DNA of 64,000 nt, taken from the NCBI RefSeq assembly GCF_032027425.1, contig NZ_JAVSJA010000001.1, forward strand, positions 2,679,501 through 2,743,500, written 5' to 3'. The notes below the pieces were generated by a model that searched no databases, was not told the origin of the DNA, and was given only the letters and a program-made list of their open reading frames with translations. How positions within the stretch are numbered: the stretch's first letter is position 1; every line of letters begins with the position of its first letter. This document shows, one piece after another, positions 1-64,000 of this stretch. The translations under genes were made by a program, and so were the position numbers. Source of the stretch: Microcystis wesenbergii NRERC-220. Lineage in GTDB: Bacteria; Cyanobacteriota; Cyanobacteriia; Cyanobacteriales; Microcystaceae.

Positions 1-669
1 CAGTTTCACCAGTCCTATATCGATTTCGTGGGGTTGACGTTCGGGAAAGAGCCTTAAAAAGGTAGAATCACTGCTAATGACGTTACCATCGGCAGCAAAG
101 GAGGCACCAAGGGTAAAAATTCCCGCTACCTGTACCTCTTTTTTATTTAACTGAACTGTCAAATCGGGGTTTTTCTGGAGTAAATCGGCAATTGGACCGA
201 ATTCTGGTCTTCCTGCTTGATCGTATAAGACGCGATTTAACATCTTTAGATCACTGGATTTTTGATTGACTTCTGGGAGGGTAAAAACCCGTTGACTGGG
301 ATCAAAACCAAAGACTAAAGTAGTTCTTTCTAGGGCAGTTTCGGGATTGCGCCACTGGGCCGAAGCAATATAAACTGGGGCTATAGATTGAATGCCCTCG
401 ACTCTTTTAGCTTGGTACAAGCGATCGCGTGAGAAACTTTTCACCGCAAAGAGGGTATCGAATTGGGGATTAATCAGGACTAAATCCGCATCGAGAACAT
501 AATGGGGTTTAACGGAAGCGTCAAATAAGGCATCCCGAAACCCCAACTGTGTGAAGATTAAGAAGTCAGCAAAAGCAATCCCGGCAATAGCCACGATCAA
601 ACGGGTTTTCTCTCGCGTCACCTGTAACCAAGATAGGGGCGTTTTTTTGAATAGATGGGTTAGTTTCAT
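1..669 (-). CDS. devC: DevC-like ABC exporter permease (N-terminal part, runs off window)
   Basis: The reading frame opens with ATG at 669 and stays open to the window edge, giving the first 223 residues. It begins MKLTHLFKKTPLSWLQVTRE and has one membrane segment at about residues 26-45, followed by a long polar region with a KxRVEGIQSI stretch. This is the layout of DevC/FtsX-like permeases, in which one membrane helix precedes a large periplasmic domain. DevC pairs with the membrane fusion protein DevB and the ATPase DevA to export glycolipids or other substrates through TolC. The start lies 7 bp after the devB stop, so the two are one transcript. devA would be expected next, outside the window. 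The family call is firm; the substrate is unknown. Confidence 0.88.
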   Translation of the reverse strand, partial: MKLTHLFKKTPLSWLQVTREKTRLIVAIAGIAFADFLIFTQLGFRDALFDASVKPHYVLDADLVLINPQFDTLFAVKSFSRDRLYQAKRVEGIQSIAPVYIASAQWRNPETALERTTLVFGFDPSQRVFTLPEVNQKSSDLKMLNRVLYDQAGRPEFGPIADLLQKNPDLTVQLNKKEVQVAGIFTLGASFAADGNVISSDSTFLRLFPERQPHEIDIGLVKL

Positions 670-676
670 GGAAAAC

Positions 677-1960
677 CTACTCATTGATAGTTACAGTTAC
701 TTGGGAATTGGTTAAACCTGCCACTTTTTCACTGTTTTTGCGATCTAAGGCAATGCGGACAGAGATAACTTTGCGATCGAAGTTTTCCCCTGGTTGATTG
801 CTGAAGATATTTTGTTGGTCAACTTTTAAAGCAATTAAGCGCACTTTTCCGCTAACTTCGCCCTTAAACGCCGATCCGGTAATCGTGGCAGTTTGTCCAG
901 AGCGAATTTTCCCGATATCGCTTTGATAGATTTCGGCAATTACCTCCATGCGCTCGGTTTCAGCGAGGTCAACAATTCCTTGATCGCTGATTTGTTCCCC
1001 GATACGGGTATTGACTTTAATCACTTTGCCGGTAATTGGCGATCGAATATAAGCCTGATTTAACTCGGTTTGAGCCTTTTTAACGGCAACTAGGGCAGCA
1101 TTTACCTCCGCTTGGGCTGCCCGCACATCGACTCCCCGCACTTCTGAGACTTGATTTAAAGTGGATCTGGCCTCTTTGATCTGCTGTTGACCGGTGGATT
1201 CAATCCGGGCTAGGGTAGTCTTGGCTTCTTGTATCTGTTGTTTACCAGTGCGTTCAATTCTCTCTAGGGTAACTTTTGCTTCTGTTAGTTGTTGATTACT
1301 GGTTTCTAAATTCAGTCTTTTACTATCAAAACTAGAGGCGGAAATTGCCCCTTCTTGATAGAGTTTTTCGTAGCGATCAAATTCAGCTTTGGCATTGCGA
1401 TATTCTGCTTCTAATTTGCCAATTGTCGCTTTTTGGGCGGCTATATCCCCTTCTAATTGCGCTGTTAATCTTTGGATGGTTGTCCTTTGGGTTGCTTGAT
1501 CCCCTACCCATTGTGCCTCGATTTTTCGCACGTTAGCGGCATTAGCATCGATTTCACCGACTTTTGCCCCAGCTTTCACCTGTTCTAGTTTGGCTGCGGC
1601 TACTTTCACCTGTTCTTGTGCCTGTTGCAGGTTATCCTCTAATCTTTCCTGACTTTCGAGAATGGCGATTATTTGTCCCGTTTTGACGCTATCTCCTTCA
1701 TCGACTAATAATTGTATGACTCGATCGGAATTAAGCAACATCGGGGCAGATATGCTGATAATTTCTGTCCTCGGTTCAATTCTGCCTAAAGCGGTGATTT
1801 TTTGCGGTGCGGGCGAGGCAACTACAGGGGTTTTGGTTTCGGGTTTGGGGGCGACTTGGGAAAGACTATAAAAGGTGGTTATTCCTAATAATCCCGTGCC
1901 TAATACTATTAACCCGATTATTAACTTTTGATTTGGTTTCACAAAAGTTTTACCTTTCAT
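677..1960 (-). CDS. devB: HlyD-type membrane fusion protein (DevB family)
   Basis: This 427-residue periplasmic adaptor would join the inner membrane exporter to an outer membrane channel. An N-terminal membrane anchor lies at about residues 13-33, followed by a DevB-typical ALGRIEPRTEIISISAP segment. A biotinyl-lipoyl half (VDEGDSVKTGQIIAIL) comes next, then a long alpha-hairpin with internally repeated Q-rich helices at about 110-300. The second lipoyl half (SPITGKVIKVNTRIGEQI) and a beta-barrel close the protein. It is followed 7 bp later by devC and preceded by a tetR gene on the same strand. That order is usual for dev-type exporters under local repression. Microcystis makes no heterocysts, so the role is probably efflux or envelope lipid export rather than heterocyst glycolipid transport; this is inference. 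Confidence 0.92.
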   Translation of the reverse strand: MKGKTFVKPNQKLIIGLIVLGTGLLGITTFYSLSQVAPKPETKTPVVASPAPQKITALGRIEPRTEIISISAPMLLNSDRVIQLLVDEGDSVKTGQIIAILESQERLEDNLQQAQEQVKVAAAKLEQVKAGAKVGEIDANAANVRKIEAQWVGDQATQRTTIQRLTAQLEGDIAAQKATIGKLEAEYRNAKAEFDRYEKLYQEGAISASSFDSKRLNLETSNQQLTEAKVTLERIERTGKQQIQEAKTTLARIESTGQQQIKEARSTLNQVSEVRGVDVRAAQAEVNAALVAVKKAQTELNQAYIRSPITGKVIKVNTRIGEQISDQGIVDLAETERMEVIAEIYQSDIGKIRSGQTATITGSAFKGEVSGKVRLIALKVDQQNIFSNQPGENFDRKVISVRIALDRKNSEKVAGLTNSQVTVTINE

Positions 1961-1991
1961 AATTTTTTAGTTAATAAGTGATTGTTGGGGG

Positions 1992-2564
1992 TTAACATTT
2001 TTTCTGCAAATAAGTAGTAAGAATTTTACCTAATAATTCCATTTGTTCATCGATCGCAATCTGTTCATTGCACCACAGGCGCTCTAATATCAGTCCATTA
2101 ATAACGCTGACAACTAACCAAGCTACACTCGGATCGCTAATACCTAAAATCTCGATTACTGCCTGATGATAGCGGCGATCAATGCGCTCAAAAAATTGAC
2201 TACGACGCAGTTCTTCTCGTCCTTGGTATTGAGAATAATCGATCGATAAGAATAATTGTTTGATACAGGAATCCTCGCGATTAGTCATAAATTTGCCGAG
2301 AATTTTTAGCTTTTCTATCAGGGTTTTTCCTCGATCGATCTCGGCTTTAGCTAATAAAACATCCTGCCGGCACATCTCCTCGACTAATTGCTCGAAAAGT
2401 GCCGCTTTACTGGGAAAGTAGTGGTATAGCGTTCCCGTGGACACTCCTAATCCTTGCGCTAATTCTCTCGTCGTCATGTTAGCATAGCCTTTCTCGGCAA
2501 AGAGTTCGGCACTTTTTAAGAGGAGTTCTTTTCGGTATTGTTCTACATCTACTATCTTAGGCAT
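1992..2564 (-). CDS. TetR/AcrR family transcriptional repressor
   Basis: The 190-residue protein has the standard TetR fold. The N-terminal helix-turn-helix spans about residues 12-55 and includes FAEKGYANMTTRELAQ and GVSTGTLYHYFPSKAALF. The C-terminal ligand-binding region is helical and diverged, as is usual. The gene is 31 bp upstream of devB on the same strand, so it probably controls itself and the devBC exporter. A perfect 10-bp palindrome just upstream of its start is a likely binding site. The ligand cannot be told from sequence. Confidence 0.92.
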   Translation of the reverse strand: MPKIVDVEQYRKELLLKSAELFAEKGYANMTTRELAQGLGVSTGTLYHYFPSKAALFEQLVEEMCRQDVLLAKAEIDRGKTLIEKLKILGKFMTNREDSCIKQLFLSIDYSQYQGREELRRSQFFERIDRRYHQAVIEILGISDPSVAWLVVSVINGLILERLWCNEQIAIDEQMELLGKILTTYLQKKC

Positions 2565-2570
2565 AAATTT

Positions 2571-2590
2571 AATATCGAACGTTCGTTATA
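2571..2590. promoter_or_regulatory. Probable TetR operator
   Basis: A perfect palindrome CGAACGTTCG lies at 2576-2585 within AATATCGAACGTTCGTTATA, six bases upstream of the tetR start codon. Palindromes with AACG/CGTT half-sites are common operators for TetR-family regulators, and the position suits autoregulation of the tetR-devBC unit. Binding is inferred. Confidence 0.6.
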
Positions 2591-2699
2591 TTTTAGCTTA
2601 ACATTACTATAGATGGGGAAATCAGTCGTCCCTTTGCCTGTATGCTAGAAGGAGGGGATAATTCGTTATTGAGCGAGCTTTTTCGCAAGGATTGACAGT

Positions 2700-2990
2700 A
2701 TGGGTAATATTCACGAGCAGTTATTAGAGGAATTAGCCGAAGTGGAATGGAGTGACTTGATCCCCCATGCTCAAAGGGATGCGCTGATCCTGGTTTCCGA
2801 TTCCCTCAATTTAATCGAAGTGGCAGAAGCGATCGCCAGTGATCAGGTTGCTCAAGTGCAGAATTGGATCGGGGAAAAACTACTAGAAAAACCGACACAA
2901 GAGCAATTAAGCGATTGGAATTCCCATCCCGATAACCTTTTTAATACACTAATCGTGCAACCTTTTGTGTTAATTCAGACCATAGTTTAG
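2700..2990 (+). CDS. DUF2288 family protein
   Basis: A 96-residue soluble, acidic protein. Motifs typical of DUF2288 are EWSDLIPHAQRDALILV, EVAEAIASDQV and the C-terminal LIVQPFVLIQ. No signal peptide or membrane segment is visible. The family is conserved in cyanobacteria and some proteobacteria and has no assigned function. The gene is monocistronic and is divergent from tetR. Confidence 0.85.
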   Translation: MGNIHEQLLEELAEVEWSDLIPHAQRDALILVSDSLNLIEVAEAIASDQVAQVQNWIGEKLLEKPTQEQLSDWNSHPDNLFNTLIVQPFVLIQTIV

Positions 2991-3110
2991 ATAACACTGA
3001 TCACTGAAAAACCCCCAATCCGTCTAAATGTTAAGTTAAGTATCGAAGAGCGGCCGTTTCATCACCCAGTAGTAATATAATCACTGAGTTATCAACTTTG
3101 ATCCTTAAGT

Positions 3111-4133
3111 ATGACTGCATTCACCACAACCCCCACCCTTGCCAATTTGCCCGCCAGTGACAGCCGTAGCCGCGTCAGTGAATTTATGAAATCCCTACAG
3201 GATGAAATTTGTCAGGGATTAGAAGAAGTGGATGGACAAGCAAAATTTATCGAAGATAGTTGGCAACGGCCTGAAGGTGGCGGCGGACGTTCGCGAGTTT
3301 TGCGGGAAGGGGCAATTTTTGAACAGGCAGGGGTGAATTTTTCGGAAGTTTGGGGGAAAGAATTACCTCCTAGCATTGCCAAACAACGGCCCGAGGCTGC
3401 CGGTCATCAATTTTACGCCACGGGAACCTCGATGGTTTTGCATCCTCACAATCCTTATATTCCCACGGTTCACCTCAATTATCGCTATTTTGAAGCCGGT
3501 CCAGTTTGGTGGTTTGGCGGCGGCGCTGATTTAACTCCCTACTATGGCTTTGAAGAAGATGCTAGTCATTTTCACCGCACTTTTAAACAGGTTTGCGACC
3601 AACATCATCCCGAATATTATCCCGTTTTTAAACGCTGGTGTGATGAATATTTTTATCTCAATCATCGTCAGGAAGCCAGAGGCATCGGCGGGATTTTCTT
3701 TGATTACCAAGACGGTTTAGACCCTCTCTATCGGGGTCCCTTTGCCGAAAGTGATGCCGCTATCTATTCAGAAAAATTATCTCCCCAACAACCGCGCAAC
3801 TGGGAAGAAATTTTTAGTTTCATTAATGACTGTGGCCGGGCTTTTCTACCCGCTTATGTTCCCATTGTCCAGAAACGGCGCTCGACGGAATACGGTGACA
3901 GAGAACGTCAGTTTCAACTCTATCGTCGCGGTCGTTATGTAGAATTTAATTTAGTTTATGATCGTGGCACAATTTTTGGGTTGCAAACTAATGGTCGTAC
4001 CGAGTCAATTTTGATGTCTTTACCTCCTTTAGTCCGTTGGGAATACTGTTATCAACCTGCAGCCAATACCCCAGAAGCAAAACTCTATGATGTCTTCCTA
4101 AAACCCCAAGATTGGGTTAATTGGCAAGGTTAA
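3111..4133 (+). CDS. hemF: Oxygen-dependent coproporphyrinogen III oxidase
   Basis: HemF carries out the O2-dependent oxidative decarboxylation of coproporphyrinogen III to protoporphyrinogen IX, on the haem and chlorophyll pathway. The 340-residue length is normal. Diagnostic motifs are [53 protein letters not shown] and the C-terminal [18 protein letters not shown]. The protein is soluble and cytosolic. The stop codon is followed directly by a heptamer repeat block, with no gene co-oriented close enough to suggest an operon. Confidence 0.98.
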
Positions 4134-4201
4134 ATCAGTTATCAGTTATCAGTTATCAGTTATCAGTTATCAGTTATCAGTTATCAGTTATCAGTTATCA
4201 G
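4134..4201. repeat. Heptamer tandem repeat (CAGTTAT units)
   Basis: About nine uninterrupted copies of a 7-bp unit (ATCAGTT/CAGTTAT register) begin at the base after the hemF stop codon. Related shorter blocks with CAGTGAT units lie at 4278-4302. The same family recurs at many intergenic sites in this window. Confidence 0.95.
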
Positions 4202-4346
4202 ATTTGAGTTTTAAGTGAGCATTATGTATTAAGTGAGCAGTATTAAATAGCAGTTTCCTACTGTCTTTTTACTGTTTACTGATCAGTGATCAGTGATCAC
4301 TGAAAATACTTCCCACACCCTTGTCAAGTAAATAAATCTAAAAATT

Positions 4347-5321
4347 TTGGCTAATTTTTGGACACCTCTCCATACTCGTCTGGAAACCACGGTGAAAAAG
4401 GGACAATTACTACCTAAAAATGCGTCTCTGTTAGTGGCATTGTCGGCAGGCCAGGATTCCCTTTGTTTAGGTCAATTATTGCTGGATTTGCGCTCTCGTT
4501 GGGGTTGGCAACTAGCGATCGCTCATTGTGATCACCGTTGGTCCCAGGACCGAGGATTAGTGGATCATGTGCGTAAAATCGCCGAAATTTGGCAATTACC
4601 CGTTTATATTGCCACCGCACCCCCCATGGCGGAAACGGAAGCCAAGGCCCGACAATGGCGTTATCAAGCTTTACAAACAATCGCCCAAGAACAGGGTTTT
4701 AATTATCTTCTCACGGCACACACGAGGAGCGATCGAGCGGAAACTTTTCTTTATAATCTCATGCGCGGAGCGGGTAGTGATGGACTTTCTGCCCTAACTT
4801 GGTTGACAAGTTTAACCCCAGATATTTTTTTAGTCCGTCCCCTCTTAAATGTCACTCGCGGGGAAACTTTCGCTTTTTGTCAAAGTCGAGAATTACCGAT
4901 CTGGTACGATCGAGCTAATGAGAATTTACGCTATGCTCGCAATCGCATCCGTCGGGAATTATTACCCTACCTGCAAACTAATTTAAATCCCCAAATTGAA
5001 AAACATCTCGCCCAAACTGCCGAAATTTTGGAAGCAGAAAGCGATTATTTAGATAGTATTGCCCGGGATATTTTTCGTCAGGTTATCGATCTAGATCAAC
5101 AAAGACTCGATCGCTCCCCTTTACAAATTTTACCTCTAGCGATACAAAGACGGGTGATTCGTTTATTTTTGGCTCAATATTTACCCTCATCACCTAATTT
5201 TGCCGAAGTTGAGTCAGTGGTTAATCTCATTACTGGTGTTAATCGCGATGCCACTTCCTCCTTAAGCGGCAAAATTCGAGTAGAAGTACAACAAAATTGG
5301 CTACATATCAGTTATCAGTGA
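4347..5321 (+). CDS. tilS: tRNA(Ile)-lysidine synthetase
   Basis: TilS modifies cytidine 34 of tRNA-Ile(CAU) to lysidine, which is essential for reading AUA codons. The PP-loop ATP-binding motif is LSAGQDSLCL near residue 31, a variant of SGGxDS. Further motifs are AHCDHRW, LLTAHTRSDRAETFL and RNRIRRELLPYL. The 324 residues cover the catalytic domain and the middle domain; a long C-terminal domain is absent, as in many cyanobacterial forms. No ATG lies near the N-terminus, and TTG at 4347 gives the expected start. The last residues (HISYQ) and the stop codon are encoded by a heptamer repeat, so the C-terminal end has been altered by the repeat. Confidence 0.95.
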   Translation: MANFWTPLHTRLETTVKKGQLLPKNASLLVALSAGQDSLCLGQLLLDLRSRWGWQLAIAHCDHRWSQDRGLVDHVRKIAEIWQLPVYIATAPPMAETEAKARQWRYQALQTIAQEQGFNYLLTAHTRSDRAETFLYNLMRGAGSDGLSALTWLTSLTPDIFLVRPLLNVTRGETFAFCQSRELPIWYDRANENLRYARNRIRRELLPYLQTNLNPQIEKHLAQTAEILEAESDYLDSIARDIFRQVIDLDQQRLDRSPLQILPLAIQRRVIRLFLAQYLPSSPNFAEVESVVNLITGVNRDATSSLSGKIRVEVQQNWLHISYQ

Positions 5322-5374
5322 TCAGTTATCAGTTATCAGTGATCAGTTATCAGTTATCAGTGATCAGTTATCAG
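5307..5374. repeat. Heptamer tandem repeat overlapping the tilS stop codon
   Basis: Units of CAGTTAT and CAGTGAT alternate from within the last five codons of tilS to 5374. The TGA in one CAGTGAT unit is the tilS stop codon. Confidence 0.93.
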
Positions 5375-5564
5375 ATTACAGTTTTAAGTGGACAGTGTTA
5401 GGTGAAAACTTTGCTACTTTCTTTTCACTGCTTACTGTTTACTGTTCACTGAAAAAACCTATCTCCCCATTCTAGTTATCTGTAGCTAACTTTTACAGCA
5501 ATTAGTTTAAAGATAAACTAAAATAGTAATACAATTAAACTAAAAATAAAATTGGCGGAGCATA

Positions 5565-7865
5565 ATGAGCGAAACTAAAGTAATTAATCGAGAAAGTTTA
5601 CTGGTCAATCTCCGGCAACAACTGCGAGCCGGACAACAGGAATTAGCCGATTGGCAAGGAGGAAAAATGGCCATTTCTGCGGTGCCGGGGGCGGGAAAAT
5701 CCCACAGTTTGGCCGTAGCTGCCGCTATGGTTATTGCTCGTGAGCAACTTCATGCTAAAAAACAGTTAATTATTGTCACCTACACGCGCTCGGCTGCCGC
5801 TAGTATTAAAGCTAAAATTAAACAACGCTTGCAAGATTTACAACTTTCGGCCCAAGGTTTCAGCGTCCAAACTCTGCACGGACTGGCCCTACAATTGGCC
5901 CGTCGTTATCCGGAATTATCGGGATTAGACCTCGAATCTTCTACCTTAGTTATTCCGACTCCTAGCCACAGAATTATTAGAAACTCGGTGGAAAAATGGC
6001 TAATTGCCGATCCAATTCGTTATCAAAAGTTATTAGAAGGAGTGGAATTTGATGGGGAAGAAACCGAAAGATTACGCCGTCAATCGGTGCTGAGAACCGA
6101 AATTTTACCTAGTCTTGCCTATGCGGCCATTCATGAGCTAAAAAGTTCGGGATTATCACCGCAGCAAGTCTGGGAATTAAGCCACTATACCGACGATAAT
6201 TATCAAATTCTCGCTATTGCTAGTGGTTTGTACCAACAGTATGAAATCCTGATGCGTCAGAAAAACTATATAGATTATGATGACATGATTTTAGGAGCCT
6301 TGCGAGTATTAGAGGAAGAAAAAATTCGCCGACAATGGCAAAAATCTGTCTTTGGAGTCTTTGAAGATGAGGCACAGGATTCTAGTCCTCTTCAAGAAAA
6401 ACTAATTACTATTTTAGCAAAAAATAATGACGGGGAAATACCTAATTTAATTCGCGTCGGTGATCCCAATCAAGCGATTAATTCTACCTTTACCCCCGCC
6501 GATCCTGTTTACTTTAATTGGTTTTGTGAAAGTTGTCAAAACGAAGGCAATTTATCCACTATGAACCAAGCAGGTCGCAGCAATACTAAAATTATTGAAG
6601 CTGCTAATTTAGTTTTACAATGGGTCGATCGAGATTGGAAACAGGGAAAAGATAATCATAAAGTTACCGAGGCTCCTTTTCGAGTTCAAGCGATTCTTCC
6701 CGTCAGTGCTGAAGATCCCCAACCTAATCCAGTTAAGGAGGGAAAAGGATTAGAAATTTATCAACCTGATGATATTTATCAAACAGTAGAATTAATTGAA
6801 AAACGTCTAGTTAAATTACTTCAAGAAAACCCTCAACATAATGCCGCTATCCTCGTTAGAGAAAATCGACAAGGACACTTTTTTGCTCAAAAATTTGCCC
6901 ATTTTTATAAAAGTTATCAGATCAGAATTTTTGAAGCTAACGAGATCGATCGCTTTTCCCAAATTCCCGCCGAAATGCTGAAACTATTAGCTTTTGTCGA
7001 ACGTCCCCACTCTCCCGATTATCTGAAAGCGGCCTTAGAAGTGTTACAATTGAGGGGTTTAATTACTGCCCAAGATTTAAATCCTTTAGTTACCTATCCC
7101 GAACAATTTCTTTATCCTACTCCCCTCGATCCTGAACTGAAATCTAACGAAAAAATCGCCCGTCGTTATTGCTGCAGTTTACTAAAAGCTAGATTAGAAT
7201 TACCCCATTATCAACTCCTATCTTTTTTCGCTATGACTCTCCAATATTCGGGGTCAGAATTAGCAACTTTGCAAAAATTAACCGCCCGTATTTATCAGGA
7301 AACTGCTGGTAATAGTTCTCTCAAAAATACCATTAATACTCTTAATGAAATTATCGCCTCTGAGCGATTTGAAGGGGTGGAAGAAGATAACGACGATTGT
7401 TATACTCGTCCCGGACAACTGACGATTATTACTATGCACAAAGCCAAGGGTTTAGACTGGGATTATGTTTTTATTCCCTTTCTTCATGAAGATATTATCC
7501 CGGGCAAACCTTGGGTTCCCAATGGGGCAAAGTTTTTGGGAGATTTTAGCCTTGCAGAAGTGGCCCGGGCGCAAATTCGAGCAGCAGTTCATCAACGCTA
7601 TTTAAACCCCGACAGCATACCAATTATTCCCCCACCTTTAAGCGCTTGGTTAGAAGCTGGACAACTTAAAAAAGCTGAAGAATACCGACTTTTGTATGTA
7701 GCGATGACGCGAGCAAAAAGACTTTTATGGATGTCGAGTGAAAAAAAAGCTCCCTTCCGTTGGAACACTTTTCGCGGAGATGAAAGTAGTCAATTACAGG
7801 ATAAAAATCCCTGTCCTGTCTTTCCTGTTTTAATCAATGCTTTCCCCGATTCTTTCTGTGTTTAA
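5565..7865 (+). CDS. UvrD/Rep-family superfamily 1 DNA helicase
   Basis: The 766-residue ATP-dependent helicase shows SF1A motifs in order. Walker A is AVPGAGKSHSLA (about 39-50) and motif Ia is VTYTRSAAASIKAKI. Walker B is FEDEAQDSSPLQ and motif III is VGDPNQAINSTF. Motif V is ITMHKAKGLDWDYVFIPF and motif VI is RLLYVAMTRAKRLLW. No C-terminal nuclease domain is visible, so it is not an AddA/RecB type. It could act in repair or replication restart, but it differs from housekeeping PcrA/UvrD in lacking several typical spacings. It is transcribed alone after a repeat-rich intergenic region. Confidence 0.9.
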   Translation: MSETKVINRESLLVNLRQQLRAGQQELADWQGGKMAISAVPGAGKSHSLAVAAAMVIAREQLHAKKQLIIVTYTRSAAASIKAKIKQRLQDLQLSAQGFSVQTLHGLALQLARRYPELSGLDLESSTLVIPTPSHRIIRNSVEKWLIADPIRYQKLLEGVEFDGEETERLRRQSVLRTEILPSLAYAAIHELKSSGLSPQQVWELSHYTDDNYQILAIASGLYQQYEILMRQKNYIDYDDMILGALRVLEEEKIRRQWQKSVFGVFEDEAQDSSPLQEKLITILAKNNDGEIPNLIRVGDPNQAINSTFTPADPVYFNWFCESCQNEGNLSTMNQAGRSNTKIIEAANLVLQWVDRDWKQGKDNHKVTEAPFRVQAILPVSAEDPQPNPVKEGKGLEIYQPDDIYQTVELIEKRLVKLLQENPQHNAAILVRENRQGHFFAQKFAHFYKSYQIRIFEANEIDRFSQIPAEMLKLLAFVERPHSPDYLKAALEVLQLRGLITAQDLNPLVTYPEQFLYPTPLDPELKSNEKIARRYCCSLLKARLELPHYQLLSFFAMTLQYSGSELATLQKLTARIYQETAGNSSLKNTINTLNEIIASERFEGVEEDNDDCYTRPGQLTIITMHKAKGLDWDYVFIPFLHEDIIPGKPWVPNGAKFLGDFSLAEVARAQIRAAVHQRYLNPDSIPIIPPPLSAWLEAGQLKKAEEYRLLYVAMTRAKRLLWMSSEKKAPFRWNTFRGDESSQLQDKNPCPVFPVLINAFPDSFCV

Positions 7866-8069
7866 CTGTTGCTGCAGCGTCCGCGGATAAAGAATTAGGA
7901 AGACAAACCACCAGAGGAGTATGGGAACAGATAAGAGTAGGGTTAACCAGAGACGCTGAGTTAAAAACCAACACCCAGCAATCAGGGTAATTCCTGTCAA
8001 CAAAATCGACCAAGGTTGACACCAACGGGGTTTGTGGTCCCAAACGTTATCGGATTTCGAGTTAGACAT
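7830..8069 (-). CDS. Small membrane protein, DUF6737-like
   Basis: The 79-residue protein begins MSNSKSDNVWDHKPRWCQPW and then has two closely spaced hydrophobic segments at about residues 21-38 and 41-61. The NVWDHKPRWCQPWSI stretch is characteristic of a small cyanobacterial family that I recall as DUF6737. Its function is unknown. The 3' end overlaps the convergent helicase gene by 36 bp. Confidence 0.7.
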   Translation of the reverse strand: MSNSKSDNVWDHKPRWCQPWSILLTGITLIAGCWFLTQRLWLTLLLSVPILLWWFVFLILYPRTLQQQLNTERIGESID

Positions 8070-8195
8070 TGGTTAAGGGGCGGTAATTTACTAACTTGAT
8101 TTTATCGTACCTGACTATTCAGATAACTGCTACAATTTTGGGTAATTCTATCAATAGAGTTTCTTATCTCTAGACAAACTAAGCTAAATTTTCCT

Positions 8196-8762
8196 ATGAT
8201 TGATGTCTTTTATCCGATTCCCAAGCTGTTAGATACTATTCTGACGGAGATTTATGCCGAAAATCGCCGTAAACATGAAGAAAGAATGGCCGAATTGCAA
8301 ATAATCTCTAATTCGTCCCTTCGCGATGCCTACGTCCAACAGCTATTATTAGATCGATTTCTTGCTCCCGTGGAAAATGCTCAACATAGCATTCAAAATG
8401 CCGCTAAACACGCTCAGTACATGGCAGAAGTAGTTAATTATTATCATCATGACCATGGCTGTAGTCAAGAGCAAGCTCAAGAAATATCCCGTCAATTTCG
8501 GGCTTTAGCGGTTAAAATTTCTCAAATTGACTCTCTTTACGATTTAAAAATCATTTATCAAGTGGTTACTGTTTTCACCCAGCAATTATCAAGATTTAAA
8601 CACCGAGAAAGAAATTATTCTTGGGAAAGGCAAATCAGAAAGGGTATTTTAGATCCCTTAAATACCTGCATTGCTGTGGAGAAAAATTTTCAAAGACGGG
8701 TAGCTTTGATGACGGGTGAACACCCATCAGCTACGGTAATGGGATTATTAGAGTCAGATTAA
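8196..8762 (+). CDS. Hypothetical protein, helical, soluble
   Basis: I do not recognise this 188-residue protein. It is largely alpha-helical, lacks a signal peptide and membrane segments, and is rich in charged residues (AENRRKHEERMAEL). A histidine cluster YYHHDHG lies near residue 90. Codon use matches its housekeeping neighbours, and ATG at 8196 is the first in-frame start. It stands alone between a convergent small gene and a repeat block. Confidence 0.65.
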   Translation: MIDVFYPIPKLLDTILTEIYAENRRKHEERMAELQIISNSSLRDAYVQQLLLDRFLAPVENAQHSIQNAAKHAQYMAEVVNYYHHDHGCSQEQAQEISRQFRALAVKISQIDSLYDLKIIYQVVTVFTQQLSRFKHRERNYSWERQIRKGILDPLNTCIAVEKNFQRRVALMTGEHPSATVMGLLESD

Positions 8763-8857
8763 GGCGAGGTTTTAGACCCGATTTTTTCGATAAGCTAAGA
8801 CGTATTTAAACCGCTTATTCTTAGATTAGCCGAATCTCCCTTACTCCCCCCTGCTAG

Positions 8858-8950
8858 TAGGGTTGATTCAAGGTAGGGTTGATTCAAGGTAGGGTTGATT
8901 CAAGGTAGGTTTGATTCAAGGTAGGGTTGATTCATGAATCAACCCTACTA
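8858..8950. repeat. 16-bp tandem repeat ending in a 24-bp palindrome
   Basis: Five copies of a 16-bp unit (AGGGTTGATTCAAGGT) follow each other with one base change in the fourth. They end in the perfect palindrome AGGGTTGATTCA/TGAATCAACCCT. The same palindrome sits inside two mobile elements at about 25210 and 42687. Confidence 0.9.
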
Positions 8951-9051
8951 GGGTTGGAGGGGTTGCATGAATGCCTCTTGCCTCGTCTCAACAAGCAATT
9001 TAAATTAGGAAGAGCTTAGTTGCTGACTCTAGGGACATTCTTGGGGGAGTT

Positions 9052-9933
9052 TTAATACAAACTCCCCGCAATCATAGCCGCTAATAAAATAAAACCGACC
9101 CAAACATTTTGACCAAACATTTGACCATAAACTGGTTTGGGTAAATCCGATTGACGTAACAACCAGTATTGACGCAACCAAGCAATCGCCGCTAGACCCA
9201 ACCCTAGCCAAAAAGAGGCTGATAACTGCATTTTTTGCCCCTCCCAAGCCAATAAACCCACTGTCAGGGCAAAAAAGACCCCCACGGCTTCCGGAGCGTA
9301 TTTGCCGAAAAATATGGCACTGGAGTTAATACCAACCTTGAGATCATCCTCTCGATCGGACAGAGCATAAATTGTATCAAATGCTAATGTCCAAAAAATC
9401 ACCGCTCCCCATAATATAAATGTATTACTATTTAACGACCCGGTGACGGCACTCCAACAGATTAAAACCGCAAAACCCCAAGCGAGAGAAAGAACCAATT
9501 GGGGTACAGGAAAAAAACGCTTGGCGAGAGGATAGCAGATAATCAAGGGAACGGCGGCTAAACATAGGCAAAAACTCAGTAAATTCAGATATAAAGCTAA
9601 AATTGCGGCGCAAAAGAAAGCAATCAGAGCGATAATCAGACCAACCTTGATCGATAAAGCTCTGGCCGCTAAAGGACGGTTACGAGTGCGATCAACCTGT
9701 GGATCAATATCCCGATCCCAAAGATCGTTAACCACACAGCCGGCGGCGCTAGTGGCCAAAGTTCCCAAAATGATCACCCCGATCAAGGGTAGCGGTGGCA
9801 CCCCGTCTGCCGCCAAAAATACCCCCCATAAAGCGGGAATCATCAAAATTAACCTACCTGCGGGTTTATCCCAGCGCAAGAGGCGAATAATCGTCATCCA
9901 AGTGGGTTCTAGATCGGGTTGGGATATAGTCAT
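9052..9933 (-). CDS. ubiA: 4-hydroxybenzoate polyprenyltransferase (UbiA family)
   Basis: This 293-residue integral membrane protein would attach a solanesyl chain to 4-hydroxybenzoate, the cyanobacterial route to plastoquinone-9. The first aspartate-rich motif is NDLWDRDIDPQVDRTRNRPL (about 69-88) and the second is DREDDLKVGINSSAIFFG (about 193-210). Eight or nine hydrophobic helices surround them. RWDKPAGRLILMIPALWGV at the N-terminus is typical of the 4-HB branch rather than of chlorophyll or menaquinone prenyltransferases. Confidence 0.93.
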   Translation of the reverse strand: MTISQPDLEPTWMTIIRLLRWDKPAGRLILMIPALWGVFLAADGVPPLPLIGVIILGTLATSAAGCVVNDLWDRDIDPQVDRTRNRPLAARALSIKVGLIIALIAFFCAAILALYLNLLSFCLCLAAVPLIICYPLAKRFFPVPQLVLSLAWGFAVLICWSAVTGSLNSNTFILWGAVIFWTLAFDTIYALSDREDDLKVGINSSAIFFGKYAPEAVGVFFALTVGLLAWEGQKMQLSASFWLGLGLAAIAWLRQYWLLRQSDLPKPVYGQMFGQNVWVGFILLAAMIAGSLY

Positions 9934-9967
9934 AATTTCTCGTAAAAAGTAGAAACTAGGAGTTAAG

Positions 9968-10028
9968 GGGGTGTGGGGTGTGGGGTGTGGGGTGTAGGGT
10001 GTGGGGTGTGGGGTGTAGGGTGTGGGGT
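9968..10028. repeat. G-rich GGTGTGGGGTGTAGGG tandem repeat
   Basis: Seven or more copies of a TGTGGGG/TGTAGGG unit lie upstream of ubiA. A shorter block of the same family is present at 17570-17593. It is followed by TGCCTTTTGCC-type low-complexity sequence at 10064-10105. The G runs could form four-stranded structures, but there is no direct sign of function. Confidence 0.85.
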
Positions 10029-10149
10029 TTTGGGGAGAAAATTAATTAATTTTGGCCAGTAGCTGCCTTTTGCCTCCTGCCTTTTGCCTTTTGCCTCTTG
10101 CCTTTCCTAACCAAGAAGTTAATTTTGCACGACTACTTACTTAACGTGA

Positions 10150-10647
10150 TTACCAGCCCCAACTATTAGGAACGCCTTTAAACGGACCAACCACATCGGA
10201 GGTTATCCATCCCCCGTAAAAGTTGCCGGGCTGCGGTTGTACTAATTCACCGTCGGCATAACAAGCGCTCATTTTGGCGGGATAAAAAGCCAGATAATTC
10301 TTAATTGCCTGAAACTCTGGTGTCGGGTCCGGATAATACCAAGCGGCGTTAATTGCCTGTTGATCCCCAACGGTGATATTGTAATATCCGGCTAGACCTT
10401 TCCACTCACAAAAAGACTTTTCTGCTGTGGCTTGCAGGTATTCCATTTTAATATCTTGGGGCGGTAGATAATAAACTGGGGGATGACTGGTTTCTAGAAC
10501 TCGATAACTGCTTTTAGTATCGGCAATTATCACCCCATTAAAGATAATTTTTAGGTGTTTAGGCGATAATTCTAGGCGCGGGGGACGAGGATAATCCCAG
10601 ACGGATTCCTGTCCTGCTTTTGCTGGTATCGGTTGGGGACGAAACAT
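10150..10647 (-). CDS. DUF427 family protein
   Basis: The 165-residue protein matches the DUF427 fold. Characteristic pieces are ADTKSSYRVLETSHPPVYYL, KSFCEWKGLAGYY and AAWYYPDPTPEF, followed by NYLAFYPAKM. It is soluble and has no signal peptide. The family is widespread in cyanobacteria, plants and fungi, and its biochemical role is not settled. It is followed on the same strand, in the upstream direction, by a DUF1499 gene; the 37-bp gap carries part of a repeat. Confidence 0.88.
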   Translation of the reverse strand: MFRPQPIPAKAGQESVWDYPRPPRLELSPKHLKIIFNGVIIADTKSSYRVLETSHPPVYYLPPQDIKMEYLQATAEKSFCEWKGLAGYYNITVGDQQAINAAWYYPDPTPEFQAIKNYLAFYPAKMSACYADGELVQPQPGNFYGGWITSDVVGPFKGVPNSWGW

Positions 10648-10684
10648 AATTTTTCTTATCGTATTCTCCGAGTCAGTTCACCGT

Positions 10685-11200
10685 TTACTGATTACTGATC
10701 ACTGAAAAGAGTTTTCTCAGGGTTTCCACTCGTTCTCGATTGACATTTAAATCCGATTCTCCTAACCGGGAGGCCGAGCGAACATCGATCGCATTTTTGC
10801 TAGGATTAAGAGAAAATTCCACATCATCGACAAATCCCATCCATTGACTGCTAAATTCGGCGTAGAGATAGTTACTATCTTGGTTAATAATTTTAGTTCT
10901 CGGTTGGGAGGCGATAATTTTAGCTAATTGCTCGATCGCTTTTTCACCGCTACCCTGATAACTAAGGGGTTCGATCGCATGAGCCTGATCCTGACTCTGA
11001 CTACTAACACAATTAGGAGTGGTCGGACAAGAGGCCAGTTTACCCTCCCTGACTCCCAAATAATCGGGACGAGTACCGGCGAATAAACTGACGCTATCGG
11101 GAGCAATTAACCTAATTCCTAGCCAGATGAGCAGTATTCCTAGGAAAATAAACGGGGTTAGCCGGAAAGATTTTTTCACCGTGTCGGAAGTTTCAGTCAT
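10685..11200 (-). CDS. DUF1499 family membrane-anchored protein
   Basis: The 171-residue protein has one N-terminal membrane helix (FIFLGILLIWLGIRLI, about 18-33) and a periplasmic-type domain with the DUF1499 motifs CPTTPNCVSSQ, YLYAEFSSQWMGFVDDVEF and VRSASRLGESDLNVNRERV. The function is unknown. The final residues (FSVISNQ) and the stop are encoded by a CAGTGATCAGTAATCAG heptamer repeat block, as in tilS. It probably shares a transcript with the DUF427 gene. Confidence 0.85.
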   Translation of the reverse strand: MTETSDTVKKSFRLTPFIFLGILLIWLGIRLIAPDSVSLFAGTRPDYLGVREGKLASCPTTPNCVSSQSQDQAHAIEPLSYQGSGEKAIEQLAKIIASQPRTKIINQDSNYLYAEFSSQWMGFVDDVEFSLNPSKNAIDVRSASRLGESDLNVNRERVETLRKLFSVISNQ

Positions 11201-11270
11201 GCTAGTCTCACAGAATCACTTCAATTAACTTAACATTGATAGGTGTGACAAGATCAGGAGATAGAATAAG

Positions 11271-11474
11271 ATGTTTCTCGATGAATTACAACCCGTTGTT
11301 AAAGAACTGATTCAACAACCGATCGCTTTTTTCGGTGGTTTTGCCTCTGGATTACTGCGCTTGAAACTTTCGGACGATCCCCTCAAAAAATGGTTAGAAG
11401 AGCAGGGATTAGTCAGTTTTAACGACAATAATCAGGATAACGGCAACAGTCCCCAGTCGATCTCGATCGATTAG
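11271..11474 (+). CDS. Small conserved cyanobacterial-type protein
   Basis: A 67-residue protein starting MFLDELQPVVKELIQQPIAF, with a short amphipathic segment FFGGFASGLLRLKL and an acidic, asparagine-rich tail. I recall similar short proteins in many cyanobacteria, without known function. The start is supported by a GGAG-like sequence about 10 bases upstream, and codon use is normal. Confidence 0.7.
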   Translation: MFLDELQPVVKELIQQPIAFFGGFASGLLRLKLSDDPLKKWLEEQGLVSFNDNNQDNGNSPQSISID

Positions 11475-11547
11475 GGATCAGGGGTTAGCTGTTGGGGGTG
11501 AGGGTATTCTCCCATCCCCAAAACCCCCCGCTTACCACCCCATCAGC

Positions 11548-12012
11548 TTAACTTGTTGCTGAAAGTAGATAAATTTCCTCGGCTACTCTTTTTAAGCGTC
11601 TTAATTGCGCTTCCATATCCTTTTTAGTCCATTTGGCGGCGAATTGCTGGAATCCCCACCCCACAACCGGATTAGGAATCGCAAACTCAAAACGATTGAT
11701 TAGACAAGTGCCGTCATCATTGGGTTGACATTCCCAGCGATCGCATCCGCAAAAAAAACCTTCCAATTGCCAGACAATTAACCCCGGTTCTCTCTCAATC
11801 ACCGTACTTTTTAGCGTTGGCTGAATTAGGGGGATTTGAATCAAAAAACGACTTCTCCCACCGATATCGGTCTTCCAATCGCCGATAGGTTCAAAAACGA
11901 ACACCGGATTCAACCAACGACGCATTAACTCTAAATCCGTGATACAACGCTCTACCGTCGTCGCACTAGCTTTAATCTGAATTGATTGTTCAAATACTTG
12001 ACAAGATGACAT
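11548..12012 (-). CDS. SRPBCC family protein
   Basis: The 154-residue protein has the START/polyketide-cyclase-like layout: an N-terminal strand (FEQSIQIKASATTVERCITD), a conserved RRWLNPVFVFEPIGDW stretch and a C-terminal helix (WTKKDMEAQLRRLKRVAEE). Such proteins bind hydrophobic ligands in a helix-grip cavity. No catalytic residue can be named. It lies downstream of the remains of an older 3' end of the transglutaminase-like gene, suggesting the two were once adjacent. Confidence 0.82.
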   Translation of the reverse strand: MSSCQVFEQSIQIKASATTVERCITDLELMRRWLNPVFVFEPIGDWKTDIGGRSRFLIQIPLIQPTLKSTVIEREPGLIVWQLEGFFCGCDRWECQPNDDGTCLINRFEFAIPNPVVGWGFQQFAAKWTKKDMEAQLRRLKRVAEEIYLLSATS

Positions 12013-12180
12013 TGATCTGCTTATAAATTGCTGGCTGAGAATTATCGGTAGTCGGACAAAAGTACAGTTAACTGTGCAGACAAGGCAACAGTAAGGGTTT
12101 CGGCCTTGATTACATTTCTTAACATAGTCTTGTTTATAGCCTTTCTCATCAAGATAAAGTGTAACCTAATTTGCTATGGA

Positions 12181-12239
12181 CGACCGGCGATCGACTCCCC
12201 AAAACGAAAACTTCCTACCTCACCATTAAGATAACTGCT
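12181..12239 (-). other. Conserved 59-bp motif, copy 1 (possible small RNA or leader)
   Basis: Read on the minus strand this segment matches 18781-18846: AGCAGTTATC, then GTAGGAAGTTTTC, then GATCGCCGGTC, with a short gap between the second and third blocks. It lies about 170 bp upstream of the SRPBCC start. Two copies with different genic context suggest a transcribed or mobile element. I cannot name a known RNA family. Confidence 0.45.
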
Positions 12240-12310
12240 CTCAAGCTCACTTTTTCACTAGCTTGAGCAACTCTCGAAAACATTGGTGTAATCTCTCGAT
12301 ATTAACTGAT
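12240..12310. repeat. Direct repeat, left border of accessory islet
   Basis: These 71 bp match 14008-14078 with six differences. The right copy is the intact 3' end of the transglutaminase-like gene. The left copy still encodes a similar C-terminus on the minus strand (FRELLKLVKK then stop). The islet between them carries the TA genes. Confidence 0.9.
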
Positions 12311-12346
12311 AATAATATTGGTATCGATAACAAAGCGTCTAGTCAT
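12302..12346 (-). pseudogene. PIN-domain toxin, first 14 codons only
   Basis: The minus-strand frame reads MTRRFVIDTNIIIS then stop. VIDTNxxxS is the N-terminal strand of PIN-domain ribonucleases, including the first catalytic aspartate. Its ATG overlaps the end of the preceding antitoxin-like gene by eight bases, as in coupled TA operons. The coding sequence ends exactly where the left 71-bp direct repeat begins, so the rest of the toxin has been lost. Confidence 0.75.
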
Positions 12347-12587
12347 CTTCATTTAAGAGAGATTCTAAAATTTCAGTGGTTAATCCTCTCTCTTGTGCTT
12401 TTTGTCCAACAGTATCCATCGTTTTATATAATTTTTCCAGAGATTCTTTTCTAGATAAATTTGAATATTTAACATAAAAAGCGATTTTTTCTTCTATTTT
12501 TTGACGCTCTTCTTCCGTTGCATTCCAATAAGTTTCAGCAACATCTAAAAGGACTTTGATTTTAATTTCTGTTTGATAGTTTGTCAT
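12339..12587 (-). CDS. Antitoxin-like partner of the lost PIN toxin
   Basis: This 82-residue acidic, helical protein (ETYWNATEEERQKIEEKIAF, then KAQERGLTTEILESLLNEDD) has the C-terminal TTEILESLLNE motif often seen in small antitoxins encoded before PIN toxins. Its stop overlaps the PIN start. No recognisable DNA-binding domain is visible. With the toxin truncated it is presumably an orphan; I infer the antitoxin role from position. Confidence 0.65.
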   Translation of the reverse strand: MTNYQTEIKIKVLLDVAETYWNATEEERQKIEEKIAFYVKYSNLSRKESLEKLYKTMDTVGQKAQERGLTTEILESLLNEDD

Positions 12588-12893
12588 AATTATATTTTCT
12601 TGGTTTAGTAGTAAAGAAATTTAGTCGAAATTAATAGCCTCCCTTCAGCCAGCGTTACAGTTTAGAAGTTTCGGTTACTCTAGCGCATTGTTAAACCGAT
12701 TGTCAAGTTTAGTTACTCTCAATTTAAGATATGTAATTTACTTTGGTTGCGAAAAACCAGTGCCGACAGTATAAGCGCCGGGAAAAGATTTTTTGTCAAG
12801 ATTGGTTATAGCTTGAGTCAGGTTTGGGTAATTGGTGCTAGGATTATCAGAAGATTTTCTTTCGGCACTGGTAGAAAACAATTAGGAGGGGTT
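12588..12893. other. Intergenic region with a 10-bp inverted repeat
   Basis: The 306-bp stretch holds the promoter region between the divergent antitoxin genes. CCAGTGCCGA at 12757-12766 and TCGGCACTGG at 12862-12871 are perfect inverted copies 95 bp apart. They could be ends of a small degraded element or an autoregulatory site. An open frame continues upstream of the YefM start through this region but lacks coding character. Confidence 0.5.
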
Positions 12894-13130
12894 ATGATCC
12901 CAGTTAATGAGGCTCAACAAAAGTTGCAGGATTTGATTGATTCGGTGACTGTGTCCCACGAACCCATTATTATTGAGGGATGCGATGGTAATGCAGTTTT
13001 GCTATCTGAAGGGCATTGGAAATCGGTACAAGAAACGTTATATCTCCTCTCAATTCCGGGGATGCGAGAATCAATTCGGGAGGGACTGGCAACGCCGGTT
13101 GAAGAATGTGCTGAGGAGCTAGAATGGTGA
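12894..13130 (+). CDS. YefM/Phd-type antitoxin
   Basis: The 78-residue protein starts MIPVNEAQQKLQDLIDSV, the DNA-binding N-terminus of the Phd/YefM fold, and continues IIEGCDGNAVLLSEGHWKSV and ETLYLLSIPGMRESIREGL. A strong Shine-Dalgarno sequence AGGAGGGG (12884-12891) places the start at 12894 rather than at an upstream in-frame ATG. Its stop overlaps the start of the partner toxin by seven bases. The toxin is disrupted, so the antitoxin is probably orphaned. Confidence 0.9.
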   Translation: MIPVNEAQQKLQDLIDSVTVSHEPIIIEGCDGNAVLLSEGHWKSVQETLYLLSIPGMRESIREGLATPVEECAEELEW

Positions 13131-13588
13131 GATGGAAATTGGTTTACACCAAACAGGCGCAGAAAGACGCTATAGCGTTTTTCAGTCTGCTGAGGTACAA
13201 AAGTTATGGGTTTTAGGCAAAAGGCAAGAGGCAAAAGTCAAAAGGGAAGAAAAATATGTGTACCTCACTAGCTTATAGCGGTGTGCAGTCGTATTAGGTA
13301 CAGTGTCACAAGCTATAAACCATGCTAGGCAAAGCTTGGTCTGTATCTCACTCAAGCGCTTACCGCTATAAGAAGCTTAATTCTAGTCATTTAAAAAATA
13401 AAGCGCAGATGTTGCTTGACATTCTTCAGGTCAATCCATTCCAAAATCCCCCGCCTTACGAAAAGTTAGTGGGAGATTTGAATGGTGTGTACTCTCGGCG
13501 AATAAGCATTCAGCATCGTCTTGTGTACGAAGTTATTCAATCTGAGGGTATAGTTAAAATCCTGCGGATGTGGACACATTATGAGTAG
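13124..13588 (+). pseudogene. YoeB/Txe-type toxin, split by a 196-bp insertion
   Basis: The N-terminal piece MVRWKLVYTKQAQKDA is joined to foreign sequence at 13171 and the remainder resumes at 13370 with KKLNSSHLKNKAQMLLDILQ. It then continues PFQNPPPYEKLVGDLNG and ends VKILRMWTHYE. Removing the insertion and one TA dinucleotide restores an in-frame 88-residue YoeB-like RNase. The conserved R, H, and Y residues of the C-terminal catalytic region (RISIQHRLVYEV, MWTHYE) are intact. As it stands, translation of the N-terminal part runs 30 codons and stops. The C-terminal part has an ATG at 13322 inside the insertion, but the product would lack the first strand and helix. Confidence 0.92.
13173..13368. 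mobile_element. 196-bp MITE with TA target duplication
   Basis: The element begins TAGCG and ends CGCTA, and is flanked on each side by TA (13171-13172 and 13369-13370). It encodes no transposase and contains a GGCAAAAGGCAAGAGGC low-complexity stretch. TA duplications and short inverted ends are typical of non-autonomous relatives of IS630/Tc1-mariner elements, which are abundant in Microcystis. The family assignment is inferred from the target. Confidence 0.82.
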
Positions 13589-13695
13589 CGTTAAGACATC
13601 GTTACATCATGGACTTCCGTTAGGGTAAGCACCGGAAAAAAAAGTTATCTTTTGTCAAGAAAAGCTTTTCCTAAATTTGCTATCCGTCGCTAAAA

Positions 13696-13851
13696 TCATT
13701 CATCGTCATCCGCTAACAAATAAGATTTCAATTCTTCAAAGGTTCTCTGTTTAGCGGTTTCTGTTTCTACTGCCTTAAACACTTCCTGAGCGTTAGCGGC
13801 AATCTCGACCCGTCGAGCTTCAATCCGGCGCTTGCGGATGTAAATTCTCAA
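13696..13851 (-). CDS. Small ORF, possible antitoxin remnant
   Basis: A minus-strand frame of 51 codons (from TTG at 13851) reads RIYIRKRRIEARRVEIAANA, then EVFKAVETETAKQRTFEE and ends YLLADDDE. The basic N-terminal half and acidic C-terminal half resemble small antitoxins, and it lies in a TA-rich islet. No ATG is available, the frame continues open upstream without clear coding character, and no toxin follows. I regard it as a gene remnant of uncertain identity. Confidence 0.4.
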   Translation of the reverse strand: MRIYIRKRRIEARRVEIAANAQEVFKAVETETAKQRTFEELKSYLLADDDE

Positions 13852-13933
13852 AAAGTGCTGGTATAGAAGCCATAGCCAAGCTACTAGGCTGTGGGAGCAG
13901 CCTAAGTAACAGCCAAAGCTTTAGCCCTAATTA

Positions 13934-13966
13934 TACTAAATCCGGTTATTAAAGACTGATTATTTA
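13934..13966 (+). repeat. 33-bp dispersed repeat, copy 1
   Basis: TACTAAATCCGGTTATTAAA followed by GACTGATTATTTA. The same 33 bp, with one or two changes, occurs inverted at 17731-17763 and direct at 63690-63722. All three copies sit beside truncated genes or other repeats. Confidence 0.85.
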
Positions 13967-14000
13967 GGGTTGGCTGAAAAAGTTTTTCAGCCAACCCTAA
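13964..14000. terminator. 37-bp perfect palindrome after the transglutaminase-like gene
   Basis: Two 18-bp arms (TTAGGGTTGGCTGAAAAA and its exact complement) surround a single G. It lies 14 bp downstream of the stop codon of the minus-strand gene at 14015. The arm ends in runs of A and T, so a transcript from either side would form a hairpin, and it could serve as a bidirectional terminator. It may also be a palindromic mobile repeat. Confidence 0.6.
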
Positions 14001-14007
14001 CTATAGG

Positions 14008-14078
14008 CTCAAGCTCATTTTTTCACTAGCTTGAGCAACTCTCGAAAACGTTGGCGTAAACTCTCGATATTAGCCGAT
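14008..14078. repeat. Direct repeat, right border of accessory islet
   Basis: This is the partner of 12240-12310. It covers the last codons and stop of the transglutaminase-like gene and 7 bp beyond it. Confidence 0.9.
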
Positions 14079-16327
14079 TTACCGCCATAACGCCAATCAA
14101 CGTAGGCGCGAGCAATCTCCTCGATAATATTCGCCACTGGCGGCGGTTGGACGCTGCGGGCGGCGGCGGCGTATTCTAAAGGGGTTTGAGCGGGATGTTT
14201 GCTATAACCGGCCTCTGTTAAGATTCCTAACATTTGCTGGTATAAACGCTCGATCGGTGGTAGTTTGGACAACCTGCGACCCCGACGCCAACCATGGAAC
14301 TGTCCCCATCCTAACCAACCAGCGTAAGCGAAGACGACCCCCACTAAACCACCGAGAATTCCCCCCAAAAGACTGCCGGAAATAAAACGCCATAACCAGG
14401 CCAATAACTTACCGATAGTAACGATAACATTGTCCCAAATCAGACCGAGAAAACCCGTTACTGGGGAAGGCAACCATCCGGCTACCCATTGCCAAAATTG
14501 CTTGAGGACGCTAAAAGGTTCCACTTCCTCAAAGGATGGGGGAATTAATTCGTGGCCCGGGATAGGATCGAAAGTGTACCAACCGTAACCAGGGAAAAAC
14601 ACCTCTGTGATGGCGTAAGCGTCCGTATTTTGGACAACATAAAAGCCAGTAAAAGGATTAAACTGGCCAGGGGCAAAACCGGTGGCTAATCGGGCAGGAA
14701 TACCGATCGAGCGTAACATAATCGTTAACACGCTGGAAAAATGATCGGCGTAACCCCCCTGAAAACGAAACAAAAAGGCCGAGACTAAATCCTCATTTTC
14801 GGCTAAAAAGGGCAAATCGGTTTTTAATTCGTAGTTTTGCTTTAATGCTTGGGCCAAATATAGGGCCTTCTCGTAGGGAGAGGTTAACGGTGTGGGAGAT
14901 TTTGCCAGCAATTCCTCGGTTTTTCGGCGGACTTTCGGGGCAATTTCGGCAGGAATTTGTAAATAATACTTGAGAATAGCTTTAGGGTAGGTTTCTGGGG
15001 CCGAGCGCAATTGGCTGCGATTGCGTTCCGGCACTTGTGAGATTACAGTATAAGTTAGCCCTTCCGCTAACCCCCCCGGCGACCTTAAGCTGTTTTCTCG
15101 GTCCAAAGATACCTGTCGAGTGGGAAAAAAGAGAAACTGGGGCGAAGTAAGAGCGGGGATAATATTCGGTAAACTGGAGACAATGCTGTAACTTTGGACT
15201 ACCTGATGGGTTTTGGCCTGGGTTGCGGGTAGTGGCACAAAAAAGCGATAGGACCAACGATTGCGATTTAAATCCTCTAATTCTTGATCCCGCGAGATTT
15301 GCCACCCTTGGCCAGTATAGCGATCAAAGGCCATGGCCCGCCAGAATCCGGGGGCTTGAGAACGTACCCGCATGACTATCTGAGGAGTCATACTTCCCCG
15401 CAGATTTTGGTTCATTTGGCTGTTAAAACCGTAATAAAAGGTAGGATCTAGCTGTCCTGACCCTGTAGTGGGACTATTACCGCTATTTACGCCACCATTC
15501 CCCGTTTCACCCTCGCGCACATAGCCAGGGTTAACGATTTGTCGGTCTCCCTGTTCAAAATCCTGATTTTCCATACCTGCTGGACTATTGACGGGAAAAG
15601 ATTGAATTTGATAACCCGGAAAACGCGGCATCAGGGCAAAAATTGTCAATCCCAAGAGGAGAATTGTCAGAAAGAAAATCCCGAAACGTTTGGGAGAAAG
15701 GGGAGAATTTTGCGGGGAAACTAATTTTTTTGTGGCTAGACGGGGGGATTTCCTTGAGAAGAAAGGGAGACTCTGATTGAGATTATCTAAACCTAAACGA
15801 GAACGATAGTCTAAAACTAGGGTAGGTAGGGATAAAAGCAGAAAGAGGATTAACCAAGGCGCAAAAGCGAGGGTTTGGGAGATTGTCCCGGCGACTCCCA
15901 AGAGAATTAAACCGATTACCATAGAATACCCCAAATCTTTGCGTCGGGGCAGGTCAAAACTATGGAGAATTTGCAGTTGAATTAATAATTGTGTTAGGGC
16001 AATGCGACTATCCTGCATCGCAACGATATTACCCAAGAATAGCGCCAACACTACCAACATTCCGATCGCTATACAAAATTTTGCCCCGATATTGCGCTTT
16101 TTCCTGCGTCGCCAACTCCAGATTCCGCCGATAATACTGAGAGGAACGGCCCAAATACCGGTATAACTATCAGTAGCCACATCGGTGGCGATAATACCGA
16201 CGATTACTAAAGCTTGCACCAGAATTCTTAAAATAATCGATTCCTCGGTTTCTGGCAAGGGAGAAGATTCTATCTTTTGCCAGAGGGTTTTTAAGGAAGG
16301 TCTTGGACGAGCGGCACTGCTAACCAT
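14015..16327 (-). CDS. TgpA-like membrane protein with transglutaminase-like domain
   Basis: The 770-residue protein has the TgpA layout. Several N-terminal membrane helices (about 30-225, DUF3488-like) are followed by a periplasmic region. A transglutaminase-like core spans about 480-600, one further membrane helix lies near 660, and a C-terminal DUF4129-like tail ends at RFRELLKLVKK. The usual Cys-His-Asp triad is not intact. The Cys position reads GGYADHFSS (Ala527), the His position reads DAYAITEVFF (Tyr571), and only the Asp in YTFDPIPG (Asp587) remains. The protein is therefore probably not a working transglutaminase or protease; it may bind peptides or act as a scaffold. Its 3' end is duplicated at 12240-12310. 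Confidence 0.88.
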   Translation of the reverse strand: MVSSAARPRPSLKTLWQKIESSPLPETEESIILRILVQALVIVGIIATDVATDSYTGIWAVPLSIIGGIWSWRRRKKRNIGAKFCIAIGMLVVLALFLGNIVAMQDSRIALTQLLIQLQILHSFDLPRRKDLGYSMVIGLILLGVAGTISQTLAFAPWLILFLLLSLPTLVLDYRSRLGLDNLNQSLPFFSRKSPRLATKKLVSPQNSPLSPKRFGIFFLTILLLGLTIFALMPRFPGYQIQSFPVNSPAGMENQDFEQGDRQIVNPGYVREGETGNGGVNSGNSPTTGSGQLDPTFYYGFNSQMNQNLRGSMTPQIVMRVRSQAPGFWRAMAFDRYTGQGWQISRDQELEDLNRNRWSYRFFVPLPATQAKTHQVVQSYSIVSSLPNIIPALTSPQFLFFPTRQVSLDRENSLRSPGGLAEGLTYTVISQVPERNRSQLRSAPETYPKAILKYYLQIPAEIAPKVRRKTEELLAKSPTPLTSPYEKALYLAQALKQNYELKTDLPFLAENEDLVSAFLFRFQGGYADHFSSVLTIMLRSIGIPARLATGFAPGQFNPFTGFYVVQNTDAYAITEVFFPGYGWYTFDPIPGHELIPPSFEEVEPFSVLKQFWQWVAGWLPSPVTGFLGLIWDNVIVTIGKLLAWLWRFISGSLLGGILGGLVGVVFAYAGWLGWGQFHGWRRGRRLSKLPPIERLYQQMLGILTEAGYSKHPAQTPLEYAAAARSVQPPPVANIIEEIARAYVDWRYGGKSANIESLRQRFRELLKLVKK

Positions 16328-16433
16328 AGGCTAAATTGGGAGAAGGATCAAAAAGTTAATTTTATGTTTCCCAGTTCTAATCTCGATCGCTCCATGGGGT
16401 AAAGTGGATTTTAGATGTCAGGATACAGGAGAC

Positions 16434-16618
16434 GGGAGACAGGAGACAGGAGACAGGAGAAGGGAGCAGGGGAGATAGGGAGATAAGGAGATAGGGAGAT
16501 AGGGAGATAAGGAGATAAGGAGATAAGGAGAAAAAAGCTGATGACTGATGACTGATAACTGATAACTGATAACTGATAACTGATAACTGATAACTGATTA
16601 CTGATTACTGATTACTGA
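16434..16618. repeat. Purine-rich and heptamer tandem repeats before pcyA
   Basis: Three low-complexity blocks follow each other: GAGACAG units (about 16430-16462), GAGATAGG/GAGATAAGG units (to about 16530) and TAACTGA heptamers (16538-16618). The last unit ends three bases before the pcyA start codon. Confidence 0.93.
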
Positions 16619-16621
16619 CCC

Positions 16622-17359
16622 ATGATAGCCGTTACCAAGCCTGAAATTTTACCGTTACTTCATCCCCTGATTGGACAATTAGCCACGGCAATTCTCTCCC
16701 ACTGGGAAAATTATCTTGATTTGTCGCCCTTTGAGTTGCCGGAAGGTTTAGGCTATGTGGAGGGACGTTTAGAAGGGGAAAAATTAATTATCGAGAATCG
16801 CTGCTATCAAACTCCCCAGTTCCGCAAAATGCACCTAGAACTGGCTAAACTGGGCAATGGTTTGGATATCCTTCACTGTGTCATGTTCCCCCGTCCAGAA
16901 TATCCGCTGCCGATGTTTGGATGTGATATAGTCTCCGGCAAAGCGGGAATCAGTGCCGCTATTGTGGATCTTTCTCCCACCAGTGGCGATAAAACTCTCC
17001 CTAGTGCCTATAATCAAGCTTTAGCGGCTTTACCGGCGGTCGATTTCGCCCAAGCTCGTGATTTGCCTTCTTGGGGTCATATTTTCTCCCAATATTGTCT
17101 GTTTATTCGTCCCGAAACCGCCGCCGAGGAACGACAATTTTTACAAAGAGTAACAGATTTCTTGACAATTCACTGCAAATGTGCTAAGGAAAGTCAGCCT
17201 CTTTCTGGGGAAGAAGCGCGCATTTATTTACAGGGACAACGGGATTATTGTAGTCAACAGCAAAAAAACGATAAAACTCGGCGTGTACTAGAAAAAGCCT
17301 TTGGTTGGGAATGGGCAGAGCGTTATATGACGGGTGTTCTCTTTGATTTGCCCGATTAA
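16622..17359 (+). CDS. pcyA: Phycocyanobilin:ferredoxin oxidoreductase
   Basis: PcyA reduces biliverdin IXalpha by four electrons from ferredoxin to give phycocyanobilin, the chromophore of phycobilisomes and cyanobacterial phytochromes. The 245-residue length is normal. The catalytic residues are present: Glu73 in [10 protein letters not shown], His85 in [10 protein letters not shown] and Asp102 in [10 protein letters not shown], which correspond to Glu76, His88 and Asp105 of the Synechocystis enzyme. [10 protein letters not shown] and the C-terminal [14 protein letters not shown] are also typical. The region before the start is entirely heptamer repeat, so no Shine-Dalgarno sequence is visible. 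Confidence 0.98.
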
Positions 17360-17730
17360 ACTGAACTAGGGTAGGCTGAATATTACTGGAAGCCTTACTA
17401 GAAAACGATTTTGGGACTTTTTTTCAAGAAAAGTGCCAGAAACAAACGTTGAGAAATCGAGCCGAGGTACTCAAAACCCTTGCACTTTCCGGAGGCGATT
17501 GCAAAGGGTTCCGCTTCTAGGCACGCAAGGTCATTCTGTTATTCTGACTTCCCCTTCTGACTTGAAAGAGGGTGTAGGGTGTGGGGTGTAGGGAAGGAAA
17601 CCTCTTTCATCTGTGGGGGTGAAAATTTTTTCATCGGGACTGACTCCTAACCCCACCAACAAACTTTTTGCCGCAAACCCTACATATCAGGACAGGCACT
17701 CATGCAACAGGCAAGAGGCAAAAGGGTGAA
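17360..17730. other. Intergenic region with degraded repeats
   Basis: No gene can be supported in these 371 bp. There is a TGTAGGGTGTGGGG block at 17570-17593, a GGCAAGAGGCAAAAGG stretch near 17708, and sequence around 17410-17490 (GGGACTTTTTTTCAAGAAAA) that may be the end of a decayed insertion sequence. The segment leads into a dispersed 33-bp repeat. Confidence 0.45.
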
Positions 17731-17763
17731 TAAATAATCAGTTTTTAATAACCAGATTTAGTA
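17731..17763 (-). repeat. 33-bp dispersed repeat, copy 2 (inverted)
   Basis: The minus strand reads TACTAAATCTGGTTATTAAA then AACTGATTATTTA. It abuts the truncated end of the transposase remnant; the TAC-TAA of the repeat provides the stop codon of that frame. Confidence 0.85.
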
Positions 17764-18545
17764 TAAGAGACCACAGGCTTGAATTTCTCTGATAGATTGA
17801 TGTAAATATTTAGTCTCTGGATGCCCTGACGTTTCCTTGTCGTCGAGATAGTTAACTTTTCGGTTATGAGTCCCTCGGATTAATAAATGAGAGTTAGGAC
17901 TTCTTGATTGGTCAAATAAATCAAATATGTCTGCCTCACAATCTCCGATTGTTACTACTTGAATATCTTCGGGTATTTGTTGTTGTGTTTCTGACCAAGA
18001 ATTTAACCATCGTTGACTTTCTTTTTCTTGGGTTTCTCTTTTTTGCGTTGCTTGGCAATCCCTAAATTCTTTTCTTCTCTTGCCCAGACATATTGATTAA
18101 TTAGTCCTAAAGGTATTCCGACAGGGGACACTCCTAATGTGGTATGAACTTTGAGACCAAAGGATGTTTGACAATCTAGATAACCCATTCCTTTTTTGGC
18201 TTTTTGCGTCGTAAAGTCTAAACTTGTTGTGTCTTGAACTGCCAAAACTATTGGATGTTCTTTGATTCTTTCTACTGTACTTTTAGCTTGGGCGGCAATT
18301 ATATCTGAGGGGTGAAAATAGGGGGAATTCCAAAAGTCGGATGTGGCACTGGCGGCGGCTAGATTTCCCGAAGCTTGTGGCACTCTTGTACTAGATTGGC
18401 TGGCCAAATTTTCCACGATACTGATTAACCTTTTCTTTCTTCTGGTGTCCCCTAGGTCTGCATACTGTAATTCTTGGGCTGCCCATTTCTCCATTTTTTT
18501 GCTCACCTCCACCTTAATTCCTTCTTTCAAAACTATACCTATCAA
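17764..18545 (-). pseudogene. IS4-family transposase, frameshifted and 3'-truncated
   Basis: The N-terminal part, from ATG at 18545, has the Tn5/IS4-type DNA-binding domain (KWAAQELQYADLGDTRRKKR). The first catalytic region follows (VLAVQDTTSLDF). The frame ends at 18003 after an A6 run. Shifting by one base restores the next conserved part (KESQRWLNSWSE, then VVTIGDCEADIFDLF, which holds the second catalytic aspartate). That frame ends at 17764 at a dispersed repeat, so the final Glu region is lost. A missing A in the run is the simplest cause; -1 slippage in an intact relative is possible, but this copy is dead anyway. Confidence 0.85.
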
Positions 18546-18602
18546 TCGTTTCCCCTTTTTTTAAGTTTCTTCTCTTTTTGTTAAGAAAGATCTGACTAAT
18601 GG

Positions 18603-18684
18603 ATAGCTGATTAAGGGGGGTGCCGATCCCCCCTTAATTTCCCCTTAATAAGGGGGGAGCCGACAATTTTTAACACCTACCTAC
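18603..18684. mobile_element. TTAA-type MITE, degenerate copy
   Basis: The right end ACAATTTTTAACACCTACC then TAC, followed by TTAC, matches the other copies of this element family. The left part is short and built of CCCCCCTTAA/TTAAGGGGGG repeats. It is probably an internally deleted copy. Confidence 0.6.
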
Positions 18685-18780
18685 TTACGGCGATTCCTCT
18701 ATCCATCTGGCACAGACAACTCCTTATTGGATAAGCCTTGACCCTTAGAAGATGTACCAGACTGAGCCTGAATCCGCCGT

Positions 18781-18846
18781 AGCAGTTATCCTAATAGTGA
18801 AGTAGGAAGTTTTCCTTTGGGGGAGTTAGAAGCCGATCGCCGGTCA
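18781..18846 (+). other. Conserved 59-bp motif, copy 2 (possible small RNA or leader)
   Basis: This matches 12181-12239 in inverted orientation. The shared blocks are AGCAGTTATC, GTAGGAAGTTTTC and GATCGCCGGTC; this copy has about 9 extra bases before the last block. It points into the 3' end of the opposing transglutaminase gene. Family unknown. Confidence 0.45.
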
Positions 18847-18867
18847 AGGAAAAACCCGAAATTCAAC

Positions 18868-19776
18868 CTATTCCCTGGGATCAAAATCTGGCAGCGTCCC
18901 CAGCTTGCGGATGGTCACTTTAACATCCATAGACAAATAGTCATCGGCATCACCAAACCAAGAACCGGAAAGAGGTATGATTTGACCGGGATGACGAGCG
19001 ATCGCCACTCGAATTAAATCAAAGCCGGCGGTAATTTGATTAGTCGGATCATAATTACGCCAACCGGCCCCCGGTAGATAAACCTGTAACCAAGCATGGG
19101 TAGCGCCAGAGCCAGTCATCCCCACTTCGCCACCGTCGAGGGCAGCATCGTAGAGATAGCCACTGACAAAACGACAGGCTAAACCCAATCTTCGCAAAGC
19201 TTCGATCATCAACCAAGCATAATCGCGACAAGTTCCCGACTTTAGCCGCAGGGTTTCTCCGGGGGATTGAGTTCCTTCACTCTCCCGGGCTTGGTAGGTA
19301 AAATTATCTTTGATAGCCGCCATCATTCTTTCCATGACATCGAGGGTATCATCTTGGTCCCCCGCTACAAAACTTTTGGCCCAAGCTGCCAGGCTGCCGT
19401 CGGCATCCTCGGCGTGGGGACGCATAAACGCCACTAGATCTAACCATTCATCGGGGGTGTACTGGATGGGAATTTCGATCGCCCGTTGAGCGAGGGGAAA
19501 ATCAGCGATCGCTTTTAAGCCAAAATGTTCTGCCCGTAATCGACAGGTAACGATTAATTCTGACGCTGCTTCGGCGAATTCAAGCCCTACCACGTTGTTA
19601 GATAGAGTATCCATAGTCCAGCGCGTTTTGGCGGCAATATTCGCTTCTACAGAATAACTGATAATTCTTTCACCGTGACCGGCACTAGGCAAAAAAATCG
19701 CCCGATGTTCCCCAAAAGTTACCGGTTTACGATAATGATAGGTGGTGATGTGTTCCAAGTCGTAGATGACACTCAT
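18868..19776 (-). CDS. Transglutaminase-family protein with intact triad
   Basis: The 302-residue cytosolic protein begins with the bacterial transglutaminase-like N-terminal domain (YDLEHITTYHYRKPVTFGEH). The catalytic core follows: Cys in KSGTCRDYAWLMIEALR, His in GATHAWLQVYLPG and Asp in WRNYDPTNQ. The three residues that are missing or altered in the TgpA-like protein at 14015 are all present here. Members of this family are cysteine proteases or peptidases of unknown substrate, often found beside circularly permuted ATP-grasp partners. No such partner is seen here. A MITE lies just upstream of the start. Confidence 0.92.
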   Translation of the reverse strand: MSVIYDLEHITTYHYRKPVTFGEHRAIFLPSAGHGERIISYSVEANIAAKTRWTMDTLSNNVVGLEFAEAASELIVTCRLRAEHFGLKAIADFPLAQRAIEIPIQYTPDEWLDLVAFMRPHAEDADGSLAAWAKSFVAGDQDDTLDVMERMMAAIKDNFTYQARESEGTQSPGETLRLKSGTCRDYAWLMIEALRRLGLACRFVSGYLYDAALDGGEVGMTGSGATHAWLQVYLPGAGWRNYDPTNQITAGFDLIRVAIARHPGQIIPLSGSWFGDADDYLSMDVKVTIRKLGTLPDFDPRE

Positions 19777-19795
19777 CCTGATTATCCTTAATAAA

Positions 19796-19901
19796 GTAGC
19801 TGGTTATAATTGAAGATAAATCCCCCCTTGATCCCCCCTTGATCCCCCCTTAATCCCCCCTTGATAAGGGGGGTATCTGACAATTTTTAACACCCACCTA
19901 C
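19796..19901. mobile_element. TTAA-type MITE
   Basis: The 106-bp element starts GTAGCTGGTTATAATT and ends TAACACCCACCTAC. It is flanked by TAAA on the left and TTAA on the right. The centre is four CCCCCCTTGAT-type units. It lies between divergent genes. Confidence 0.8.
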
Positions 19902-19934
19902 TTAATCACTGATAACCGATAACTGATAACTGAA

Positions 19935-21386
19935 ATGACCTCTGACCCGTTCCTCGATCGAGCTTGGAATACCGAAGACCTAGAACAAGCACTTCGAGGT
20001 GTCGGCACTATTCAAGAAGAACTCAACTATAATCAGGCGCGCAATTCTCTGGGCAAACTTGTTGAGCGTCTCGATCTTACCTCGATCGAGAAAATTGGTC
20101 TAGAAGCGGAGATCGATCGCCTAGTGGCCCTGCTAGAAAAACTCGATCGATCCCTGATTCAAATTGCCGCTTTTGGACTGGTGGGCCGGGGAAAATCCTC
20201 GATTTTAAATGCTCTGGTCGGTCAAGAAATCTTTACAACCGGTCCCCTACACGGAGTTACCCGCACCATTAAAGGGGTAAATTGGCAGTTAAGCAGCGAT
20301 GATACTTTCCCCAATCTAGCGCGTCTGACCCTGAACGGCCAGGGTAATGCTCAGGTGCAATTGCTTGATACTCCCGGTATTGATGAGGTAGATGGGCAAA
20401 CGAGGGAAATTCTCGCCTGTCAGGTGGCGCAGCAGGTGGATTTAATCCTTTTTATCATCTCCGGTGATATGACCAAAGTGGAATTTTCCGCCCTGGCCAA
20501 GTTGCGGGAAGCAGGAAAACCGATGATTTTGGTCTTTAATAAAATCGATCAGTATCCGGAAGTCGATCGCCTCGCTATCTATGAGAAAATCGCCTCAGAA
20601 CGGGTGAAAGAATTACTCTCCCCCGATGAGATTGTTATGGTGGCGGCCTCTCCCCTCCTGGCGGAGACGGTTAAAGGGCAGGATGGGCGGCTAAAAACGC
20701 AACGATTTCGCGGAAAACCCCAGATAGAAGCTCTGAAACTCAAAATTTTGGAAATTCTAGAGCGAGAGGGTAAATCGCTCGTAGCACTCAATTCTATGCT
20801 GTATGCGGACGAGGTAAACGAGCAAATTGTCGCCCGCAAAATGGCTATCCGTGATCGTGGCGCTAATCAATTGATTCAAAAAGCAGTGATGATCAAAGCA
20901 TCGGCGATCGCTCTCAATCCGGTGACGGTGTTGGATCTGTTTACGGGGGCAGTCATCGATCTAGCCATGATTCTCGCTCTTTCTCGCTTATACGGCATCG
21001 ATTTAACTCGTCAGGGGGCGATCGCTCTTTTACAAAAAATTGCCCTCAATATGGGTGGCATTAGTGCCAGCGAATTTTTAGCGGTTTTGGGCTTAAGTTC
21101 CCTAAAAGGATTACTCGGTCTCTCGATTCCTGCCACTGGCGGTATTTCTCTCCTTCCCTATACTTCGATCGCCCTGACTCAAGCGGGAGTTGCCGGTGTA
21201 TCCTGTTACGCGATCGGCCAAGTGACGAAAACCTATCTCGCTAATGGGGCCACCTGGGGACCCGATGGCCCCAAGGCAGTGGTGGCCAGCATTCTCGATT
21301 CCCTCGATGAAACCTCGATTCTCAACCGGATTAAGCGGGAATTAGGCTCAAAATTGGGGGTTGGGGGACTTTTCAGTGATCAGTAA
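19935..21386 (+). CDS. GTPase with C-terminal DUF697 domain
   Basis: The 483-residue protein has a GTPase core at about residues 75-260: G1 GLVGRGKSS, G3 DTPGIDEVDG and G4 VFNKIDQYPE. The preceding helical region is charged. The C-terminal part (about 300-460) is hydrophobic and glycine-rich with several likely membrane-inserting helices, as in DUF697 proteins related to YcjF. Substrate and partners are unknown; it may act at a membrane. The start codon follows a heptamer repeat (AACTGATAACTGAAATG). The last residues (FSDQ) and stop codon lie in another repeat. Confidence 0.88.
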   Translation: MTSDPFLDRAWNTEDLEQALRGVGTIQEELNYNQARNSLGKLVERLDLTSIEKIGLEAEIDRLVALLEKLDRSLIQIAAFGLVGRGKSSILNALVGQEIFTTGPLHGVTRTIKGVNWQLSSDDTFPNLARLTLNGQGNAQVQLLDTPGIDEVDGQTREILACQVAQQVDLILFIISGDMTKVEFSALAKLREAGKPMILVFNKIDQYPEVDRLAIYEKIASERVKELLSPDEIVMVAASPLLAETVKGQDGRLKTQRFRGKPQIEALKLKILEILEREGKSLVALNSMLYADEVNEQIVARKMAIRDRGANQLIQKAVMIKASAIALNPVTVLDLFTGAVIDLAMILALSRLYGIDLTRQGAIALLQKIALNMGGISASEFLAVLGLSSLKGLLGLSIPATGGISLLPYTSIALTQAGVAGVSCYAIGQVTKTYLANGATWGPDGPKAVVASILDSLDETSILNRIKRELGSKLGVGGLFSDQ

Positions 21387-21601
21387 ACAGTAAACAGTAA
21401 TCAGTGAACTGAAGGCAAGAGGCAATAGGCAACAGGCAATAGGCTCCCAGAAAGAATCTGGCAATTCTCCTACCTAAAAAGAAGGCTAGAAACTGAGTAG
21501 ATTAAAGCTTTTAGCTTAACAAATTTGGTTTTAGATTCGGCCCTTGTGAACTGAAAACTCAAATCTGATAACTGATAACTGATCACTGATCACTGACTCG
21601 A

Positions 21602-21898
21602 TCAATCCAAGAAATGCTTGCTATGGACGATCGCCGCTATAATAACTACCGCCCCTTGAATTTGATAGATCAGACGGTAGGCATAGGCAGACTTTTCTCG
21701 GATGGTATCATCGTTAAATTCGGCGCATTTTTTCGCTTCTAGGGGACAATTTTCTAAAGAATAGCTTATATCAAGAATTCGACGTACGACGGCCGCCGCG
21801 TAGGACGGGGAATCTCGACTAATATAAGATGCGATCGCATCCACGTCTTCAATTGCTTTGGGCGACCAGACAAGGCGATAATTCACTCGATCAGCCAT
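21602..21898 (-). CDS. RelE/ParE-type toxin
   Basis: The 98-residue protein shows the RelE/ParE fold: YRLVWSPKAIEDVDAIASYI, SPSYAAAVVRRIL and a C-terminal AYRLIYQIQGAVVIIAAIVHSKH cut here to AYRLIYQIQGAVVII and VHSKHFLD. It overlaps the upstream antitoxin gene by 16 bp. ParE members poison gyrase and RelE members cleave mRNA; sequence alone does not decide. The conserved arginine in YRLIYQ is present. Confidence 0.85.
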   Translation of the reverse strand: MADRVNYRLVWSPKAIEDVDAIASYISRDSPSYAAAVVRRILDISYSLENCPLEAKKCAEFNDDTIREKSAYAYRLIYQIQGAVVIIAAIVHSKHFLD

Positions 21899-22071
21899 TT
21901 GTTTAAAAGACCCTCAACTTCTTCTTGGGGGATTGTATTCTCCAGAGAGGCAGCGTTCAAACTTTGACGCACCTTCTCCAGAACGTATAAATGATACTGA
22001 ATATCTTCAATTGAACAATCATCTGGTAATTGATTCAAGAGGGATTCAACTTTTTGTCTAATGCTATTCAT
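21883..22071 (-). CDS. Antitoxin partner of RelE/ParE toxin
   Basis: The 62-residue acidic helical protein (MNSIRQKVESLLNQLPDDCS, then IEDIQYHLYVLEKVRQSL) precedes and overlaps the toxin gene. EDIQYHLYVLEKV is typical of cyanobacterial RelB-like partners. The promoter lies in the repeat-containing region upstream. Confidence 0.8.
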   Translation of the reverse strand: MNSIRQKVESLLNQLPDDCSIEDIQYHLYVLEKVRQSLNAASLENTIPQEEVEGLLNKWLIE

Positions 22072-22425
22072 ACAAGTTTGACCGAAGTTTTTAAGGAAAA
22101 GTATAAATTTAAGTTATCTATCAACTATCATCTATCATCTATCATCGGATAGAAAATTATAGTTACGCATCCTATCTTATGCCATAGTCCCCAGAAAAGC
22201 GAGAAAAAGTTAAGAATAGATAAGGTGATTATCTAGCTTTTGTAACATTGGGGCGGCGATACTGTTAAGAATACTTAATAATTCTCCTATCTGCTCAATC
22301 CCCGCAACTTTTAGGGATTATTGACCGATAACCATCTAGCGGCCACAAGACCCCCCCCAATCGCAGCAATTTTTTGTTACATTAGTTTACAGTTCCCTCA
22401 ACGCCCCAGTGGGTTATTAATTTTA
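22072..22425. other. Intergenic region upstream of the Crp-family gene
   Basis: The stretch contains three CTATCAT units near 22120-22145 and the divergent promoters of the TA pair and the regulator gene. An open frame extends the regulator upstream to 22321, but its translation lacks coding character. No clear GTA-N8-TAC site is seen. Confidence 0.5.
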
Positions 22426-23118
22426 ATGTCTTCTTCGGTTCCTTCGTCGGATTTTATACCCTTAATCGGTCAAGAAACAGAAATCTTTAACTGGGCAAAA
22501 TCCCATTATCGTAACCATACCTTTGCCAAAGATGAAAAAGTAGCCACGCGCCCCGGGCTATTATACTTTGTCGAATCTGGGGCGATTCGTATTGTTGGTA
22601 AGGCACAAGTTAACGTTATTGACCAAAAATCCTCCCGTCAACTACCTATGGCCGATAGTGAGGAAGTATTTCTTGGTTTTGTGGGTGCAGGTCAACCTTT
22701 TGAGATTGTTTCTCAATTTCCCTTTCAATTACAAGCCCAAGCTCATCTAGACGGAACCGAGTTAGTCTGGTTATACTGGGAAGACCTAGAAAAATGGCCG
22801 CAATTGCGATCGGCTGTTATGGAAACTTTTCGCCATCAATACCAGCGTAAGTTATTTTGGTTGAGTATTCTCGGTCAAAAACGCTCCCTCGATCGATTAA
22901 TGGGGTTCTTGGTTATATTATTGGAAGAATACGGTCAACCCTGTGTAGAAGGCTATTATCTTCCCTATCCCCTAACTCACGCTCAAATTGCCAGCGCCAT
23001 CGGCACTACCAGAGTCACAGTAACAAGATTAATCGGTAAATTGCGACAACAAAATTCGATCTTTTTTAAGCAGGATAATCTTATCGGATTGCCCAGCTTA
23101 TTTTTGAGTCAGAATTAA
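22426..23118 (+). CDS. Crp/Fnr-family transcriptional regulator
   Basis: The 230-residue protein has a cyclic-nucleotide-binding-like N-terminal domain (about 35-125) with LLYFVESGAIRIVGK. A long dimer helix follows, and a C-terminal winged helix contains LTHAQIASAIGTTRVTVTRL, close to the NtcA recognition helix. The cAMP phosphate-binding RxS signature is not evident, so cAMP control is unlikely. The ATG at 22426 begins a typical leader (MSSSVPSSDFIPL); the frame is open further upstream but uninformative. It is probably an NtcA-like paralogue; the effector is unknown. Confidence 0.85.
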   Translation: MSSSVPSSDFIPLIGQETEIFNWAKSHYRNHTFAKDEKVATRPGLLYFVESGAIRIVGKAQVNVIDQKSSRQLPMADSEEVFLGFVGAGQPFEIVSQFPFQLQAQAHLDGTELVWLYWEDLEKWPQLRSAVMETFRHQYQRKLFWLSILGQKRSLDRLMGFLVILLEEYGQPCVEGYYLPYPLTHAQIASAIGTTRVTVTRLIGKLRQQNSIFFKQDNLIGLPSLFLSQN

Positions 23119-23179
23119 TTTTTCTGCGGTGTTGCTGACTCAAGCTACTTGCCAACCGTGCATCCTATCCAAAAGTTAA

Positions 23180-23315
23180 GTAGGTAGGCGTTAAAAATCA
23201 TCAGATACCCCCCTTATTAAGGGGGGACTAAGGGGGGATCAGCACCCCCCTTATCAAGGGGTGGCAGGGGGGATCAAACCTAAAATCCATTTTTAATTTA
23301 ATTATAACCAGCTAC
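23180..23315. mobile_element. TTAA-type MITE
   Basis: The 136-bp element starts GTAGGTAGGCGTTAAAAA and ends AATTATAACCAGCTAC. It is flanked by TTAA on the left and TTAC on the right. Internal arms contain CCCCCCTTATTAAGGGGGG. Size matches the copy at 25145. Confidence 0.83.
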
Positions 23316-23390
23316 TTACTTTGGCTCTAGGTTTTAAAAACCCCACACAAGCAGATTCCCATCGCCAATCAGCAACCCCAGAAATCTATT

Positions 23391-23879
23391 ATGACCGCAC
23401 AAACCCCGCCATCCCTCTCCGTTCTCTACGAGGAAGATTTTGTTCTCTGGACAGAAAAAACCGCCGAACTTTTAAAGCGAAAAGAGTTTGACAGAGTGGA
23501 CTGGGAAAATCTGATCGAGGAAGTGGAGTGCATGGGGAGAAGCGAGCGCCAGGCCGTCGAAAGTTTATTAACTCAACTATTAATCCATCTTTTGAAACTG
23601 AGTTATTGGGCAGCGGAAAGAGAACGAAACGCACGTCATTGGCTGGGAGAGATAGCCACTTTTCGAGTGCAACTGAAAAAAAAGATCAAAACCCAAACGC
23701 TAAAAAATCATGCCATTAATTCCTTTGGGGAGGCCTATTCAGACGCAAGACAAACCCTAATTGATGGGAGAATTGTCGATAAAAATATAATTCCCCTAGA
23801 GTCTATATTCACTCTCGAACAAGTATTAGATGGGGATTGGTTCCCCATCGATATCGCACCTTTTCTTACGGAAATTTGA
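23391..23879 (+). CDS. DUF29 family protein
   Basis: The 162-residue protein shows the DUF29 signature: LYEEDFVLWTEKTAELLKR, WENLIEEVECMGRSERQAVE and HLLKLSYWAAERERNARHW. DUF29 proteins are numerous in cyanobacteria and some are encoded within TA-rich or mobile regions. They have no settled function. MITEs flank the gene on both sides. Confidence 0.9.
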   Translation: MTAQTPPSLSVLYEEDFVLWTEKTAELLKRKEFDRVDWENLIEEVECMGRSERQAVESLLTQLLIHLLKLSYWAAERERNARHWLGEIATFRVQLKKKIKTQTLKNHAINSFGEAYSDARQTLIDGRIVDKNIIPLESIFTLEQVLDGDWFPIDIAPFLTEI

Positions 23880-23896
23880 GAGCCACTGATACTTAA

Positions 23897-23986
23897 ATAG
23901 TTAGATGTTAAAAACTGTCAAAAACCCCCCTTATTAAGGGGGGATCGAAACCAAAATCTATCTTCAATTTAATTATAATCAGCGAC
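23897..23986. mobile_element. TTAA-type MITE, short copy
   Basis: The 90-bp element starts ATAGTTAGATGTTAAAAA and ends TTATAATCAGCGAC. Flanks are TTAA and TTAG. One CCCCCCTTATTAAGGGGGG palindrome forms the centre. It starts 17 bp after the DUF29 stop. Confidence 0.75.
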
Positions 23987-24034
23987 TTAGTTCGAGGTTA
24001 TCTCAAAATAATCTGGAGGACGAGCTTTTCCCTC

Positions 24035-24601
24035 ATGTCTGACGTTTATCTAATTGGTGGCCCCAATGGTTCCGGGAAAACCACCGTCGCTAAAAAAATT
24101 TTACCCAACTTTTTAGGCGTTATCGAGTACGTTAACGCCGATGAAATTGCCGCCGGACTCTCACCTTTTAATCCTGAGTCGGTTGCTATCCAAGCAGGAC
24201 GGTTGATGTTAGAAAGGTTGGTAACACTGAAGTGCCAAGGAATAGATTTTGCCTTTGAAAGCACCCTGGCAGCCCGACATTTTGCCCGTTTTTTGAGAGA
24301 CTGTCGCAGTTCTGGCTATAGGCTCAATCTTATTTATTTTTGGCTACAAAGTCCAGAATTAGCTTTACAGAGAGTTCACAGAAGGGTAGCCAGTGGCGGT
24401 CATAATATTCCTGAAGATGTGGTTCGTCGTCGTTATGAGCGGGGACGTATTAACCTCATGCAGTTGTATTTACCTTTATGCGATACTTGGATTATCTATG
24501 ATAATTCTGGGGATGAACCGCACTTAGTTGCTGCGTTAGGATTTAATCAACCTCCTATTATTTATAACCCAGACACCTTCCGAATCATTACCAGAAACTA
24601 A
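24035..24601 (+). CDS. Zeta-toxin-like P-loop kinase
   Basis: The 188-residue protein has the Walker A motif GGPNGSGKTTVAKK, the zeta-type VNADEIAAGLSPFNPE with the catalytic acidic residue, and FAFESTLA, which binds the sugar-nucleotide in zeta toxins. RVASGGHNIPEDVVRRRYER supplies basic residues for phosphate handling. Zeta toxins phosphorylate UDP-N-acetylglucosamine and block wall synthesis; short chromosomal forms may be stress kinases. No epsilon antitoxin precedes it, but a 61-residue protein follows with a 1-bp gap. Confidence 0.85.
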   Translation: MSDVYLIGGPNGSGKTTVAKKILPNFLGVIEYVNADEIAAGLSPFNPESVAIQAGRLMLERLVTLKCQGIDFAFESTLAARHFARFLRDCRSSGYRLNLIYFWLQSPELALQRVHRRVASGGHNIPEDVVRRRYERGRINLMQLYLPLCDTWIIYDNSGDEPHLVAALGFNQPPIIYNPDTFRIITRN

Positions 24602-24602
24602 A

Positions 24603-24788
24603 ATGACTGAACCCACCTTAACGGAACTGCATCAGAAAATCGATACAGGTGTTAGAGTCGCAATCGCAGAAGCAATTGAGAGACACCGTCTCTTAGGAGA
24701 ATCTATCAGCATTTTCAAAGATGGCCAAATTTTCACCTTAACAGCCGCGCAAATTCCGCCAAAATCTGCCAAAAAAACGGAAGTGTAA
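24603..24788 (+). CDS. Small protein coupled to the zeta-like kinase
   Basis: The 61-residue protein (MTEPTLTELHQKIDTGVRVA, then EAIERHRLLGESISIFKDGQ) starts one base after the kinase stop, so it is translationally coupled. EAIERHRLLGESI resembles a short helical antitoxin-like motif seen after zeta-like kinases in cyanobacteria. A role as an antidote is inferred from position only. Confidence 0.65.
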   Translation: MTEPTLTELHQKIDTGVRVAIAEAIERHRLLGESISIFKDGQIFTLTAAQIPPKSAKKTEV

Positions 24789-24941
24789 AAAATTGGTTGA
24801 CTGTCTCAAATTGCACTATTCATAGAAACAGTTTCACCTATCCGAGGGATTTATATAGATGTCGGTTTTAGCAAATTCCCGTTACGAAAATCAAAAGCAC
24901 ATAGTATAATAGTACTGTTCTTTACCTTTCGAGGTATAAAT

Positions 24942-25819
24942 ATGACCTTAACAGAAAAACGAAAAAACCTTTTGCGATGGATAGTTGAAGGAGTACGGGC
25001 TGGTTATTTTCCCGCCGAGGACAATATTTTGTGGGGTTGTCAGGTTTTCGGAGGTCCTAGTTGGCCAAATTACACGGGTTCTGATAGCTGTCCTGAGGTC
25101 GAATTCGCAACCTTCGATATATTAGAAGAATATGGTTATATTAAGTAGCTCGTTATAATTAAATTAAAAATGGATTTTAGGTTCGATCCCCCCTGCTCCC
25201 CTTGATAAGGTAGGGTTGATTCATGAATCAACCCTACCCTTGATAAGGGTGGTGTCTGATAATTTTTAACGCCTACCTACTTAAGTGGCAACAAAAAAGC
25301 CAGCATCAATACAAAGGCGCTCTAACAGGAAAAGCTTATGAAGCGGTTGATTCTAACTTTGACGAACCCAATCGCTCGGCTATTCCTCATCTAATTCCCT
25401 TGACTGAAGTTGAACATTTAGACTCCGAACTATGGGAGAGAGTCCGTTTTTCTGTGAGTGCGGGTGGAGATAATCCAAAAGCGTGGGATACTGCGATTCG
25501 CAATGCGACAGTGGTTTTAGAAGACCGCATGAGGAAACTGGGAAATATTGATAATATTAATCAAAAAGCCACGGGTAATGGTATTGTTAACCTAATTTTT
25601 GGAAGCAATAAATCTGTACAAAAAGATAAGCTTCCATCAGAAGAATTAGAGGCATACCGTGATTTATATTCGGGTACAATGAAGCTTTTTCGTAACCGTT
25701 ACGCTCATCGATTCATCGATCCTAAACCAGAGGAGGGTGGAGAAATTATCGTATTCATTAATTTATTGTTGAAGATGCTAGATAATTTAGATTGGGAGAC
25801 AGAAAACGAGAATACATAA
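24942..25819 (+). pseudogene. TIGR02391-like (HEPN-related) protein, split by a MITE
   Basis: The N-terminal 68 codons end at a TAG supplied by the element at 25145. After the element the same frame resumes (WQQKSQHQYKGALTGKAYEA) and runs to 25819. Deleting the element and one TTAA copy restores an uninterrupted 245-residue protein. Its C-terminal half contains LWERVRFSVSAGGDNPKAWD, VVLEDRMRKLGN and FRNRYAHRF, the pattern of TIGR02391/Ymh proteins, whose R-N-x-x-A-H resembles the HEPN RNase motif. A TTG at 25400 could still start the C-terminal half, which keeps the RNRYAHR motif. Such proteins are often associated with phage defence; that is inference. Confidence 0.88.
25145..25280. mobile_element. 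TTAA-type MITE inside a gene
   Basis: The 136-bp element starts GTAGCTCGTTATAATT and ends TTTAACGCCTACCTAC. It is flanked by perfect TTAA duplications at 25141-25144 and 25281-25284. It contains the palindrome AGGGTTGATTCATGAATCAA (continuing CCCT) near 25213. Reading-frame restoration after its removal proves the boundaries. Confidence 0.92.
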
Positions 25820-25839
25820 ATCTCTAATTCTTGTCTGGT

Positions 25840-26634
25840 TTAAATATTCACCGATAATTGTCTTCTAGCTTCGTAGAGGATGACAGCAGTAGCGATCGCA
25901 ACATTTAAAGATTCCACACCACCAAAGAGGGGAATTTTCACCGTTTCATCGGCTAAAGCCGCTAATTGGGGTGATAAACCGGCTCCTTCATTGCCTAATA
26001 ATATTAAAGTCGGACGGGTAAAATCAATCTCCCAATGGCTTTTGGTGGCTGTGGGTAAAGTCGCGATCGCTTTTACCCCCTGTGCTTGATATTTTTTCAC
26101 TAAAGCCGATAAATCCGATTCTACCACCAGGGGCGATCGAAACCATTCCCCGGCCGAACTGCGGATCACTTTGGGGTTATCGATTTCGACGCTATCGAGA
26201 CTTAACCAAATACCCTGTACCTCTGTAGCCACGGCAGTGCGGATAATAGTGCCGAGATTACCCGGATCCTGCAATCTTTCCAAAACTAAGCCCAATTGTA
26301 GCGGATTTTGGGGGACTGGATGAAGGTGATGACGGGAAATAGTGGCAATCACACCATCGGGATTAACCGTTGTTGCTAGGGAAGCGAGGACTTCTGGGGA
26401 AACTATCTCGACTCGTTTGGCTTGATTTTGAAGCTTCTCTGCTAATTGTCCCTGTCTTTGCCGCCACTTTTCAGTATAACAAACCGTCTCTAGGGAACAA
26501 TTCAGGGCTAAAGCCGTCTCTAGTAAGTGCGTTCCCTCAATTAAGGACAAATTCTGCTCCTGTCGCTCTCTAGTGCGGTGTAGCTTGCGAATTTGCTTGA
26601 TTAAAGGGTTTTGAACACTGCTAATCATAGCCAA
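25840..26634 (-). CDS. TrmH-family RNA 2'-O-methyltransferase
   Basis: The 264-residue protein belongs to the SpoU/TrmH group, which methylates ribose 2'-OH in rRNA or tRNA using S-adenosylmethionine through a knotted fold. The N-terminal substrate-binding domain reads NPLIKQIRKLHRTRERQEQN. The knot motifs are ERLQDPGNLGTIIRTAVATE, LILLGNEGAGLSPQL and VKIPLFGGVESLNVAIATAV. The target nucleotide is unknown. It runs toward a tRNA-Leu gene on the same strand, which lies upstream. Confidence 0.93.
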   Translation of the reverse strand: MAMISSVQNPLIKQIRKLHRTRERQEQNLSLIEGTHLLETALALNCSLETVCYTEKWRQRQGQLAEKLQNQAKRVEIVSPEVLASLATTVNPDGVIATISRHHLHPVPQNPLQLGLVLERLQDPGNLGTIIRTAVATEVQGIWLSLDSVEIDNPKVIRSSAGEWFRSPLVVESDLSALVKKYQAQGVKAIATLPTATKSHWEIDFTRPTLILLGNEGAGLSPQLAALADETVKIPLFGGVESLNVAIATAVILYEARRQLSVNI

Positions 26635-26690
26635 TCGGATTTTTCACCCCGCTAGGGCTACCCTAAACAACTGCGTCTTGAGGGAGATAA

Positions 26691-26774
26691 TGCGGAACTC
26701 GGGACTTGAACCCGAAAGTCTTTGCAGACACTAGAACCTGAATCTAGCGCGTCTACCAATTCCGCCAGTTCCGC
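26691..26774 (-). tRNA. tRNA-Leu (CAG)
   Basis: The 84-nt minus-strand sequence folds into a class II tRNA. The acceptor stem pairs GCGGAAC with GTTCCGC. The D arm contains AATTGGTAGACGC. The anticodon stem CTAGA/TCTAG holds the loop TTCAGGT with anticodon CAG. The long variable arm is TGTCTGCAAAGACTTT-like, and the T arm is CGGGTTCAAGTCCCG. CCA is not encoded. Confidence 0.96.
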
Positions 26775-26953
26775 ATTCTTCTTTCACAATCTTTTATTAT
26801 ACTATCGGACAATCCATAAGTCAAGATAGTTGAGATAATTAAGACAAAAATCGCTTTTCGGGGTAGAATCACGAATAATTTCCTCAAAAATCTGATAAAA
26901 TGCAGTCTCATTTTGCTGAAGCTTTCCTTAGCCAAGACTCCCAACCAAGATAA

Positions 26954-28279
26954 ATGAATCATCCTATGACCATCGATACCGAGCATCCCTATTTAGAAAT
27001 TCAAGGTCGTCACTCTCTCAAGGGTGAAGTTAAGATCAGTGGTGCCAAAAATGCCGCTCTAGTGATTATGGCGGGGGCTTTACTCTGCTCCGACGAGTGC
27101 CAGATTAGTAATGTACCAGCCCTAGCCGATATCGAGCGGATGAGTCAAATTCTCTCGGCTTTGGGCGTGCAAGTCCGTCGCACTGGAGATAGACTAGAGA
27201 TTGATGGCAGAGACCTCCAACAAGCTCAAGCACCCTACGATCTCGTCTCCCAGTTGCGAGCCAGTTTTTTTGCCATTGGACCGATTTTAGCCCGTTTAGG
27301 AGAAGCAAAAGTTCCCCTTCCCGGCGGCTGCGCCATTGGGGCCAGACCAGTGGATCTGCACGTTAGGGGCCTACAGTCAATGGGTGCAGATGTATTAATT
27401 GATCGGGGCATGGTACACGCCCGCGTTAAGGGTAATGGTTGTCTGAAAGGGGCGAATATTTATCTGGATTATCCCAGTGTGGGAGCGACGGAAACCCTAA
27501 TGATGGCGGCGACTTTAGCGGAAGGGGAAACCATTCTCGGTAATGCGGCCCAGGAGCCAGAGGTGATTGATTTAGCCGATTTTTGTGTTTCCATGGGGGC
27601 AAAAATTCGCGGTGCCGGGACCAATACAATTGTCATCGAGGGAGTTTCCCGTCTGCACAGTACCGATTACAGTATCATTCCCGATCGCATTGAAGCCGGG
27701 ACTTTACTGATAGCTGGGGCGATTACCCGCTCGGAAATTAGTCTTTATCCCGTGATTCCCAGCCATTTAGCTTCGGTAATTGCCAAACTGCACGAAATCG
27801 GTCCGGAAGTGGTGGAAGATGGTCCCAATCGTCTCCGGATTATCCCTAGAGACTTAAAAGCCACCGATATGGAAACCCTGCCCTATCCCGGTTTTCCCAC
27901 GGATATGCAGGCCCAATTTATGGCTCTATTAACTTTAGCCGAGGGCAGTAGTGTGGTTAATGAGACGGTTTTTGAAAACCGTCTGCGTCATGTGGCCGAA
28001 TTAAAGCGTCTGGGAGCAGATATCAAGGTCAAAGGAAATGTGGCCTTAGTGCGCGGTGTGCCTTTCCTCTCCGGGGCACCGGTGATGGCCACGGATCTAC
28101 GCGCTTCGGCAGCTTTGGTGGTGGCGGGATTGGCAGCCCGGGGGACTACTATTGTGCAGGGACTCCATCACCTCGATCGAGGTTACGATAATTTAGAGGG
28201 TAAATTAAGAGCATTAGGGGCAAATTTACGCCGGGTTGATCCTTTGGCCTCAGAATTGGCTACCCTGACCCAATCTTAA
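26954..28279 (+). CDS. murA: UDP-N-acetylglucosamine 1-carboxyvinyltransferase
   Basis: MurA adds enolpyruvate from PEP to UDP-GlcNAc, the first committed step in peptidoglycan synthesis. The 441-residue protein has [20 protein letters not shown] at the N-terminus and the catalytic loop [15 protein letters not shown], whose Cys is the fosfomycin target. [17 protein letters not shown] and [13 protein letters not shown] are also typical. ATG at 26954 or the in-frame ATG four codons later could be the start. A 52-bp hairpin follows the stop. Confidence 0.98.
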
Positions 28280-28295
28280 GAGGATGATTAGTTAT

Positions 28296-28347
28296 CGCTG
28301 TTCTATCAGTGTTGAGGATTCCCGTGAGCAACACCGATAGAACAGCG
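28296..28347 (+). terminator. Hairpin after murA
   Basis: CGCTGTTCTATCAGTGTTG at 28296-28314 pairs with CAACACCGATAGAACAGCG at 28329-28347, with one mismatch. It begins 17 bp after the murA stop. There is no strong T run, so termination is probable but not certain. Confidence 0.6.
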
Positions 28348-28400
28348 TTAATCGTGCTTAGTTGTTCTATATTGACGGAACCTTTCATCAGCGATCGCAT

Positions 28401-29003
28401 TTACCAAATCTTAGCCATTACTAATACAAACCCCGGCAATTCTGGATCACCACTAATGGTTTCAGGAGCATTTAAAATCTCCGGTTCTTGATGGGGACGA
28501 TAAATATAGACTTGGCGATTTTGGCGATCTATTAACCAACCCAATAAAGTACCATTGGCAATATATTCTTCCATCTTTTTCTGCAAACTGGATACTGTAT
28601 CACTAGCAGAACGTAATTCAATGACAAAATCGGGACAGATGGGGGCAAAAGAGGCTTTTTGTTTTTCTGTTAAAGCATTCCAGCGTTCTAATTTAATCCA
28701 AGCAGCATCGGGTGAACGAGTCGCACCATTGGGCAGCGTAAAACCCGCACTGGAATCAAACCCAAGCCCCGTTCCATCTAGTTCTGACCAGTTCCCCAGT
28801 TGCACAGCTATATTAAGATTGCGATTACCCGTATCTGAAAAAGCAGGGGGCATAACGATCACTTCTCCACTAGCGCTGCGTTCAATGCGTAAATCCCGAT
28901 TGGCTAAACAAAATTCATAAAATTGCTCCTCCGTCATCGGCATAATCCAAGGAAGATCAATCATCAAAGGAGCCGAGGTCGCTTGCACAAGTAGTGTCGT
29001 CAT
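28401..29003 (-). CDS. Uma2-family (DUF820) putative endonuclease
   Basis: The 200-residue protein shows the DUF820/Uma2 restriction-endonuclease-like fold: RIERSASGEVIVMPPAFSDT, SPDAAWIKLERW, CPDFVIELRSASDTVSSLQ and LGWLIDRQNRQVYIYRP. The D-x(n)-E-x-R variant of the PD-(D/E)xK active site is in DFVIELRS. These proteins are very common in cyanobacteria, in many copies per genome; their natural role is unclear. A second, diverged member lies at 54460. Confidence 0.93.
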   Translation of the reverse strand: MTTLLVQATSAPLMIDLPWIMPMTEEQFYEFCLANRDLRIERSASGEVIVMPPAFSDTGNRNLNIAVQLGNWSELDGTGLGFDSSAGFTLPNGATRSPDAAWIKLERWNALTEKQKASFAPICPDFVIELRSASDTVSSLQKKMEEYIANGTLLGWLIDRQNRQVYIYRPHQEPEILNAPETISGDPELPGFVLVMAKIW

Positions 29004-29252
29004 ATTTTCGCCCTACTCAAGAATTACACGAATTAACAACTGAATGCCCTTCAATCTTAACTTAGCTCTAGTCATCGGCATTATTGACTACTAAAAGATA
29101 GAAGGCGATCGCTCTTATCGTTGCCAAAGAAGCCTGACGGAGAGGAATGTAAATATTTATAAAAATGTAGCTTAGAATACAGTTCGGGGGGGGGTAATGT
29201 GTATCATACGGACGTGAAATTAACACTGTAAAGTTAACACAGGAGAAAGATA

Positions 29253-29900
29253 ATGAATCACGTTTGGTATTTCTCACTAGGAGCAGTTTTTGGGGCGGTT
29301 GTCTCCGCTCCGATGGCGGCATATTCCTTTCCCATAGCATCCCCAGGCACTGAAGGGATAAAAGTGTTGGTAAGTAATACTTCTCCAGTAATAGCGACTT
29401 ATGAGGGCAATTCTGCCTCGTTCAGCAACAGTTTGTACTTAATGCTTGATGGATTAGGCAACCCTGGTGACGATGGAGATTTTTCTAACGATCTTTTTAT
29501 CTTCAATAATCTCTCTTCGACAGTGGGTAGTACGGTATCATTAGGTTCTTTTTCTATCGGTGCTGAATTGATATTCCGACTGTTTGTCCAAAATACAGGG
29601 AATAACTTTTTTACCGGACCCGCTAGCCGAAATCCAGACAACAAGACTCATGCCAGAGTGCAAGAAAACTGGATGCCAAACAAAACTTTAGTCAGCTTTG
29701 AAGATCTGTTTAATGGTCCATTTAATTACAATGACCTGAGCTTCTCTTTTACCAATACCAACACCGGTACTATGCTAGTGCCTGAACCCACCTCAACCCT
29801 CAGTCTCCTCGTCCTCGGCACTCTCGGCGCAGCTTCAACCCTCAAGCGCCAATTGAAATCCTCCAAATCCTCAGAAAAAGAAACCACAAAAGTCTCCTAA
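29253..29900 (+). CDS. PEP-CTERM sorting-domain protein
   Basis: The 215-residue exported protein has a signal peptide (about 1-25, ending near APMAAYS). The middle is a non-catalytic, aspartate- and asparagine-rich region (LGNPGDDGDFSNDLFIFN). The C-terminal sorting signal is PEP in VPEPTSTLSLLVLGTLGAAS, followed by a basic tail. Exosortase would cleave it at PEP and pass it to the envelope or outside. No exosortase gene is in the window. The region upstream includes a run of eight or nine G at about 29186. Confidence 0.88.
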   Translation: MNHVWYFSLGAVFGAVVSAPMAAYSFPIASPGTEGIKVLVSNTSPVIATYEGNSASFSNSLYLMLDGLGNPGDDGDFSNDLFIFNNLSSTVGSTVSLGSFSIGAELIFRLFVQNTGNNFFTGPASRNPDNKTHARVQENWMPNKTLVSFEDLFNGPFNYNDLSFSFTNTNTGTMLVPEPTSTLSLLVLGTLGAASTLKRQLKSSKSSEKETTKVS

Positions 29901-29965
29901 TACCATCAATAAAATCCGACAATTCCCTTTCATTAATTAGAGGGGTTTTTATCAGTTGTCATACT

Positions 29966-30018
29966 AAATCCGTTGAGTAACGCACAGAAAACGGGTTTCT
30001 CGGAGAAACCCGTTTTCT
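29966..30018 (+). repeat. 53-bp repeat with 15-bp hairpin, copy 1
   Basis: AAATCCGTTGAGTAACGCAC is followed by the hairpin GAAAACGGGTTTCTC/GAGAAACCCGTTTTC around one G. The same 53 bp occurs inverted at 63750-63802. The hairpin could also end transcription of the PEP-CTERM gene. Confidence 0.85.
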
Positions 30019-30107
30019 ATCCGCAAGCAAGATTTGAGCATAATTCAGCCGACAAACTACCATTAATGCTTGGGGATAGTTTTTCCTAGCTTAGGGGGAT
30101 TGAAAGT

Positions 30108-31091
30108 TTAATTTTCCCTGAATCTTTCTAACAGTTCTGAGCGAGATAAATTAGCCAGAGAAAGAAGTAACCCGGTGCGTTCGGAGATGGGAAGTTGGGC
30201 AATCTGTTCCACCAGACCAGATAATTCTGCATCTAGGCTGCCAAAGCGTCCTTCCAGAAGACTGGTTATCAGGGAATACCGTTCTTCTAAACTGCCTCGT
30301 TGTATCCCTTCTTGCATCCCTTCTTGTATCCCTCGTTGTATCCCTTCTTGTATCCCTTCTTGTTTCCACTCTTCTCGTTGTTGTAAATAAGCTGGTGATA
30401 GGTTCATAATGTCCTCCTGTTCTTCGGCACTTAAATTATCTCTTAATTCCAAACTCTTGCGCCAGTTGGCCAGAATTTCCAGTAAATTCTCTTGGAAAGG
30501 ATTACCTTCAGGCAATTGCACTAATTCTTCTACTGCTCGTTTCTGTGTCCCTCCTTTTCCTAGCACCCTCAACCATAAAGTCTCCTCATTGACTGGTAAT
30601 TGATGGATGGCGACAATTCCTGTTTTGAACAGGCTAGGGGAAAAATAAACTCCTTTTCCCCACTCCTCTTTCATCCCCTCTTCTGGTAGGAATGAAGGGG
30701 GGATTCCCACGACTTCTTCAATCATTCTCGCCGAAAAAGTAGGCGTTAAAATCCAGAGAACTGGTAGTTCAGCTTCAGTTAGAGTTTTGTTTGTCCGTTT
30801 CGCCTTCCTCAAGACCTCGCCATGAACCGCATATAACTTTGAGATGCAACTGCGAATCTCTACCTCGGAGGGAGGATTACGGAAGGGTTCAAATAAGCAG
30901 CAAGTCGCCGCCATTTTAGCGAGTAAGCCCAAGGGTAATTCAGTCCTTGATGCTGAACTGTCTGGTTCAAACCAGACATCGATTTCTTGAACTTCACTCT
31001 TGACTTTCTTGCTCTTTTTAATCGTTCCCAGAGACCCTAAGAGTTCTTCTAAATATTCCTTGGCAAATTGGTCGTGAATTTGGCGAGTCAT
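30108..31091 (-). CDS. Rpn/PD-(D/E)xK-like cyanobacterial protein
   Basis: The 327-residue protein starts MTRQIHDQFAKEYLEELLGS and has EIDVWFEPDS, the usual core of a cyanobacterial family often misnamed flagellar assembly protein H. Its first half looks like a PD-(D/E)xK nuclease fold (FEPFRNPPSEVEIRSCISKL, then LPVLWILTPT). A coiled segment at about 245-268 consists of EGIQ/RGIQ/EGMQ four-residue units. The DNA shows them as a short tandem repeat at 30300-30365. The C-terminal helical tail (LAQLPISERT-like) resembles DUF4351. Activity is unproven. Confidence 0.75.
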   Translation of the reverse strand: MTRQIHDQFAKEYLEELLGSLGTIKKSKKVKSEVQEIDVWFEPDSSASRTELPLGLLAKMAATCCLFEPFRNPPSEVEIRSCISKLYAVHGEVLRKAKRTNKTLTEAELPVLWILTPTFSARMIEEVVGIPPSFLPEEGMKEEWGKGVYFSPSLFKTGIVAIHQLPVNEETLWLRVLGKGGTQKRAVEELVQLPEGNPFQENLLEILANWRKSLELRDNLSAEEQEDIMNLSPAYLQQREEWKQEGIQEGIQRGIQEGMQEGIQRGSLEERYSLITSLLEGRFGSLDAELSGLVEQIAQLPISERTGLLLSLANLSRSELLERFREN

Positions 31092-31425
31092 TGCAGGGGA
31101 TAATTAAGCCGAGAAAGTACAATAATAATCTTGTCAGATCATAGCAAGTTTTGAGAATTTATCTTTTTAATCAACAGCACCAGTGTGCGAACCAATCGGA
31201 TCTCTTATTCTTTGTGTAACAAGTTTAACTTATATAATAGCGATCGGTCTTTGTGTTCTTTGTGTCTCTGTGGTTCTTCACACTCATTGCTTAAAGGCCC
31301 CTTCTCAAGTTCCCAGAGCTTAGTCGCTAATATTCCGAAAGTGACAGAAAAGGGATAATCTTGCGATCAATTGCCCAAAATAAAGGCTAGAATCGAAATA
31401 TAGTATCGATCGCTACGGATTTTTC
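31092..31425. other. Intergenic region between divergent genes
   Basis: I see no gene in these 334 bp. There is a short CTTTGTGTTCTTTGTGTCTC low-complexity run near 31250. The rest should contain the promoters of the Rpn-like gene and of the SIMPL gene, the latter with a GATCGAT-containing leader. Confidence 0.5.
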
Positions 31426-32133
31426 ATGAATTACAGAAAATTTTGCTTGGCTTTTTTGCTGTCCCTTATCCTCATCAACACCGGATTAGTTATGCCTAGT
31501 TACGCAAACGAAAGAGAATTGAGGACAATTACCGTAACGGGAGAAGGAATAGAAAATATCGCCACTTCTCAAGCAATAGTGCGCTTAGGGGTAGAAATTC
31601 AAGGCAAAGAAGCGGGTAAGGTGCAGCGGGAAACCGCCAATCGTAGCGATGCGGTGGTTAAATTTCTCCGTTCCCGTCAAGTGGAAAAATTGGAAACCAC
31701 CGGCATTAGTTTACAGCCCAATTACGACTTCAGCAACAATCAAAGACGTTTAATCGGTTATATCGGGGCTAATTTGATTAGTTTTCAGGTTGATATAGCC
31801 CAAGCGGGGATTTTAATCGATGAAGCGGTGAAAGTCGGGGCAACACGCATCGATGGGGTCAGTTTTACTGCTGGAGAATCAGCGATCGCAGCCGCCCAAA
31901 GAACCGCTCTCATCAAAGCCACGGAACAAGCTAGAGAACAGGCGACAATCGTGTTACAAGCCCTCGGTTTAGTGCCGAAAGAAACGGTTTCTATCCAAGT
32001 GGGTAATACAGGTAATCCCGTGCCAATAGCTCGCTCAGAAGCGGTTTTTCGGAGTGCCGATGCTGCCAGTAGCCCGGTTATCGGAGGGGAACAAACCCTG
32101 CGCGCTGCTGTCACCCTCGAAATTAGCTATTAA
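31426..32133 (+). CDS. SIMPL-domain (DUF541) exported protein
   Basis: The 235-residue protein has a clear signal peptide (about 1-27, ending YANE). It then carries the SIMPL fold: RTITVTGEGIENIATSQAIV, LETTGISLQPNYDF and GATRIDGVSFTAGES. SIMPL proteins such as mammalian SIMPL and bacterial BP26 form oligomeric rings in the periplasm or outer membrane of bacteria. The function in cyanobacteria is unknown. It may be transcribed with the hydrolase gene 117 bp downstream. Confidence 0.9.
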   Translation: MNYRKFCLAFLLSLILINTGLVMPSYANERELRTITVTGEGIENIATSQAIVRLGVEIQGKEAGKVQRETANRSDAVVKFLRSRQVEKLETTGISLQPNYDFSNNQRRLIGYIGANLISFQVDIAQAGILIDEAVKVGATRIDGVSFTAGESAIAAAQRTALIKATEQAREQATIVLQALGLVPKETVSIQVGNTGNPVPIARSEAVFRSADAASSPVIGGEQTLRAAVTLEISY

Positions 32134-32250
32134 GATAACTTTCAGCTATCAGTTATCAGCCTGGGTTTTTTTGACCGGAAATCTTGGATACAGGCTGATA
32201 AAATCAACGCCGATGCTCGGAAACTCTAGAAAAAACTGTCCCCCTCATCC

Positions 32251-33138
32251 GTGAATTATCCCAACTTTTTACCCACTGTTAGGGAGGGATTGAGTGAAGA
32301 TACCTCCCTTGCTCTCCTCGAAAATATCCAACAAATTGCCATCGATAGCCCCATCTATCCTCGATCGATTCTAACTACCTATAGTCAACAAGGGCAAGGT
32401 CAACCGCCTTTTGTCCTCCTGCACGGTTTTGATAGTTCCCTGCTGGAATTTCGGCGTTTACTACCTTTCCTCGCCCAAAATAGGGAAACTTGGGCGATAG
32501 ATCTACTCGGCTTCGGTTTTACTGAGCGATACCCAGATTTACAAGTATCTCCGAAAACTATTAAAAGCCATCTTTACCATTTCTGGAGAACTGCGATCGC
32601 CAAACCGATAATTTTAGTCGGTGCTTCCATGGGGGGTGCAGTGGCCCTAGATTTTGCCCTCTCCTACCCAGAAATAGTGGCAAAATTAGTCCTGATTGAC
32701 AGCGCAGGACTAGCTAACCCCCCAGTTTTGGGTAAATTGATGTTTTCTCCCCTCGATAAGTGGGCAACTAATTTTTTAGCCAATCCCCGCGTGCGTCAAA
32801 ATATCAGTCGTACTGCCTATTTTGATGCAACTTTGGCCACTGTTGATGCTTGCACCTGTGCCAATCTGCACCTGAATTGTCCCCACTGGAGTGAGGCTTT
32901 AATCTCCTTTACCAAAAGTGGCGGTTATGGGGCATTTTTGCCGAAATTAAGCCAAATAAACCGAGAAACGCTGATTATTTGGGGAGAAAACGATCAAATC
33001 TTAGGCACAAAAGACGCGAAGATATTTCAGCAGGCCTTACCCAATAATCAACTGGTCTGGATTCCTCGCTGTGGTCATGTTCCCCACCTCGAAAAACCGG
33101 AACTTACCGCAGCCGCGATAGTTAAATTTGCGAGCTAA
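32251..33138 (+). CDS. Alpha/beta-fold hydrolase
   Basis: The 295-residue protein has the alpha/beta hydrolase core. The oxyanion strand is PPFVLLHGFDSSLLEFRRLL, the nucleophile Ser is in LVGASMGGAVALDFAL, the acid is in LIIWGENDQILG and the His is in RCGHVPHLEKP. GTG at 32251 is the likely start since no ATG is suitably placed. The cap region contains an unusual cysteine cluster (DACTCANLHLNCPHW). Substrate is unknown. Confidence 0.88.
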   Translation: MNYPNFLPTVREGLSEDTSLALLENIQQIAIDSPIYPRSILTTYSQQGQGQPPFVLLHGFDSSLLEFRRLLPFLAQNRETWAIDLLGFGFTERYPDLQVSPKTIKSHLYHFWRTAIAKPIILVGASMGGAVALDFALSYPEIVAKLVLIDSAGLANPPVLGKLMFSPLDKWATNFLANPRVRQNISRTAYFDATLATVDACTCANLHLNCPHWSEALISFTKSGGYGAFLPKLSQINRETLIIWGENDQILGTKDAKIFQQALPNNQLVWIPRCGHVPHLEKPELTAAAIVKFAS

Positions 33139-33180
33139 GAACTTATAATGGGATTATTTGACCCTATGGTGCCAACTTTT

Positions 33181-33558
33181 ATGAAATTTTTGCCGATCAC
33201 TCTCGCTGCATTCAGCCTTCTGAGTTTATCTGTCAATATTCCTGCTACCGTGGCCACACAACAGCTTTTTTGTCGAGGTCGCATGAATAACGGTTGGTCC
33301 TATTCGGCAGAATTTCTCAATGGACGTTTTGAACGCATTCGCTGGACGCGTTCTGGTCAACCTCCCCAAGTTTCTAGCCTTAGTTTTAAAAATACTAACA
33401 ACAAAGGACAACCGATTTATCGTGGCAGTTTATTCGCCGCAGTCAGTGTGACTCTGATAGACTTATCGAAAGGAGATGTCCGTCCCGGTTCGCAAATTTC
33501 CGTGGGAGTGGAAGAATGGGGTTGGTCGCGGGGAAACTGCGCTCTTTCTAACCGATAA
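33181..33558 (+). CDS. Small exported protein, unknown family
   Basis: I do not recognise this 125-residue protein. It starts with a signal peptide (MKFLPITLAAFSLLSLSVNI, cut near ATVATQ), followed by a small beta-rich domain with two cysteines (LFCRGRMNNGWSYSAEF and SRGNCALSNR) likely to form a disulfide. In-frame starts at 33148 and 33166 would add a non-signal leader; 33181 is preferred because the signal peptide then begins at residue 1. It lies 42 bp downstream of the hydrolase gene. Confidence 0.6.
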   Translation: MKFLPITLAAFSLLSLSVNIPATVATQQLFCRGRMNNGWSYSAEFLNGRFERIRWTRSGQPPQVSSLSFKNTNNKGQPIYRGSLFAAVSVTLIDLSKGDVRPGSQISVGVEEWGWSRGNCALSNR

Positions 33559-34055
33559 TTCTGGTTGTTAGCGGACAGTCATGATTAAAATTATCCCAGG
33601 GGGACAAACTGGAGTCGATTTGAAGAGCTAAGTAGTCGTGCAAAATAAATTTCCTAGTGAAGAAAGGCAAAAGGCAGGAGGCAAGAGGCAAGGGGGGGTA
33701 GATATGTGTAATTAATTTTGCTTAGGTACTTACCGACTCCTCCGGGGTCAGGGTAAAGGCATCTCAAAGGCTATTGACAATTGGCTAATTTTGTCGGCTG
33801 CTTGCTGTGTAGGCATTTCAAATGCTACCAGTCAATCAGAATATTTACGAACTCGACCTATGTATCTTATGCCTTTGATAAAATCAAAAATAATGGCGTA
33901 CATTGGTTGGATAAATTATCTTTTTTCAGTTATATTCAGGCTGCCTAGAGTTATTATTAACTACAGTATTAAGTTTTTTGAAGGGAGGGAATGCTCCAGA
34001 ATCGCGACTATAATGAGTAAACAGATCATTCCTGTGTCGGCGAGAGCGAGAAAAT
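33559..34055. other. Intergenic region with low-complexity sequence
   Basis: The 497-bp stretch contains a GGCAAAAGGCAGGAGGCAAG block (about 33665-33695) followed by GGGGGGG. An open frame at 33791-34069 overlaps gatB and has no coding character. The promoter of gatB is presumably at 33950-34030. Confidence 0.5.
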
Positions 34056-35528
34056 ATGTCTGCCACTGAATACGAAGCAATTATCGGTTTAGAAACCCAC
34101 TGTCAACTCAACACCAAAAGCAAGATATTTTGTTCCTGTCCCACCAACTTCGATAGTCCCCCCAATACTAACGTCTGTCCCGTCTGTTTGGGTTATCCGG
34201 GGGTATTACCCGTCCTTAACCAAGAAGTCCTGGCCAGTGCCGTTAAACTGGGATTAGCTATCGATGGTAAAATCACACCTCATAGCAAATTCGATCGCAA
34301 ACAGTATTTTTATCCCGACCTGCCGAAAAATTATCAAATTTCCCAGTATGATCTCCCTATTGTCGAACAGGGTCAACTAGAAATCGAGATCGTCGATAAA
34401 AAAACTAAGGAAGTTAGCCGCAAAATTATCGGCATTACCCGTCTGCACATGGAAGAAGACGCGGGAAAACTGGTTCATGCTGGCAGCGAACGTCTCTCCG
34501 GTTCCACCCATTCCCTCGTGGATTTTAATCGTACAGGTGTACCATTATTGGAAATCGTCTCGGAACCGGATTTACGCACCGGGGCCGAAGCGGCGGAATA
34601 TGCCCAAGAATTACGGCGTTTAGTGCGTTATCTCGGCATCAGTGACGGCAATATGCAGGAGGGTTCCCTGCGCTGCGATGTCAATATTTCCGTTCGTAAA
34701 AAAGGCACTGAAAAGTTCGGGACTAAGGTAGAAATTAAAAATATGAACTCCTTTAGTGCTATCCAAAAAGCCATAGAATACGAGATCGATCGACAAATTG
34801 AAGCGATCAAAAATGGGGAATTGATCGTACAGGAAACCCGTCTTTGGGAAGAAGCTACTCAGCGGACGATTAGTATGCGGAAAAAAGAAGGTTCTAGCGA
34901 TTATCGCTATTTTCCCGAACCGGATTTACCCCCCCTAGAAGTCTCCCCCGAACAGTTAAAAGCTTGGGCGGAAGAATTACCAGAATTACCCGCTCGTAAA
35001 CGTCTTCGTTATGAAGAAGAATTTGGTCTTTCCCCCTACGATGCCAGGGTTTTAACCGATGATCGCACCGTGGCCGAATATTTTGAAACTGCCGTAATTG
35101 CGGGGGCAAATGCGAAATTAGTCGCTAACTGGATCAGTCAAGATATCGCCGCTTATTTGAATAATAATAAGCTGACAATCACGGAAATTGCCCTGCAAGC
35201 ATCAGACTTAGCCGAATTAGTTAAACTGATTGAAACGGGAACAATTAGTGGCAAAATTGCTAAGGAAATTTTACCCGAACTTCTCAGCCAAGGCGGTTCA
35301 CCAAAAGCGCTGGTGGAAAAGAAAGGATTAATACAAATTTCTGACACTTCTGCGATCGAAAAACTGATCGAGGAAATTATCGCCGCCCATCCAAGCGAGT
35401 TAGAAAAATTCCGGGCGGGTAAAACCAATCTTAAGGGATTTTTTGTCGGTCAAGTCATGAAAAAAAGCGGCGGTAAAGCCGATCCTAAATTAACTAGCCA
35501 AATCTTAGATCAAAAACTTTCTGGTTAG
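34056..35528 (+). CDS. gatB: Asp/Glu-tRNA(Asn/Gln) amidotransferase subunit B
   Basis: GatB is the tRNA-binding and kinase subunit of the GatCAB complex, which converts Glu-tRNA-Gln and Asp-tRNA-Asn to their amide forms. The 490-residue length is normal. Motifs are IIGLETHCQLNTKSKIFC, CPVCLGYPGVLPVLN, RKQYFYPDLPKNYQISQYD, MEEDAGKLVH and RTGVPLLEIVSEPD. The C-terminal YqeY-like domain ends with TNLKGFFVGQVMKKSGGKAD. The partner genes gatA and gatC are not nearby, as is common in cyanobacteria. Confidence 0.98.
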   Translation: MSATEYEAIIGLETHCQLNTKSKIFCSCPTNFDSPPNTNVCPVCLGYPGVLPVLNQEVLASAVKLGLAIDGKITPHSKFDRKQYFYPDLPKNYQISQYDLPIVEQGQLEIEIVDKKTKEVSRKIIGITRLHMEEDAGKLVHAGSERLSGSTHSLVDFNRTGVPLLEIVSEPDLRTGAEAAEYAQELRRLVRYLGISDGNMQEGSLRCDVNISVRKKGTEKFGTKVEIKNMNSFSAIQKAIEYEIDRQIEAIKNGELIVQETRLWEEATQRTISMRKKEGSSDYRYFPEPDLPPLEVSPEQLKAWAEELPELPARKRLRYEEEFGLSPYDARVLTDDRTVAEYFETAVIAGANAKLVANWISQDIAAYLNNNKLTITEIALQASDLAELVKLIETGTISGKIAKEILPELLSQGGSPKALVEKKGLIQISDTSAIEKLIEEIIAAHPSELEKFRAGKTNLKGFFVGQVMKKSGGKADPKLTSQILDQKLSG

Positions 35529-35653
35529 TTATATTCAGTGATCAGTAAACAGTAATCAGTAATCAGTGGGGAGCTTTTTTTCAATGTTGCCAAAGGCACG
35601 GCGTAGCCGTCCAGTAAACAGTAAACAGTAATCAGTGAACTTAAAACTCAAAT

Positions 35654-35762
35654 CTGATAACTGGTAACTGGTAACTGATAACTGATAACTGATAACTGAT
35701 AACTGATAACTGATAACTGATAACTGATAACTGATAACTGATAACTGATAACCGATAACTGA
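35654..35762. repeat. Heptamer tandem repeat (TAACTGA units) before parA
   Basis: About fifteen uninterrupted TGATAAC units end two bases before the parA start. Related CAGTAAACAGTAATCAG blocks lie at 35535-35566 and 35612-35640. The repeats contain false open frames of VISYQLS type. Confidence 0.95.
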
Positions 35763-35764
35763 AA

Positions 35765-36430
35765 ATGCCAAATTCCCCAACCACCTCGCAATTAAAGCCT
35801 AATAGCCCAAAAATTCTCGCTGTTGTCAACGGTAAAGGTGGTGTGGGTAAAACCACCACTGCGGTCAATTTAGCGGCAATTTGGGGGCAGAATCAGCGTG
35901 TTTTGCTGGTGGATGCGGATCCGCAGGGTTCCTCCACTTGGTGGGTGGAAAGAAATCAAGCGGGTATGGTATTTGATTTAGCCAAGCAAATTAATACAGA
36001 GAAATTAGGAGAATTGCGTCAAATTATCGAGTACGATCTGATCGTGATTGACACACCACCAGCTTTGCGTTCCGAATTACTTACGGCAGTAATAGCAGAA
36101 TCAGATTATTTAATTTTACCGACTCCTCCCGCACCGATGGATTTAATGGCTTTAATTGACACGGTACGCACGGCAGTTAAACCCCTAGGAATTGCCTATC
36201 GGGTTTTATTAACAAAAGTGGATTCTCGTAGTCTTAAGGAAACTTTGGAAGCACAAAATACTTTATTAGAATTAGGTATTCCCGCCTGTCATGCTTTTGT
36301 CAGAAATTATAAGGCCCACGAAAAAGCCGTTTTAGACGGGGTAGCTATTACCAATTGGCGCGGTAAAAATGCCCAAGAAGCCAGCGCCGATTATCGTCGT
36401 GTGGCCGAAGAATTAGAACGGGATTGGTAG
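35765..36430 (+). CDS. ParA-family ATPase
   Basis: The 221-residue protein has the deviant Walker [16 protein letters not shown], the Walker A' [14 protein letters not shown] and Walker [11 protein letters not shown]. It lacks an N-terminal DNA-binding extension and is not paired with parB. It is therefore an orphan ParA/MinD-like protein, possibly for positioning a cellular cargo (for example carboxysomes use McdA) or part of a lost plasmid segregation unit. The start codon abuts a heptamer repeat block. Confidence 0.9.
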
Positions 36431-36447
36431 ATTTAAGGACAGGTTTT

Positions 36448-36900
36448 CTAAGCACAATATTTTTGCAGTAAAGAAATCACTAAATCTAGACCATCGGGCT
36501 GAACTTGAACAGTATAGGCTTCCGCTTCAATTTGTCTGCTAAAACCCTCATAATTCATAAAAAATCTTCTAGTCATTGCCGGTGGTTCTATGCCTAAATT
36601 GAGTGCTTTAACTGTTTTGCCTCCATGACAAAGTTGAGCGGCATGGACAGCTTCATGAATTAATGTCGGTCGGGCAATACCTAAGTCAAAAACTAGGGGA
36701 TGAATCCAAATAATTCTAGTTTTACTATCAAATAACCCGTAGGCTCCTCGCACTGGTGGCGGGGAAATTTTAACGATAAAATTGTGTTTTTCTAGAGCTT
36801 TTTGCAGCAGTAAAAAATCAGAATTCGCTGCCGATAAATTTTCTCCTCCAGCTAATTGCATCCCTAGAAAAACAGCAGCGATTGTGTAATAAATGCCCAT
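36448..36900 (-). CDS. Putative small zincin-like protein
   Basis: The 150-residue protein contains HEAVHAAQLCHGG near residues 82-94, a HExxH-type zinc site, with a possible third ligand Glu in QIEAEAYTVQ about 40 residues later. The N-terminus is a hydrophobic segment (YYTIAAVFLGMQLAGG) that may be a signal anchor. Similar short proteins occur in cyanobacteria, without described substrate. It is a neighbour of the J-domain gene on the same strand (48 bp away). Confidence 0.65.
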   Translation of the reverse strand: MGIYYTIAAVFLGMQLAGGENLSAANSDFLLLQKALEKHNFIVKISPPPVRGAYGLFDSKTRIIWIHPLVFDLGIARPTLIHEAVHAAQLCHGGKTVKALNLGIEPPAMTRRFFMNYEGFSRQIEAEAYTVQVQPDGLDLVISLLQKYCA

Positions 36901-36948
36901 CAGGTGATAGTTCCTATTAAAAAAATATCAAAATTAGCAGGAGGTTAT

Positions 36949-37734
36949 TCATTGATGAATCGAACCATCGGGGAGAATTGTTCCCGTTAAAATTGCTCCA
37001 GTTAATTTCACCATAATACGCTTACCAAAGCCAATTTTTGCCCCGCGTAAATCCGCCGCCGACAGATCTGCCCCGCTTAAATCCGCCCCGATGAGATTGG
37101 CTTCCTGTAAATTTGCGCCTTTAAGGTTAGCTTCGAGGAGATTGGCGCGAAAAAGATTAGCCTTGTACAGATTAGCCTTTTCTAGGTTAACTTTGTGCAG
37201 GAAGCTATCGCTTAAGTCGGCATGGCTTAAATCTGCCCCGATGAGACTGCGACTAGAGAGATCTTTTTCTTTCAGGTTGGCTCCCTGTAAATCGGCTCCG
37301 TTTAAATCCCGATAGTGAGGGCGCCAGGCGGCATGATTGTGGACCTGATGGTTATTCTGGGAGTGGCTGTGTTGACTATGGGTTTGTTGACTATGGGTTT
37401 TATGACTGTGGGTTTGGGAATTTTGGCCGGGTTGGCTAGGGTGAGGCTGATAGGGGGAAGCAGTTTTATAGGCGTGGGCGGGCTGTTTTTCAGTTTTAGG
37501 GGCGGAATTGGAGCGTTTAGGAGAATTTTGATGAATTTGCCGCAATTGTTCCCTAGCTTGGTTAATTTCTTGCAGTTTAGCGGTGGCTTTTTCCAAAAGA
37601 CGCTGATTATCTTTGGGAATGCGATCGGGATGCCAAATAAACACCAAGTCTTTGTAGGCTTGATTGATCTCGTCGAGAGATGCCCCATGATCTAACCCTA
37701 AAACTTTATAGTATCGCTCCAATTCTTTCATCAT
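36949..37734 (-). CDS. J-domain and pentapeptide-repeat fusion protein
   Basis: The 261-residue protein has an N-terminal J domain (about 5-70) with YYKVLGLDHGASLDEINQAY and the HPD motif in VFIWHPDRIPKDNQ. A His/Ser/Gln-rich linker follows (HSHKTHSQQTHSQHSHSQNN, about 107-132). From about 140 to the end are some 20 pentapeptide repeats of ADLSG/ANLKG type forming a right-handed quadrilateral beta-helix. The J domain should recruit DnaK. The His-rich linker could bind metal. No membrane segment is seen. Confidence 0.88.
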   Translation of the reverse strand: MMKELERYYKVLGLDHGASLDEINQAYKDLVFIWHPDRIPKDNQRLLEKATAKLQEINQAREQLRQIHQNSPKRSNSAPKTEKQPAHAYKTASPYQPHPSQPGQNSQTHSHKTHSQQTHSQHSHSQNNHQVHNHAAWRPHYRDLNGADLQGANLKEKDLSSRSLIGADLSHADLSDSFLHKVNLEKANLYKANLFRANLLEANLKGANLQEANLIGADLSGADLSAADLRGAKIGFGKRIMVKLTGAILTGTILPDGSIHQ

Positions 37735-38369
37735 CGAAGTCCTAGTACAAGGATAAAAGCATTAACGGCCACAATTCCTCTGAGTCTTGTCGGATTTTCT
37801 AAGATAGGATTTCTTTAGGATAATTTGACTCTGGGAGAGTTGCCATAAAATTTGAGAAAATGTCTGGTAATTAAAAAAATCTCGTTTTTCTATCCTGTTT
37901 TGTGGCGTAATTGTATAGCACATAACAGCAAAATTAGCAAATTTTTGATACAAAACTTGATTTATGCTGTTGGGGAAGTGAGGAAGTGGGGAGATTTGGT
38001 CAGTTATCAGTGAACAGTAAACAGTAATCAGTGAAAAGACAGCACTGTTGTTGTCGTCCATATACTACTCACTTAACACTCCAGGTTCTTCGGTTTGTGT
38101 TATGCAATGGACGGGGTTATAAGGAATGAAACCCTTATGGAGAAAAACATTTAGCGATTTTTGTCAATTGTTTTTGCTCTAGAACGAACTAATCAATTAA
38201 GTCTCTTGCCAGATAAGGATTTAGTCGATTTATGCCACCCGATGGAACCATCCCGAGTAACGAAGAGCCAGAGTCCCACTGATAACTGGTAACTGATCAC
38301 TGATAACTGAAAAAGCTGACTCCCGACTGCTGTATGATAAAACTTGTCCCGATAGGATAAATCAAGGTC
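37735..38369. other. Intergenic region, 635 bp, with repeats
   Basis: There are AACAGTAAACAGTAATCAG units near 38010-38036 and TAACTGATCACTGATAACTG near 38285-38305. A 99-codon minus-strand frame (37762-38061) begins inside the repeat and lacks coding character. The part from 38095 to 38275 shows no recognisable gene; it may be a decayed mobile element. Confidence 0.5.
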
Positions 38370-39407
38370 GTGAAATTTGGTCAGTGGGTGGGGTTTATCT
38401 GTTTAATAATGGCTCTCTATGTATTGTGGCAGATTCGACAGCTATTATTATTGATTTTTATGGCGATCGTGTTTACCGTAGCCTTAAATAGATGTGTGAA
38501 AGGATTGCAGAGATTAGGGATTAAAAGGGGTTTGGCTATTTTAATCACCCTGCTGACGAGTCTAGGAATTGTGATTTTATTTTTTATAATTATTGTTCCT
38601 CCCTTTATCGAACAGTTTCAAAAATTAATTGAACTTTTACCGCAAGCTTGGGATTTAGTCCGCAATAACTCGATTCGATGGCGACAACAATTTCAATTTG
38701 ATTGGTTGCCATCGCTGCCTAATTTAAGTGATTTAGTCCAGCAGTTACAACCCTTAGGAACCTTCGTTTTTAGTAACTTTTTTACCTTCTTTTCTAACTC
38801 AGTTGCGGCAATTTTGCAATTATTATTCGTGCTGGTGTTAGCAATGATGATGTTAGCCAACCCCCAACCCTATCGACAAGCTTTCTTAAAATTATTTCCT
38901 AACTTCTATCGTCGTCGTGCTGAGGAAATTCTTACCCTATCGGAAGCCGGTTTAGGTAATTGGTTGTTGGGAATTGCCATTAGTTCAACTATGGTAGGAT
39001 TATTCAGTGGTTTCGGTCTTTTGGTTCTACAAATTAATCTAGTTCTCGTTCATGCTATCCTAGCAGGATTGCTCAATTTTATCCCTAATATCGGACCGAC
39101 TGCTAGTGTGATTTTTCCGATCCTCATTGCTGTTATCGATGCACCTTGGAAAATTGTCGCTATTCTGATTCTCTATTTTATTATCCAAAATGTCGAAAGT
39201 TATTGGCTGACACCCACTGTCATGGCTAAACAGGTATCTTTACTACCGGCAATTACCCTAATCGCTCAAATTTTCTTTGCTCAAATGTTTGGCATCTTAG
39301 GTTTATTATTGGCTTTACCTTTGACAGTGGTAGTAAAAACATGGTTAGATGAATTATTATTCAAAGACATTTTAGATCAATGGGATCACGGTCATAACAA
39401 ATCTTAA
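38370..39407 (+). CDS. AI-2E family transporter
   Basis: The 345-residue integral membrane protein has about eight hydrophobic helices. Typical features are LGIKRGLAILITLLTSLGI, IVPPFIEQF, the lumenal amphipathic region (SLPNLSDLVQQLQPLG), GLLNFIPNIGPTASVIFP and the C-terminal ESYWLTPTVMAKQVSLLPA. Members export autoinducer-2 or exchange sodium and protons, depending on the subgroup. GTG at 38370 is used as the start. A gene for a solute-binding protein follows after 18 bp, so they are likely cotranscribed. Confidence 0.9.
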   Translation: MKFGQWVGFICLIMALYVLWQIRQLLLLIFMAIVFTVALNRCVKGLQRLGIKRGLAILITLLTSLGIVILFFIIIVPPFIEQFQKLIELLPQAWDLVRNNSIRWRQQFQFDWLPSLPNLSDLVQQLQPLGTFVFSNFFTFFSNSVAAILQLLFVLVLAMMMLANPQPYRQAFLKLFPNFYRRRAEEILTLSEAGLGNWLLGIAISSTMVGLFSGFGLLVLQINLVLVHAILAGLLNFIPNIGPTASVIFPILIAVIDAPWKIVAILILYFIIQNVESYWLTPTVMAKQVSLLPAITLIAQIFFAQMFGILGLLLALPLTVVVKTWLDELLFKDILDQWDHGHNKS

Positions 39408-39425
39408 ATAATCTCGGCAAAAACC

Positions 39426-40283
39426 ATGAAATTAATCATTCTTACTCTCGTTATTTTATCTAATGTTTTTGCTGCTCTCCCAGCTAAGTCTGAAACAGTG
39501 CTAGAAAAAATTAAACGCACGGGATTATTAGAAGTAGCGATGAGAGAAGATGCGATTCCTTTTGGCTATCGAGATAGTAATAATAATTTGCAGGGATTAT
39601 GCTTAGATTTTATCCAATTGCTCAGGGAGGAACTCAAGCATAAATTAAACCTCCGAATCATCAGTGTCAAAATTTATAAATCAACTTTATTTAATCGCTT
39701 CCAGTTATTGGAAAATAAAACCGTTGATTTCGAGTGTGGTCCTAATAGTATCAGAAAAAATATACCCAATGTTGTCAGTTTTTCCCGTCCTTTTTTTGTG
39801 ACGGGAACTCAGTTTTTAGTTCGGAGTGATAGTCAGAAGAATTTTAACTTTTCCTCGTCCTTAGAAGGTATAAGTATTGGAGTTTTGCGAGATACCAGCA
39901 CTCAAGAATTATTAAGACAAAAATATCCTCTTGCTACCTATCAGGAATTTCAAGGAGTGACGGGAAGACTGCGAGGTATCCAAAGTTTAAGAAGGAATAG
40001 AATAGATGCTTTTGCTAGTGATGGTATTCTGCTAATTGGAGAAGCTGTCATTCTCGGTTTATCCCTAGGAAAAGATTATCAACTTATCCCCCGCAATCCT
40101 TTAAATTGTGATTATTATGGTTTTATTCTTCCCGCTAATGATTCCCAATGGCAAGAGTTTATTAATGGGGTTATCGTCACCAGTGAGAACAGAAATATTT
40201 TTAAAACATGGTTTAATGAAGTTGCTTCCTATTTTATACATACCTGGCAGTATTGTCGTAATAATCCCGAAGAATCCAGGTAA
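39426..40283 (+). CDS. Family 3 extracellular solute-binding protein
   Basis: The 285-residue protein has a signal peptide (about 1-22) and the type II periplasmic binding fold: LEVAMREDAIPFGYRDSNNN, LRIISVKIYKSTLFNRFQ and SFSRPFFVTGTQFLVR. The arginine and aspartate that clamp amino acid ligands appear in the SFSRPFF region and in ASDGILL. No permease or ATPase gene is adjacent, so it may serve a transporter encoded elsewhere or act as a receptor. It lies between AI-2E and DUF2079 genes. Confidence 0.87.
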   Translation: MKLIILTLVILSNVFAALPAKSETVLEKIKRTGLLEVAMREDAIPFGYRDSNNNLQGLCLDFIQLLREELKHKLNLRIISVKIYKSTLFNRFQLLENKTVDFECGPNSIRKNIPNVVSFSRPFFVTGTQFLVRSDSQKNFNFSSSLEGISIGVLRDTSTQELLRQKYPLATYQEFQGVTGRLRGIQSLRRNRIDAFASDGILLIGEAVILGLSLGKDYQLIPRNPLNCDYYGFILPANDSQWQEFINGVIVTSENRNIFKTWFNEVASYFIHTWQYCRNNPEESR

Positions 40284-40295
40284 AACTTGATAATT

Positions 40296-41702
40296 ATGCA
40301 CAAAAAAAATTATTTATTTTGGTTAGTTATTTGCGGCACAATAATCCTGTTTATTTGCAGCAGCATCAGACATATTTTATTTCAATCTAACGCTCTCGAT
40401 CTTGGTTGGTTCGATCAGGGAGTTTACCTAATTTCTCAAGGTAAACCACCGATTATATCTTTTGTTGACTACCATATTTTAGGCGACCATATCGCTTTTA
40501 TTCTCTATCCTATAGCCTTACTTTATAAAATTTATCCTAGCGTTTATTGGTTGCTTTTCTTACAAGCTTTTTCCCTTTCTATTGCCGTTTTTCCCCTCTG
40601 GCAATTGGCAATAGAAGCGGGATTAGAAGAAAAAAAAGCTTATACATTAGCCTTAGTTTATCTGCTCTATCCTTTGATTTTTAACGTTAATCTCTTTGAT
40701 TTTCATCCTGAAGTTATCGCAGTTTCAGCCATTTTTTGGACAATTTTGGCCGCAAGATTAAATAATCTCTGGGGATTTTGTCTAGGAATCATTGTTATTC
40801 TCGGTTGTAAAGCAATTCTCTCTTTAACATTGTTGGGAATGGGTATCTGGTTACTTCTCTGGGAAAAGAAAAAAATCCCAGGAATAATTGCTATTATCAC
40901 TGGCATTCTTTGGTTTATTATCGCCACGAAATTATTAATCCCTCTCCTGACAGGAAAATCAGCAGTTATTGAAATGGCTGATTCTCGATATAGTTATCTA
41001 GGAGATAGTTTACCGGCAATTATCTTTAATCTTTTCCTCAAACCCGATCTTGTCTTGGGAAAAATCTTTACTGGCAATAATCTAGAATACTTAATCCTAT
41101 TAATTATTCCCTTAGTTTGGGGTTTATCCTGGCGTTATTCTGCCCCAATAATTGCTGCTATTCCCGCACTCGCTTTAAATTTATTGGCAGATCATGCCCC
41201 ACAAAAAAACTTAACCACTCAATATTCCCTGCCAATTTTGCCCTTTTTATTTCTAGCGGTTATCGCCACTTTAGCCCATAATGGTAACTGGTTAAAAAAA
41301 CCTAAATGGATAATTACTTGGGCAACTATTGCCTTTCTTGCCTTAGCTAAATACGGCTATTTTTGGTCACTATATTTAAATTCCCTCGATACTTGGTCCG
41401 CCACCCAAAAAGCTCTAACCCAAATTACCACCAGTGAGAGTGTCTTGACTACTTCTAGAATTGCCCCCCATCTTACCCATCGAGAAATGATCAAATTAGC
41501 GATCGAAGGTTCCCAATCCCTCGATTTAAATCAATTTAATTATATCCTACTCGATCGCCGTCATCCCGGTTGGTCTAGTTCACCAGAACTAATTGATGAT
41601 CACTTAAATAAACTGAATCAAAATGAGAACTTTCAGTTAATCGTTAATCAGGATCATGTGTTTTTATATCGGGCCTTGACAACCCCTCAAGGAACAAAAT
41701 AA
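40296..41702 (+). CDS. DUF2079 membrane protein
   Basis: The protein of 468 residues from ATG at 40296 has about 10-12 membrane helices. It shows the DUF2079 N-terminal signature NALDLGWFDQGVYLISQGKP, then DYHILGDHIAFILYPIA. The layout resembles GT-C glycosyltransferases, but no catalytic site is certain. A TTG at 40287 is an alternative start with a 3-bp gap to the previous gene. Its 3' end overlaps convergent miaA by 59 bp. Confidence 0.88.
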   Translation: MHKKNYLFWLVICGTIILFICSSIRHILFQSNALDLGWFDQGVYLISQGKPPIISFVDYHILGDHIAFILYPIALLYKIYPSVYWLLFLQAFSLSIAVFPLWQLAIEAGLEEKKAYTLALVYLLYPLIFNVNLFDFHPEVIAVSAIFWTILAARLNNLWGFCLGIIVILGCKAILSLTLLGMGIWLLLWEKKKIPGIIAIITGILWFIIATKLLIPLLTGKSAVIEMADSRYSYLGDSLPAIIFNLFLKPDLVLGKIFTGNNLEYLILLIIPLVWGLSWRYSAPIIAAIPALALNLLADHAPQKNLTTQYSLPILPFLFLAVIATLAHNGNWLKKPKWIITWATIAFLALAKYGYFWSLYLNSLDTWSATQKALTQITTSESVLTTSRIAPHLTHREMIKLAIEGSQSLDLNQFNYILLDRRHPGWSSSPELIDDHLNKLNQNENFQLIVNQDHVFLYRALTTPQGTK

Positions 41703-42594
41703 TTTGTCGTTCCACCGATTCCAATAAATTTTCTTTATCGATGGGAAACCAAACAATATCAGCATCGGCACGAAACCAAGTGCGCTGACGTTTGGCAAAT
41801 TGACGGGTGTGGAGGATAATTAAATCGATCGCCTGTTCTAAAGAAATTTCTCCGAGGAGATATTGCTTAATTTCTGCATAACCCAAAGTCTGCAAAAGTG
41901 GCAAATCCCAACCGTATTTATCCCCCAAATGCTGCACCTCTGCTACTAATCCTTTTGCAATCATTTGATCAGTGCGAACAGTGATCCGCTTGTCTAAACT
42001 TTCTGGGGAACAATCTAAACCAATTTGTAAAATTGGATAAGTGGGGGGATTTTCTCCCTGCTGACTAGAGATAGGTTTTCCTGTCAGATAAAAAACCTCT
42101 AAAGCGCGTAAAGTCCTGACCTGATCATGGGGATGAATTTTTTTAGCGGCCTCTTCATCTACCTGCATCAGAATTTGATAAAGATAGGATTGTCCTAAAG
42201 CTTGTAATTGCCGTCTTAAATCCGGTTGAGGAGAAACCCTCGGTATTTTTAAACCTTTGACAATGGACTTGATATAAAGTCCCGTACCACCGACCAAAAA
42301 CAGAGGAGAATAGTGGAGAGTGGTGATTAAATCCTCAGCTTGTTCTTGGTACTGTGCTAGGGTAAAATTATCTTGAGGATCACAAATATCAATTAGATAA
42401 TGGGGAATCCGCTGACATTCTTCTAAGCTAGGTTTAGCGGTGCCAATATTAAATTCTCGATAGATTTGTCGGGAATCGGCACTGAGAATTACTGAATTAA
42501 ACTTTTCAGCCAATTGTAGGGCTAAACTTGATTTTCCCGTGGCAGTTGCCCCACAAATAACAATTAAAATAGGTAAAGAGGAAGTAGTCATCAA
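41644..42594 (-). CDS. miaA: tRNA dimethylallyltransferase
   Basis: MiaA transfers dimethylallyl from DMAPP to A37 of tRNAs reading UNN codons. The 316-residue protein has the P-loop VICGATATGKSSLA, SADSRQIYREFNIGTAKPS and LVGGTGLYIKSIVKG, which is complete. The insertion domain and the C-terminal LIILHTRQFAKRQRTWFRAD are present. The C-terminal tail after WFPIDKE overlaps the convergent DUF2079 gene by 59 bp. Confidence 0.97.
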   Translation of the reverse strand: MMTTSSLPILIVICGATATGKSSLALQLAEKFNSVILSADSRQIYREFNIGTAKPSLEECQRIPHYLIDICDPQDNFTLAQYQEQAEDLITTLHYSPLFLVGGTGLYIKSIVKGLKIPRVSPQPDLRRQLQALGQSYLYQILMQVDEEAAKKIHPHDQVRTLRALEVFYLTGKPISSQQGENPPTYPILQIGLDCSPESLDKRITVRTDQMIAKGLVAEVQHLGDKYGWDLPLLQTLGYAEIKQYLLGEISLEQAIDLIILHTRQFAKRQRTWFRADADIVWFPIDKENLLESVERQIILFLEGLSRPDIKTHDPD

Positions 42595-42646
42595 TGCTAC
42601 ATGACAGTGAACAGTAATCAGTGAAAAGACAGGAATGTTAAGCTAA

Positions 42647-42770
42647 GTAGGTAGGCGTTAAAAATTATCAGACATCCCCTCATCAAGGTAGGGTTGATTC
42701 ATGAATCAACCCTACTTATCAAGGGGGGATTAAGGGGGGATATATCTTCAATTTAATTATAACCACTTAC
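42647..42770. mobile_element. TTAA-type MITE
   Basis: The 124-bp element starts GTAGGTAGGCGTTAAAAA and ends AATTATAACCACTTAC. Flanks are CTAA and TTAA. It contains the nested palindrome AGGGTTGATTCATGAATCAA (continuing CCCT) at about 42688. It lies between miaA and ftsH. Confidence 0.82.
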
Positions 42771-42844
42771 TTAAGACGCACTTAAACAGGGTATTGTTAA
42801 GCTGATTAACAGCTTATCAGCAAGAAATTAAGTTTGTCATTTAA

Positions 42845-42876
42845 CAAAAAAAACAGCACCCTTCAGGATGCTGTTT
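42845..42876 (-). terminator. Rho-independent terminator of ftsH
   Basis: On the minus strand AACAGCATCC, a TGAA loop and GGGTGCTGTT form a 10-bp stem with one mismatch, followed by a run of eight or more T. It begins 22 bp after the ftsH stop codon. Confidence 0.9.
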
Positions 42877-42897
42877 GTCAAGAAAATGTTACAAAAC

Positions 42898-44751
42898 TTA
42901 AGCTAAAGCCGCCATTTTCACATCGTTATGAGCGAGGATATTTTGTAACTCCTCCGCGTCCACGGTTTCTTTTTCCACTAACATTTGCGCTAACTGGTCC
43001 AAGATGACGCGGTTATTGACTAAAACCTCTTTAGCGCGACGATAGGCCTGTTCCACTAGGTTACGCACTTCCTCGTCAATAGCTGCCGCAGTTTCATCGG
43101 AGAAATCTCGATCGGAAGCGATATCACGACCTAGGAAAACATTACCATTTTGACGACCTAAAGCCACCGGCCCCAGGCGATCGCTCATGCCGAAACGAGT
43201 GACCATTTGCCGCGCTACTCGTGCCACCTGTTGCAGGTCATTAGAAGCACCCGTAGTCACTTCCTCCTCACCGAAGATAATTTCTTCAGCTAAACGACCC
43301 CCCAAAGCTACAGCCATCTGATTTTGCAGATAAGCGCGAGAATACAACCCGGATTCCATGCGATCCTCGCTAGGAGTGAACCAAGTTAAACCCCCAGCGC
43401 GACCGCGAGGAATAATACTAATTTTCTGGACGGGATCGTAATCCGGCATTAAAGCACCCACCAAAGCATGACCAGCTTCATGGTAAGCAACTAAAGTTTT
43501 GCGTTTTTCGCTCATGACGCGATTTTTCTTCTCAGGACCGGCCAGAACACGATCGATCGCATCGTTGATCTCATCCATGGAAATCTCGGTTAAATTGCGA
43601 CGTGCGGCTAAAATTGCGGCTTCGTTGAGCAAATTAGCTAGATCGGCACCGGTAAAACCGGGGGTACGACGAGCGATTTTATCGAGATCCACGTCTTGGG
43701 CCAAAGTTTTGCCTCTGGAGTGGACATTAAGGATTTCCTTACGGCCAGCGTAATCGGGACGATCCACCACCACTTGGCGATCAAAACGACCCGGACGTAA
43801 TAAAGCGGCATCCAACACATCAGGACGGTTAGTGGCGGCGATAATGATAATACCTGTATTACCTTCAAAACCGTCCATTTCCGTTAATAATTGGTTGAGG
43901 GTTTGTTCCCGTTCATCGTTACCACCCCCTAAACCGGCACCCCGTTGACGACCGACAGCATCAATCTCATCGATAAAGACGATACAAGGTGCATTCGCTT
44001 TCGCTTGTTCAAATAGGTCGCGGACGCGAGAAGCACCCACCCCGACGAACATTTCCACGAATTCCGAACCGGAAATGCTAAAAAACGGGACTCCTGCTTC
44101 TCCAGCTACCGCGCGAGCGAGTAGGGTTTTACCTGTCCCCGGAGGACCGACTAAAAGGACTCCTTTGGGGATTTTTGCCCCAATTGCCGTGAAGCGATCG
44201 GCATTTTTGAGGAAGTCCACCACTTCGTTTAATTCTAATTTTGCCCCTTCAATCCCGGCCACATCACCGAAAGTAACCTGGGTTTGGGGTTCCATCTGTA
44301 CTCTTGCTTTCGATTTGCCGAAGTTCATCGCTTGGGAACCGGGGCCACTTTGGGCGCGACGGAGCAAGAAAAATAGACCAACAAGAAGCAATATAGGGAA
44401 AAATAGGCTACTGAAGGCTCTTACCCATACTCCTTCTTCTCTTTGGGGCAGTACGGAAATATCAACGTTATTTTCTGCCAAGATGTTGATTAATTGCGGA
44501 TCGTTGGGTAGGTTAACCAATACGTTCGTACCGTCTTGGGTGGGTACGATCGCTCGTTGCCGGTCGGCACTTAAGCGCACGGTTTCTACTTTACCTTCCC
44601 GTACTTCCTGTAAAAATTCACTATACTTCCAAGTTTGTTGCACTGCTGGCTGGCGATCGAAGAAAGCTGAGGCCAAGGCAAGGACTACGATTAACAATAG
44701 GGCATATAGTCCCGCATTGCGCCATTTTTTGTTATTACCGTTTTTGTTCAC
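42898..44751 (-). CDS. ftsH: ATP-dependent zinc metalloprotease FtsH
   Basis: The 617-residue membrane protease has two N-terminal helices (about 12-30 and 110-128) with a lumenal domain between them. The AAA+ module has Walker [20 protein letters not shown], Walker [12 protein letters not shown] and the arginine-finger region [18 protein letters not shown]. The protease zinc site is [11 protein letters not shown]. Cyanobacteria have four FtsH proteins; this one is of the thylakoid type that removes damaged photosystem II D1, most like FtsH2, but paralogue identity is not certain. A 272-bp divergent region separates it from the sigma-like gene. Confidence 0.97.
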
Positions 44752-45023
44752 GCTGTCGAACTCCTGATAAATTGAGGATGATTTTATCGATTGTCAAGGG
44801 GTTGTTAACTTATGTTAACGTTTCTCAGGAACAGTGGACAGGTTTTTTTTTAATATGCCCGTTCTGGTCCTCCATCGGGGTTAGCTGTTGGGGGTTGGGG
44901 AGTATGTCAATGTGACTCTCCTAGACCGAGTATGATCAATTTGTAACAAAATGCCAAAATACTGCATAAAAGCTGCAAGTGGAACGATAGAGAGTTTAGT
45001 TGACCTCCACGGGGACTAGCTAG

Positions 45024-46271
45024 ATGAAAAAACGAGAGACTTTGCTGGAGAAGTTTTGTTGCTTTTTAGTTTTGCAGCAAAATAGGACAGAATGGAATTG
45101 CGATCGGCGTTTGCGTCGTAACATGGAAAGCTATGGCCCAATCGATCCTAATGTCGAGTCCGAGGAATATTGGTCTCTATTCTTTCACCAACAGTATCAG
45201 AATCCCGGTTCCCAAAATCATCTTTTTCGTGGGCATTTATACGCTTATTTGCAGGAACCTTGCTACTGGGCTGCTGCCGAAATCTATCAAAAATATCAAG
45301 CTAAACTAGATTATCAGATCGAAGACTACTTTAACGAAGGAATTCTTGGTTTTGAGGCTATCTTAGCTGACTTTAAGCCTTTATTCTCTACTCGCTTCGA
45401 TAATTTTGCCAATCAGAGGATTAAATATCGCTTAATCGATCGCATCCGTCAGATTAGTCAAGCATTCGGCCATAATACTTGGAGCCTACTACTTAATTCT
45501 ACCGGAGCGCGTCTCAGCCAAGCTCTCCTGGCGAGGGGATTAGTGGGAGAAACTCTCGAAAATTACCTTTTAGCTTGGGATTACTATAAAGAAATTTATG
45601 CCCAGGCAAAAATCAAAACCGATGGTAAAATTCAGGAACCTAGTCCAGAAATCTGGCAAAAAATCGCCGCTGCTTATAACTCGGATAGCCACTCTACCAT
45701 CAAAATCAGTTCTGCGACAATTAACCGATGGTTAGAGGATGCGGGAAAAGCTATTTCTGATCATTTATTTCCCCAAGGAAAAACAATTTCTCTACAGCAA
45801 CCTTTCGGGGATGGGGAAAGTAGCACGAGGGAGGAAATGATCGAAGATACTCTCCATGATACCCCTTGGCAGCAATTAGAAGCGGCGGAAAATTTTCGCG
45901 AGTCGCAACAAAATCACCAAAAAATTCTAGCTTGGTTACGCGCAGAAATTTCACAGATTTGTCAGCAGCCGCAACAGGCAAAACTGCATCCGCAAATTCA
46001 GTTAATTCTAGAGATGACTTATGGTTCAGGGTTGGGACAAGTGGCAATTGCCGCTAAGATTACAGAAATTACCACGGTGGTTATCAAACAATATCAGGTT
46101 TCTAGGGAACTGGATAAAGTTTATCGTCACCTCGCTAAAAAGTTTTTACCCTGGGCCAGCGAAAACCTGCATATTTCTTTCCAGTCTCACGATAGAGAAG
46201 TTATTAGTAAGGCAATAGAACCATGGCTAACATACTACTATCAAACCAGCGCAACAACTCAGGAGGATTAA
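45024..46271 (+). CDS. Sigma-70-like factor of a three-gene operon
   Basis: The 415-residue protein has a sigma-region-2-like segment at about 120-140 (FDNFANQRIKYRLIDRIRQ). A C-terminal region-4-like helix-turn-helix (about 330-365) includes QVAIAAKITEITTVVIKQYQ. The middle is large and not typical of housekeeping or ECF sigma factors. It is a cyanobacterial group of sigma-70-like regulators that precedes DUF1822 and CHASE2 genes. Its stop is 2 bp before the next start, so translation is coupled. ATG at 45024 is used; a second in-frame ATG at 45123 (MESYGPIDPNV) is also possible. Its promoter must lie in 44752-45023. Confidence 0.82.
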   Translation: MKKRETLLEKFCCFLVLQQNRTEWNCDRRLRRNMESYGPIDPNVESEEYWSLFFHQQYQNPGSQNHLFRGHLYAYLQEPCYWAAAEIYQKYQAKLDYQIEDYFNEGILGFEAILADFKPLFSTRFDNFANQRIKYRLIDRIRQISQAFGHNTWSLLLNSTGARLSQALLARGLVGETLENYLLAWDYYKEIYAQAKIKTDGKIQEPSPEIWQKIAAAYNSDSHSTIKISSATINRWLEDAGKAISDHLFPQGKTISLQQPFGDGESSTREEMIEDTLHDTPWQQLEAAENFRESQQNHQKILAWLRAEISQICQQPQQAKLHPQIQLILEMTYGSGLGQVAIAAKITEITTVVIKQYQVSRELDKVYRHLAKKFLPWASENLHISFQSHDREVISKAIEPWLTYYYQTSATTQED

Positions 46272-46273
46272 TT

Positions 46274-47401
46274 ATGGTTAATGATTGGTTAGAACTAACT
46301 CCTGATAGCATTTGGCTAGAAATACCCGCAGATATTCAAGAGATAAGTTGGGCAAAAAGTGCCAGTTTTACTGATGCCAGTATTCGTCAGAGATTTTATG
46401 TTAATTATCTCTGTCAACAAGTTATTTTTAACTATCTACAGTCAGGGATGCCTGGGGTTAGCTTAGTAGAAAATCAAGAGGATTTCTGGCAACTAGGAGT
46501 TAATGGTTTTACCGTTAAATTAGGCGAAAAGTCAGTAATAGTTATTGCCAGCGAAACTCTGGATCTAGAAGCGCTCGAAATTCCTCAAGAATGGGTAGAT
46601 ATTCCTCAATTAATTGGTGATTATTATCTAGCTGTACAGGTAAACACTGCCGAAAGTTATCTGAGAATTTGGGGTTATACTACCCATAAAGATATTAAGG
46701 AAAAAGGACAATATATTAAGCGTAATCTTAACTACTCTCTACCGAGAAATCAACTGCAATCAGGATCAGATTCTTTGAATTTATGGGGAGAGTGTCAATT
46801 ACAACCAGTGAAGATTGAACCGGAAAAGATGGAGGAAAAACTATCTTTAGATAGATTGACAACCTTACTAGACATCTTAGCTAATCCTCAGTTAATCTTT
46901 CCCAGAAAAGCTATTGCTTTTCAAGAATGGGCAGCAGTTATCGTCAATAGTAACTGGAGAAAAATTTTAATTACCCGTCGGCAAAAATCCCCCGTCAAGT
47001 TAACCAATTGGTTTACTGATAATTTCCCCATTGATTGGCAAAGTATCCTCGATTTTAGCTCACTGTCACTGGTTCCAGCATTCAAAAATACAGAAATTAA
47101 ACGCATCAAAGATTTAGGAGTAGAATTACTGGGAAATTCCCTCGCTTTGATGATTACTATCGCTAAAACTGAAGAAGTATTTAGCCTGCAAGCGACTGTT
47201 TACCCCACGGGAGAAACAAGCACTTTACCCCCCCATTTAAAATTAAGTATTCTCACCGAAACTGGTCAGGTTTTTCGAGAAGTAATTGCCACAGATAACG
47301 ATGAATTTATTCGTTATCGATTTGATGCTGAATTGGGGGATAAATTCTTTATTGAAGTGGCTTTAGAATCGGCAATAGTAACCGAATATTTACAAGTATA
47401 A
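46274..47401 (+). CDS. DUF1822 protein
   Basis: The 375-residue protein starts MVNDWLELTPDSIWLEI and has WAKSASFTDASIRQRFYVNY, then QVNTAESYLRIWGYTTHKDI, the DUF1822 core. It is soluble, acidic and has no signal peptide. The perfect Shine-Dalgarno AGGAGG at 46261-46266 fixes the start at 46274 although the frame is open from 46223. It sits between a sigma-like factor and a CHAT-CHASE2 protein, with gaps of 2 and 15 bp. Function is unknown; by position it could be an adaptor or anti-sigma factor, or the substrate of the CHAT domain. This is inference. Confidence 0.87.
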   Translation: MVNDWLELTPDSIWLEIPADIQEISWAKSASFTDASIRQRFYVNYLCQQVIFNYLQSGMPGVSLVENQEDFWQLGVNGFTVKLGEKSVIVIASETLDLEALEIPQEWVDIPQLIGDYYLAVQVNTAESYLRIWGYTTHKDIKEKGQYIKRNLNYSLPRNQLQSGSDSLNLWGECQLQPVKIEPEKMEEKLSLDRLTTLLDILANPQLIFPRKAIAFQEWAAVIVNSNWRKILITRRQKSPVKLTNWFTDNFPIDWQSILDFSSLSLVPAFKNTEIKRIKDLGVELLGNSLALMITIAKTEEVFSLQATVYPTGETSTLPPHLKLSILTETGQVFREVIATDNDEFIRYRFDAELGDKFFIEVALESAIVTEYLQV

Positions 47402-47416
47402 GCGAGGAAAAACTTA

Positions 47417-49879
47417 ATGATTAAACTCCTAACTCTCGAACTAGATGGCACATTTGATCGGGGATTTAAAGTAAAATTAGAAATTCGTCCCGATCTTAAT
47501 TCTCGTCCCCAAACTGTGATCAAAGCAAGGCTACCAGCTAATTTAGAGTTATTAACTCTTTACCGTCAATGGCAACGTCACTATAGTGAATTAGAGGGAT
47601 TTTTTAAAGTCTTAAAAGATAGCAATCCCCAACAAATTACCAATAGTTCTCAGCAGAGTTTAGTTTTTAAAAACTGCCAAGAAAAAGCCAAATTATTTGA
47701 GGATAACTTAAACAAATGGTTGAATAATAGCCCAGAATTTGAACCGATCAAAACCGCAATTCTGCGCTCTGGTAATAACTTTCGTATCTGGGTACAAACC
47801 GATAATATTTGGCTACAAAGATTCCCCTGGGAAAAATGGGAAATTCTCCAAAATACCGGCGCAGATATAGCCATTATTGTCTCAGAATACGATACCTTAG
47901 CCAGACAATTAAAAAATCATGAAAAAATTCGGATTTTAGCCATTTTAGGCTATGCCACCGACTTAAAATTTCTCGAAGAAGATCGCAAAACTTTAGACGA
48001 TATTGCGGGAAAAGCAGGAGCGGAAATTATCTGGGAAAAAGCTCCCCACCCGCAAAAATTAAATCAGTTATTGCGTCAAGAAACTTGGAATATTCTCTTT
48101 TTTAGCGGTCATAGTGCCAGTACAGAAGATGGCCAAGATTGCGAAATTCAACTAACAGAAACTCATAAATTAAAGATAGCTGATTTTAGCTTTTCCCTGG
48201 GAGAAGCCACTAAAAACGGGTTAAAGTTAGCGATATTTAACTCCTGTGATGGTATTGGTTTAGCACAACAACTATCACGGGAAAAAGGGATGGCATTACC
48301 CCATCTAATCTTTATGCGCGAGAAATTACCCGATCCTGTTTCTCCCAAATTTCTGCAATACTTTTTAACCGCTTTTACCAATAATAAATCTCTCTATAGT
48401 GCCGTACATGAAGCCCAAAAAAATCTGCACGATGACTGGGAAAAAGACTATCCCTGTGCCAGTTGGCTGCCCGTAGTTTGCCCCAATCCCACCGAAGAAC
48501 CCCCCACTTGGCATAGTTTTAGTAACTCCCCTCAAAAACAACAAAATTGGCGACGATTTGCTCTAACTTTCGGTTTAGGTTTAGCCGTAATGATGACAGT
48601 CTTGGCAATAAGAGAAACAGGAATTTTAGAACCCTTAGAATTAAATATTTATGATCGTCTGATGCAACTAAAACCCAAAGATAAACCCGATGAAAGATTA
48701 TTAATTATTACCATTGATCGCCAAGATTGGGAATATCAAGATCGCATGGGTATGAAAAGACCAACAATACCGGGAAGCGATCGAAAACGTTCCCTCGCAG
48801 GAGAAGCATTATCGCAGCTTTTAAATAAATTACTGCCCTACGAACCGCAAATTATCGCCTTAGATATCCTCCGTCCCATCGCTGCCAGTCAAGATTATCC
48901 ACCCCTAGCCAAACAATTACAAAATACTCCTAATTTTATCTCGATTTGTAAGTTTAATAATTACCCGCAACCGGACGGATTTCCCCCACCCCCGGAACTG
49001 CCAAAAAATCAGAGTGGTTTTAGTAACATAGTCCCAGACGAAACCATTGCCGGAGTTCCCCGAATTCGTCGTTTTTTATATCAGGCAAAACTCGATCGCA
49101 CCTCTCCCTGTCTTCCCCCGGATTCTTTGGCCAAAGTTGACTCAATGTCCTGTAATTTTAAAGATTATGCTCCTAGTTTTAGTCTCCTAATTGCCAAACG
49201 ATATCTAGAATCCCAGAATCAAGATTTTGACTGCAATAAACTGGAGCGGGGAATTCTAGAAATTAATATCGGGGATACTCATCTCGGTGACTGGCTACAA
49301 TCCAACCGCGGCCCCTACAGAACCAGTCAATCCGATACCCGATCCGGCCGTCAAGTTATGCTCGCTTACCGTCGAATCGCCGATAATGGCATCGATGCAA
49401 TCATCAAAATTGCCCCGAAAAAATCTCTCCGACAGGTTTTAGATCCGCGTTTTAATTCCGAATCAGTCCGGGAAAAAATTGTCCTGATTGGAGTAACAGA
49501 ACCCGGGATTGATGATTTTTTAACCCCCTTTAGTCGCAACCCATCGGAAGCAATTCCGGGGGTTTATTTGCACGCGCACGCGGTCAGTCAAATTCTCGAT
49601 ACAATGGAAGGAAAACGTACCTCGATCGCTTTTTGGAATCCCCTACAGGAGGCTTTCTGGGTGCTGGGTTGGTCCCTGGTGGGGGGATTATTAACGTGGC
49701 GTTTTCTTCGGGTAAAAACGGTACTTTTGACAGTGGCGATCGCTATGATTTCCCTCACCGGTATCGGTTGGCTTCTCTTTAGTTATTTCGGTCTCTGGGT
49801 TCCGATTATCCCCCCAGCGATCGCACTTCTCACCACCTCCGGTATCTTCTTTTTTCTTCGTTCTTACTACTTAAAATAG
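47417..49879 (+). CDS. CHAT-CHASE2 membrane protein
   Basis: The 820-residue protein joins two modules. The cytoplasmic N-terminal part (about 150-370) is a CHAT caspase-like domain with the dyad His232 in FFSGHSAS and Cys277 in AIFNSCDGIGLAQQL. A membrane helix follows at about 378-395. An extracytoplasmic CHASE2 domain at about 400-730 includes KDKPDERLLIITIDRQDW. Three C-terminal helices end with FFFLRSYYLK. CHASE2 senses unknown extracellular signals and CHAT domains include proteases such as HetF. Both dyad residues are present, so it may be active. It is the last gene of the sigma/DUF1822 operon. Confidence 0.88.
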   Translation: MIKLLTLELDGTFDRGFKVKLEIRPDLNSRPQTVIKARLPANLELLTLYRQWQRHYSELEGFFKVLKDSNPQQITNSSQQSLVFKNCQEKAKLFEDNLNKWLNNSPEFEPIKTAILRSGNNFRIWVQTDNIWLQRFPWEKWEILQNTGADIAIIVSEYDTLARQLKNHEKIRILAILGYATDLKFLEEDRKTLDDIAGKAGAEIIWEKAPHPQKLNQLLRQETWNILFFSGHSASTEDGQDCEIQLTETHKLKIADFSFSLGEATKNGLKLAIFNSCDGIGLAQQLSREKGMALPHLIFMREKLPDPVSPKFLQYFLTAFTNNKSLYSAVHEAQKNLHDDWEKDYPCASWLPVVCPNPTEEPPTWHSFSNSPQKQQNWRRFALTFGLGLAVMMTVLAIRETGILEPLELNIYDRLMQLKPKDKPDERLLIITIDRQDWEYQDRMGMKRPTIPGSDRKRSLAGEALSQLLNKLLPYEPQIIALDILRPIAASQDYPPLAKQLQNTPNFISICKFNNYPQPDGFPPPPELPKNQSGFSNIVPDETIAGVPRIRRFLYQAKLDRTSPCLPPDSLAKVDSMSCNFKDYAPSFSLLIAKRYLESQNQDFDCNKLERGILEINIGDTHLGDWLQSNRGPYRTSQSDTRSGRQVMLAYRRIADNGIDAIIKIAPKKSLRQVLDPRFNSESVREKIVLIGVTEPGIDDFLTPFSRNPSEAIPGVYLHAHAVSQILDTMEGKRTSIAFWNPLQEAFWVLGWSLVGGLLTWRFLRVKTVLLTVAIAMISLTGIGWLLFSYFGLWVPIIPPAIALLTTSGIFFFLRSYYLK

Positions 49880-49901
49880 CAAGGTAAGGCTTGCTGAAAA
49901 A

Positions 49902-49975
49902 GTACGGGCGAAGCATTCGGATAGAAAATCTCCGGTTTCACCGATAGGTGATTGCCCGAATGCTTCGCCCCTACA
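49902..49975. repeat. Palindromic dispersed-type repeat
   Basis: GGGCGAAGCATTCGG (49906-49920) and its exact complement CCGAATGCTTCGCCC (49956-49970) frame a 35-bp core. The whole resembles a small palindromic element and lies 23 bp after the CHASE2 stop. Further on, 50000-50075 contains GAAGCACGATTCTCTC-type sequence with no gene. Confidence 0.8.
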
Positions 49976-50110
49976 GGACCCGGGCCGATGAAGACGCAAG
50001 GTTTTGAAGCACGATTCTCTCAAAATCTTGCACCTGTTTCACGAGAAAAACGACAAAACTCTTACCTTGCCTACATTTCACATTTATTCAGCAAACCCTA
50101 GGTAACAGCC

Positions 50111-52819
50111 ATGATCAAACCTTCGATCGCCCTCATCCTTCTTTTCTCCCTACTGCCTCAACCCGGGTTAACCCTTATCACCCCGGCTGCCGGAAATATT
50201 TCTAATCATCCCATTCTGACGGCACAGGGCGATCGGGAGCTTACCGAGGAGCAATTCCTACAACGAGTCACCGTTCGGATTACTAGCGAGACAAATCGGG
50301 GATCGGGGACAATTATCGCTAAAAAAGGCGATAATTACCTTATCCTAACCAACGCCCACGTTACCCGCAACACGAAAACCCTACAGGTACAAACTTACGA
50401 CGGCCACAGCCGTGCGGCCCGCATTGTCCCCAATTCCCTATCGGAGAATCAAGATCTCGCCCTGCTGGAGTTTAGCGATACCCGGGAATATTCGATCGCC
50501 ACCATCGCAAAGTTTACCATCAATCAAAACAGCATCGGTTTAGAAGTGGTGGCCGCGGGATATGTTGCCGAAACGGGACAGTATCGGACGACAAAGGGAA
50601 CCCTTGAACAGGTGAGCGATCGACCCCTCCGGGAGGGCTACAGCGTCGGTTATAGTGGCGATATCGTGCAGGGAATGAGTGGCGGCGGCATTTTTGTTGA
50701 TGGGGAGTTAATCGGCATTAACGGGCGATCGGCCCATCCGATTCTCTCTAACTACATCTACGAAGACGGCACAAAACCCACAGACGCAGAAATCCAACAG
50801 ATGAGAGCGGTTAACTGGGGCATTTCCCTTCATACCCTATTAACCTACATCCGGCCCGAAATCCTCAGCGCCTATAACCTGCCCCTACCGCAGGTGAACC
50901 CCGATATAGAAACCACCGCCCCTACTCGCTATATCGCCGAATTAGAAACAAAAGCCAAGGGTTTCACCGTGCGGATTGATAGTACGAGCGGTGGAAACGG
51001 TAGCGGTGTCATTATCGCTAAAGAAGGGAATATTTACACGGTTTTAACCGCCGATCACGTCTTCTGCGAAAAAATCAAAGGCACCACCAGATGTGCCGAT
51101 CACACCTACACCGTCGTCACCAGCGACGGCAAAACTCGAAACATCGAGAAAAGCACCATCATCCGGCAGGAAGGGGTAGATTTAGCAGTCTTTCAGTTTG
51201 AAAGCCTGGACAATTATCCCGTTGCGGAAATAGCGAATTATAACCCAAATACCGGTGATTTTGTTTTTGCCGCAGGCTTCCCCAAAATTGGCGACAATCC
51301 CTCGAAATGGTTGTTTAGTGGCGGTGCAATTCTCGAGAAAGAACAGGGATTAATACAAACCCGCCAAAGTCCTTTAAGCACTCAACAAGGGGGAACATTA
51401 CAAAGTGTTGCTTCTTTAACCGGGGGCTATGAATTAGTTTATACCAGCATCACTTATGGGGGCATGAGTGGCGGTGCAGTCTTAGACTCTCAGGGGAGAG
51501 TAATAGGGATTCATGGACGTTCAGAAGGAGCAGGGGGAGGGAAAATTCAGTTAGGGTATAGTTTAGGGATTCCCATTAGCACTTTTATCGGATTGCAAGA
51601 GAGATTGAAGGTAAAACCGCAATTATTAACCACTGCTCAACCCCAAGTTAGTCCGCAACAACAACAAGAAATTATTCAAGCGATTACTGGTGTTATTGTT
51701 CCTAATACCAATGCGAAGGCGGATATTTGGATAGAAAGGGGAGGACAATTATGGCGGTTACGGAGGTCTGAGGAAGCAATTAAGGCGTTTGATGAGGCGA
51801 TTAAGCAAAATGACCCCGATAATGTCTATTTAGCTTGGTATGGGAAGGGATTAGCGTTATTTGAATTACGCGAACATCAACCAGCTATAGAAGCTTTGCA
51901 ACAAGCGATTAATACCTTACCTAAACGGGAAGATTTAAAGAACTTTCACAGTAGTATTTTACAACTGCAAAGTGTTGTTTATCGCTATTTAGAAAATTAT
52001 GAGCAAGCCTTAACGGTGATTAATCAGGCGATTTCTCTGGTTCCCAATAACCCCAATCACTATAACGAGAAATCCTCAGTATTAAGTCGATTAAAACGCT
52101 ATGATGAGGGATTAGCGGCGATTAATCAGGCAATTAATCTCGCTCCCCGTGCTGCTTGGTATAGCAATCGGGGGGTTCTTTACCAAGATCAACAAAAATA
52201 CAAATTAGCATTAGATGACTACAACAAAGCTATTGAACTTAATCCTAATCATGCTAATGCTTACGTCAATCGGGGGATTCTTTACTATAACCAGCAGAAA
52301 TACGAATTAGCCCTATCTGACTTCAGCAAAGCCATTGACATTAATCCTAATGATGCTGAGGCTTACAGCAATCGGGGGGGTGTTTACTATAACCAGCAGA
52401 AATACGAATTAGCCCTCTCTGACATCAACAAAGCCATTGACATTAATCCTAATGATGCTGAGGCTTACTACAATCGGGGGAATCTTTACTATAACCAGCA
52501 GAAATACGATTCAGCTTTAGCTGACTACAACCAAGCTATTAAACTTAATCGTAATTTTGCTAATGCTTACGTCAATCGGGGGGCTCTTTACTATAACCAA
52601 CGAAAATACGAATTAGCTTTAGCTGACTACGACAAAGCTATTGAACTTAATCGTAATGATGCTGTGGCTTACTACAATCGTGGTGTTTTATATGCCATAT
52701 TAGGACAACCCGAAAAAGTAAAAATTGATCTACAACAAGCAGCCATATTATTCCGCCAACAGAATAATATGGCTGCTTATGAAAAGGTGATGCAGATTTT
52801 ACAACAATTAGGGGGGTGA
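50111..52819 (+). CDS. Double trypsin-like protease with TPR tail (copy 1)
   Basis: The 902-residue exported protein has a signal peptide (about 1-27). The first S1 protease domain has His83 in LTNAHVT, Asp115 in NQDLALLEF and Ser190 in GMSGGGIF. The second has His316 in LTADHVFC, Asp357 in GVDLAVFQF and Ser453 in GGMSGGAVL. About 540-860 consists of TPRs, with five exact 102-bp DNA periods (52166-52676) and a degenerate last repeat. Two complete catalytic triads in one chain are unusual. The hicAB genes start 17 bp later. The paralogue is at 57774. Confidence 0.92.
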   Translation: MIKPSIALILLFSLLPQPGLTLITPAAGNISNHPILTAQGDRELTEEQFLQRVTVRITSETNRGSGTIIAKKGDNYLILTNAHVTRNTKTLQVQTYDGHSRAARIVPNSLSENQDLALLEFSDTREYSIATIAKFTINQNSIGLEVVAAGYVAETGQYRTTKGTLEQVSDRPLREGYSVGYSGDIVQGMSGGGIFVDGELIGINGRSAHPILSNYIYEDGTKPTDAEIQQMRAVNWGISLHTLLTYIRPEILSAYNLPLPQVNPDIETTAPTRYIAELETKAKGFTVRIDSTSGGNGSGVIIAKEGNIYTVLTADHVFCEKIKGTTRCADHTYTVVTSDGKTRNIEKSTIIRQEGVDLAVFQFESLDNYPVAEIANYNPNTGDFVFAAGFPKIGDNPSKWLFSGGAILEKEQGLIQTRQSPLSTQQGGTLQSVASLTGGYELVYTSITYGGMSGGAVLDSQGRVIGIHGRSEGAGGGKIQLGYSLGIPISTFIGLQERLKVKPQLLTTAQPQVSPQQQQEIIQAITGVIVPNTNAKADIWIERGGQLWRLRRSEEAIKAFDEAIKQNDPDNVYLAWYGKGLALFELREHQPAIEALQQAINTLPKREDLKNFHSSILQLQSVVYRYLENYEQALTVINQAISLVPNNPNHYNEKSSVLSRLKRYDEGLAAINQAINLAPRAAWYSNRGVLYQDQQKYKLALDDYNKAIELNPNHANAYVNRGILYYNQQKYELALSDFSKAIDINPNDAEAYSNRGGVYYNQQKYELALSDINKAIDINPNDAEAYYNRGNLYYNQQKYDSALADYNQAIKLNRNFANAYVNRGALYYNQRKYELALADYDKAIELNRNDAVAYYNRGVLYAILGQPEKVKIDLQQAAILFRQQNNMAAYEKVMQILQQLGG

Positions 52820-52836
52820 AATAGAAATCATCAATT

Positions 52837-53025
52837 ATGGAAAGTCGAGAAATTATCAAAAAACTGAAGGATGAGGGATGGTATCAAGTAGGTACAACAG
52901 GAAGTCATCATCATTTTAAACATCCCCATAAAAAAGGGAAAGTGACTGTTCCTCACCCTAAAAAGGATATTCCCCTTAAAACCCTAATCAGTATCGAAAA
53001 ACAAGCCAGTATTAAATTACGATAA
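52837..53025 (+). CDS. hicA: HicA-type mRNA interferase toxin
   Basis: The 62-residue protein starts with the typical ESREIIKKLKDEGWYQVGTT and has the catalytic His in GSHHHFKHPHKKGKVTV and the conserved Pro-His in PHPKKDIP. HicA has a double-stranded RNA-binding-like fold and cleaves mRNA. The gene precedes hicB with an 11-bp gap, the normal order. It starts 17 bp after the protease-TPR gene, so read-through expression is possible. Confidence 0.95.
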   Translation: MESREIIKKLKDEGWYQVGTTGSHHHFKHPHKKGKVTVPHPKKDIPLKTLISIEKQASIKLR

Positions 53026-53036
53026 AGGAGAAATCA

Positions 53037-53333
53037 ATGATTACTTATTTAGCCACCGTTCATAAAGATAACCATAGTGATTATGGGGTACAATTTTATG
53101 ACTTTCCGGGTTGTATTAGTGCAGGGGAAACCATCGAAGAAGCGAAAAAAATGGCAACTGAAGCCTTAAAAGGTCATATTTCCTTTATGTTGGCAGATGG
53201 GGACGAAATTCCCACCCCTAGCACCCTCGAAACCATTTTAACCGACGCGGATCATCAAGATGCGATCGCTTTTCTACTCATTCAGGTATCAGAAGCTATT
53301 TTAAACCATCAGGAATTGTGTGTAAAAAACTAG
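53037..53333 (+). CDS. hicB: HicB-type antitoxin
   Basis: The 98-residue protein has the HicB core DYGVQFYDFPGCISAGETIE, then KKMATEALKGHISFML and EIPTPSTLETI. The C-terminal helical region is short. The protein neutralises HicA and probably represses the operon. A second, identical 5' end of hicB is present at 63924. Confidence 0.95.
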   Translation: MITYLATVHKDNHSDYGVQFYDFPGCISAGETIEEAKKMATEALKGHISFMLADGDEIPTPSTLETILTDADHQDAIAFLLIQVSEAILNHQELCVKN

Positions 53334-53342
53334 GTGCAGTCC

Positions 53343-53440
53343 CTAGCTTGGTTTGAGCGAATAAATATGTTAAAGAAAACCTCTCAATTCTCAGGGAAAG
53401 CGAAACCCAACACCCAAAATCTAAATCTGTCTGAATCTTT
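53343..53440 (+). repeat. Shared downstream repeat, copy 1
   Basis: About 98 bp (TGAGCGAATAAATATGTTAA, then AGAAAACCTCTCAATTCTCA, then CCCAACACCC) match 63601-63690 with few changes. A shorter related stretch (GAAACCCAACAGCCAACACC) is at 54163-54205. The GGTTGGG/CCCAAC ends are inverted, as in small palindromic elements. Confidence 0.85.
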
Positions 53441-53529
53441 TTTTTGGTTTTCCTTGGGTCAACCCAATCGACGATAATTGCTATGATTACTAGGTTCGGT
53501 AGAGCCGATTTTTTTTAAGCATTTAACAT

Positions 53530-53778
53530 TTAAGCACCCAATCTTCCTTCTAAAATGCCAATGATGGACAAATCCTCATCTAAGGTTTCCCAATGTAATC
53601 CCGTGCCATCACAAATTAACTCAACCTCTGCTAATTGTTCAAAGGTTGCTTTTGATAAGCGTTTATTTTTATAAGCAGGAAAACGAATTTCTCTATCGTC
53701 TTCTAAACGAATACAAATCCATTTATCTTCAACCCAAACTTTTTGAGCTTTTACTATGCTTTCATGTACCAAATACAT
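53530..53778 (-). CDS. DUF2442 protein
   Basis: The 82-residue protein shows DUF2442 features: VKAQKVWVEDKWICIRLEDD and KRLSKATFEQLAEVELICDG, then GLHWETLDEDLSI. It is encoded after a DUF4160 gene, overlapping it by 17 bp; the pair is frequent and is thought to be a TA-like module. DUF2442 is the likely antitoxin or partner. This assignment follows from pairing, not from any seen active site. Confidence 0.85.
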   Translation of the reverse strand: MYLVHESIVKAQKVWVEDKWICIRLEDDREIRFPAYKNKRLSKATFEQLAEVELICDGTGLHWETLDEDLSIIGILEGRLGA

Positions 53779-53998
53779 CGTGCCATTTCCTCCGTATTAT
53801 TTCTATATTTTCTGTAATGATAACTTCAGCCCGAACAATTTCTTTGGTTTTTAGACCTTTAGCATAATCCAATTCTAGCGGCTCTAGCCAAAATTTAGCA
53901 TATCCGCCGCCCCGTCGAACGTGAACGTGCATGGGTTCATTGCCTTCATTGGCATAGAAAAAGAAAACATAGCCTTCCAGTCTGAAAATTTCTGGCAT
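53762..53998 (-). CDS. DUF4160 protein
   Basis: The 78-residue protein from ATG at 53998 has the DUF4160 signature MPEIFRLEGYVFFFYANEGN, then EPMHVHVRRGGGYAKFWLEP. The frame is open to 54055, but the family begins at the MPEIF methionine. It overlaps the DUF2442 gene and probably forms a TA-like pair. Its HVHV histidines could be catalytic; the activity is not known. Confidence 0.85.
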   Translation of the reverse strand: MPEIFRLEGYVFFFYANEGNEPMHVHVRRGGGYAKFWLEPLELDYAKGLKTKEIVRAEVIITENIEIIRRKWHDVFGT

Positions 53999-54207
53999 GA
54001 GGTTAAAGCTTATTTTGCCGGATTTCGCCAAGCATGAAATGTAACGCACCATCAATTTTATAATATTCGGTGGGTTATGCTACAGTGCTTGTCATCTTGG
54101 TGCGATCACTGTTTTAGAGAACGAAAAGCGATCGCATCCTTTCCTAGGTTGGGTCATCGGAGCGAAACCCAACAGCCAACACCTAAATCCGTCTGAATCT
54201 TTTTTTT

Positions 54208-54283
54208 GGGTTTCCTTGGGTCTATTGTTGGGTTTCCTTGGGTCTATTGTTGGGTTTCCTTGGGTTTATTGTTGGGTTTCCTT
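54208..54283. repeat. 22-bp tandem repeat
   Basis: About 3.5 copies of GGGTTTCCTTGGGTCTATTG (plus TT) follow each other with one change. The array ends against a fragment of a TPR gene. Confidence 0.9.
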
Positions 54284-54285
54284 AC

Positions 54286-54414
54286 GTCTATCGGCTAGAC
54301 AAGGAAAAAGCGATCGAGGATTTCCGACAAGCCGCCGAACTGTTCCGCCAGCAAGGGAACGCGCCAGCACGCGAAAAAGCCCTGCAATTCCTACGGCAAT
54401 TAGGCGCGGTCTAG
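54286..54414 (+). pseudogene. Fragment of a TPR-protein C-terminus
   Basis: The frame VYRLDKEKAIEDFRQAAELF, then RQQGNAPAREKALQFLRQLG and AV ending in TAG resembles the last repeat and tail of the proteins at 50111 and 55196. There is no start or upstream domain; a 22-bp tandem repeat abuts its 5' side. It is a relic of a third protease-TPR or TPR gene. Confidence 0.75.
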
Positions 54415-54459
54415 ATACTCGATCGATTTTGAATCTCACCCCGAAAAAAGCGATCGATC

Positions 54460-55017
54460 TTACAGCAAGATTTCTAGCGCTAGGGTGAACCCCGGAACCA
54501 CATCTTCCCCGCTTAAAATCGCGTTCTCGGGATAACAGGTAATCGTCCCGTCCTGACGGTAGACGAAAGCCTGTTTATTGTGGCGATCGATCAACCATCC
54601 TAACTTCACCCCGTTCTCCCGATACTCCTCCATTTTCCGCTTTAACTTGGATAAACTATCGGTTTTAGAACGGATCTCGATCACGAAATCCGGCGCGAGA
54701 TCGAGAAATTCATCCTCCCTTTCCTGCCAACCGGACGGTAAACGTTCTCTCGCCACGAAAGCCACATCGGGAGAGCGTACCGCGCTATTGGCCAGTTTAA
54801 AACCGCCGCTAGAACTAAATACCTCTCCTAACCCGTTCTGTTCGACCCAGTAGAGCAGGCGAGCGCCGGCTTTCAGTTCTCGATTCGCTGAAATACTTCC
54901 GATCGGGGGCATAGTGACTAACGTTCCATCTGCATTGCGTTCAAAGCCTAATTCCGGGTTCTGACAACTGAGGCGAATTAATTCCGCATCAGTAATCGTC
55001 GGGGATTTGCTTACCAT
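54460..55017 (-). CDS. Uma2-family (DUF820) putative endonuclease
   Basis: The 185-residue protein has the DUF820 core: FERNADGTLVTMPPIGSISA, SPDVAFVARERLPSGWQERE, PDFVIEIRSKTDSLSKLKRK and LGWLIDRHNKQAFVYRQ. The catalytic-type Asp and Glu in DFVIEIRS are present. It is related to the protein at 28401 but in a different subgroup. It is opposite in direction to the exported-protein cluster. Confidence 0.92.
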   Translation of the reverse strand: MVSKSPTITDAELIRLSCQNPELGFERNADGTLVTMPPIGSISANRELKAGARLLYWVEQNGLGEVFSSSGGFKLANSAVRSPDVAFVARERLPSGWQEREDEFLDLAPDFVIEIRSKTDSLSKLKRKMEEYRENGVKLGWLIDRHNKQAFVYRQDGTITCYPENAILSGEDVVPGFTLALEILL

Positions 55018-55195
55018 ATTGCATCAAAAAAAACAAGTATTTTTCACTAAATGATAACAAAGCGATGCCGATTGCCGCGCTTTTTCCTTTTGTACCCGAA
55101 AGGAAAAAAAATTGATCGCCCTATCCTGCATATTCCCAAAAAAGCAACCGATGAATTAGGTAGAAGCTCAAATCATCCTCACCGAGGCACTACCC

Positions 55196-55690
55196 ATGAA
55201 ATCCTTCGCCCTTCTCACCACCGTCAGCCTAATCGGCCTCTCCACCCTCGCCACTGTTCACCCCGTTATGGCCCTAGAAAGCCGACAACCAGCCGAAACC
55301 CGGATCGCTCAAGCGAACTACAAAGAAGCGATCGCCTACTTTAACCGGGGAATTAACTACATCCAACAGGAAAAATATGATCTCGCCCTCGCTCAATTCA
55401 CCAGAGCGATCGAACTCGATTCGGACTATGCCGAAGCTTACCTCAGTCGGGGCATGATTTACACGATTCGCGAACAATGGCGGCCGGCGTTTCAAGACCT
55501 GAACACCGCGATCCGACTAAACCCCCGCGCTGCCTACGCTTACCATTTCCGCGGATACGTCCACCTCGCATTTAACCAGAGACAAAATGCGATCGCCGAT
55601 CTAACAACGGCCGCCGAATTATTTCGCCAGCAGGGAAACACAGAAATGTACAACAGCGCCATAGAAGCACTACGGCAGATAGGTGCGTAA
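55196..55690 (+). CDS. Exported small TPR protein
   Basis: The 164-residue protein has a signal peptide (about 1-26, TLATVHPVMALES). Three TPRs follow (EAIAYFNRGINYIQQEKYDL, then ALAQFTRAIELDSDYAEAYL, and AFQDLNTAIRLNPRAAY). The C-terminal tail AELFRQQGNTEMYNSAIEAL resembles that of the protease-TPR proteins. It is the first gene of a same-strand cluster of exported proteins. It may be a partner or an ancestor of their TPR tails. Confidence 0.88.
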   Translation: MKSFALLTTVSLIGLSTLATVHPVMALESRQPAETRIAQANYKEAIAYFNRGINYIQQEKYDLALAQFTRAIELDSDYAEAYLSRGMIYTIREQWRPAFQDLNTAIRLNPRAAYAYHFRGYVHLAFNQRQNAIADLTTAAELFRQQGNTEMYNSAIEALRQIGA

Positions 55691-55805
55691 TACCATTTTT
55701 CATAAGTAATGGCAGAGATGGTTAATCGCCCTCACCCCCAACCCCCCCGACGTCGGGGGGGCAAGGGGGGGTAAGATACCTGCCAAGAATAAAGAAAAAT
55801 GGTAT
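55690..55805. mobile_element. 116-bp element with perfect 11-bp inverted ends
   Basis: ATACCATTTTT at 55690-55700 and AAAAATGGTAT at 55795-55805 are exact inverted copies. The centre has a perfect palindrome CCCCCCGACGTCGGGGGG (55743-55760). No coding capacity. It looks like a MITE between the TPR gene and the next protease gene. Confidence 0.8.
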
Positions 55806-55950
55806 AAGTTGCAAGGGAGAGCGATCGCTCTCCCCCTCTAAACTTTTGTGAAAAAAGCAACCTGAAGACTTAAAACTTGATCGCATAATTGGGAAAAAAC
55901 CAACGATAACATCCTTGCAAGTATCCCTCGACTAAAGAGGAGCCAACCCG

Positions 55951-57066
55951 ATGAAACCAATTACTTTCACCCTATCGGTGCTACTGGCCACCACTGGCCT
56001 ACTGGTTCAACCAGGAAACTTCCTGATGGAAAACGTTCCACCCCTCCTCGCCCAGGATCAGACCGCTTCTAGAGTCTATCAGAAAGCCAGCCCCGCCGTC
56101 GTCACCGTCAAAAATGGCAGCGGCCACGGTAGCGGCTTTCTCGTCAGTCCCGACGGTATCATCATTACCAACGCCCACGTTGTTGCGGACGGCCCCCGGG
56201 TGGTGACGGTGAAATTTTCCAACGGACAGCAGGCCTCGGCAGACGTGATCGGCTTCGCTAAAAATGGCGTGGATTTAGCCGTCCTGCGGATTTATAACCG
56301 CCAAAACCTGCCCTATCTTCCCCTCGCCCGTCCGAACTCCGCCAAGGTCGGCGAAAGCGTTTTCGTCATCGGTACACCCCTAGAAGAAGACTATCAAAAT
56401 ACCCTCACCCAAGGGATTATCAGCCGCCTCGACCCCCAGAAGGGGCAAATTCAACACAGTGCCAATACAAACCCCGGTAATTCGGGAGGTCCGGTGTTAA
56501 ACTCTCAGGGACAAGTAGTCGGCGTACATTATCAAGGCGATAACCAAAGTTTAGTTTATAACTCCCAAGGAAAGCCGATCGGCTATACCAAAAGTGGCAT
56601 TAATTTTGCCATCTCCCTCGATCGCCTGCAAGCTTTCCTGAAGGCAGTGGAGCGAGGGGATGTCTCTTCCGTCTCTACCCTGGCTAGGGGGAATCAAGAG
56701 CAGCCCATCCTCAGCCTTGCCCTCAACGGTCAGGCAATCCAGGGCGAGTTAAGGGAAGGCGATGCTCAGTTGCAGGATGGCAGCTACTACGACCTCTATC
56801 AATTTCAAGGTCGCGCCGGACAGAGAGTTGTCCTAGACATGAGCAGCCAACAGATTAATCCCGTCTTGACCTTGTACCGCGTTGTTAAATCCTCTGAGGG
56901 GGAGAAATTCGAGAAAATAGCGGACAACGACGATCGCGCTCCCGGGGATTTTAACGCTCGACTCGTAACCGAATTACCCACCGATGGAGTTTATATCCTA
57001 GTGGCCAACTCTCGCGAAGGGGGTGAATCGGGTCGCTACACCCTCAACGCCGCCGCTAACCCTTAA
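55951..57066 (+). CDS. HtrA-like serine protease with PPC domain
   Basis: The 371-residue exported protein has a signal peptide (about 1-35). A trypsin-like domain follows with His in IIITNAHVVADG, Asp in NGVDLAVLRI and Ser in TNPGNSGGPVLNS. After about 245 it carries a pre-peptidase C-terminal (PPC) domain (DLYQFQGRAGQRVVLDMSSQ, then TDGVYILVANSREGGESGRY). No PDZ domain is seen. The protein may handle misfolded or extracellular proteins. It is second in the exported-protein cluster. Confidence 0.92.
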   Translation: MKPITFTLSVLLATTGLLVQPGNFLMENVPPLLAQDQTASRVYQKASPAVVTVKNGSGHGSGFLVSPDGIIITNAHVVADGPRVVTVKFSNGQQASADVIGFAKNGVDLAVLRIYNRQNLPYLPLARPNSAKVGESVFVIGTPLEEDYQNTLTQGIISRLDPQKGQIQHSANTNPGNSGGPVLNSQGQVVGVHYQGDNQSLVYNSQGKPIGYTKSGINFAISLDRLQAFLKAVERGDVSSVSTLARGNQEQPILSLALNGQAIQGELREGDAQLQDGSYYDLYQFQGRAGQRVVLDMSSQQINPVLTLYRVVKSSEGEKFEKIADNDDRAPGDFNARLVTELPTDGVYILVANSREGGESGRYTLNAAANP

Positions 57067-57125
57067 ATAATCCCATTTTGACCCTAATCACGATTCTAAT
57101 CCCTATTTTCTGAGGAACTATCCCT

Positions 57126-57734
57126 ATGAACTCTAGATATATTTCCCACCGTCTCGCTTGCGTCGGCCTCCTCGCCACTGTCCTCCTCGGTGGTATCGCC
57201 CCCGGTTTCAGCCAATCGACCACCCCGAATGGCGTCACCTTCTTCTGTAAAGAGGTGTTTGATCGCGCATCGGGAGAGAAAATCCCCGCCACCCTCGCTT
57301 GGATTCCCGAAAGGAACGGCAATGTGCGGATTATCGGCTGGAAATCGGAATATTTCTCCAAACGTTCCCCGGTTCGTTGCCAGGAAGTCACGCAAAATTT
57401 CCAGAAAGCCTATGACCAAGGGCGTTTTAACTACCTTACCACCGGCCGGGCGAAAGGATACCCGATCATCTGCAGCGTTTCACGATCCGGCGATCCCTGC
57501 GACGGCAATAGCCAACTTTTTACCCTCAAACCCCACGATAACCCCGATCTGGTCTTGCAACAACTCATGGACATCCTAGAGGGGAAAAGCTCGGATATGC
57601 TCCTCCAGAGTTCCGGAGATAAAACCTATATCTCGATGACGGAGTTTTTCGCCAAAGCACCACTCGCCGATCGCGACGCGCCCTGTGGTACGAGATCGGC
57701 TGGCCCGCAAAATAATTGCGTTCCCACCCGCTAG
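57126..57734 (+). CDS. COP23-domain exported protein
   Basis: The 202-residue protein has a signal peptide (about 1-30, ending FSQS). The COP23 core follows, TFFCKEVFDR and PATLAWIPERNGNVRIIGWK, then RCQEVTQNFQKAYDQGRFNY and CDGNSQLFTLKPHDNPDLVL. Four or more cysteines suggest disulfides. COP23 was described as a circadian oscillating periplasmic protein in Cyanothece; the role is unknown. It lies 59 bp after the HtrA-like gene and 39 bp before the large protease-TPR gene. Confidence 0.85.
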   Translation: MNSRYISHRLACVGLLATVLLGGIAPGFSQSTTPNGVTFFCKEVFDRASGEKIPATLAWIPERNGNVRIIGWKSEYFSKRSPVRCQEVTQNFQKAYDQGRFNYLTTGRAKGYPIICSVSRSGDPCDGNSQLFTLKPHDNPDLVLQQLMDILEGKSSDMLLQSSGDKTYISMTEFFAKAPLADRDAPCGTRSAGPQNNCVPTR

Positions 57735-57773
57735 AATTTTCGCTGTTTTACCCCGAATTTCCCCATAATAACC

Positions 57774-60700
57774 ATGTTGAAACCCTTTCCCCTACTCCTA
57801 AGCCTCCTACTTCTGCCCGTCGTACCGGTTAAAGCGATATCCCCTTTCTCTGCTCCGGCGATCGTGGCGGAAGACAGCCCAAACGCGCAGATCGAGCGAT
57901 CGATCCGTCAAGTCACTGTTAAGATTACTAGCGAGATAAATCGGGGATCGGGAATCATTATCGGGAAAAAAGGCAGTATATACCTCGTTTTGACCAACGC
58001 TCACGTTACCCGCGGCGCGACCACCCTACAGATCCAAACCCACGACGGCCAAACCCGCACAGCCTCGATCGCGCCGAATTCCCTTTTGGAAGATAAGGAT
58101 CTGGCCCTACTGGAGTTTAGCGATACCAGGGATTATGCGATCGCTAAAATTAGCGCCATTCCCCTGGAAGCGGGACTAGATATCACCGTAACTGGTTATT
58201 CCGCAGAAACGGGGCAGTACACCACCGATAACGGGAAAATTGAACAGACGAGCGATCGACCCCTCCGGGAGGGCTACAGCGTCGGTTATAGTGGCGAGAT
58301 CGTGCAGGGAATGAGTGGCGGTGGTATCTTTTTCGACGATGAGTTAATCGGTATTAACGGGCGATCGGCCTATCCGATTCTCTCTAACTACATCTACGAA
58401 GACGGTACAAAACCCACAGACGCAGAAATCCAACAGATGAGAGCGGTTAATTGGGGCATTTCCATCAATACCCTATTAACCTACATCCGTCCCGAAATCC
58501 TCAGCGCCTATAACCTACCTCTACCGCAGGTGAACCCCGATATAGAAACCACCGCCCCTACTGACTATATCGCCGAATTAGAAACAAAAGCCAAGGGTTT
58601 CACCGTGCGGATTGATAGTAGCAGTAAAGCCAATGGAAGTGGCGTAATTATCGCTAAAGAAGGGAATATTTACACAGTTTTAACCGCCGCTCACGTCCTC
58701 TGCGAAAAAATCGCCGAGGAGAAAACCTGTGTCAATTTCACCTACACCTTCGTCACCAGGGACGGCAAAACTCGAAACATCGAGAAAAGCACCATCATCC
58801 GGCAGGAAGGGGTAGATTTAGCAGTTTTTCAGTTTGAAAGCCGAGACAATTATCCCGTTGCGGAAATAGCGAATTATAACCCAAATACCAGAGATTATGT
58901 TTTTGCGGCAGGATTTCCGAAAATTGGCAACAATCCCTCGAAATGGTTGTTTAGTGGCGGTACAATTAACGATAAAGAAGGGGGATTAATACAAACCCGC
59001 CAAAGTGACTTAAGCACTCAACAAAGTGGAACATTACAAAGTGTTGCTTCTTTAACCGGAGGCTATGAATTAGTTTATACCAGCATCACATTTGGGGGCA
59101 TGAGTGGCGGTGCAGTCTTAGACTCCCAGGGGAGAGTAATAGGGATTCATGGACGTTCAGAAGGAGCAGGGGTAGGGAAAATTCAGTTAGGGTTTAGTTT
59201 AGGGATTCCCATTAGCACTTTTATCGGATTGCAAGAAAGATTGAAGGTAAAACCGCAATTATTAACCACTACTCAACCCCAAGTTAGTCAGCAACAAAAA
59301 CAAGAAATTATTAAAGCGATTGATAGTATTATTGTTCCTAATACGAATGCAACAGCGGATATTTGGATAGAAAGGGGGGGACAATTACATCGGTTAGGAA
59401 GGTATGAGGAAGCAATTAAAGCCTTTGATGAGGCGATTAAGCAAAATGACCCCGATAATGTCTATTTAGCTTGGTATGGGAAGGGATTTGCGTTAGGTAA
59501 TTTAGGTCAATATCAACCAGCTATAGAAGCTTTGCAACAAGCGATTAATACCTTACCTAAAGGGGAAGATTTAAAGAACTTTCACAGTAGTATTTTACAA
59601 CTGCAAAGTGTAGTTTATCGCTCTTTAGAAAATTATGAGCAAGCCTTAACGGTGATTAATCAGGCGATTTCTCTGTTTCCCAATAACCCCAATTACTATA
59701 ACGAGAAATATGTAGTATTAAGTGAATTAAAACGCTATGATGAGGGATTAGCGGCGATTACTCAGGCAATTCATCTCGCTCCCCGTGCTGCTTGGTATGG
59801 CAATCGGGGGGTTCTTTACTCTGACTTGCAGAAATACGAATTAGCTCTCTCTGACTACAACAAAGCTATTGACATTAATCCTAATTATGCTATGGCTTAC
59901 TACAATCGGGGGATTCTTTACTATAACCAGCAGAAATACGAATTAGCCCTCTCTGACTACAACAAAGCTATTGACATTAATCCTAATGATGCTTTGGCTT
60001 ACAACAATCGGGGGGTTCTTTACTCTGACTTGCAGAAATACGAATTAGCCCTCTCTGACTACAGCAAAGCCATTGACATTAATCCTAATGATGCTAAGGC
60101 TTACTACAATCGGGGGAATCTTTACAAAAACTTGCAGAAATACGATTTAGCCCTCTCTGACTACAGCAAAGCCATTGAAATTAATCCTAAGTTTGCTATG
60201 GCTTACAACAATCGGGGGGTTCTTTACTCTGACTTGCAGAAATACGAATTAGCCCTCTCTGACTTCAGCAAAGCCATTGAAATTAATCGTAATTTTGCTA
60301 TGGCTTACAACAATCGGGGGGTTCTTTACTCTGACTTGCAGAAATACGAATTAGCTCTCTCTGACTACAACAAAGCCATTGACATTAATCCTAATGATGC
60401 TGACGCTTACAACAATCGGGGGTTTCTTTACTATAACCAGCAGAAATACGAATTAGCCCTCTCTGACTACAACAAAGCTATTGACATTAATCCTAATTAT
60501 GCTAATGCTTACAACAATCGGGGGGTTCTTTACAAAAACTTGCAGAAATACGAATTAGCTCTCTCTGACTACAACAAAGCCATTGACATTAATCCTAATT
60601 ATGCTAATGCTTACAACAATCGGGGGCTTCTTTACCATAACCAGCAGAAATACGAATTAGCATTAGATGATTACAACAAAGCCATTGAAATTAATCCTAA

Positions 60701-62918
60701 GTTTGCTATGGCTTACAACAATCGGGGGGTTCTTTACTCTGACTTGCAGAAATACGAATTAGCCCTCTCTGACTTCAGCAAAGCCATTGAAATTAATCGT
60801 AATTTTGCTATGGCTTACAACAATCGGGGGGTTCTTTACTCTGACTTGCAGAAATACGAATTAGCTCTCTCTGACTACAACAAAGCCATTGACATTAATC
60901 CTAATGATGCTGATGCTTACGTCAATCGGGGGAATCTTTACTCTGACTTGCAGAAATACGATTTAGCCCTCTCTGACTACAACAAAGCTATTGACATTAA
61001 TCCTAATTATGCTGATGCTTACTACAATCGGGGGAATCTTTACTATAACCAGCAGAAATACGAATTAGCCCTCTCTGACTACAACAAAGCCATTGACATT
61101 AATCCTAATTATGCTAATGCTTACAACAATCGGGGGAATCTTTACTATAACCAGCAGAAATACGAATTAGCCCTCTCTGACTACAACAAAGCCATTGACA
61201 TTAATCCTAATGATGCTGATGCTTACGTCAATCGGGGGAATCTTTACTATAACCAGCAGAAATACGATTTAGCCCTCTCTGACTACAACAAAGCCATTGA
61301 CATTAATCCTAATGATGCTGATGCTTACTACAATCGGGGGAATCTTTACTATAACCAGCAGAAATACGAATTAGCCCTCTCTGACTACAACAAAGCCATT
61401 GACATTAATCCTAATTATGCTAATGCTTACAACAATCGGGGGAATCTTTACTATAACCAGCAGAAATACGATTTAGCCCTCTCTGACTACAACAAAGCCA
61501 TTGACATTAATCCTAATGATGCTAATGCTTACAACAATCGGGGGAATCTTTACTATAACCAGCAGAAATACGATTTAGCCCTCTCTGACTACAACAAAGC
61601 CATTGACATTAATCCTAATGATGCTGATGCTTACGTCAATCGGGGGAATCTTTACTCTGACTTGCAGAAATACGATTTAGCCCTCTCTGACTACAACAAA
61701 GCTATTGACATTAATCCTAATTATGCTGATGCTTACTACAATCGGGGGGTTCTTTACTCTGACTTGCAGAAATACGAATTAGCCCTCTCTGACTACAACA
61801 AAGCCATTGACATTAATCCTAATTATGCTGATGCTTACTACAATCGGGGGGTTCTTTACTCTGACTTGCAGAAATACGAATTAGCCCTCTCTGACTACAA
61901 CAAAGCCATTGACATTAATCCTAATTATGCTGATGCTTACTACAATCGGGGGATTCTTTACTCTGACTTGCAGAAATACGATTTAGCCCTCTCTGACTAC
62001 AACAAAGCTATTGACATTAATCCTAATTATGCTGATGCTTACTACAATCGGGGGATTCTTTACTCTGACTTGCAGAAATACGAATTAGCCCTCTCTGACT
62101 ACAACAAAGCTATTGACATTAATCCTAATTATGCTAATGCTTACAACAATCGGGGGAATCTTTACTCTGACTTGCAGAAATACGAATTAGCCCTCTCTGA
62201 CTACAACAAAGCTATTGACATTAATCCTAATTATGCTGATGCTTACTACAATCGGGGGATTCTTTACTCTGACTTGCAGAAATACGAATTAGCCCTCTCT
62301 GACTACAACAAAGCTATTGACATTAATCCTAATTATGCTAATGCTTACAACAATCGGGGGAATCTTTACTCTGACTTGCAGAAATACGAATTAGCCCTCT
62401 CTGACTACAACAAAGCTATTGACATTAATCCTAATTATGCTAATGCTTACAACAATCGGGGGAATCTTTACTCTGACTTGCAGAAATACGAATTAGCCCT
62501 CTCTGACTACAACAAAGCTATTGACATTAATCCTAATTATGCTAATGCTTACAACAATCGGGGGAATCTTTACTATAACCAGCAGAAATACGATTTAGCC
62601 CTCTCTGACTACAACAAAGCTATTGACATTAATCCTAATTATGCTAATGCTTACAACAATCGGGGGAATCTTTACTATAACCAGCAGAAATACGATTTAG
62701 CCCTCTCTGACTACAACAAAGCCATTGACATTAATCCTAATGATGCTGATGCTTACGTCAATCGGGGGGTTGTTTATGCCCTGACAAGAGAGTTTCCAAA
62801 AGCCCTTGCTGATGCCGAAAAAGCCTCAGAATTATATCGTCAACAAGGGAATGAAGCAGGTTATCAACAAGCTCAAAAACTAATCAGCATGATTCGCCAA
62901 GAAATGAGTAAAAATTAG
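57774..62918 (+). CDS. Double trypsin-like protease with 30-repeat TPR array (copy 2)
   Basis: The 1714-residue exported protein is the paralogue of the protein at 50111. It has a signal peptide and two S1 domains with complete triads (LTNAHVT, KDLALLEF, GMSGGGIF; then LTAAHVLC, GVDLAVFQF, GGMSGGAVL). The C-terminal two-thirds is TPRs. From 59802 to 62760 the DNA repeats 29 times with a period of exactly 102 bp (34 residues) and no indel. Units differ mainly in SDLQ, YNQQ or KNLQ after the LY and in the loop. A non-repeat tail (ALTREFPKALADAEKASELY) ends it. The higBA genes start 11 bp later. Confidence 0.93.
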   Translation: MLKPFPLLLSLLLLPVVPVKAISPFSAPAIVAEDSPNAQIERSIRQVTVKITSEINRGSGIIIGKKGSIYLVLTNAHVTRGATTLQIQTHDGQTRTASIAPNSLLEDKDLALLEFSDTRDYAIAKISAIPLEAGLDITVTGYSAETGQYTTDNGKIEQTSDRPLREGYSVGYSGEIVQGMSGGGIFFDDELIGINGRSAYPILSNYIYEDGTKPTDAEIQQMRAVNWGISINTLLTYIRPEILSAYNLPLPQVNPDIETTAPTDYIAELETKAKGFTVRIDSSSKANGSGVIIAKEGNIYTVLTAAHVLCEKIAEEKTCVNFTYTFVTRDGKTRNIEKSTIIRQEGVDLAVFQFESRDNYPVAEIANYNPNTRDYVFAAGFPKIGNNPSKWLFSGGTINDKEGGLIQTRQSDLSTQQSGTLQSVASLTGGYELVYTSITFGGMSGGAVLDSQGRVIGIHGRSEGAGVGKIQLGFSLGIPISTFIGLQERLKVKPQLLTTTQPQVSQQQKQEIIKAIDSIIVPNTNATADIWIERGGQLHRLGRYEEAIKAFDEAIKQNDPDNVYLAWYGKGFALGNLGQYQPAIEALQQAINTLPKGEDLKNFHSSILQLQSVVYRSLENYEQALTVINQAISLFPNNPNYYNEKYVVLSELKRYDEGLAAITQAIHLAPRAAWYGNRGVLYSDLQKYELALSDYNKAIDINPNYAMAYYNRGILYYNQQKYELALSDYNKAIDINPNDALAYNNRGVLYSDLQKYELALSDYSKAIDINPNDAKAYYNRGNLYKNLQKYDLALSDYSKAIEINPKFAMAYNNRGVLYSDLQKYELALSDFSKAIEINRNFAMAYNNRGVLYSDLQKYELALSDYNKAIDINPNDADAYNNRGFLYYNQQKYELALSDYNKAIDINPNYANAYNNRGVLYKNLQKYELALSDYNKAIDINPNYANAYNNRGLLYHNQQKYELALDDYNKAIEINPKFAMAYNNRGVLYSDLQKYELALSDFSKAIEINRNFAMAYNNRGVLYSDLQKYELALSDYNKAIDINPNDADAYVNRGNLYSDLQKYDLALSDYNKAIDINPNYADAYYNRGNLYYNQQKYELALSDYNKAIDINPNYANAYNNRGNLYYNQQKYELALSDYNKAIDINPNDADAYVNRGNLYYNQQKYDLALSDYNKAIDINPNDADAYYNRGNLYYNQQKYELALSDYNKAIDINPNYANAYNNRGNLYYNQQKYDLALSDYNKAIDINPNDANAYNNRGNLYYNQQKYDLALSDYNKAIDINPNDADAYVNRGNLYSDLQKYDLALSDYNKAIDINPNYADAYYNRGVLYSDLQKYELALSDYNKAIDINPNYADAYYNRGVLYSDLQKYELALSDYNKAIDINPNYADAYYNRGILYSDLQKYDLALSDYNKAIDINPNYADAYYNRGILYSDLQKYELALSDYNKAIDINPNYANAYNNRGNLYSDLQKYELALSDYNKAIDINPNYADAYYNRGILYSDLQKYELALSDYNKAIDINPNYANAYNNRGNLYSDLQKYELALSDYNKAIDINPNYANAYNNRGNLYSDLQKYELALSDYNKAIDINPNYANAYNNRGNLYYNQQKYDLALSDYNKAIDINPNYANAYNNRGNLYYNQQKYDLALSDYNKAIDINPNDADAYVNRGVVYALTREFPKALADAEKASELYRQQGNEAGYQQAQKLISMIRQEMSKN
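59802..62760 (+). repeat. 102-bp TPR-coding tandem array (29 periods)
   Basis: The AATCGGGGG landmark occurs at 59802, 59904 and so on to 62760, always 102 bp apart. Higher-order copies are visible: about 60168-60404 recurs 510 bp (five units) later, and the unit with TACGTCAATCGGGGGAATCT then CTCTGACTTG recurs 714 bp (seven units) later. The codon phase is conserved through all units. Confidence 0.95.
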
Positions 62919-62929
62919 GACAAAAAAAG

Positions 62930-63286
62930 ATGGAATGGAATATTATCTTTGATGAAGCCTTTCGAGATTGGCTATACGAACAAGAAGAAACTGTACAAGA
63001 TTCAATCTTGGCTTATATTGGGCTACTTAAACAAAAAGGACCCTTGTTAGGACGACCTTATGTTGACACTCTTCAAGGCAGTCGTTACCCCAACCTTAAA
63101 GAATTGCGAGTACAGCATCAAGGACAACCTTGGCGAGTGCTTTTTGCTTTCGATCCTATCCGTCAAGCTATCATGCTAGTAGGAGGGAATAAAACTGGCG
63201 ATAAAAGATGGTATGAAAAAAACATTCCCATCGCCGAAAAAAGATTTGAAGCCTATTTAAAAACCTTAACGGAGCAAAATCTATGA
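62930..63286 (+). CDS. higB: RelE/HigB-type toxin
   Basis: The 118-residue protein has the phage-derived Gp49/HigB-like pattern: WNIIFDEAFRDWLYEQEETV, GRPYVDTLQGSRYPNLKELR, then WRVLFAFDPIRQAIMLVGGN and KRWYEKNIPIAEKRFEAYL. Such proteins cleave mRNA on ribosomes. The toxin gene precedes and overlaps (4 bp) the next gene, the order typical of higBA. It starts 11 bp after the protease-TPR gene. Confidence 0.92.
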   Translation: MEWNIIFDEAFRDWLYEQEETVQDSILAYIGLLKQKGPLLGRPYVDTLQGSRYPNLKELRVQHQGQPWRVLFAFDPIRQAIMLVGGNKTGDKRWYEKNIPIAEKRFEAYLKTLTEQNL

Positions 63287-63594
63287 TTACCTTTGATGAA
63301 GAAATGGATAAACTGCCCTCTGAAAGAAGGGCAAAAATTGAAGCTAAAACCCAAGAACTTTTACAAGAAATGCAAATCATTGATGAACTTCTTCAACGCC
63401 TAAGACTTTCTTCAGGAGAAATCACGGAAAGCGAAAGTGAACAGCCCTGTTTTTCAGCAAAATCAGATGATTTAAAACAACATCTTACCCTAGAAAATTT
63501 AACCAGTATGATGAGGGAATTAGGGGGAGAATGGGAACTTACCCTTAAATTTTCTGAGCAACAAGTGATTAAATTAAGTAGTGAGCGCCCGTAG
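63283..63594 (+). CDS. HigA-position antitoxin without a clear HTH
   Basis: The 103-residue protein starts MITFDEEMDKLPSERRAKIE, as HigA-type partners of this toxin do, and ends with a typical LGGEWELTLKFSEQQVI strand pattern. Between them the usual XRE helix-turn-helix (LTQxxLAxxxxISQxxIS) is not visible. It is replaced by a Ser/Glu-rich stretch (RLSSGEITESESEQPCFSAK). It may be a diverged or domain-swapped antitoxin that cannot bind DNA in the usual way. Confidence 0.7.
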   Translation: MITFDEEMDKLPSERRAKIEAKTQELLQEMQIIDELLQRLRLSSGEITESESEQPCFSAKSDDLKQHLTLENLTSMMRELGGEWELTLKFSEQQVIKLSSERP

Positions 63595-63600
63595 TTTCTA

Positions 63601-63690
63601 GGTTGGGTTGAGCGAATAAATATGTTAAAGAAAACCTCTCAATTCTCAGGGAAAGGGAAACCCAACACCCAACACCTAAATCTGTCTGAT
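63601..63690 (+). repeat. Shared downstream repeat, copy 2
   Basis: It matches 53343-53440 (TGAGCGAATAAATATGTTAA and following). Here it follows higBA instead of hicAB. It leads into the 33-bp dispersed repeat, copy 3. Confidence 0.85.
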
Positions 63691-63722
63691 ACTAAATCTG
63701 GTTATTAAAGACTGATTATTTA
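63690..63722 (+). repeat. 33-bp dispersed repeat, copy 3
   Basis: TACTAAATCTGGTTATTAAA followed by GACTGATTATTTA, as at 13934-13966 and, inverted, 17731-17763. Confidence 0.85.
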
Positions 63723-63749
63723 TTCCCCTTTTTGCATGAGTGCATGAGT

Positions 63750-63802
63750 AGAAAACGGGTTTCTCGGAGAAACCCGTTTTCTGTGCGTTACTCAACGGAT
63801 TT
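63750..63802 (-). repeat. 53-bp hairpin repeat, copy 2 (inverted)
   Basis: This is the inverse of 29966-30018, with the hairpin GAAAACGGGTTTCTC/GAGAAACCCGTTTTC first. Its right end is joined to the middle of a hicA gene. Confidence 0.85.
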
Positions 63803-63912
63803 TTAAACATCCCCATAAAAAAGGGAAAGTGACTGTTCCTCACCCTAAAAAGGATATTCCCCTTAAAACCCTAATCAGTATCGAAAAACAAGCAGGTATT
63901 AAATTACGATAA
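63801..63912 (+). pseudogene. hicA, 5'-truncated second copy
   Basis: The frame FKHPHKKGKVTVPHPKKDIP then LKTLISIEKQAGIKLR equals the C-terminal 36 residues of the hicA at 52837 (one change, S to G). The N-terminal half, including the start codon and the GSHHH catalytic site, is replaced by the 53-bp hairpin repeat. The frame is not expressible as a working HicA. Confidence 0.92.
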
Positions 63913-63923
63913 AGGAGAAATCA

Positions 63924-64000
63924 ATGATTACTTATTTAGCCACCGTTCATAAAGATAACCATAGTGATTATGGGGTACAATTTTATGACTTTCCGGGTTG
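63924..64000 (+). CDS. hicB: HicB-type antitoxin, second copy (partial, runs off window)
   Basis: The first 77 bases are identical to 53037-53113, starting MITYLATVHKDNHSDYGVQF. A GGAG Shine-Dalgarno is present as in copy 1. Its partner hicA is truncated, so the antitoxin may be free to act on the HicA at 52837. The remainder lies outside the window. Confidence 0.9.
   Translation, partial: MITYLATVHKDNHSDYGVQFYDFPG

Follow-up and report, generated by a model that had tools for sequence, protein, structure and literature searches.

A sigma-70-family protein, a DUF1822 protein and a CHAT-CHASE2 protease encoded together in Microcystis: a candidate signal-gated transcription switch

In the bloom-forming cyanobacterium Microcystis wesenbergii NRERC-220, three coupled genes on the plus strand (positions 45024-49879 of the window, i.e. 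the whole 64,000-nucleotide stretch that was analysed) encode a sigma-70-family protein (SIG), a DUF1822 protein and a CHAT-CHASE2 protein. The trio fits the EACC2-caspase / ECF sigma / DUF1822 system that Kaur et al. (2021, eLife, PMC8195603) predicted from genome neighbourhoods, and had thus already been proposed in print. We tentatively propose, at chances which we judge to be nearly balanced, that it constitutes a signal-gated transcription switch of this kind, in which the CHAT protein acts on DUF1822 to control the sigma factor. In such a switch CHASE2 would sense a ligand outside the membrane, and the signal would cross via the membrane helix and switch on the CHAT cysteine protease in the cytoplasm. 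This enzyme would act on DUF1822, which may hold, or otherwise control, the co-encoded sigma-70-family factor, and the released sigma factor would steer RNA polymerase to its regulon. Here, we infer that DUF1822 binds the sigma factor, that the substrate of CHAT is DUF1822 and neither CHAT nor the sigma factor, and in which direction control runs. By analogy with Csx29-Csx30-sigma and HetF-PatU3-HetZ, the likeliest logic is a sigma factor regulated by DUF1822 and, in addition, a protease gated by a signal. If this wiring is true, cyanobacteria would use caspase-like proteases as general, sensor-swappable transcription switches beyond cell death or CRISPR immunity.

The three-gene coupling claimed by the first-pass annotation was confirmed from the list of open reading frames, all of which lie on the plus strand with gaps of 2 bp (SIG/DUF1822) and 15 bp (DUF1822/CHAT). 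The DUF1822 start was placed at the ATG at 46274, while the mechanical ORF opens at 46223. All features are collected in Table 1.

Table 1. Positions in the window of the genes, domains and residues discussed in the text.
Feature	Position	Strand	Basis
SIG, sigma-70-family protein, 415 aa	45024..46271	+	ORF; TIGR02937, 41.4 bits (slightly below cut-off); profile match to solved sigma factors; predicted fold
SIG region-2-like domain, residues 47-145	45162..45458	+	
SIG region-4-like helix-turn-helix, residues 337-370, conserved Q339, Q356, S360, R361	46032..46133	+	invariant columns; profile match to 1l0o_C, 5.6e-10
DUF1822 protein, 375 aa	46274..47401	+	PF08852, 2.5e-62; hydropathy, no membrane helix predicted
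DUF1822 N-terminal alpha/beta domain, residues 13-165	46310..46768	+	
DUF1822 low-confidence linker, residues 241-271, invariant W246 and W255	46994..47086	+	pLDDT; conservation
DUF1822 C-terminal Ig-like beta-sandwich, residues 275-374	47096..47395	+	AF2 model; fold comparisons
CHAT-CHASE2 sensor protease, 820 aa	47417..49879	+	PF12770 and PF05226
Constant N-terminal (EACC2-like) and CHAT domain, residues 1-370	47417..48526	+	alignment A5, 31 sequences
Catalytic His232 codon	48110..48112	+	H in 55/55 aligned sequences
Catalytic Cys277 codon	48245..48247	+	C in 54/55; remaining one a gap in a fragment
Membrane helix between CHAT and CHASE2, residues 380-398	48554..48610	+	mean hydropathy 1.91
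CHASE2 extracytoplasmic sensor domain, residues 392-758	48590..49690	+	PF05226, 1.6e-47
C-terminal membrane helices, residues 766-813	49712..49855	+	hydropathy
Possible fourth gene in Microcystis: two trypsin-like domains and TPR, hydrophobic N-terminus	50111..52819	+	Pfam

Judged by profile and predicted fold, the first gene belongs to the sigma-70 family, with regions 2 and 4 present. As a single sequence, SIG reaches 41.4 bits against NCBIfam sigma70-ECF (TIGR02937; cut-off 42.9) and 13.6 bits against Pfam Sigma70_r2 (cut-off 24). A profile of its family (49 sequences), compared with PDB chains, matches regions 4 and 2 of solved sigma factors (best E = 5.6e-10, region 4), and in each of two fold comparisons of the SIG model 50 of the 50 matches listed are RNA polymerase or sigma-factor entries. 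Thus, the earlier description of SIG as sigma-70-like stands, whereas its "unusual long middle" has to be qualified: it consists partly of a region-3-like segment (profile positions 209-297, weak matches to RpoD/SigA at E 0.03 to 0.2) plus a linker at residues 251-283, predicted with low confidence. Binding of the RNA polymerase core and direction of transcription by SIG are putative functions.

The third gene matches CHAT (PF12770, E = 1.1e-10) and CHASE2 (PF05226, E = 1.6e-47). Two earlier claims are upheld here, namely that CHAT is joined to CHASE2 through a membrane helix, for which the Pfam domains and the hydrophobic helix 380-398 speak (a membrane anchor is predicted), and that the His232/Cys277 dyad is intact, which it is at these very positions and in the relatives (all 55 aligned sequences have His, and all 54 with a residue aligned there have Cys). 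An alignment of 31 sequences shows a conserved block ahead of CHAT, a putative EACC2 domain by published description and position. In common with the EACC2 systems of PMC8195603, the trio combines a constant N-terminal domain (alpha+beta in those systems, putatively so here) and a caspase-like domain with a variable C-terminus, which in those systems includes CHASE2 with membrane helices, next to a sigma factor (ECF in PMC8195603) and DUF1822; the window gene has CHASE2 as its variable domain and both neighbours. The Microcystis SIG is longer than an ECF factor, and the DUF1822 model shows an alpha/beta domain and an Ig-like one, whereas PMC8195603 names a "TPR protein". Among the relatives the protease half is constant while the sensor is exchanged (CHASE2, Peripla_BP_6/ANF receptor, nSTAND1 with or without WD40, TPR), those with other sensors having been chosen for differing length.

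Gene neighbourhoods were surveyed in 194 cyanobacterial genomes, and the counts cover the matches listed, i.e. 150 DUF1822, 58 sigma and 149 CHAT places; second pieces of one gene were left out, as were sigma rows under about 60 bits, which are mostly region-4-only matches to other sigma-like genes. Among these matches, DUF1822 lies directly after 54 of the 58 sigma genes of the SIG family and a CHAT protein gene directly after 77 of the 150 DUF1822 genes. Compared to the roughly 0.03 and 0.09 adjacencies expected with random gene placement in 5 Mb genomes, these numbers led us to reject chance adjacency. The reading of the first-pass annotation would have suffered if the three families were rarely found together elsewhere; among the matches listed they are all present in 29 genomes and form 19 complete trios in 15 genomes. 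Trios were defined by order, and the middle position of DUF1822 is a result only in that 0 of the 149 listed CHAT genes follow a sigma gene at up to 1.2 kb unless DUF1822 directly precedes them. The position of DUF1822 between sigma and CHAT, the adjacency counts, the conserved dyad and the swapped sensors on a constant protease all support the switch.

The same counts bear on two rival explanations. The CHAT protein could be mainly self-activating by autoproteolysis and serve as a death or stress effector, with the sigma factor and DUF1822 as a parallel transcription arm. This is near the reading of Kaur et al. (PMC8195603), who propose autopeptidase activation with the ultimate step via the TRADD-N product and/or the sigma factor, and it agrees with the 72 of 149 listed CHAT places that have no listed DUF1822 directly upstream and with the many sigma-DUF1822 pairs that no CHAT gene adjoins. 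We consider it unlikely, since it leaves unexplained both how frequently CHAT adjoins DUF1822 and why, among the matches listed, CHAT never directly follows the sigma gene without DUF1822. Alternatively, CHAT might cut the sigma-like protein itself, as a pro-sigma, and DUF1822 could serve as adaptor or scaffold; the N-terminal extension of SIG ahead of region 2 and its low-confidence linker would suit such a role. This appears very improbable given the lack of any listed CHAT gene right after SIG without DUF1822 and the 58 of 150 listed DUF1822 genes that are followed by CHAT without a long SIG upstream.

DUF1822 accompanies sigma-like genes of two kinds, because a short family, provisionally classed as ECF-like, precedes 61 further DUF1822 genes among the matches listed. 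The profile of this family (A6) was built from ten genes chosen for lying upstream of DUF1822, so that ten of the 61 adjacencies are circular; without them 51 of 140 remain. Three of the ten members match TIGR02937 and four the SigK model at E up to 1, and the profile reaches PDB sigma chains at E 0.028 or worse. Thus, a sigma-like gene of either kind lies directly before 115 of the 150 listed DUF1822 genes, and neither kind was found upstream of the other 35. For a family of unknown function this suggests a concrete and cheaply testable candidate role, namely binding of sigma and cutting by CHAT.

Turning to the sigma-DUF1822 pairs (123 distinct, 127 when repeats are counted), the family CHAT gene is next on the same strand in only 28 of the 123. 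A search of the 1.5 kb downstream found no caspase-fold gene in the same orientation for 81 of the 123 pairs, and eight others stop close to the edge of a contig. Of the pairs in which the family CHAT is not the next gene, nine carry it elsewhere in the fetched stretch, in the opposite orientation. In one genome (G054) a pair is present while the family CHAT profile finds no match at E up to 0.001. Together, the 81 pairs and G054 speak against an obligate three-part circuit. In support of the switch, six pairs carry a differently built caspase-fold gene in place of the family CHAT (five TPR-CHAT, one C14-nSTAND1), compared to about 1.3 expected at the density of such genes in the fetched loci; they were sought with three queries only. 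Locus sets A and C share genomes (e.g. L041 and L138), set A includes one locus that was reached via DUF1822 (L086), and at least one pair (L177, overlap of 130 bp) fell outside the gap limit of set A and was missed.

The DUF1822 protein covers 370 of 370 positions of its Pfam model (PF08852, E = 2.5e-62) and is predicted to be cytoplasmic and two-domained, with an alpha/beta and an Ig-like domain in the AF2 model. A TPR array is absent from this model, and the classification as a TPR protein was thus rejected. Compared by sequence with all PDB chains, DUF1822 gives zero matches at E up to 1, and no known anti-sigma factor was found among Pfam and PDB sequences. The fold comparison lists are dominated by Ig-like domains and contain no names of known anti-sigma factors, which is not evidence. 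Within the linker, pLDDT falls below 50 at residues 241-253, 257-259 and 261-271. Its length is alike in CHAT-associated copies (median 50, n = 29) and others (49, n = 101), and thus length reveals no signature of a cleavage site. Against the switch we count, besides the pairs without a caspase-fold gene and G054, this missing linker signature, the missing anti-sigma match by sequence and the lack of any fusion of sigma, DUF1822 and CHAT in the places listed, where the longest frames have 509 aa (DUF1822) and 559 aa (sigma family). In some longer DUF1822 copies (L080, L083, L084, L086) the linker holds a helical-repeat-like insertion.

DUF1822 might also be a positive partner of the sigma factor, i.e. 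a co-activator or promoter-binding subunit, so that CHAT cleavage would switch the pair off or mature it. We regard this as distinctly unlikely: the resemblance is borderline, the domain was modelled only within the whole of DUF1822, its DNA binding is putative, and the nearest systems worked out so far rely on an inhibitor. Taking the proposed switch further, DUF1822 could represent a large, so far overlooked class of cyanobacterial proteins that regulate sigma factors in the cytoplasm. In these, a nuclease-like fold turned protein binder would be combined with an Ig-like domain and cut by interchangeable caspase-fold sensor proteases, and one cassette design would thereby link many different signals to alternative sigma factors beyond CRISPR. 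This generalisation is possible but doubtful.

Among known systems, the type III-E CRISPR Craspase offers the analogy drawn earlier. Hereby, Csx29 (TPR-CHAT) cleaves Csx30, the inhibitor of CASP-sigma, and this proteolysis relieves the sigma factor from inhibition (PMC10028731), as it would in the proposed switch. In both cases the CHAT protease is encoded together with a sigma factor and a third protein. The trio differs in its sensor, which is CHASE2 and not RNA, and in its DUF1822 without sequence match to any PDB chain. A comparison with PADLOC-DB gave no match to Cas genes for the trio, for the trypsin-TPR gene or for ten additional genes between 38370 and 62915, and membership in type III-E CRISPR, with Cas7-11/gRAMP and Csx30/Csx31 beside CHAT, was thus rejected; of the analogy, the logic survives. 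In Anabaena, according to a review (PMC12288457), PatU3 binds HetZ and restricts how much of it is available, and HetF is able to cut PatU3. HetF is likewise a cyanobacterial membrane-anchored CHAT protein (PMC12288457; PMC8406250); it acts on a regulator-bound inhibitor, as the window protease would in the proposed switch, and carries TPR where the window protease carries CHASE2. With 14.5 bits against NCBIfam CellDiv_HetF (cut-off 1200), the window protein was rejected as a member of the HetF family. A protease, a cleaved partner and a transcription output are also combined in CalpL-CalpT-CalpS of type III CRISPR, which uses a Lon protease and a SAVED sensor compared to CHAT and CHASE2 in the trio.

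A two-block element, GAAACAT-N13/14-GTAGTAAAG, recurs ahead of the sigma gene in a set of loci mainly from Nostocales; its second block is matched in at least 14 of 17 letters in 19 of 108 dereplicated upstream stretches. In 12 genomes the full form has four matches, all just upstream of a SIG-family sigma gene, which is weak support because the loci are related. A reading as sigma-dependent promoter was set aside, as the element is absent upstream of the window's sigma gene and its short pattern is not enriched in the 12 genomes (30 matches vs 44 for the reversed control). Downstream of the trio, six other Microcystis loci were examined for the possible fourth gene; in two (L107, L111) the fetched stretch stops early downstream of the CHAT gene, and in the other four (L033, L108, L109, L110) the trypsin-TPR gene lies 3' of the CHAT gene.

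The three genes of the unit lie on one strand, only 2 and 15 bp apart, and the ORF coordinates bear out the coupling described in the first-pass annotation. The trypsin-TPR gene downstream is also found in four of the six other Microcystis loci examined and is possibly a fourth gene of the unit. Given the two further matches to protease and TPR models, trypsin-like and TPR proteins are clustered near the unit.

Genes of the unit and its surroundings (window positions)
Feature	Position	Strand	Remark
Sigma-70-family protein	45024-46271	+	ORF
DUF1822 protein	46274-47401	+	ORF
CHAT-CHASE2 protein	47417-49879	+	ORF
FtsH-like gene			upstream of unit, divergent
Two-domain trypsin-like + TPR protein	50111-52819		hydrophobic N-terminus; 231 bp downstream of unit
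Two further genes	55951-57063; 57774-62915		match PADLOC-DB protease and TPR models

Searching with the single sigma sequence, we found the protein in 31 of 194 genomes. Its closest named relatives among the best 80 of 407 loci come from M. viridis, M. aeruginosa and M. wesenbergii (94-96% across the whole protein), which places the window in Microcystis. In a first sample of 55 sigma ORFs (53 fetched neighbourhoods, the second DUF1822 locus of the same genome and the window), DUF1822 is next in 50, and the family CHAT, i.e. the constant N-terminal and CHAT half, also follows in 15, eleven of them with CHASE2. The 80 named loci hold 82 sigma ORFs (two Microcystis genes are broken, and both pieces of each are counted); DUF1822 comes next in 76 of them and CHAT in 9 (eight with CHASE2). 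Among the matches listed in the 194 genomes, 54/58 sigma genes precede DUF1822 and 77/150 DUF1822 genes precede CHAT, compared to 0.03 and 0.09 adjacencies expected by chance. In these listed matches, the co-occurrence that the first-pass annotation suggested surveying amounts to 19 complete trios, spread over 15 genomes. There is no case of CHAT directly following sigma without DUF1822, and 38 of the 150 DUF1822 genes have neither neighbour by these two profiles. The association of the trio is not chance.

The proposed sigma-70-like nature of the first gene is supported by profile and fold. As a single sequence the protein stays just below the curated NCBIfam cut-off (41.4 versus 42.9 bits) and also scores poorly in Pfam. 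When 49 family members are combined into a profile, solved sigma factors are matched best in region 4 (5.6e-10), less strongly in region 2 (1e-4), and weakly in a region-3-like stretch (0.03 to 0.2). RNA polymerase or sigma-factor entries also occupy all 50 listed rows of both fold comparisons made with the AF2 model (mean pLDDT 81.0, pTM 0.44), the top domain match being SigA domain 2 (1.9 Å across 94 residues); only domain matches count here, since the whole-chain rmsd of ~25 Å reflects domain arrangement. Foldseek returned no match to this model at E 0.001 or better (best 1.1e-3).

The catalytic dyad of the CHAT domain is intact and conserved in homologues, with His232 kept in 55/55 aligned sequences and Cys277 in 54/55, the remaining sequence, a truncated fragment, having a gap there. 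Hydrophobic helices at residues 380-398 and 766-813 fit a protein with its protease in the cytoplasm, its CHASE2 domain outside and a C-terminal membrane part. In relatives selected for their unequal length rather than randomly, the protease half stays constant and the sensor differs: CHASE2 in the window protein and relatives, Peripla_BP_6/ANF receptor in loci L086 (same genome), L090 and L095, nSTAND1 with WD40 (L091, L182) or without (L106), and TPR (L084, L096). A DUF928 gene directly follows CHAT-CHASE2 in four (L051, L078, L079, L083) of five CHASE2-type loci in which the following gene was scanned, and is absent there in the fifth (L043). A 2017 paper describes adjoining CHASE2 and DUF928 genes in one cluster.

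The family CHAT comes next in 28 of the 123 distinct sigma-DUF1822 pairs, and a different caspase-fold gene in six (TPR-CHAT in five, C14-nSTAND1 in one); for 81 no caspase-fold gene was found within 1.5 kb, and eight end near a contig edge. Nine pairs without family CHAT next have it on the opposite strand of the fetched stretch, and genome G054 holds one pair and gave no match to the CHAT profile. Sigma-DUF1822 is therefore the core, and the protease a frequent, not obligatory, third part. The TPR-CHAT genes (L044, L050, L054, L179, L186; same strand, gaps of -68 to 320 bp) share the architecture named for Csx29. A profile from ten genes seen upstream of DUF1822 defines a second, short family preceding 61 DUF1822 genes without the long sigma, so that among the matches listed 115/150 have either kind of sigma-like gene upstream and 35 neither; its sigma label is provisional because only some members score as sigma factors.

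According to Kaur et al. 2021 (PMC8195603), EACC2-caspase proteins have variable C-termini, CHASE2 among them, and where a TRADD-N gene is missing from the neighbourhood, an ECF sigma factor and DUF1822 are found there in most cases. The unit is therefore taken as a member of this already predicted kind, with a putative EACC2 domain. Beyond that paper, the open-licence literature yielded only table entries for DUF1822, nothing relevant for EACC2, nothing for CHASE2 and CHAT with either sigma factor or cyanobacteria, only Craspase work (PMC10028731) for ECF sigma with CHAT domain, and no experiment on this kind of system. A 2020 review mentions earlier reports of CHASE2 and ANF-receptor domains in some cyanobacterial orthocaspases. 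New here are the DUF1822-centred statistics, the sigma assignment, a non-TPR predicted structure of DUF1822 and the optional protease beside the pair.

Most likely, CHASE2 would sense a signal and activate CHAT, which would act on DUF1822 and thereby release sigma; we infer binding, cleavage and direction. This wiring, proposed in the first-pass annotation, is plausible and better founded than before, because DUF1822 stays with two kinds of sigma-like genes and with caspase-fold genes built in several different ways. Csx29-Csx30-sigma (PMC10028731) and HetF-PatU3 (review PMC12288457) are worked analogues of such logic.

The genome (4.68 Mb, two contigs) carries a second copy with a different sensor (L086:8129-13294; C1, ~113 kb), ordered sigma-like, DUF1822 and CHAT with TPR and a periplasmic-binding-like domain, then a PspA/IM30-like gene and another periplasmic-binding protein. 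Longer DUF1822 copies (L080, L083, L084, L086) have a helical-repeat-like insertion between N-terminal and Ig-like parts. In two other Microcystis loci the sigma gene has in-frame stops, and the CHAT (L107) or DUF1822 (L111) frame is also interrupted; a Microcystis draft (G097, 280 contigs) gave no match to the window's copy. A complete cyanobacterial-type trio on a contig titled Crocinitomicaceae (L139, a MAG) is perhaps mis-binned or transferred. A promoter-like element of two blocks, GAAACAT-N13/14-GTAGTAAAG, precedes the sigma gene in L041, L046, L117, L122, L128, L162, L176 and other, mostly Nostocales, loci; it usually lies 58-74 nt ahead of the estimated start and is a candidate self-regulated promoter.
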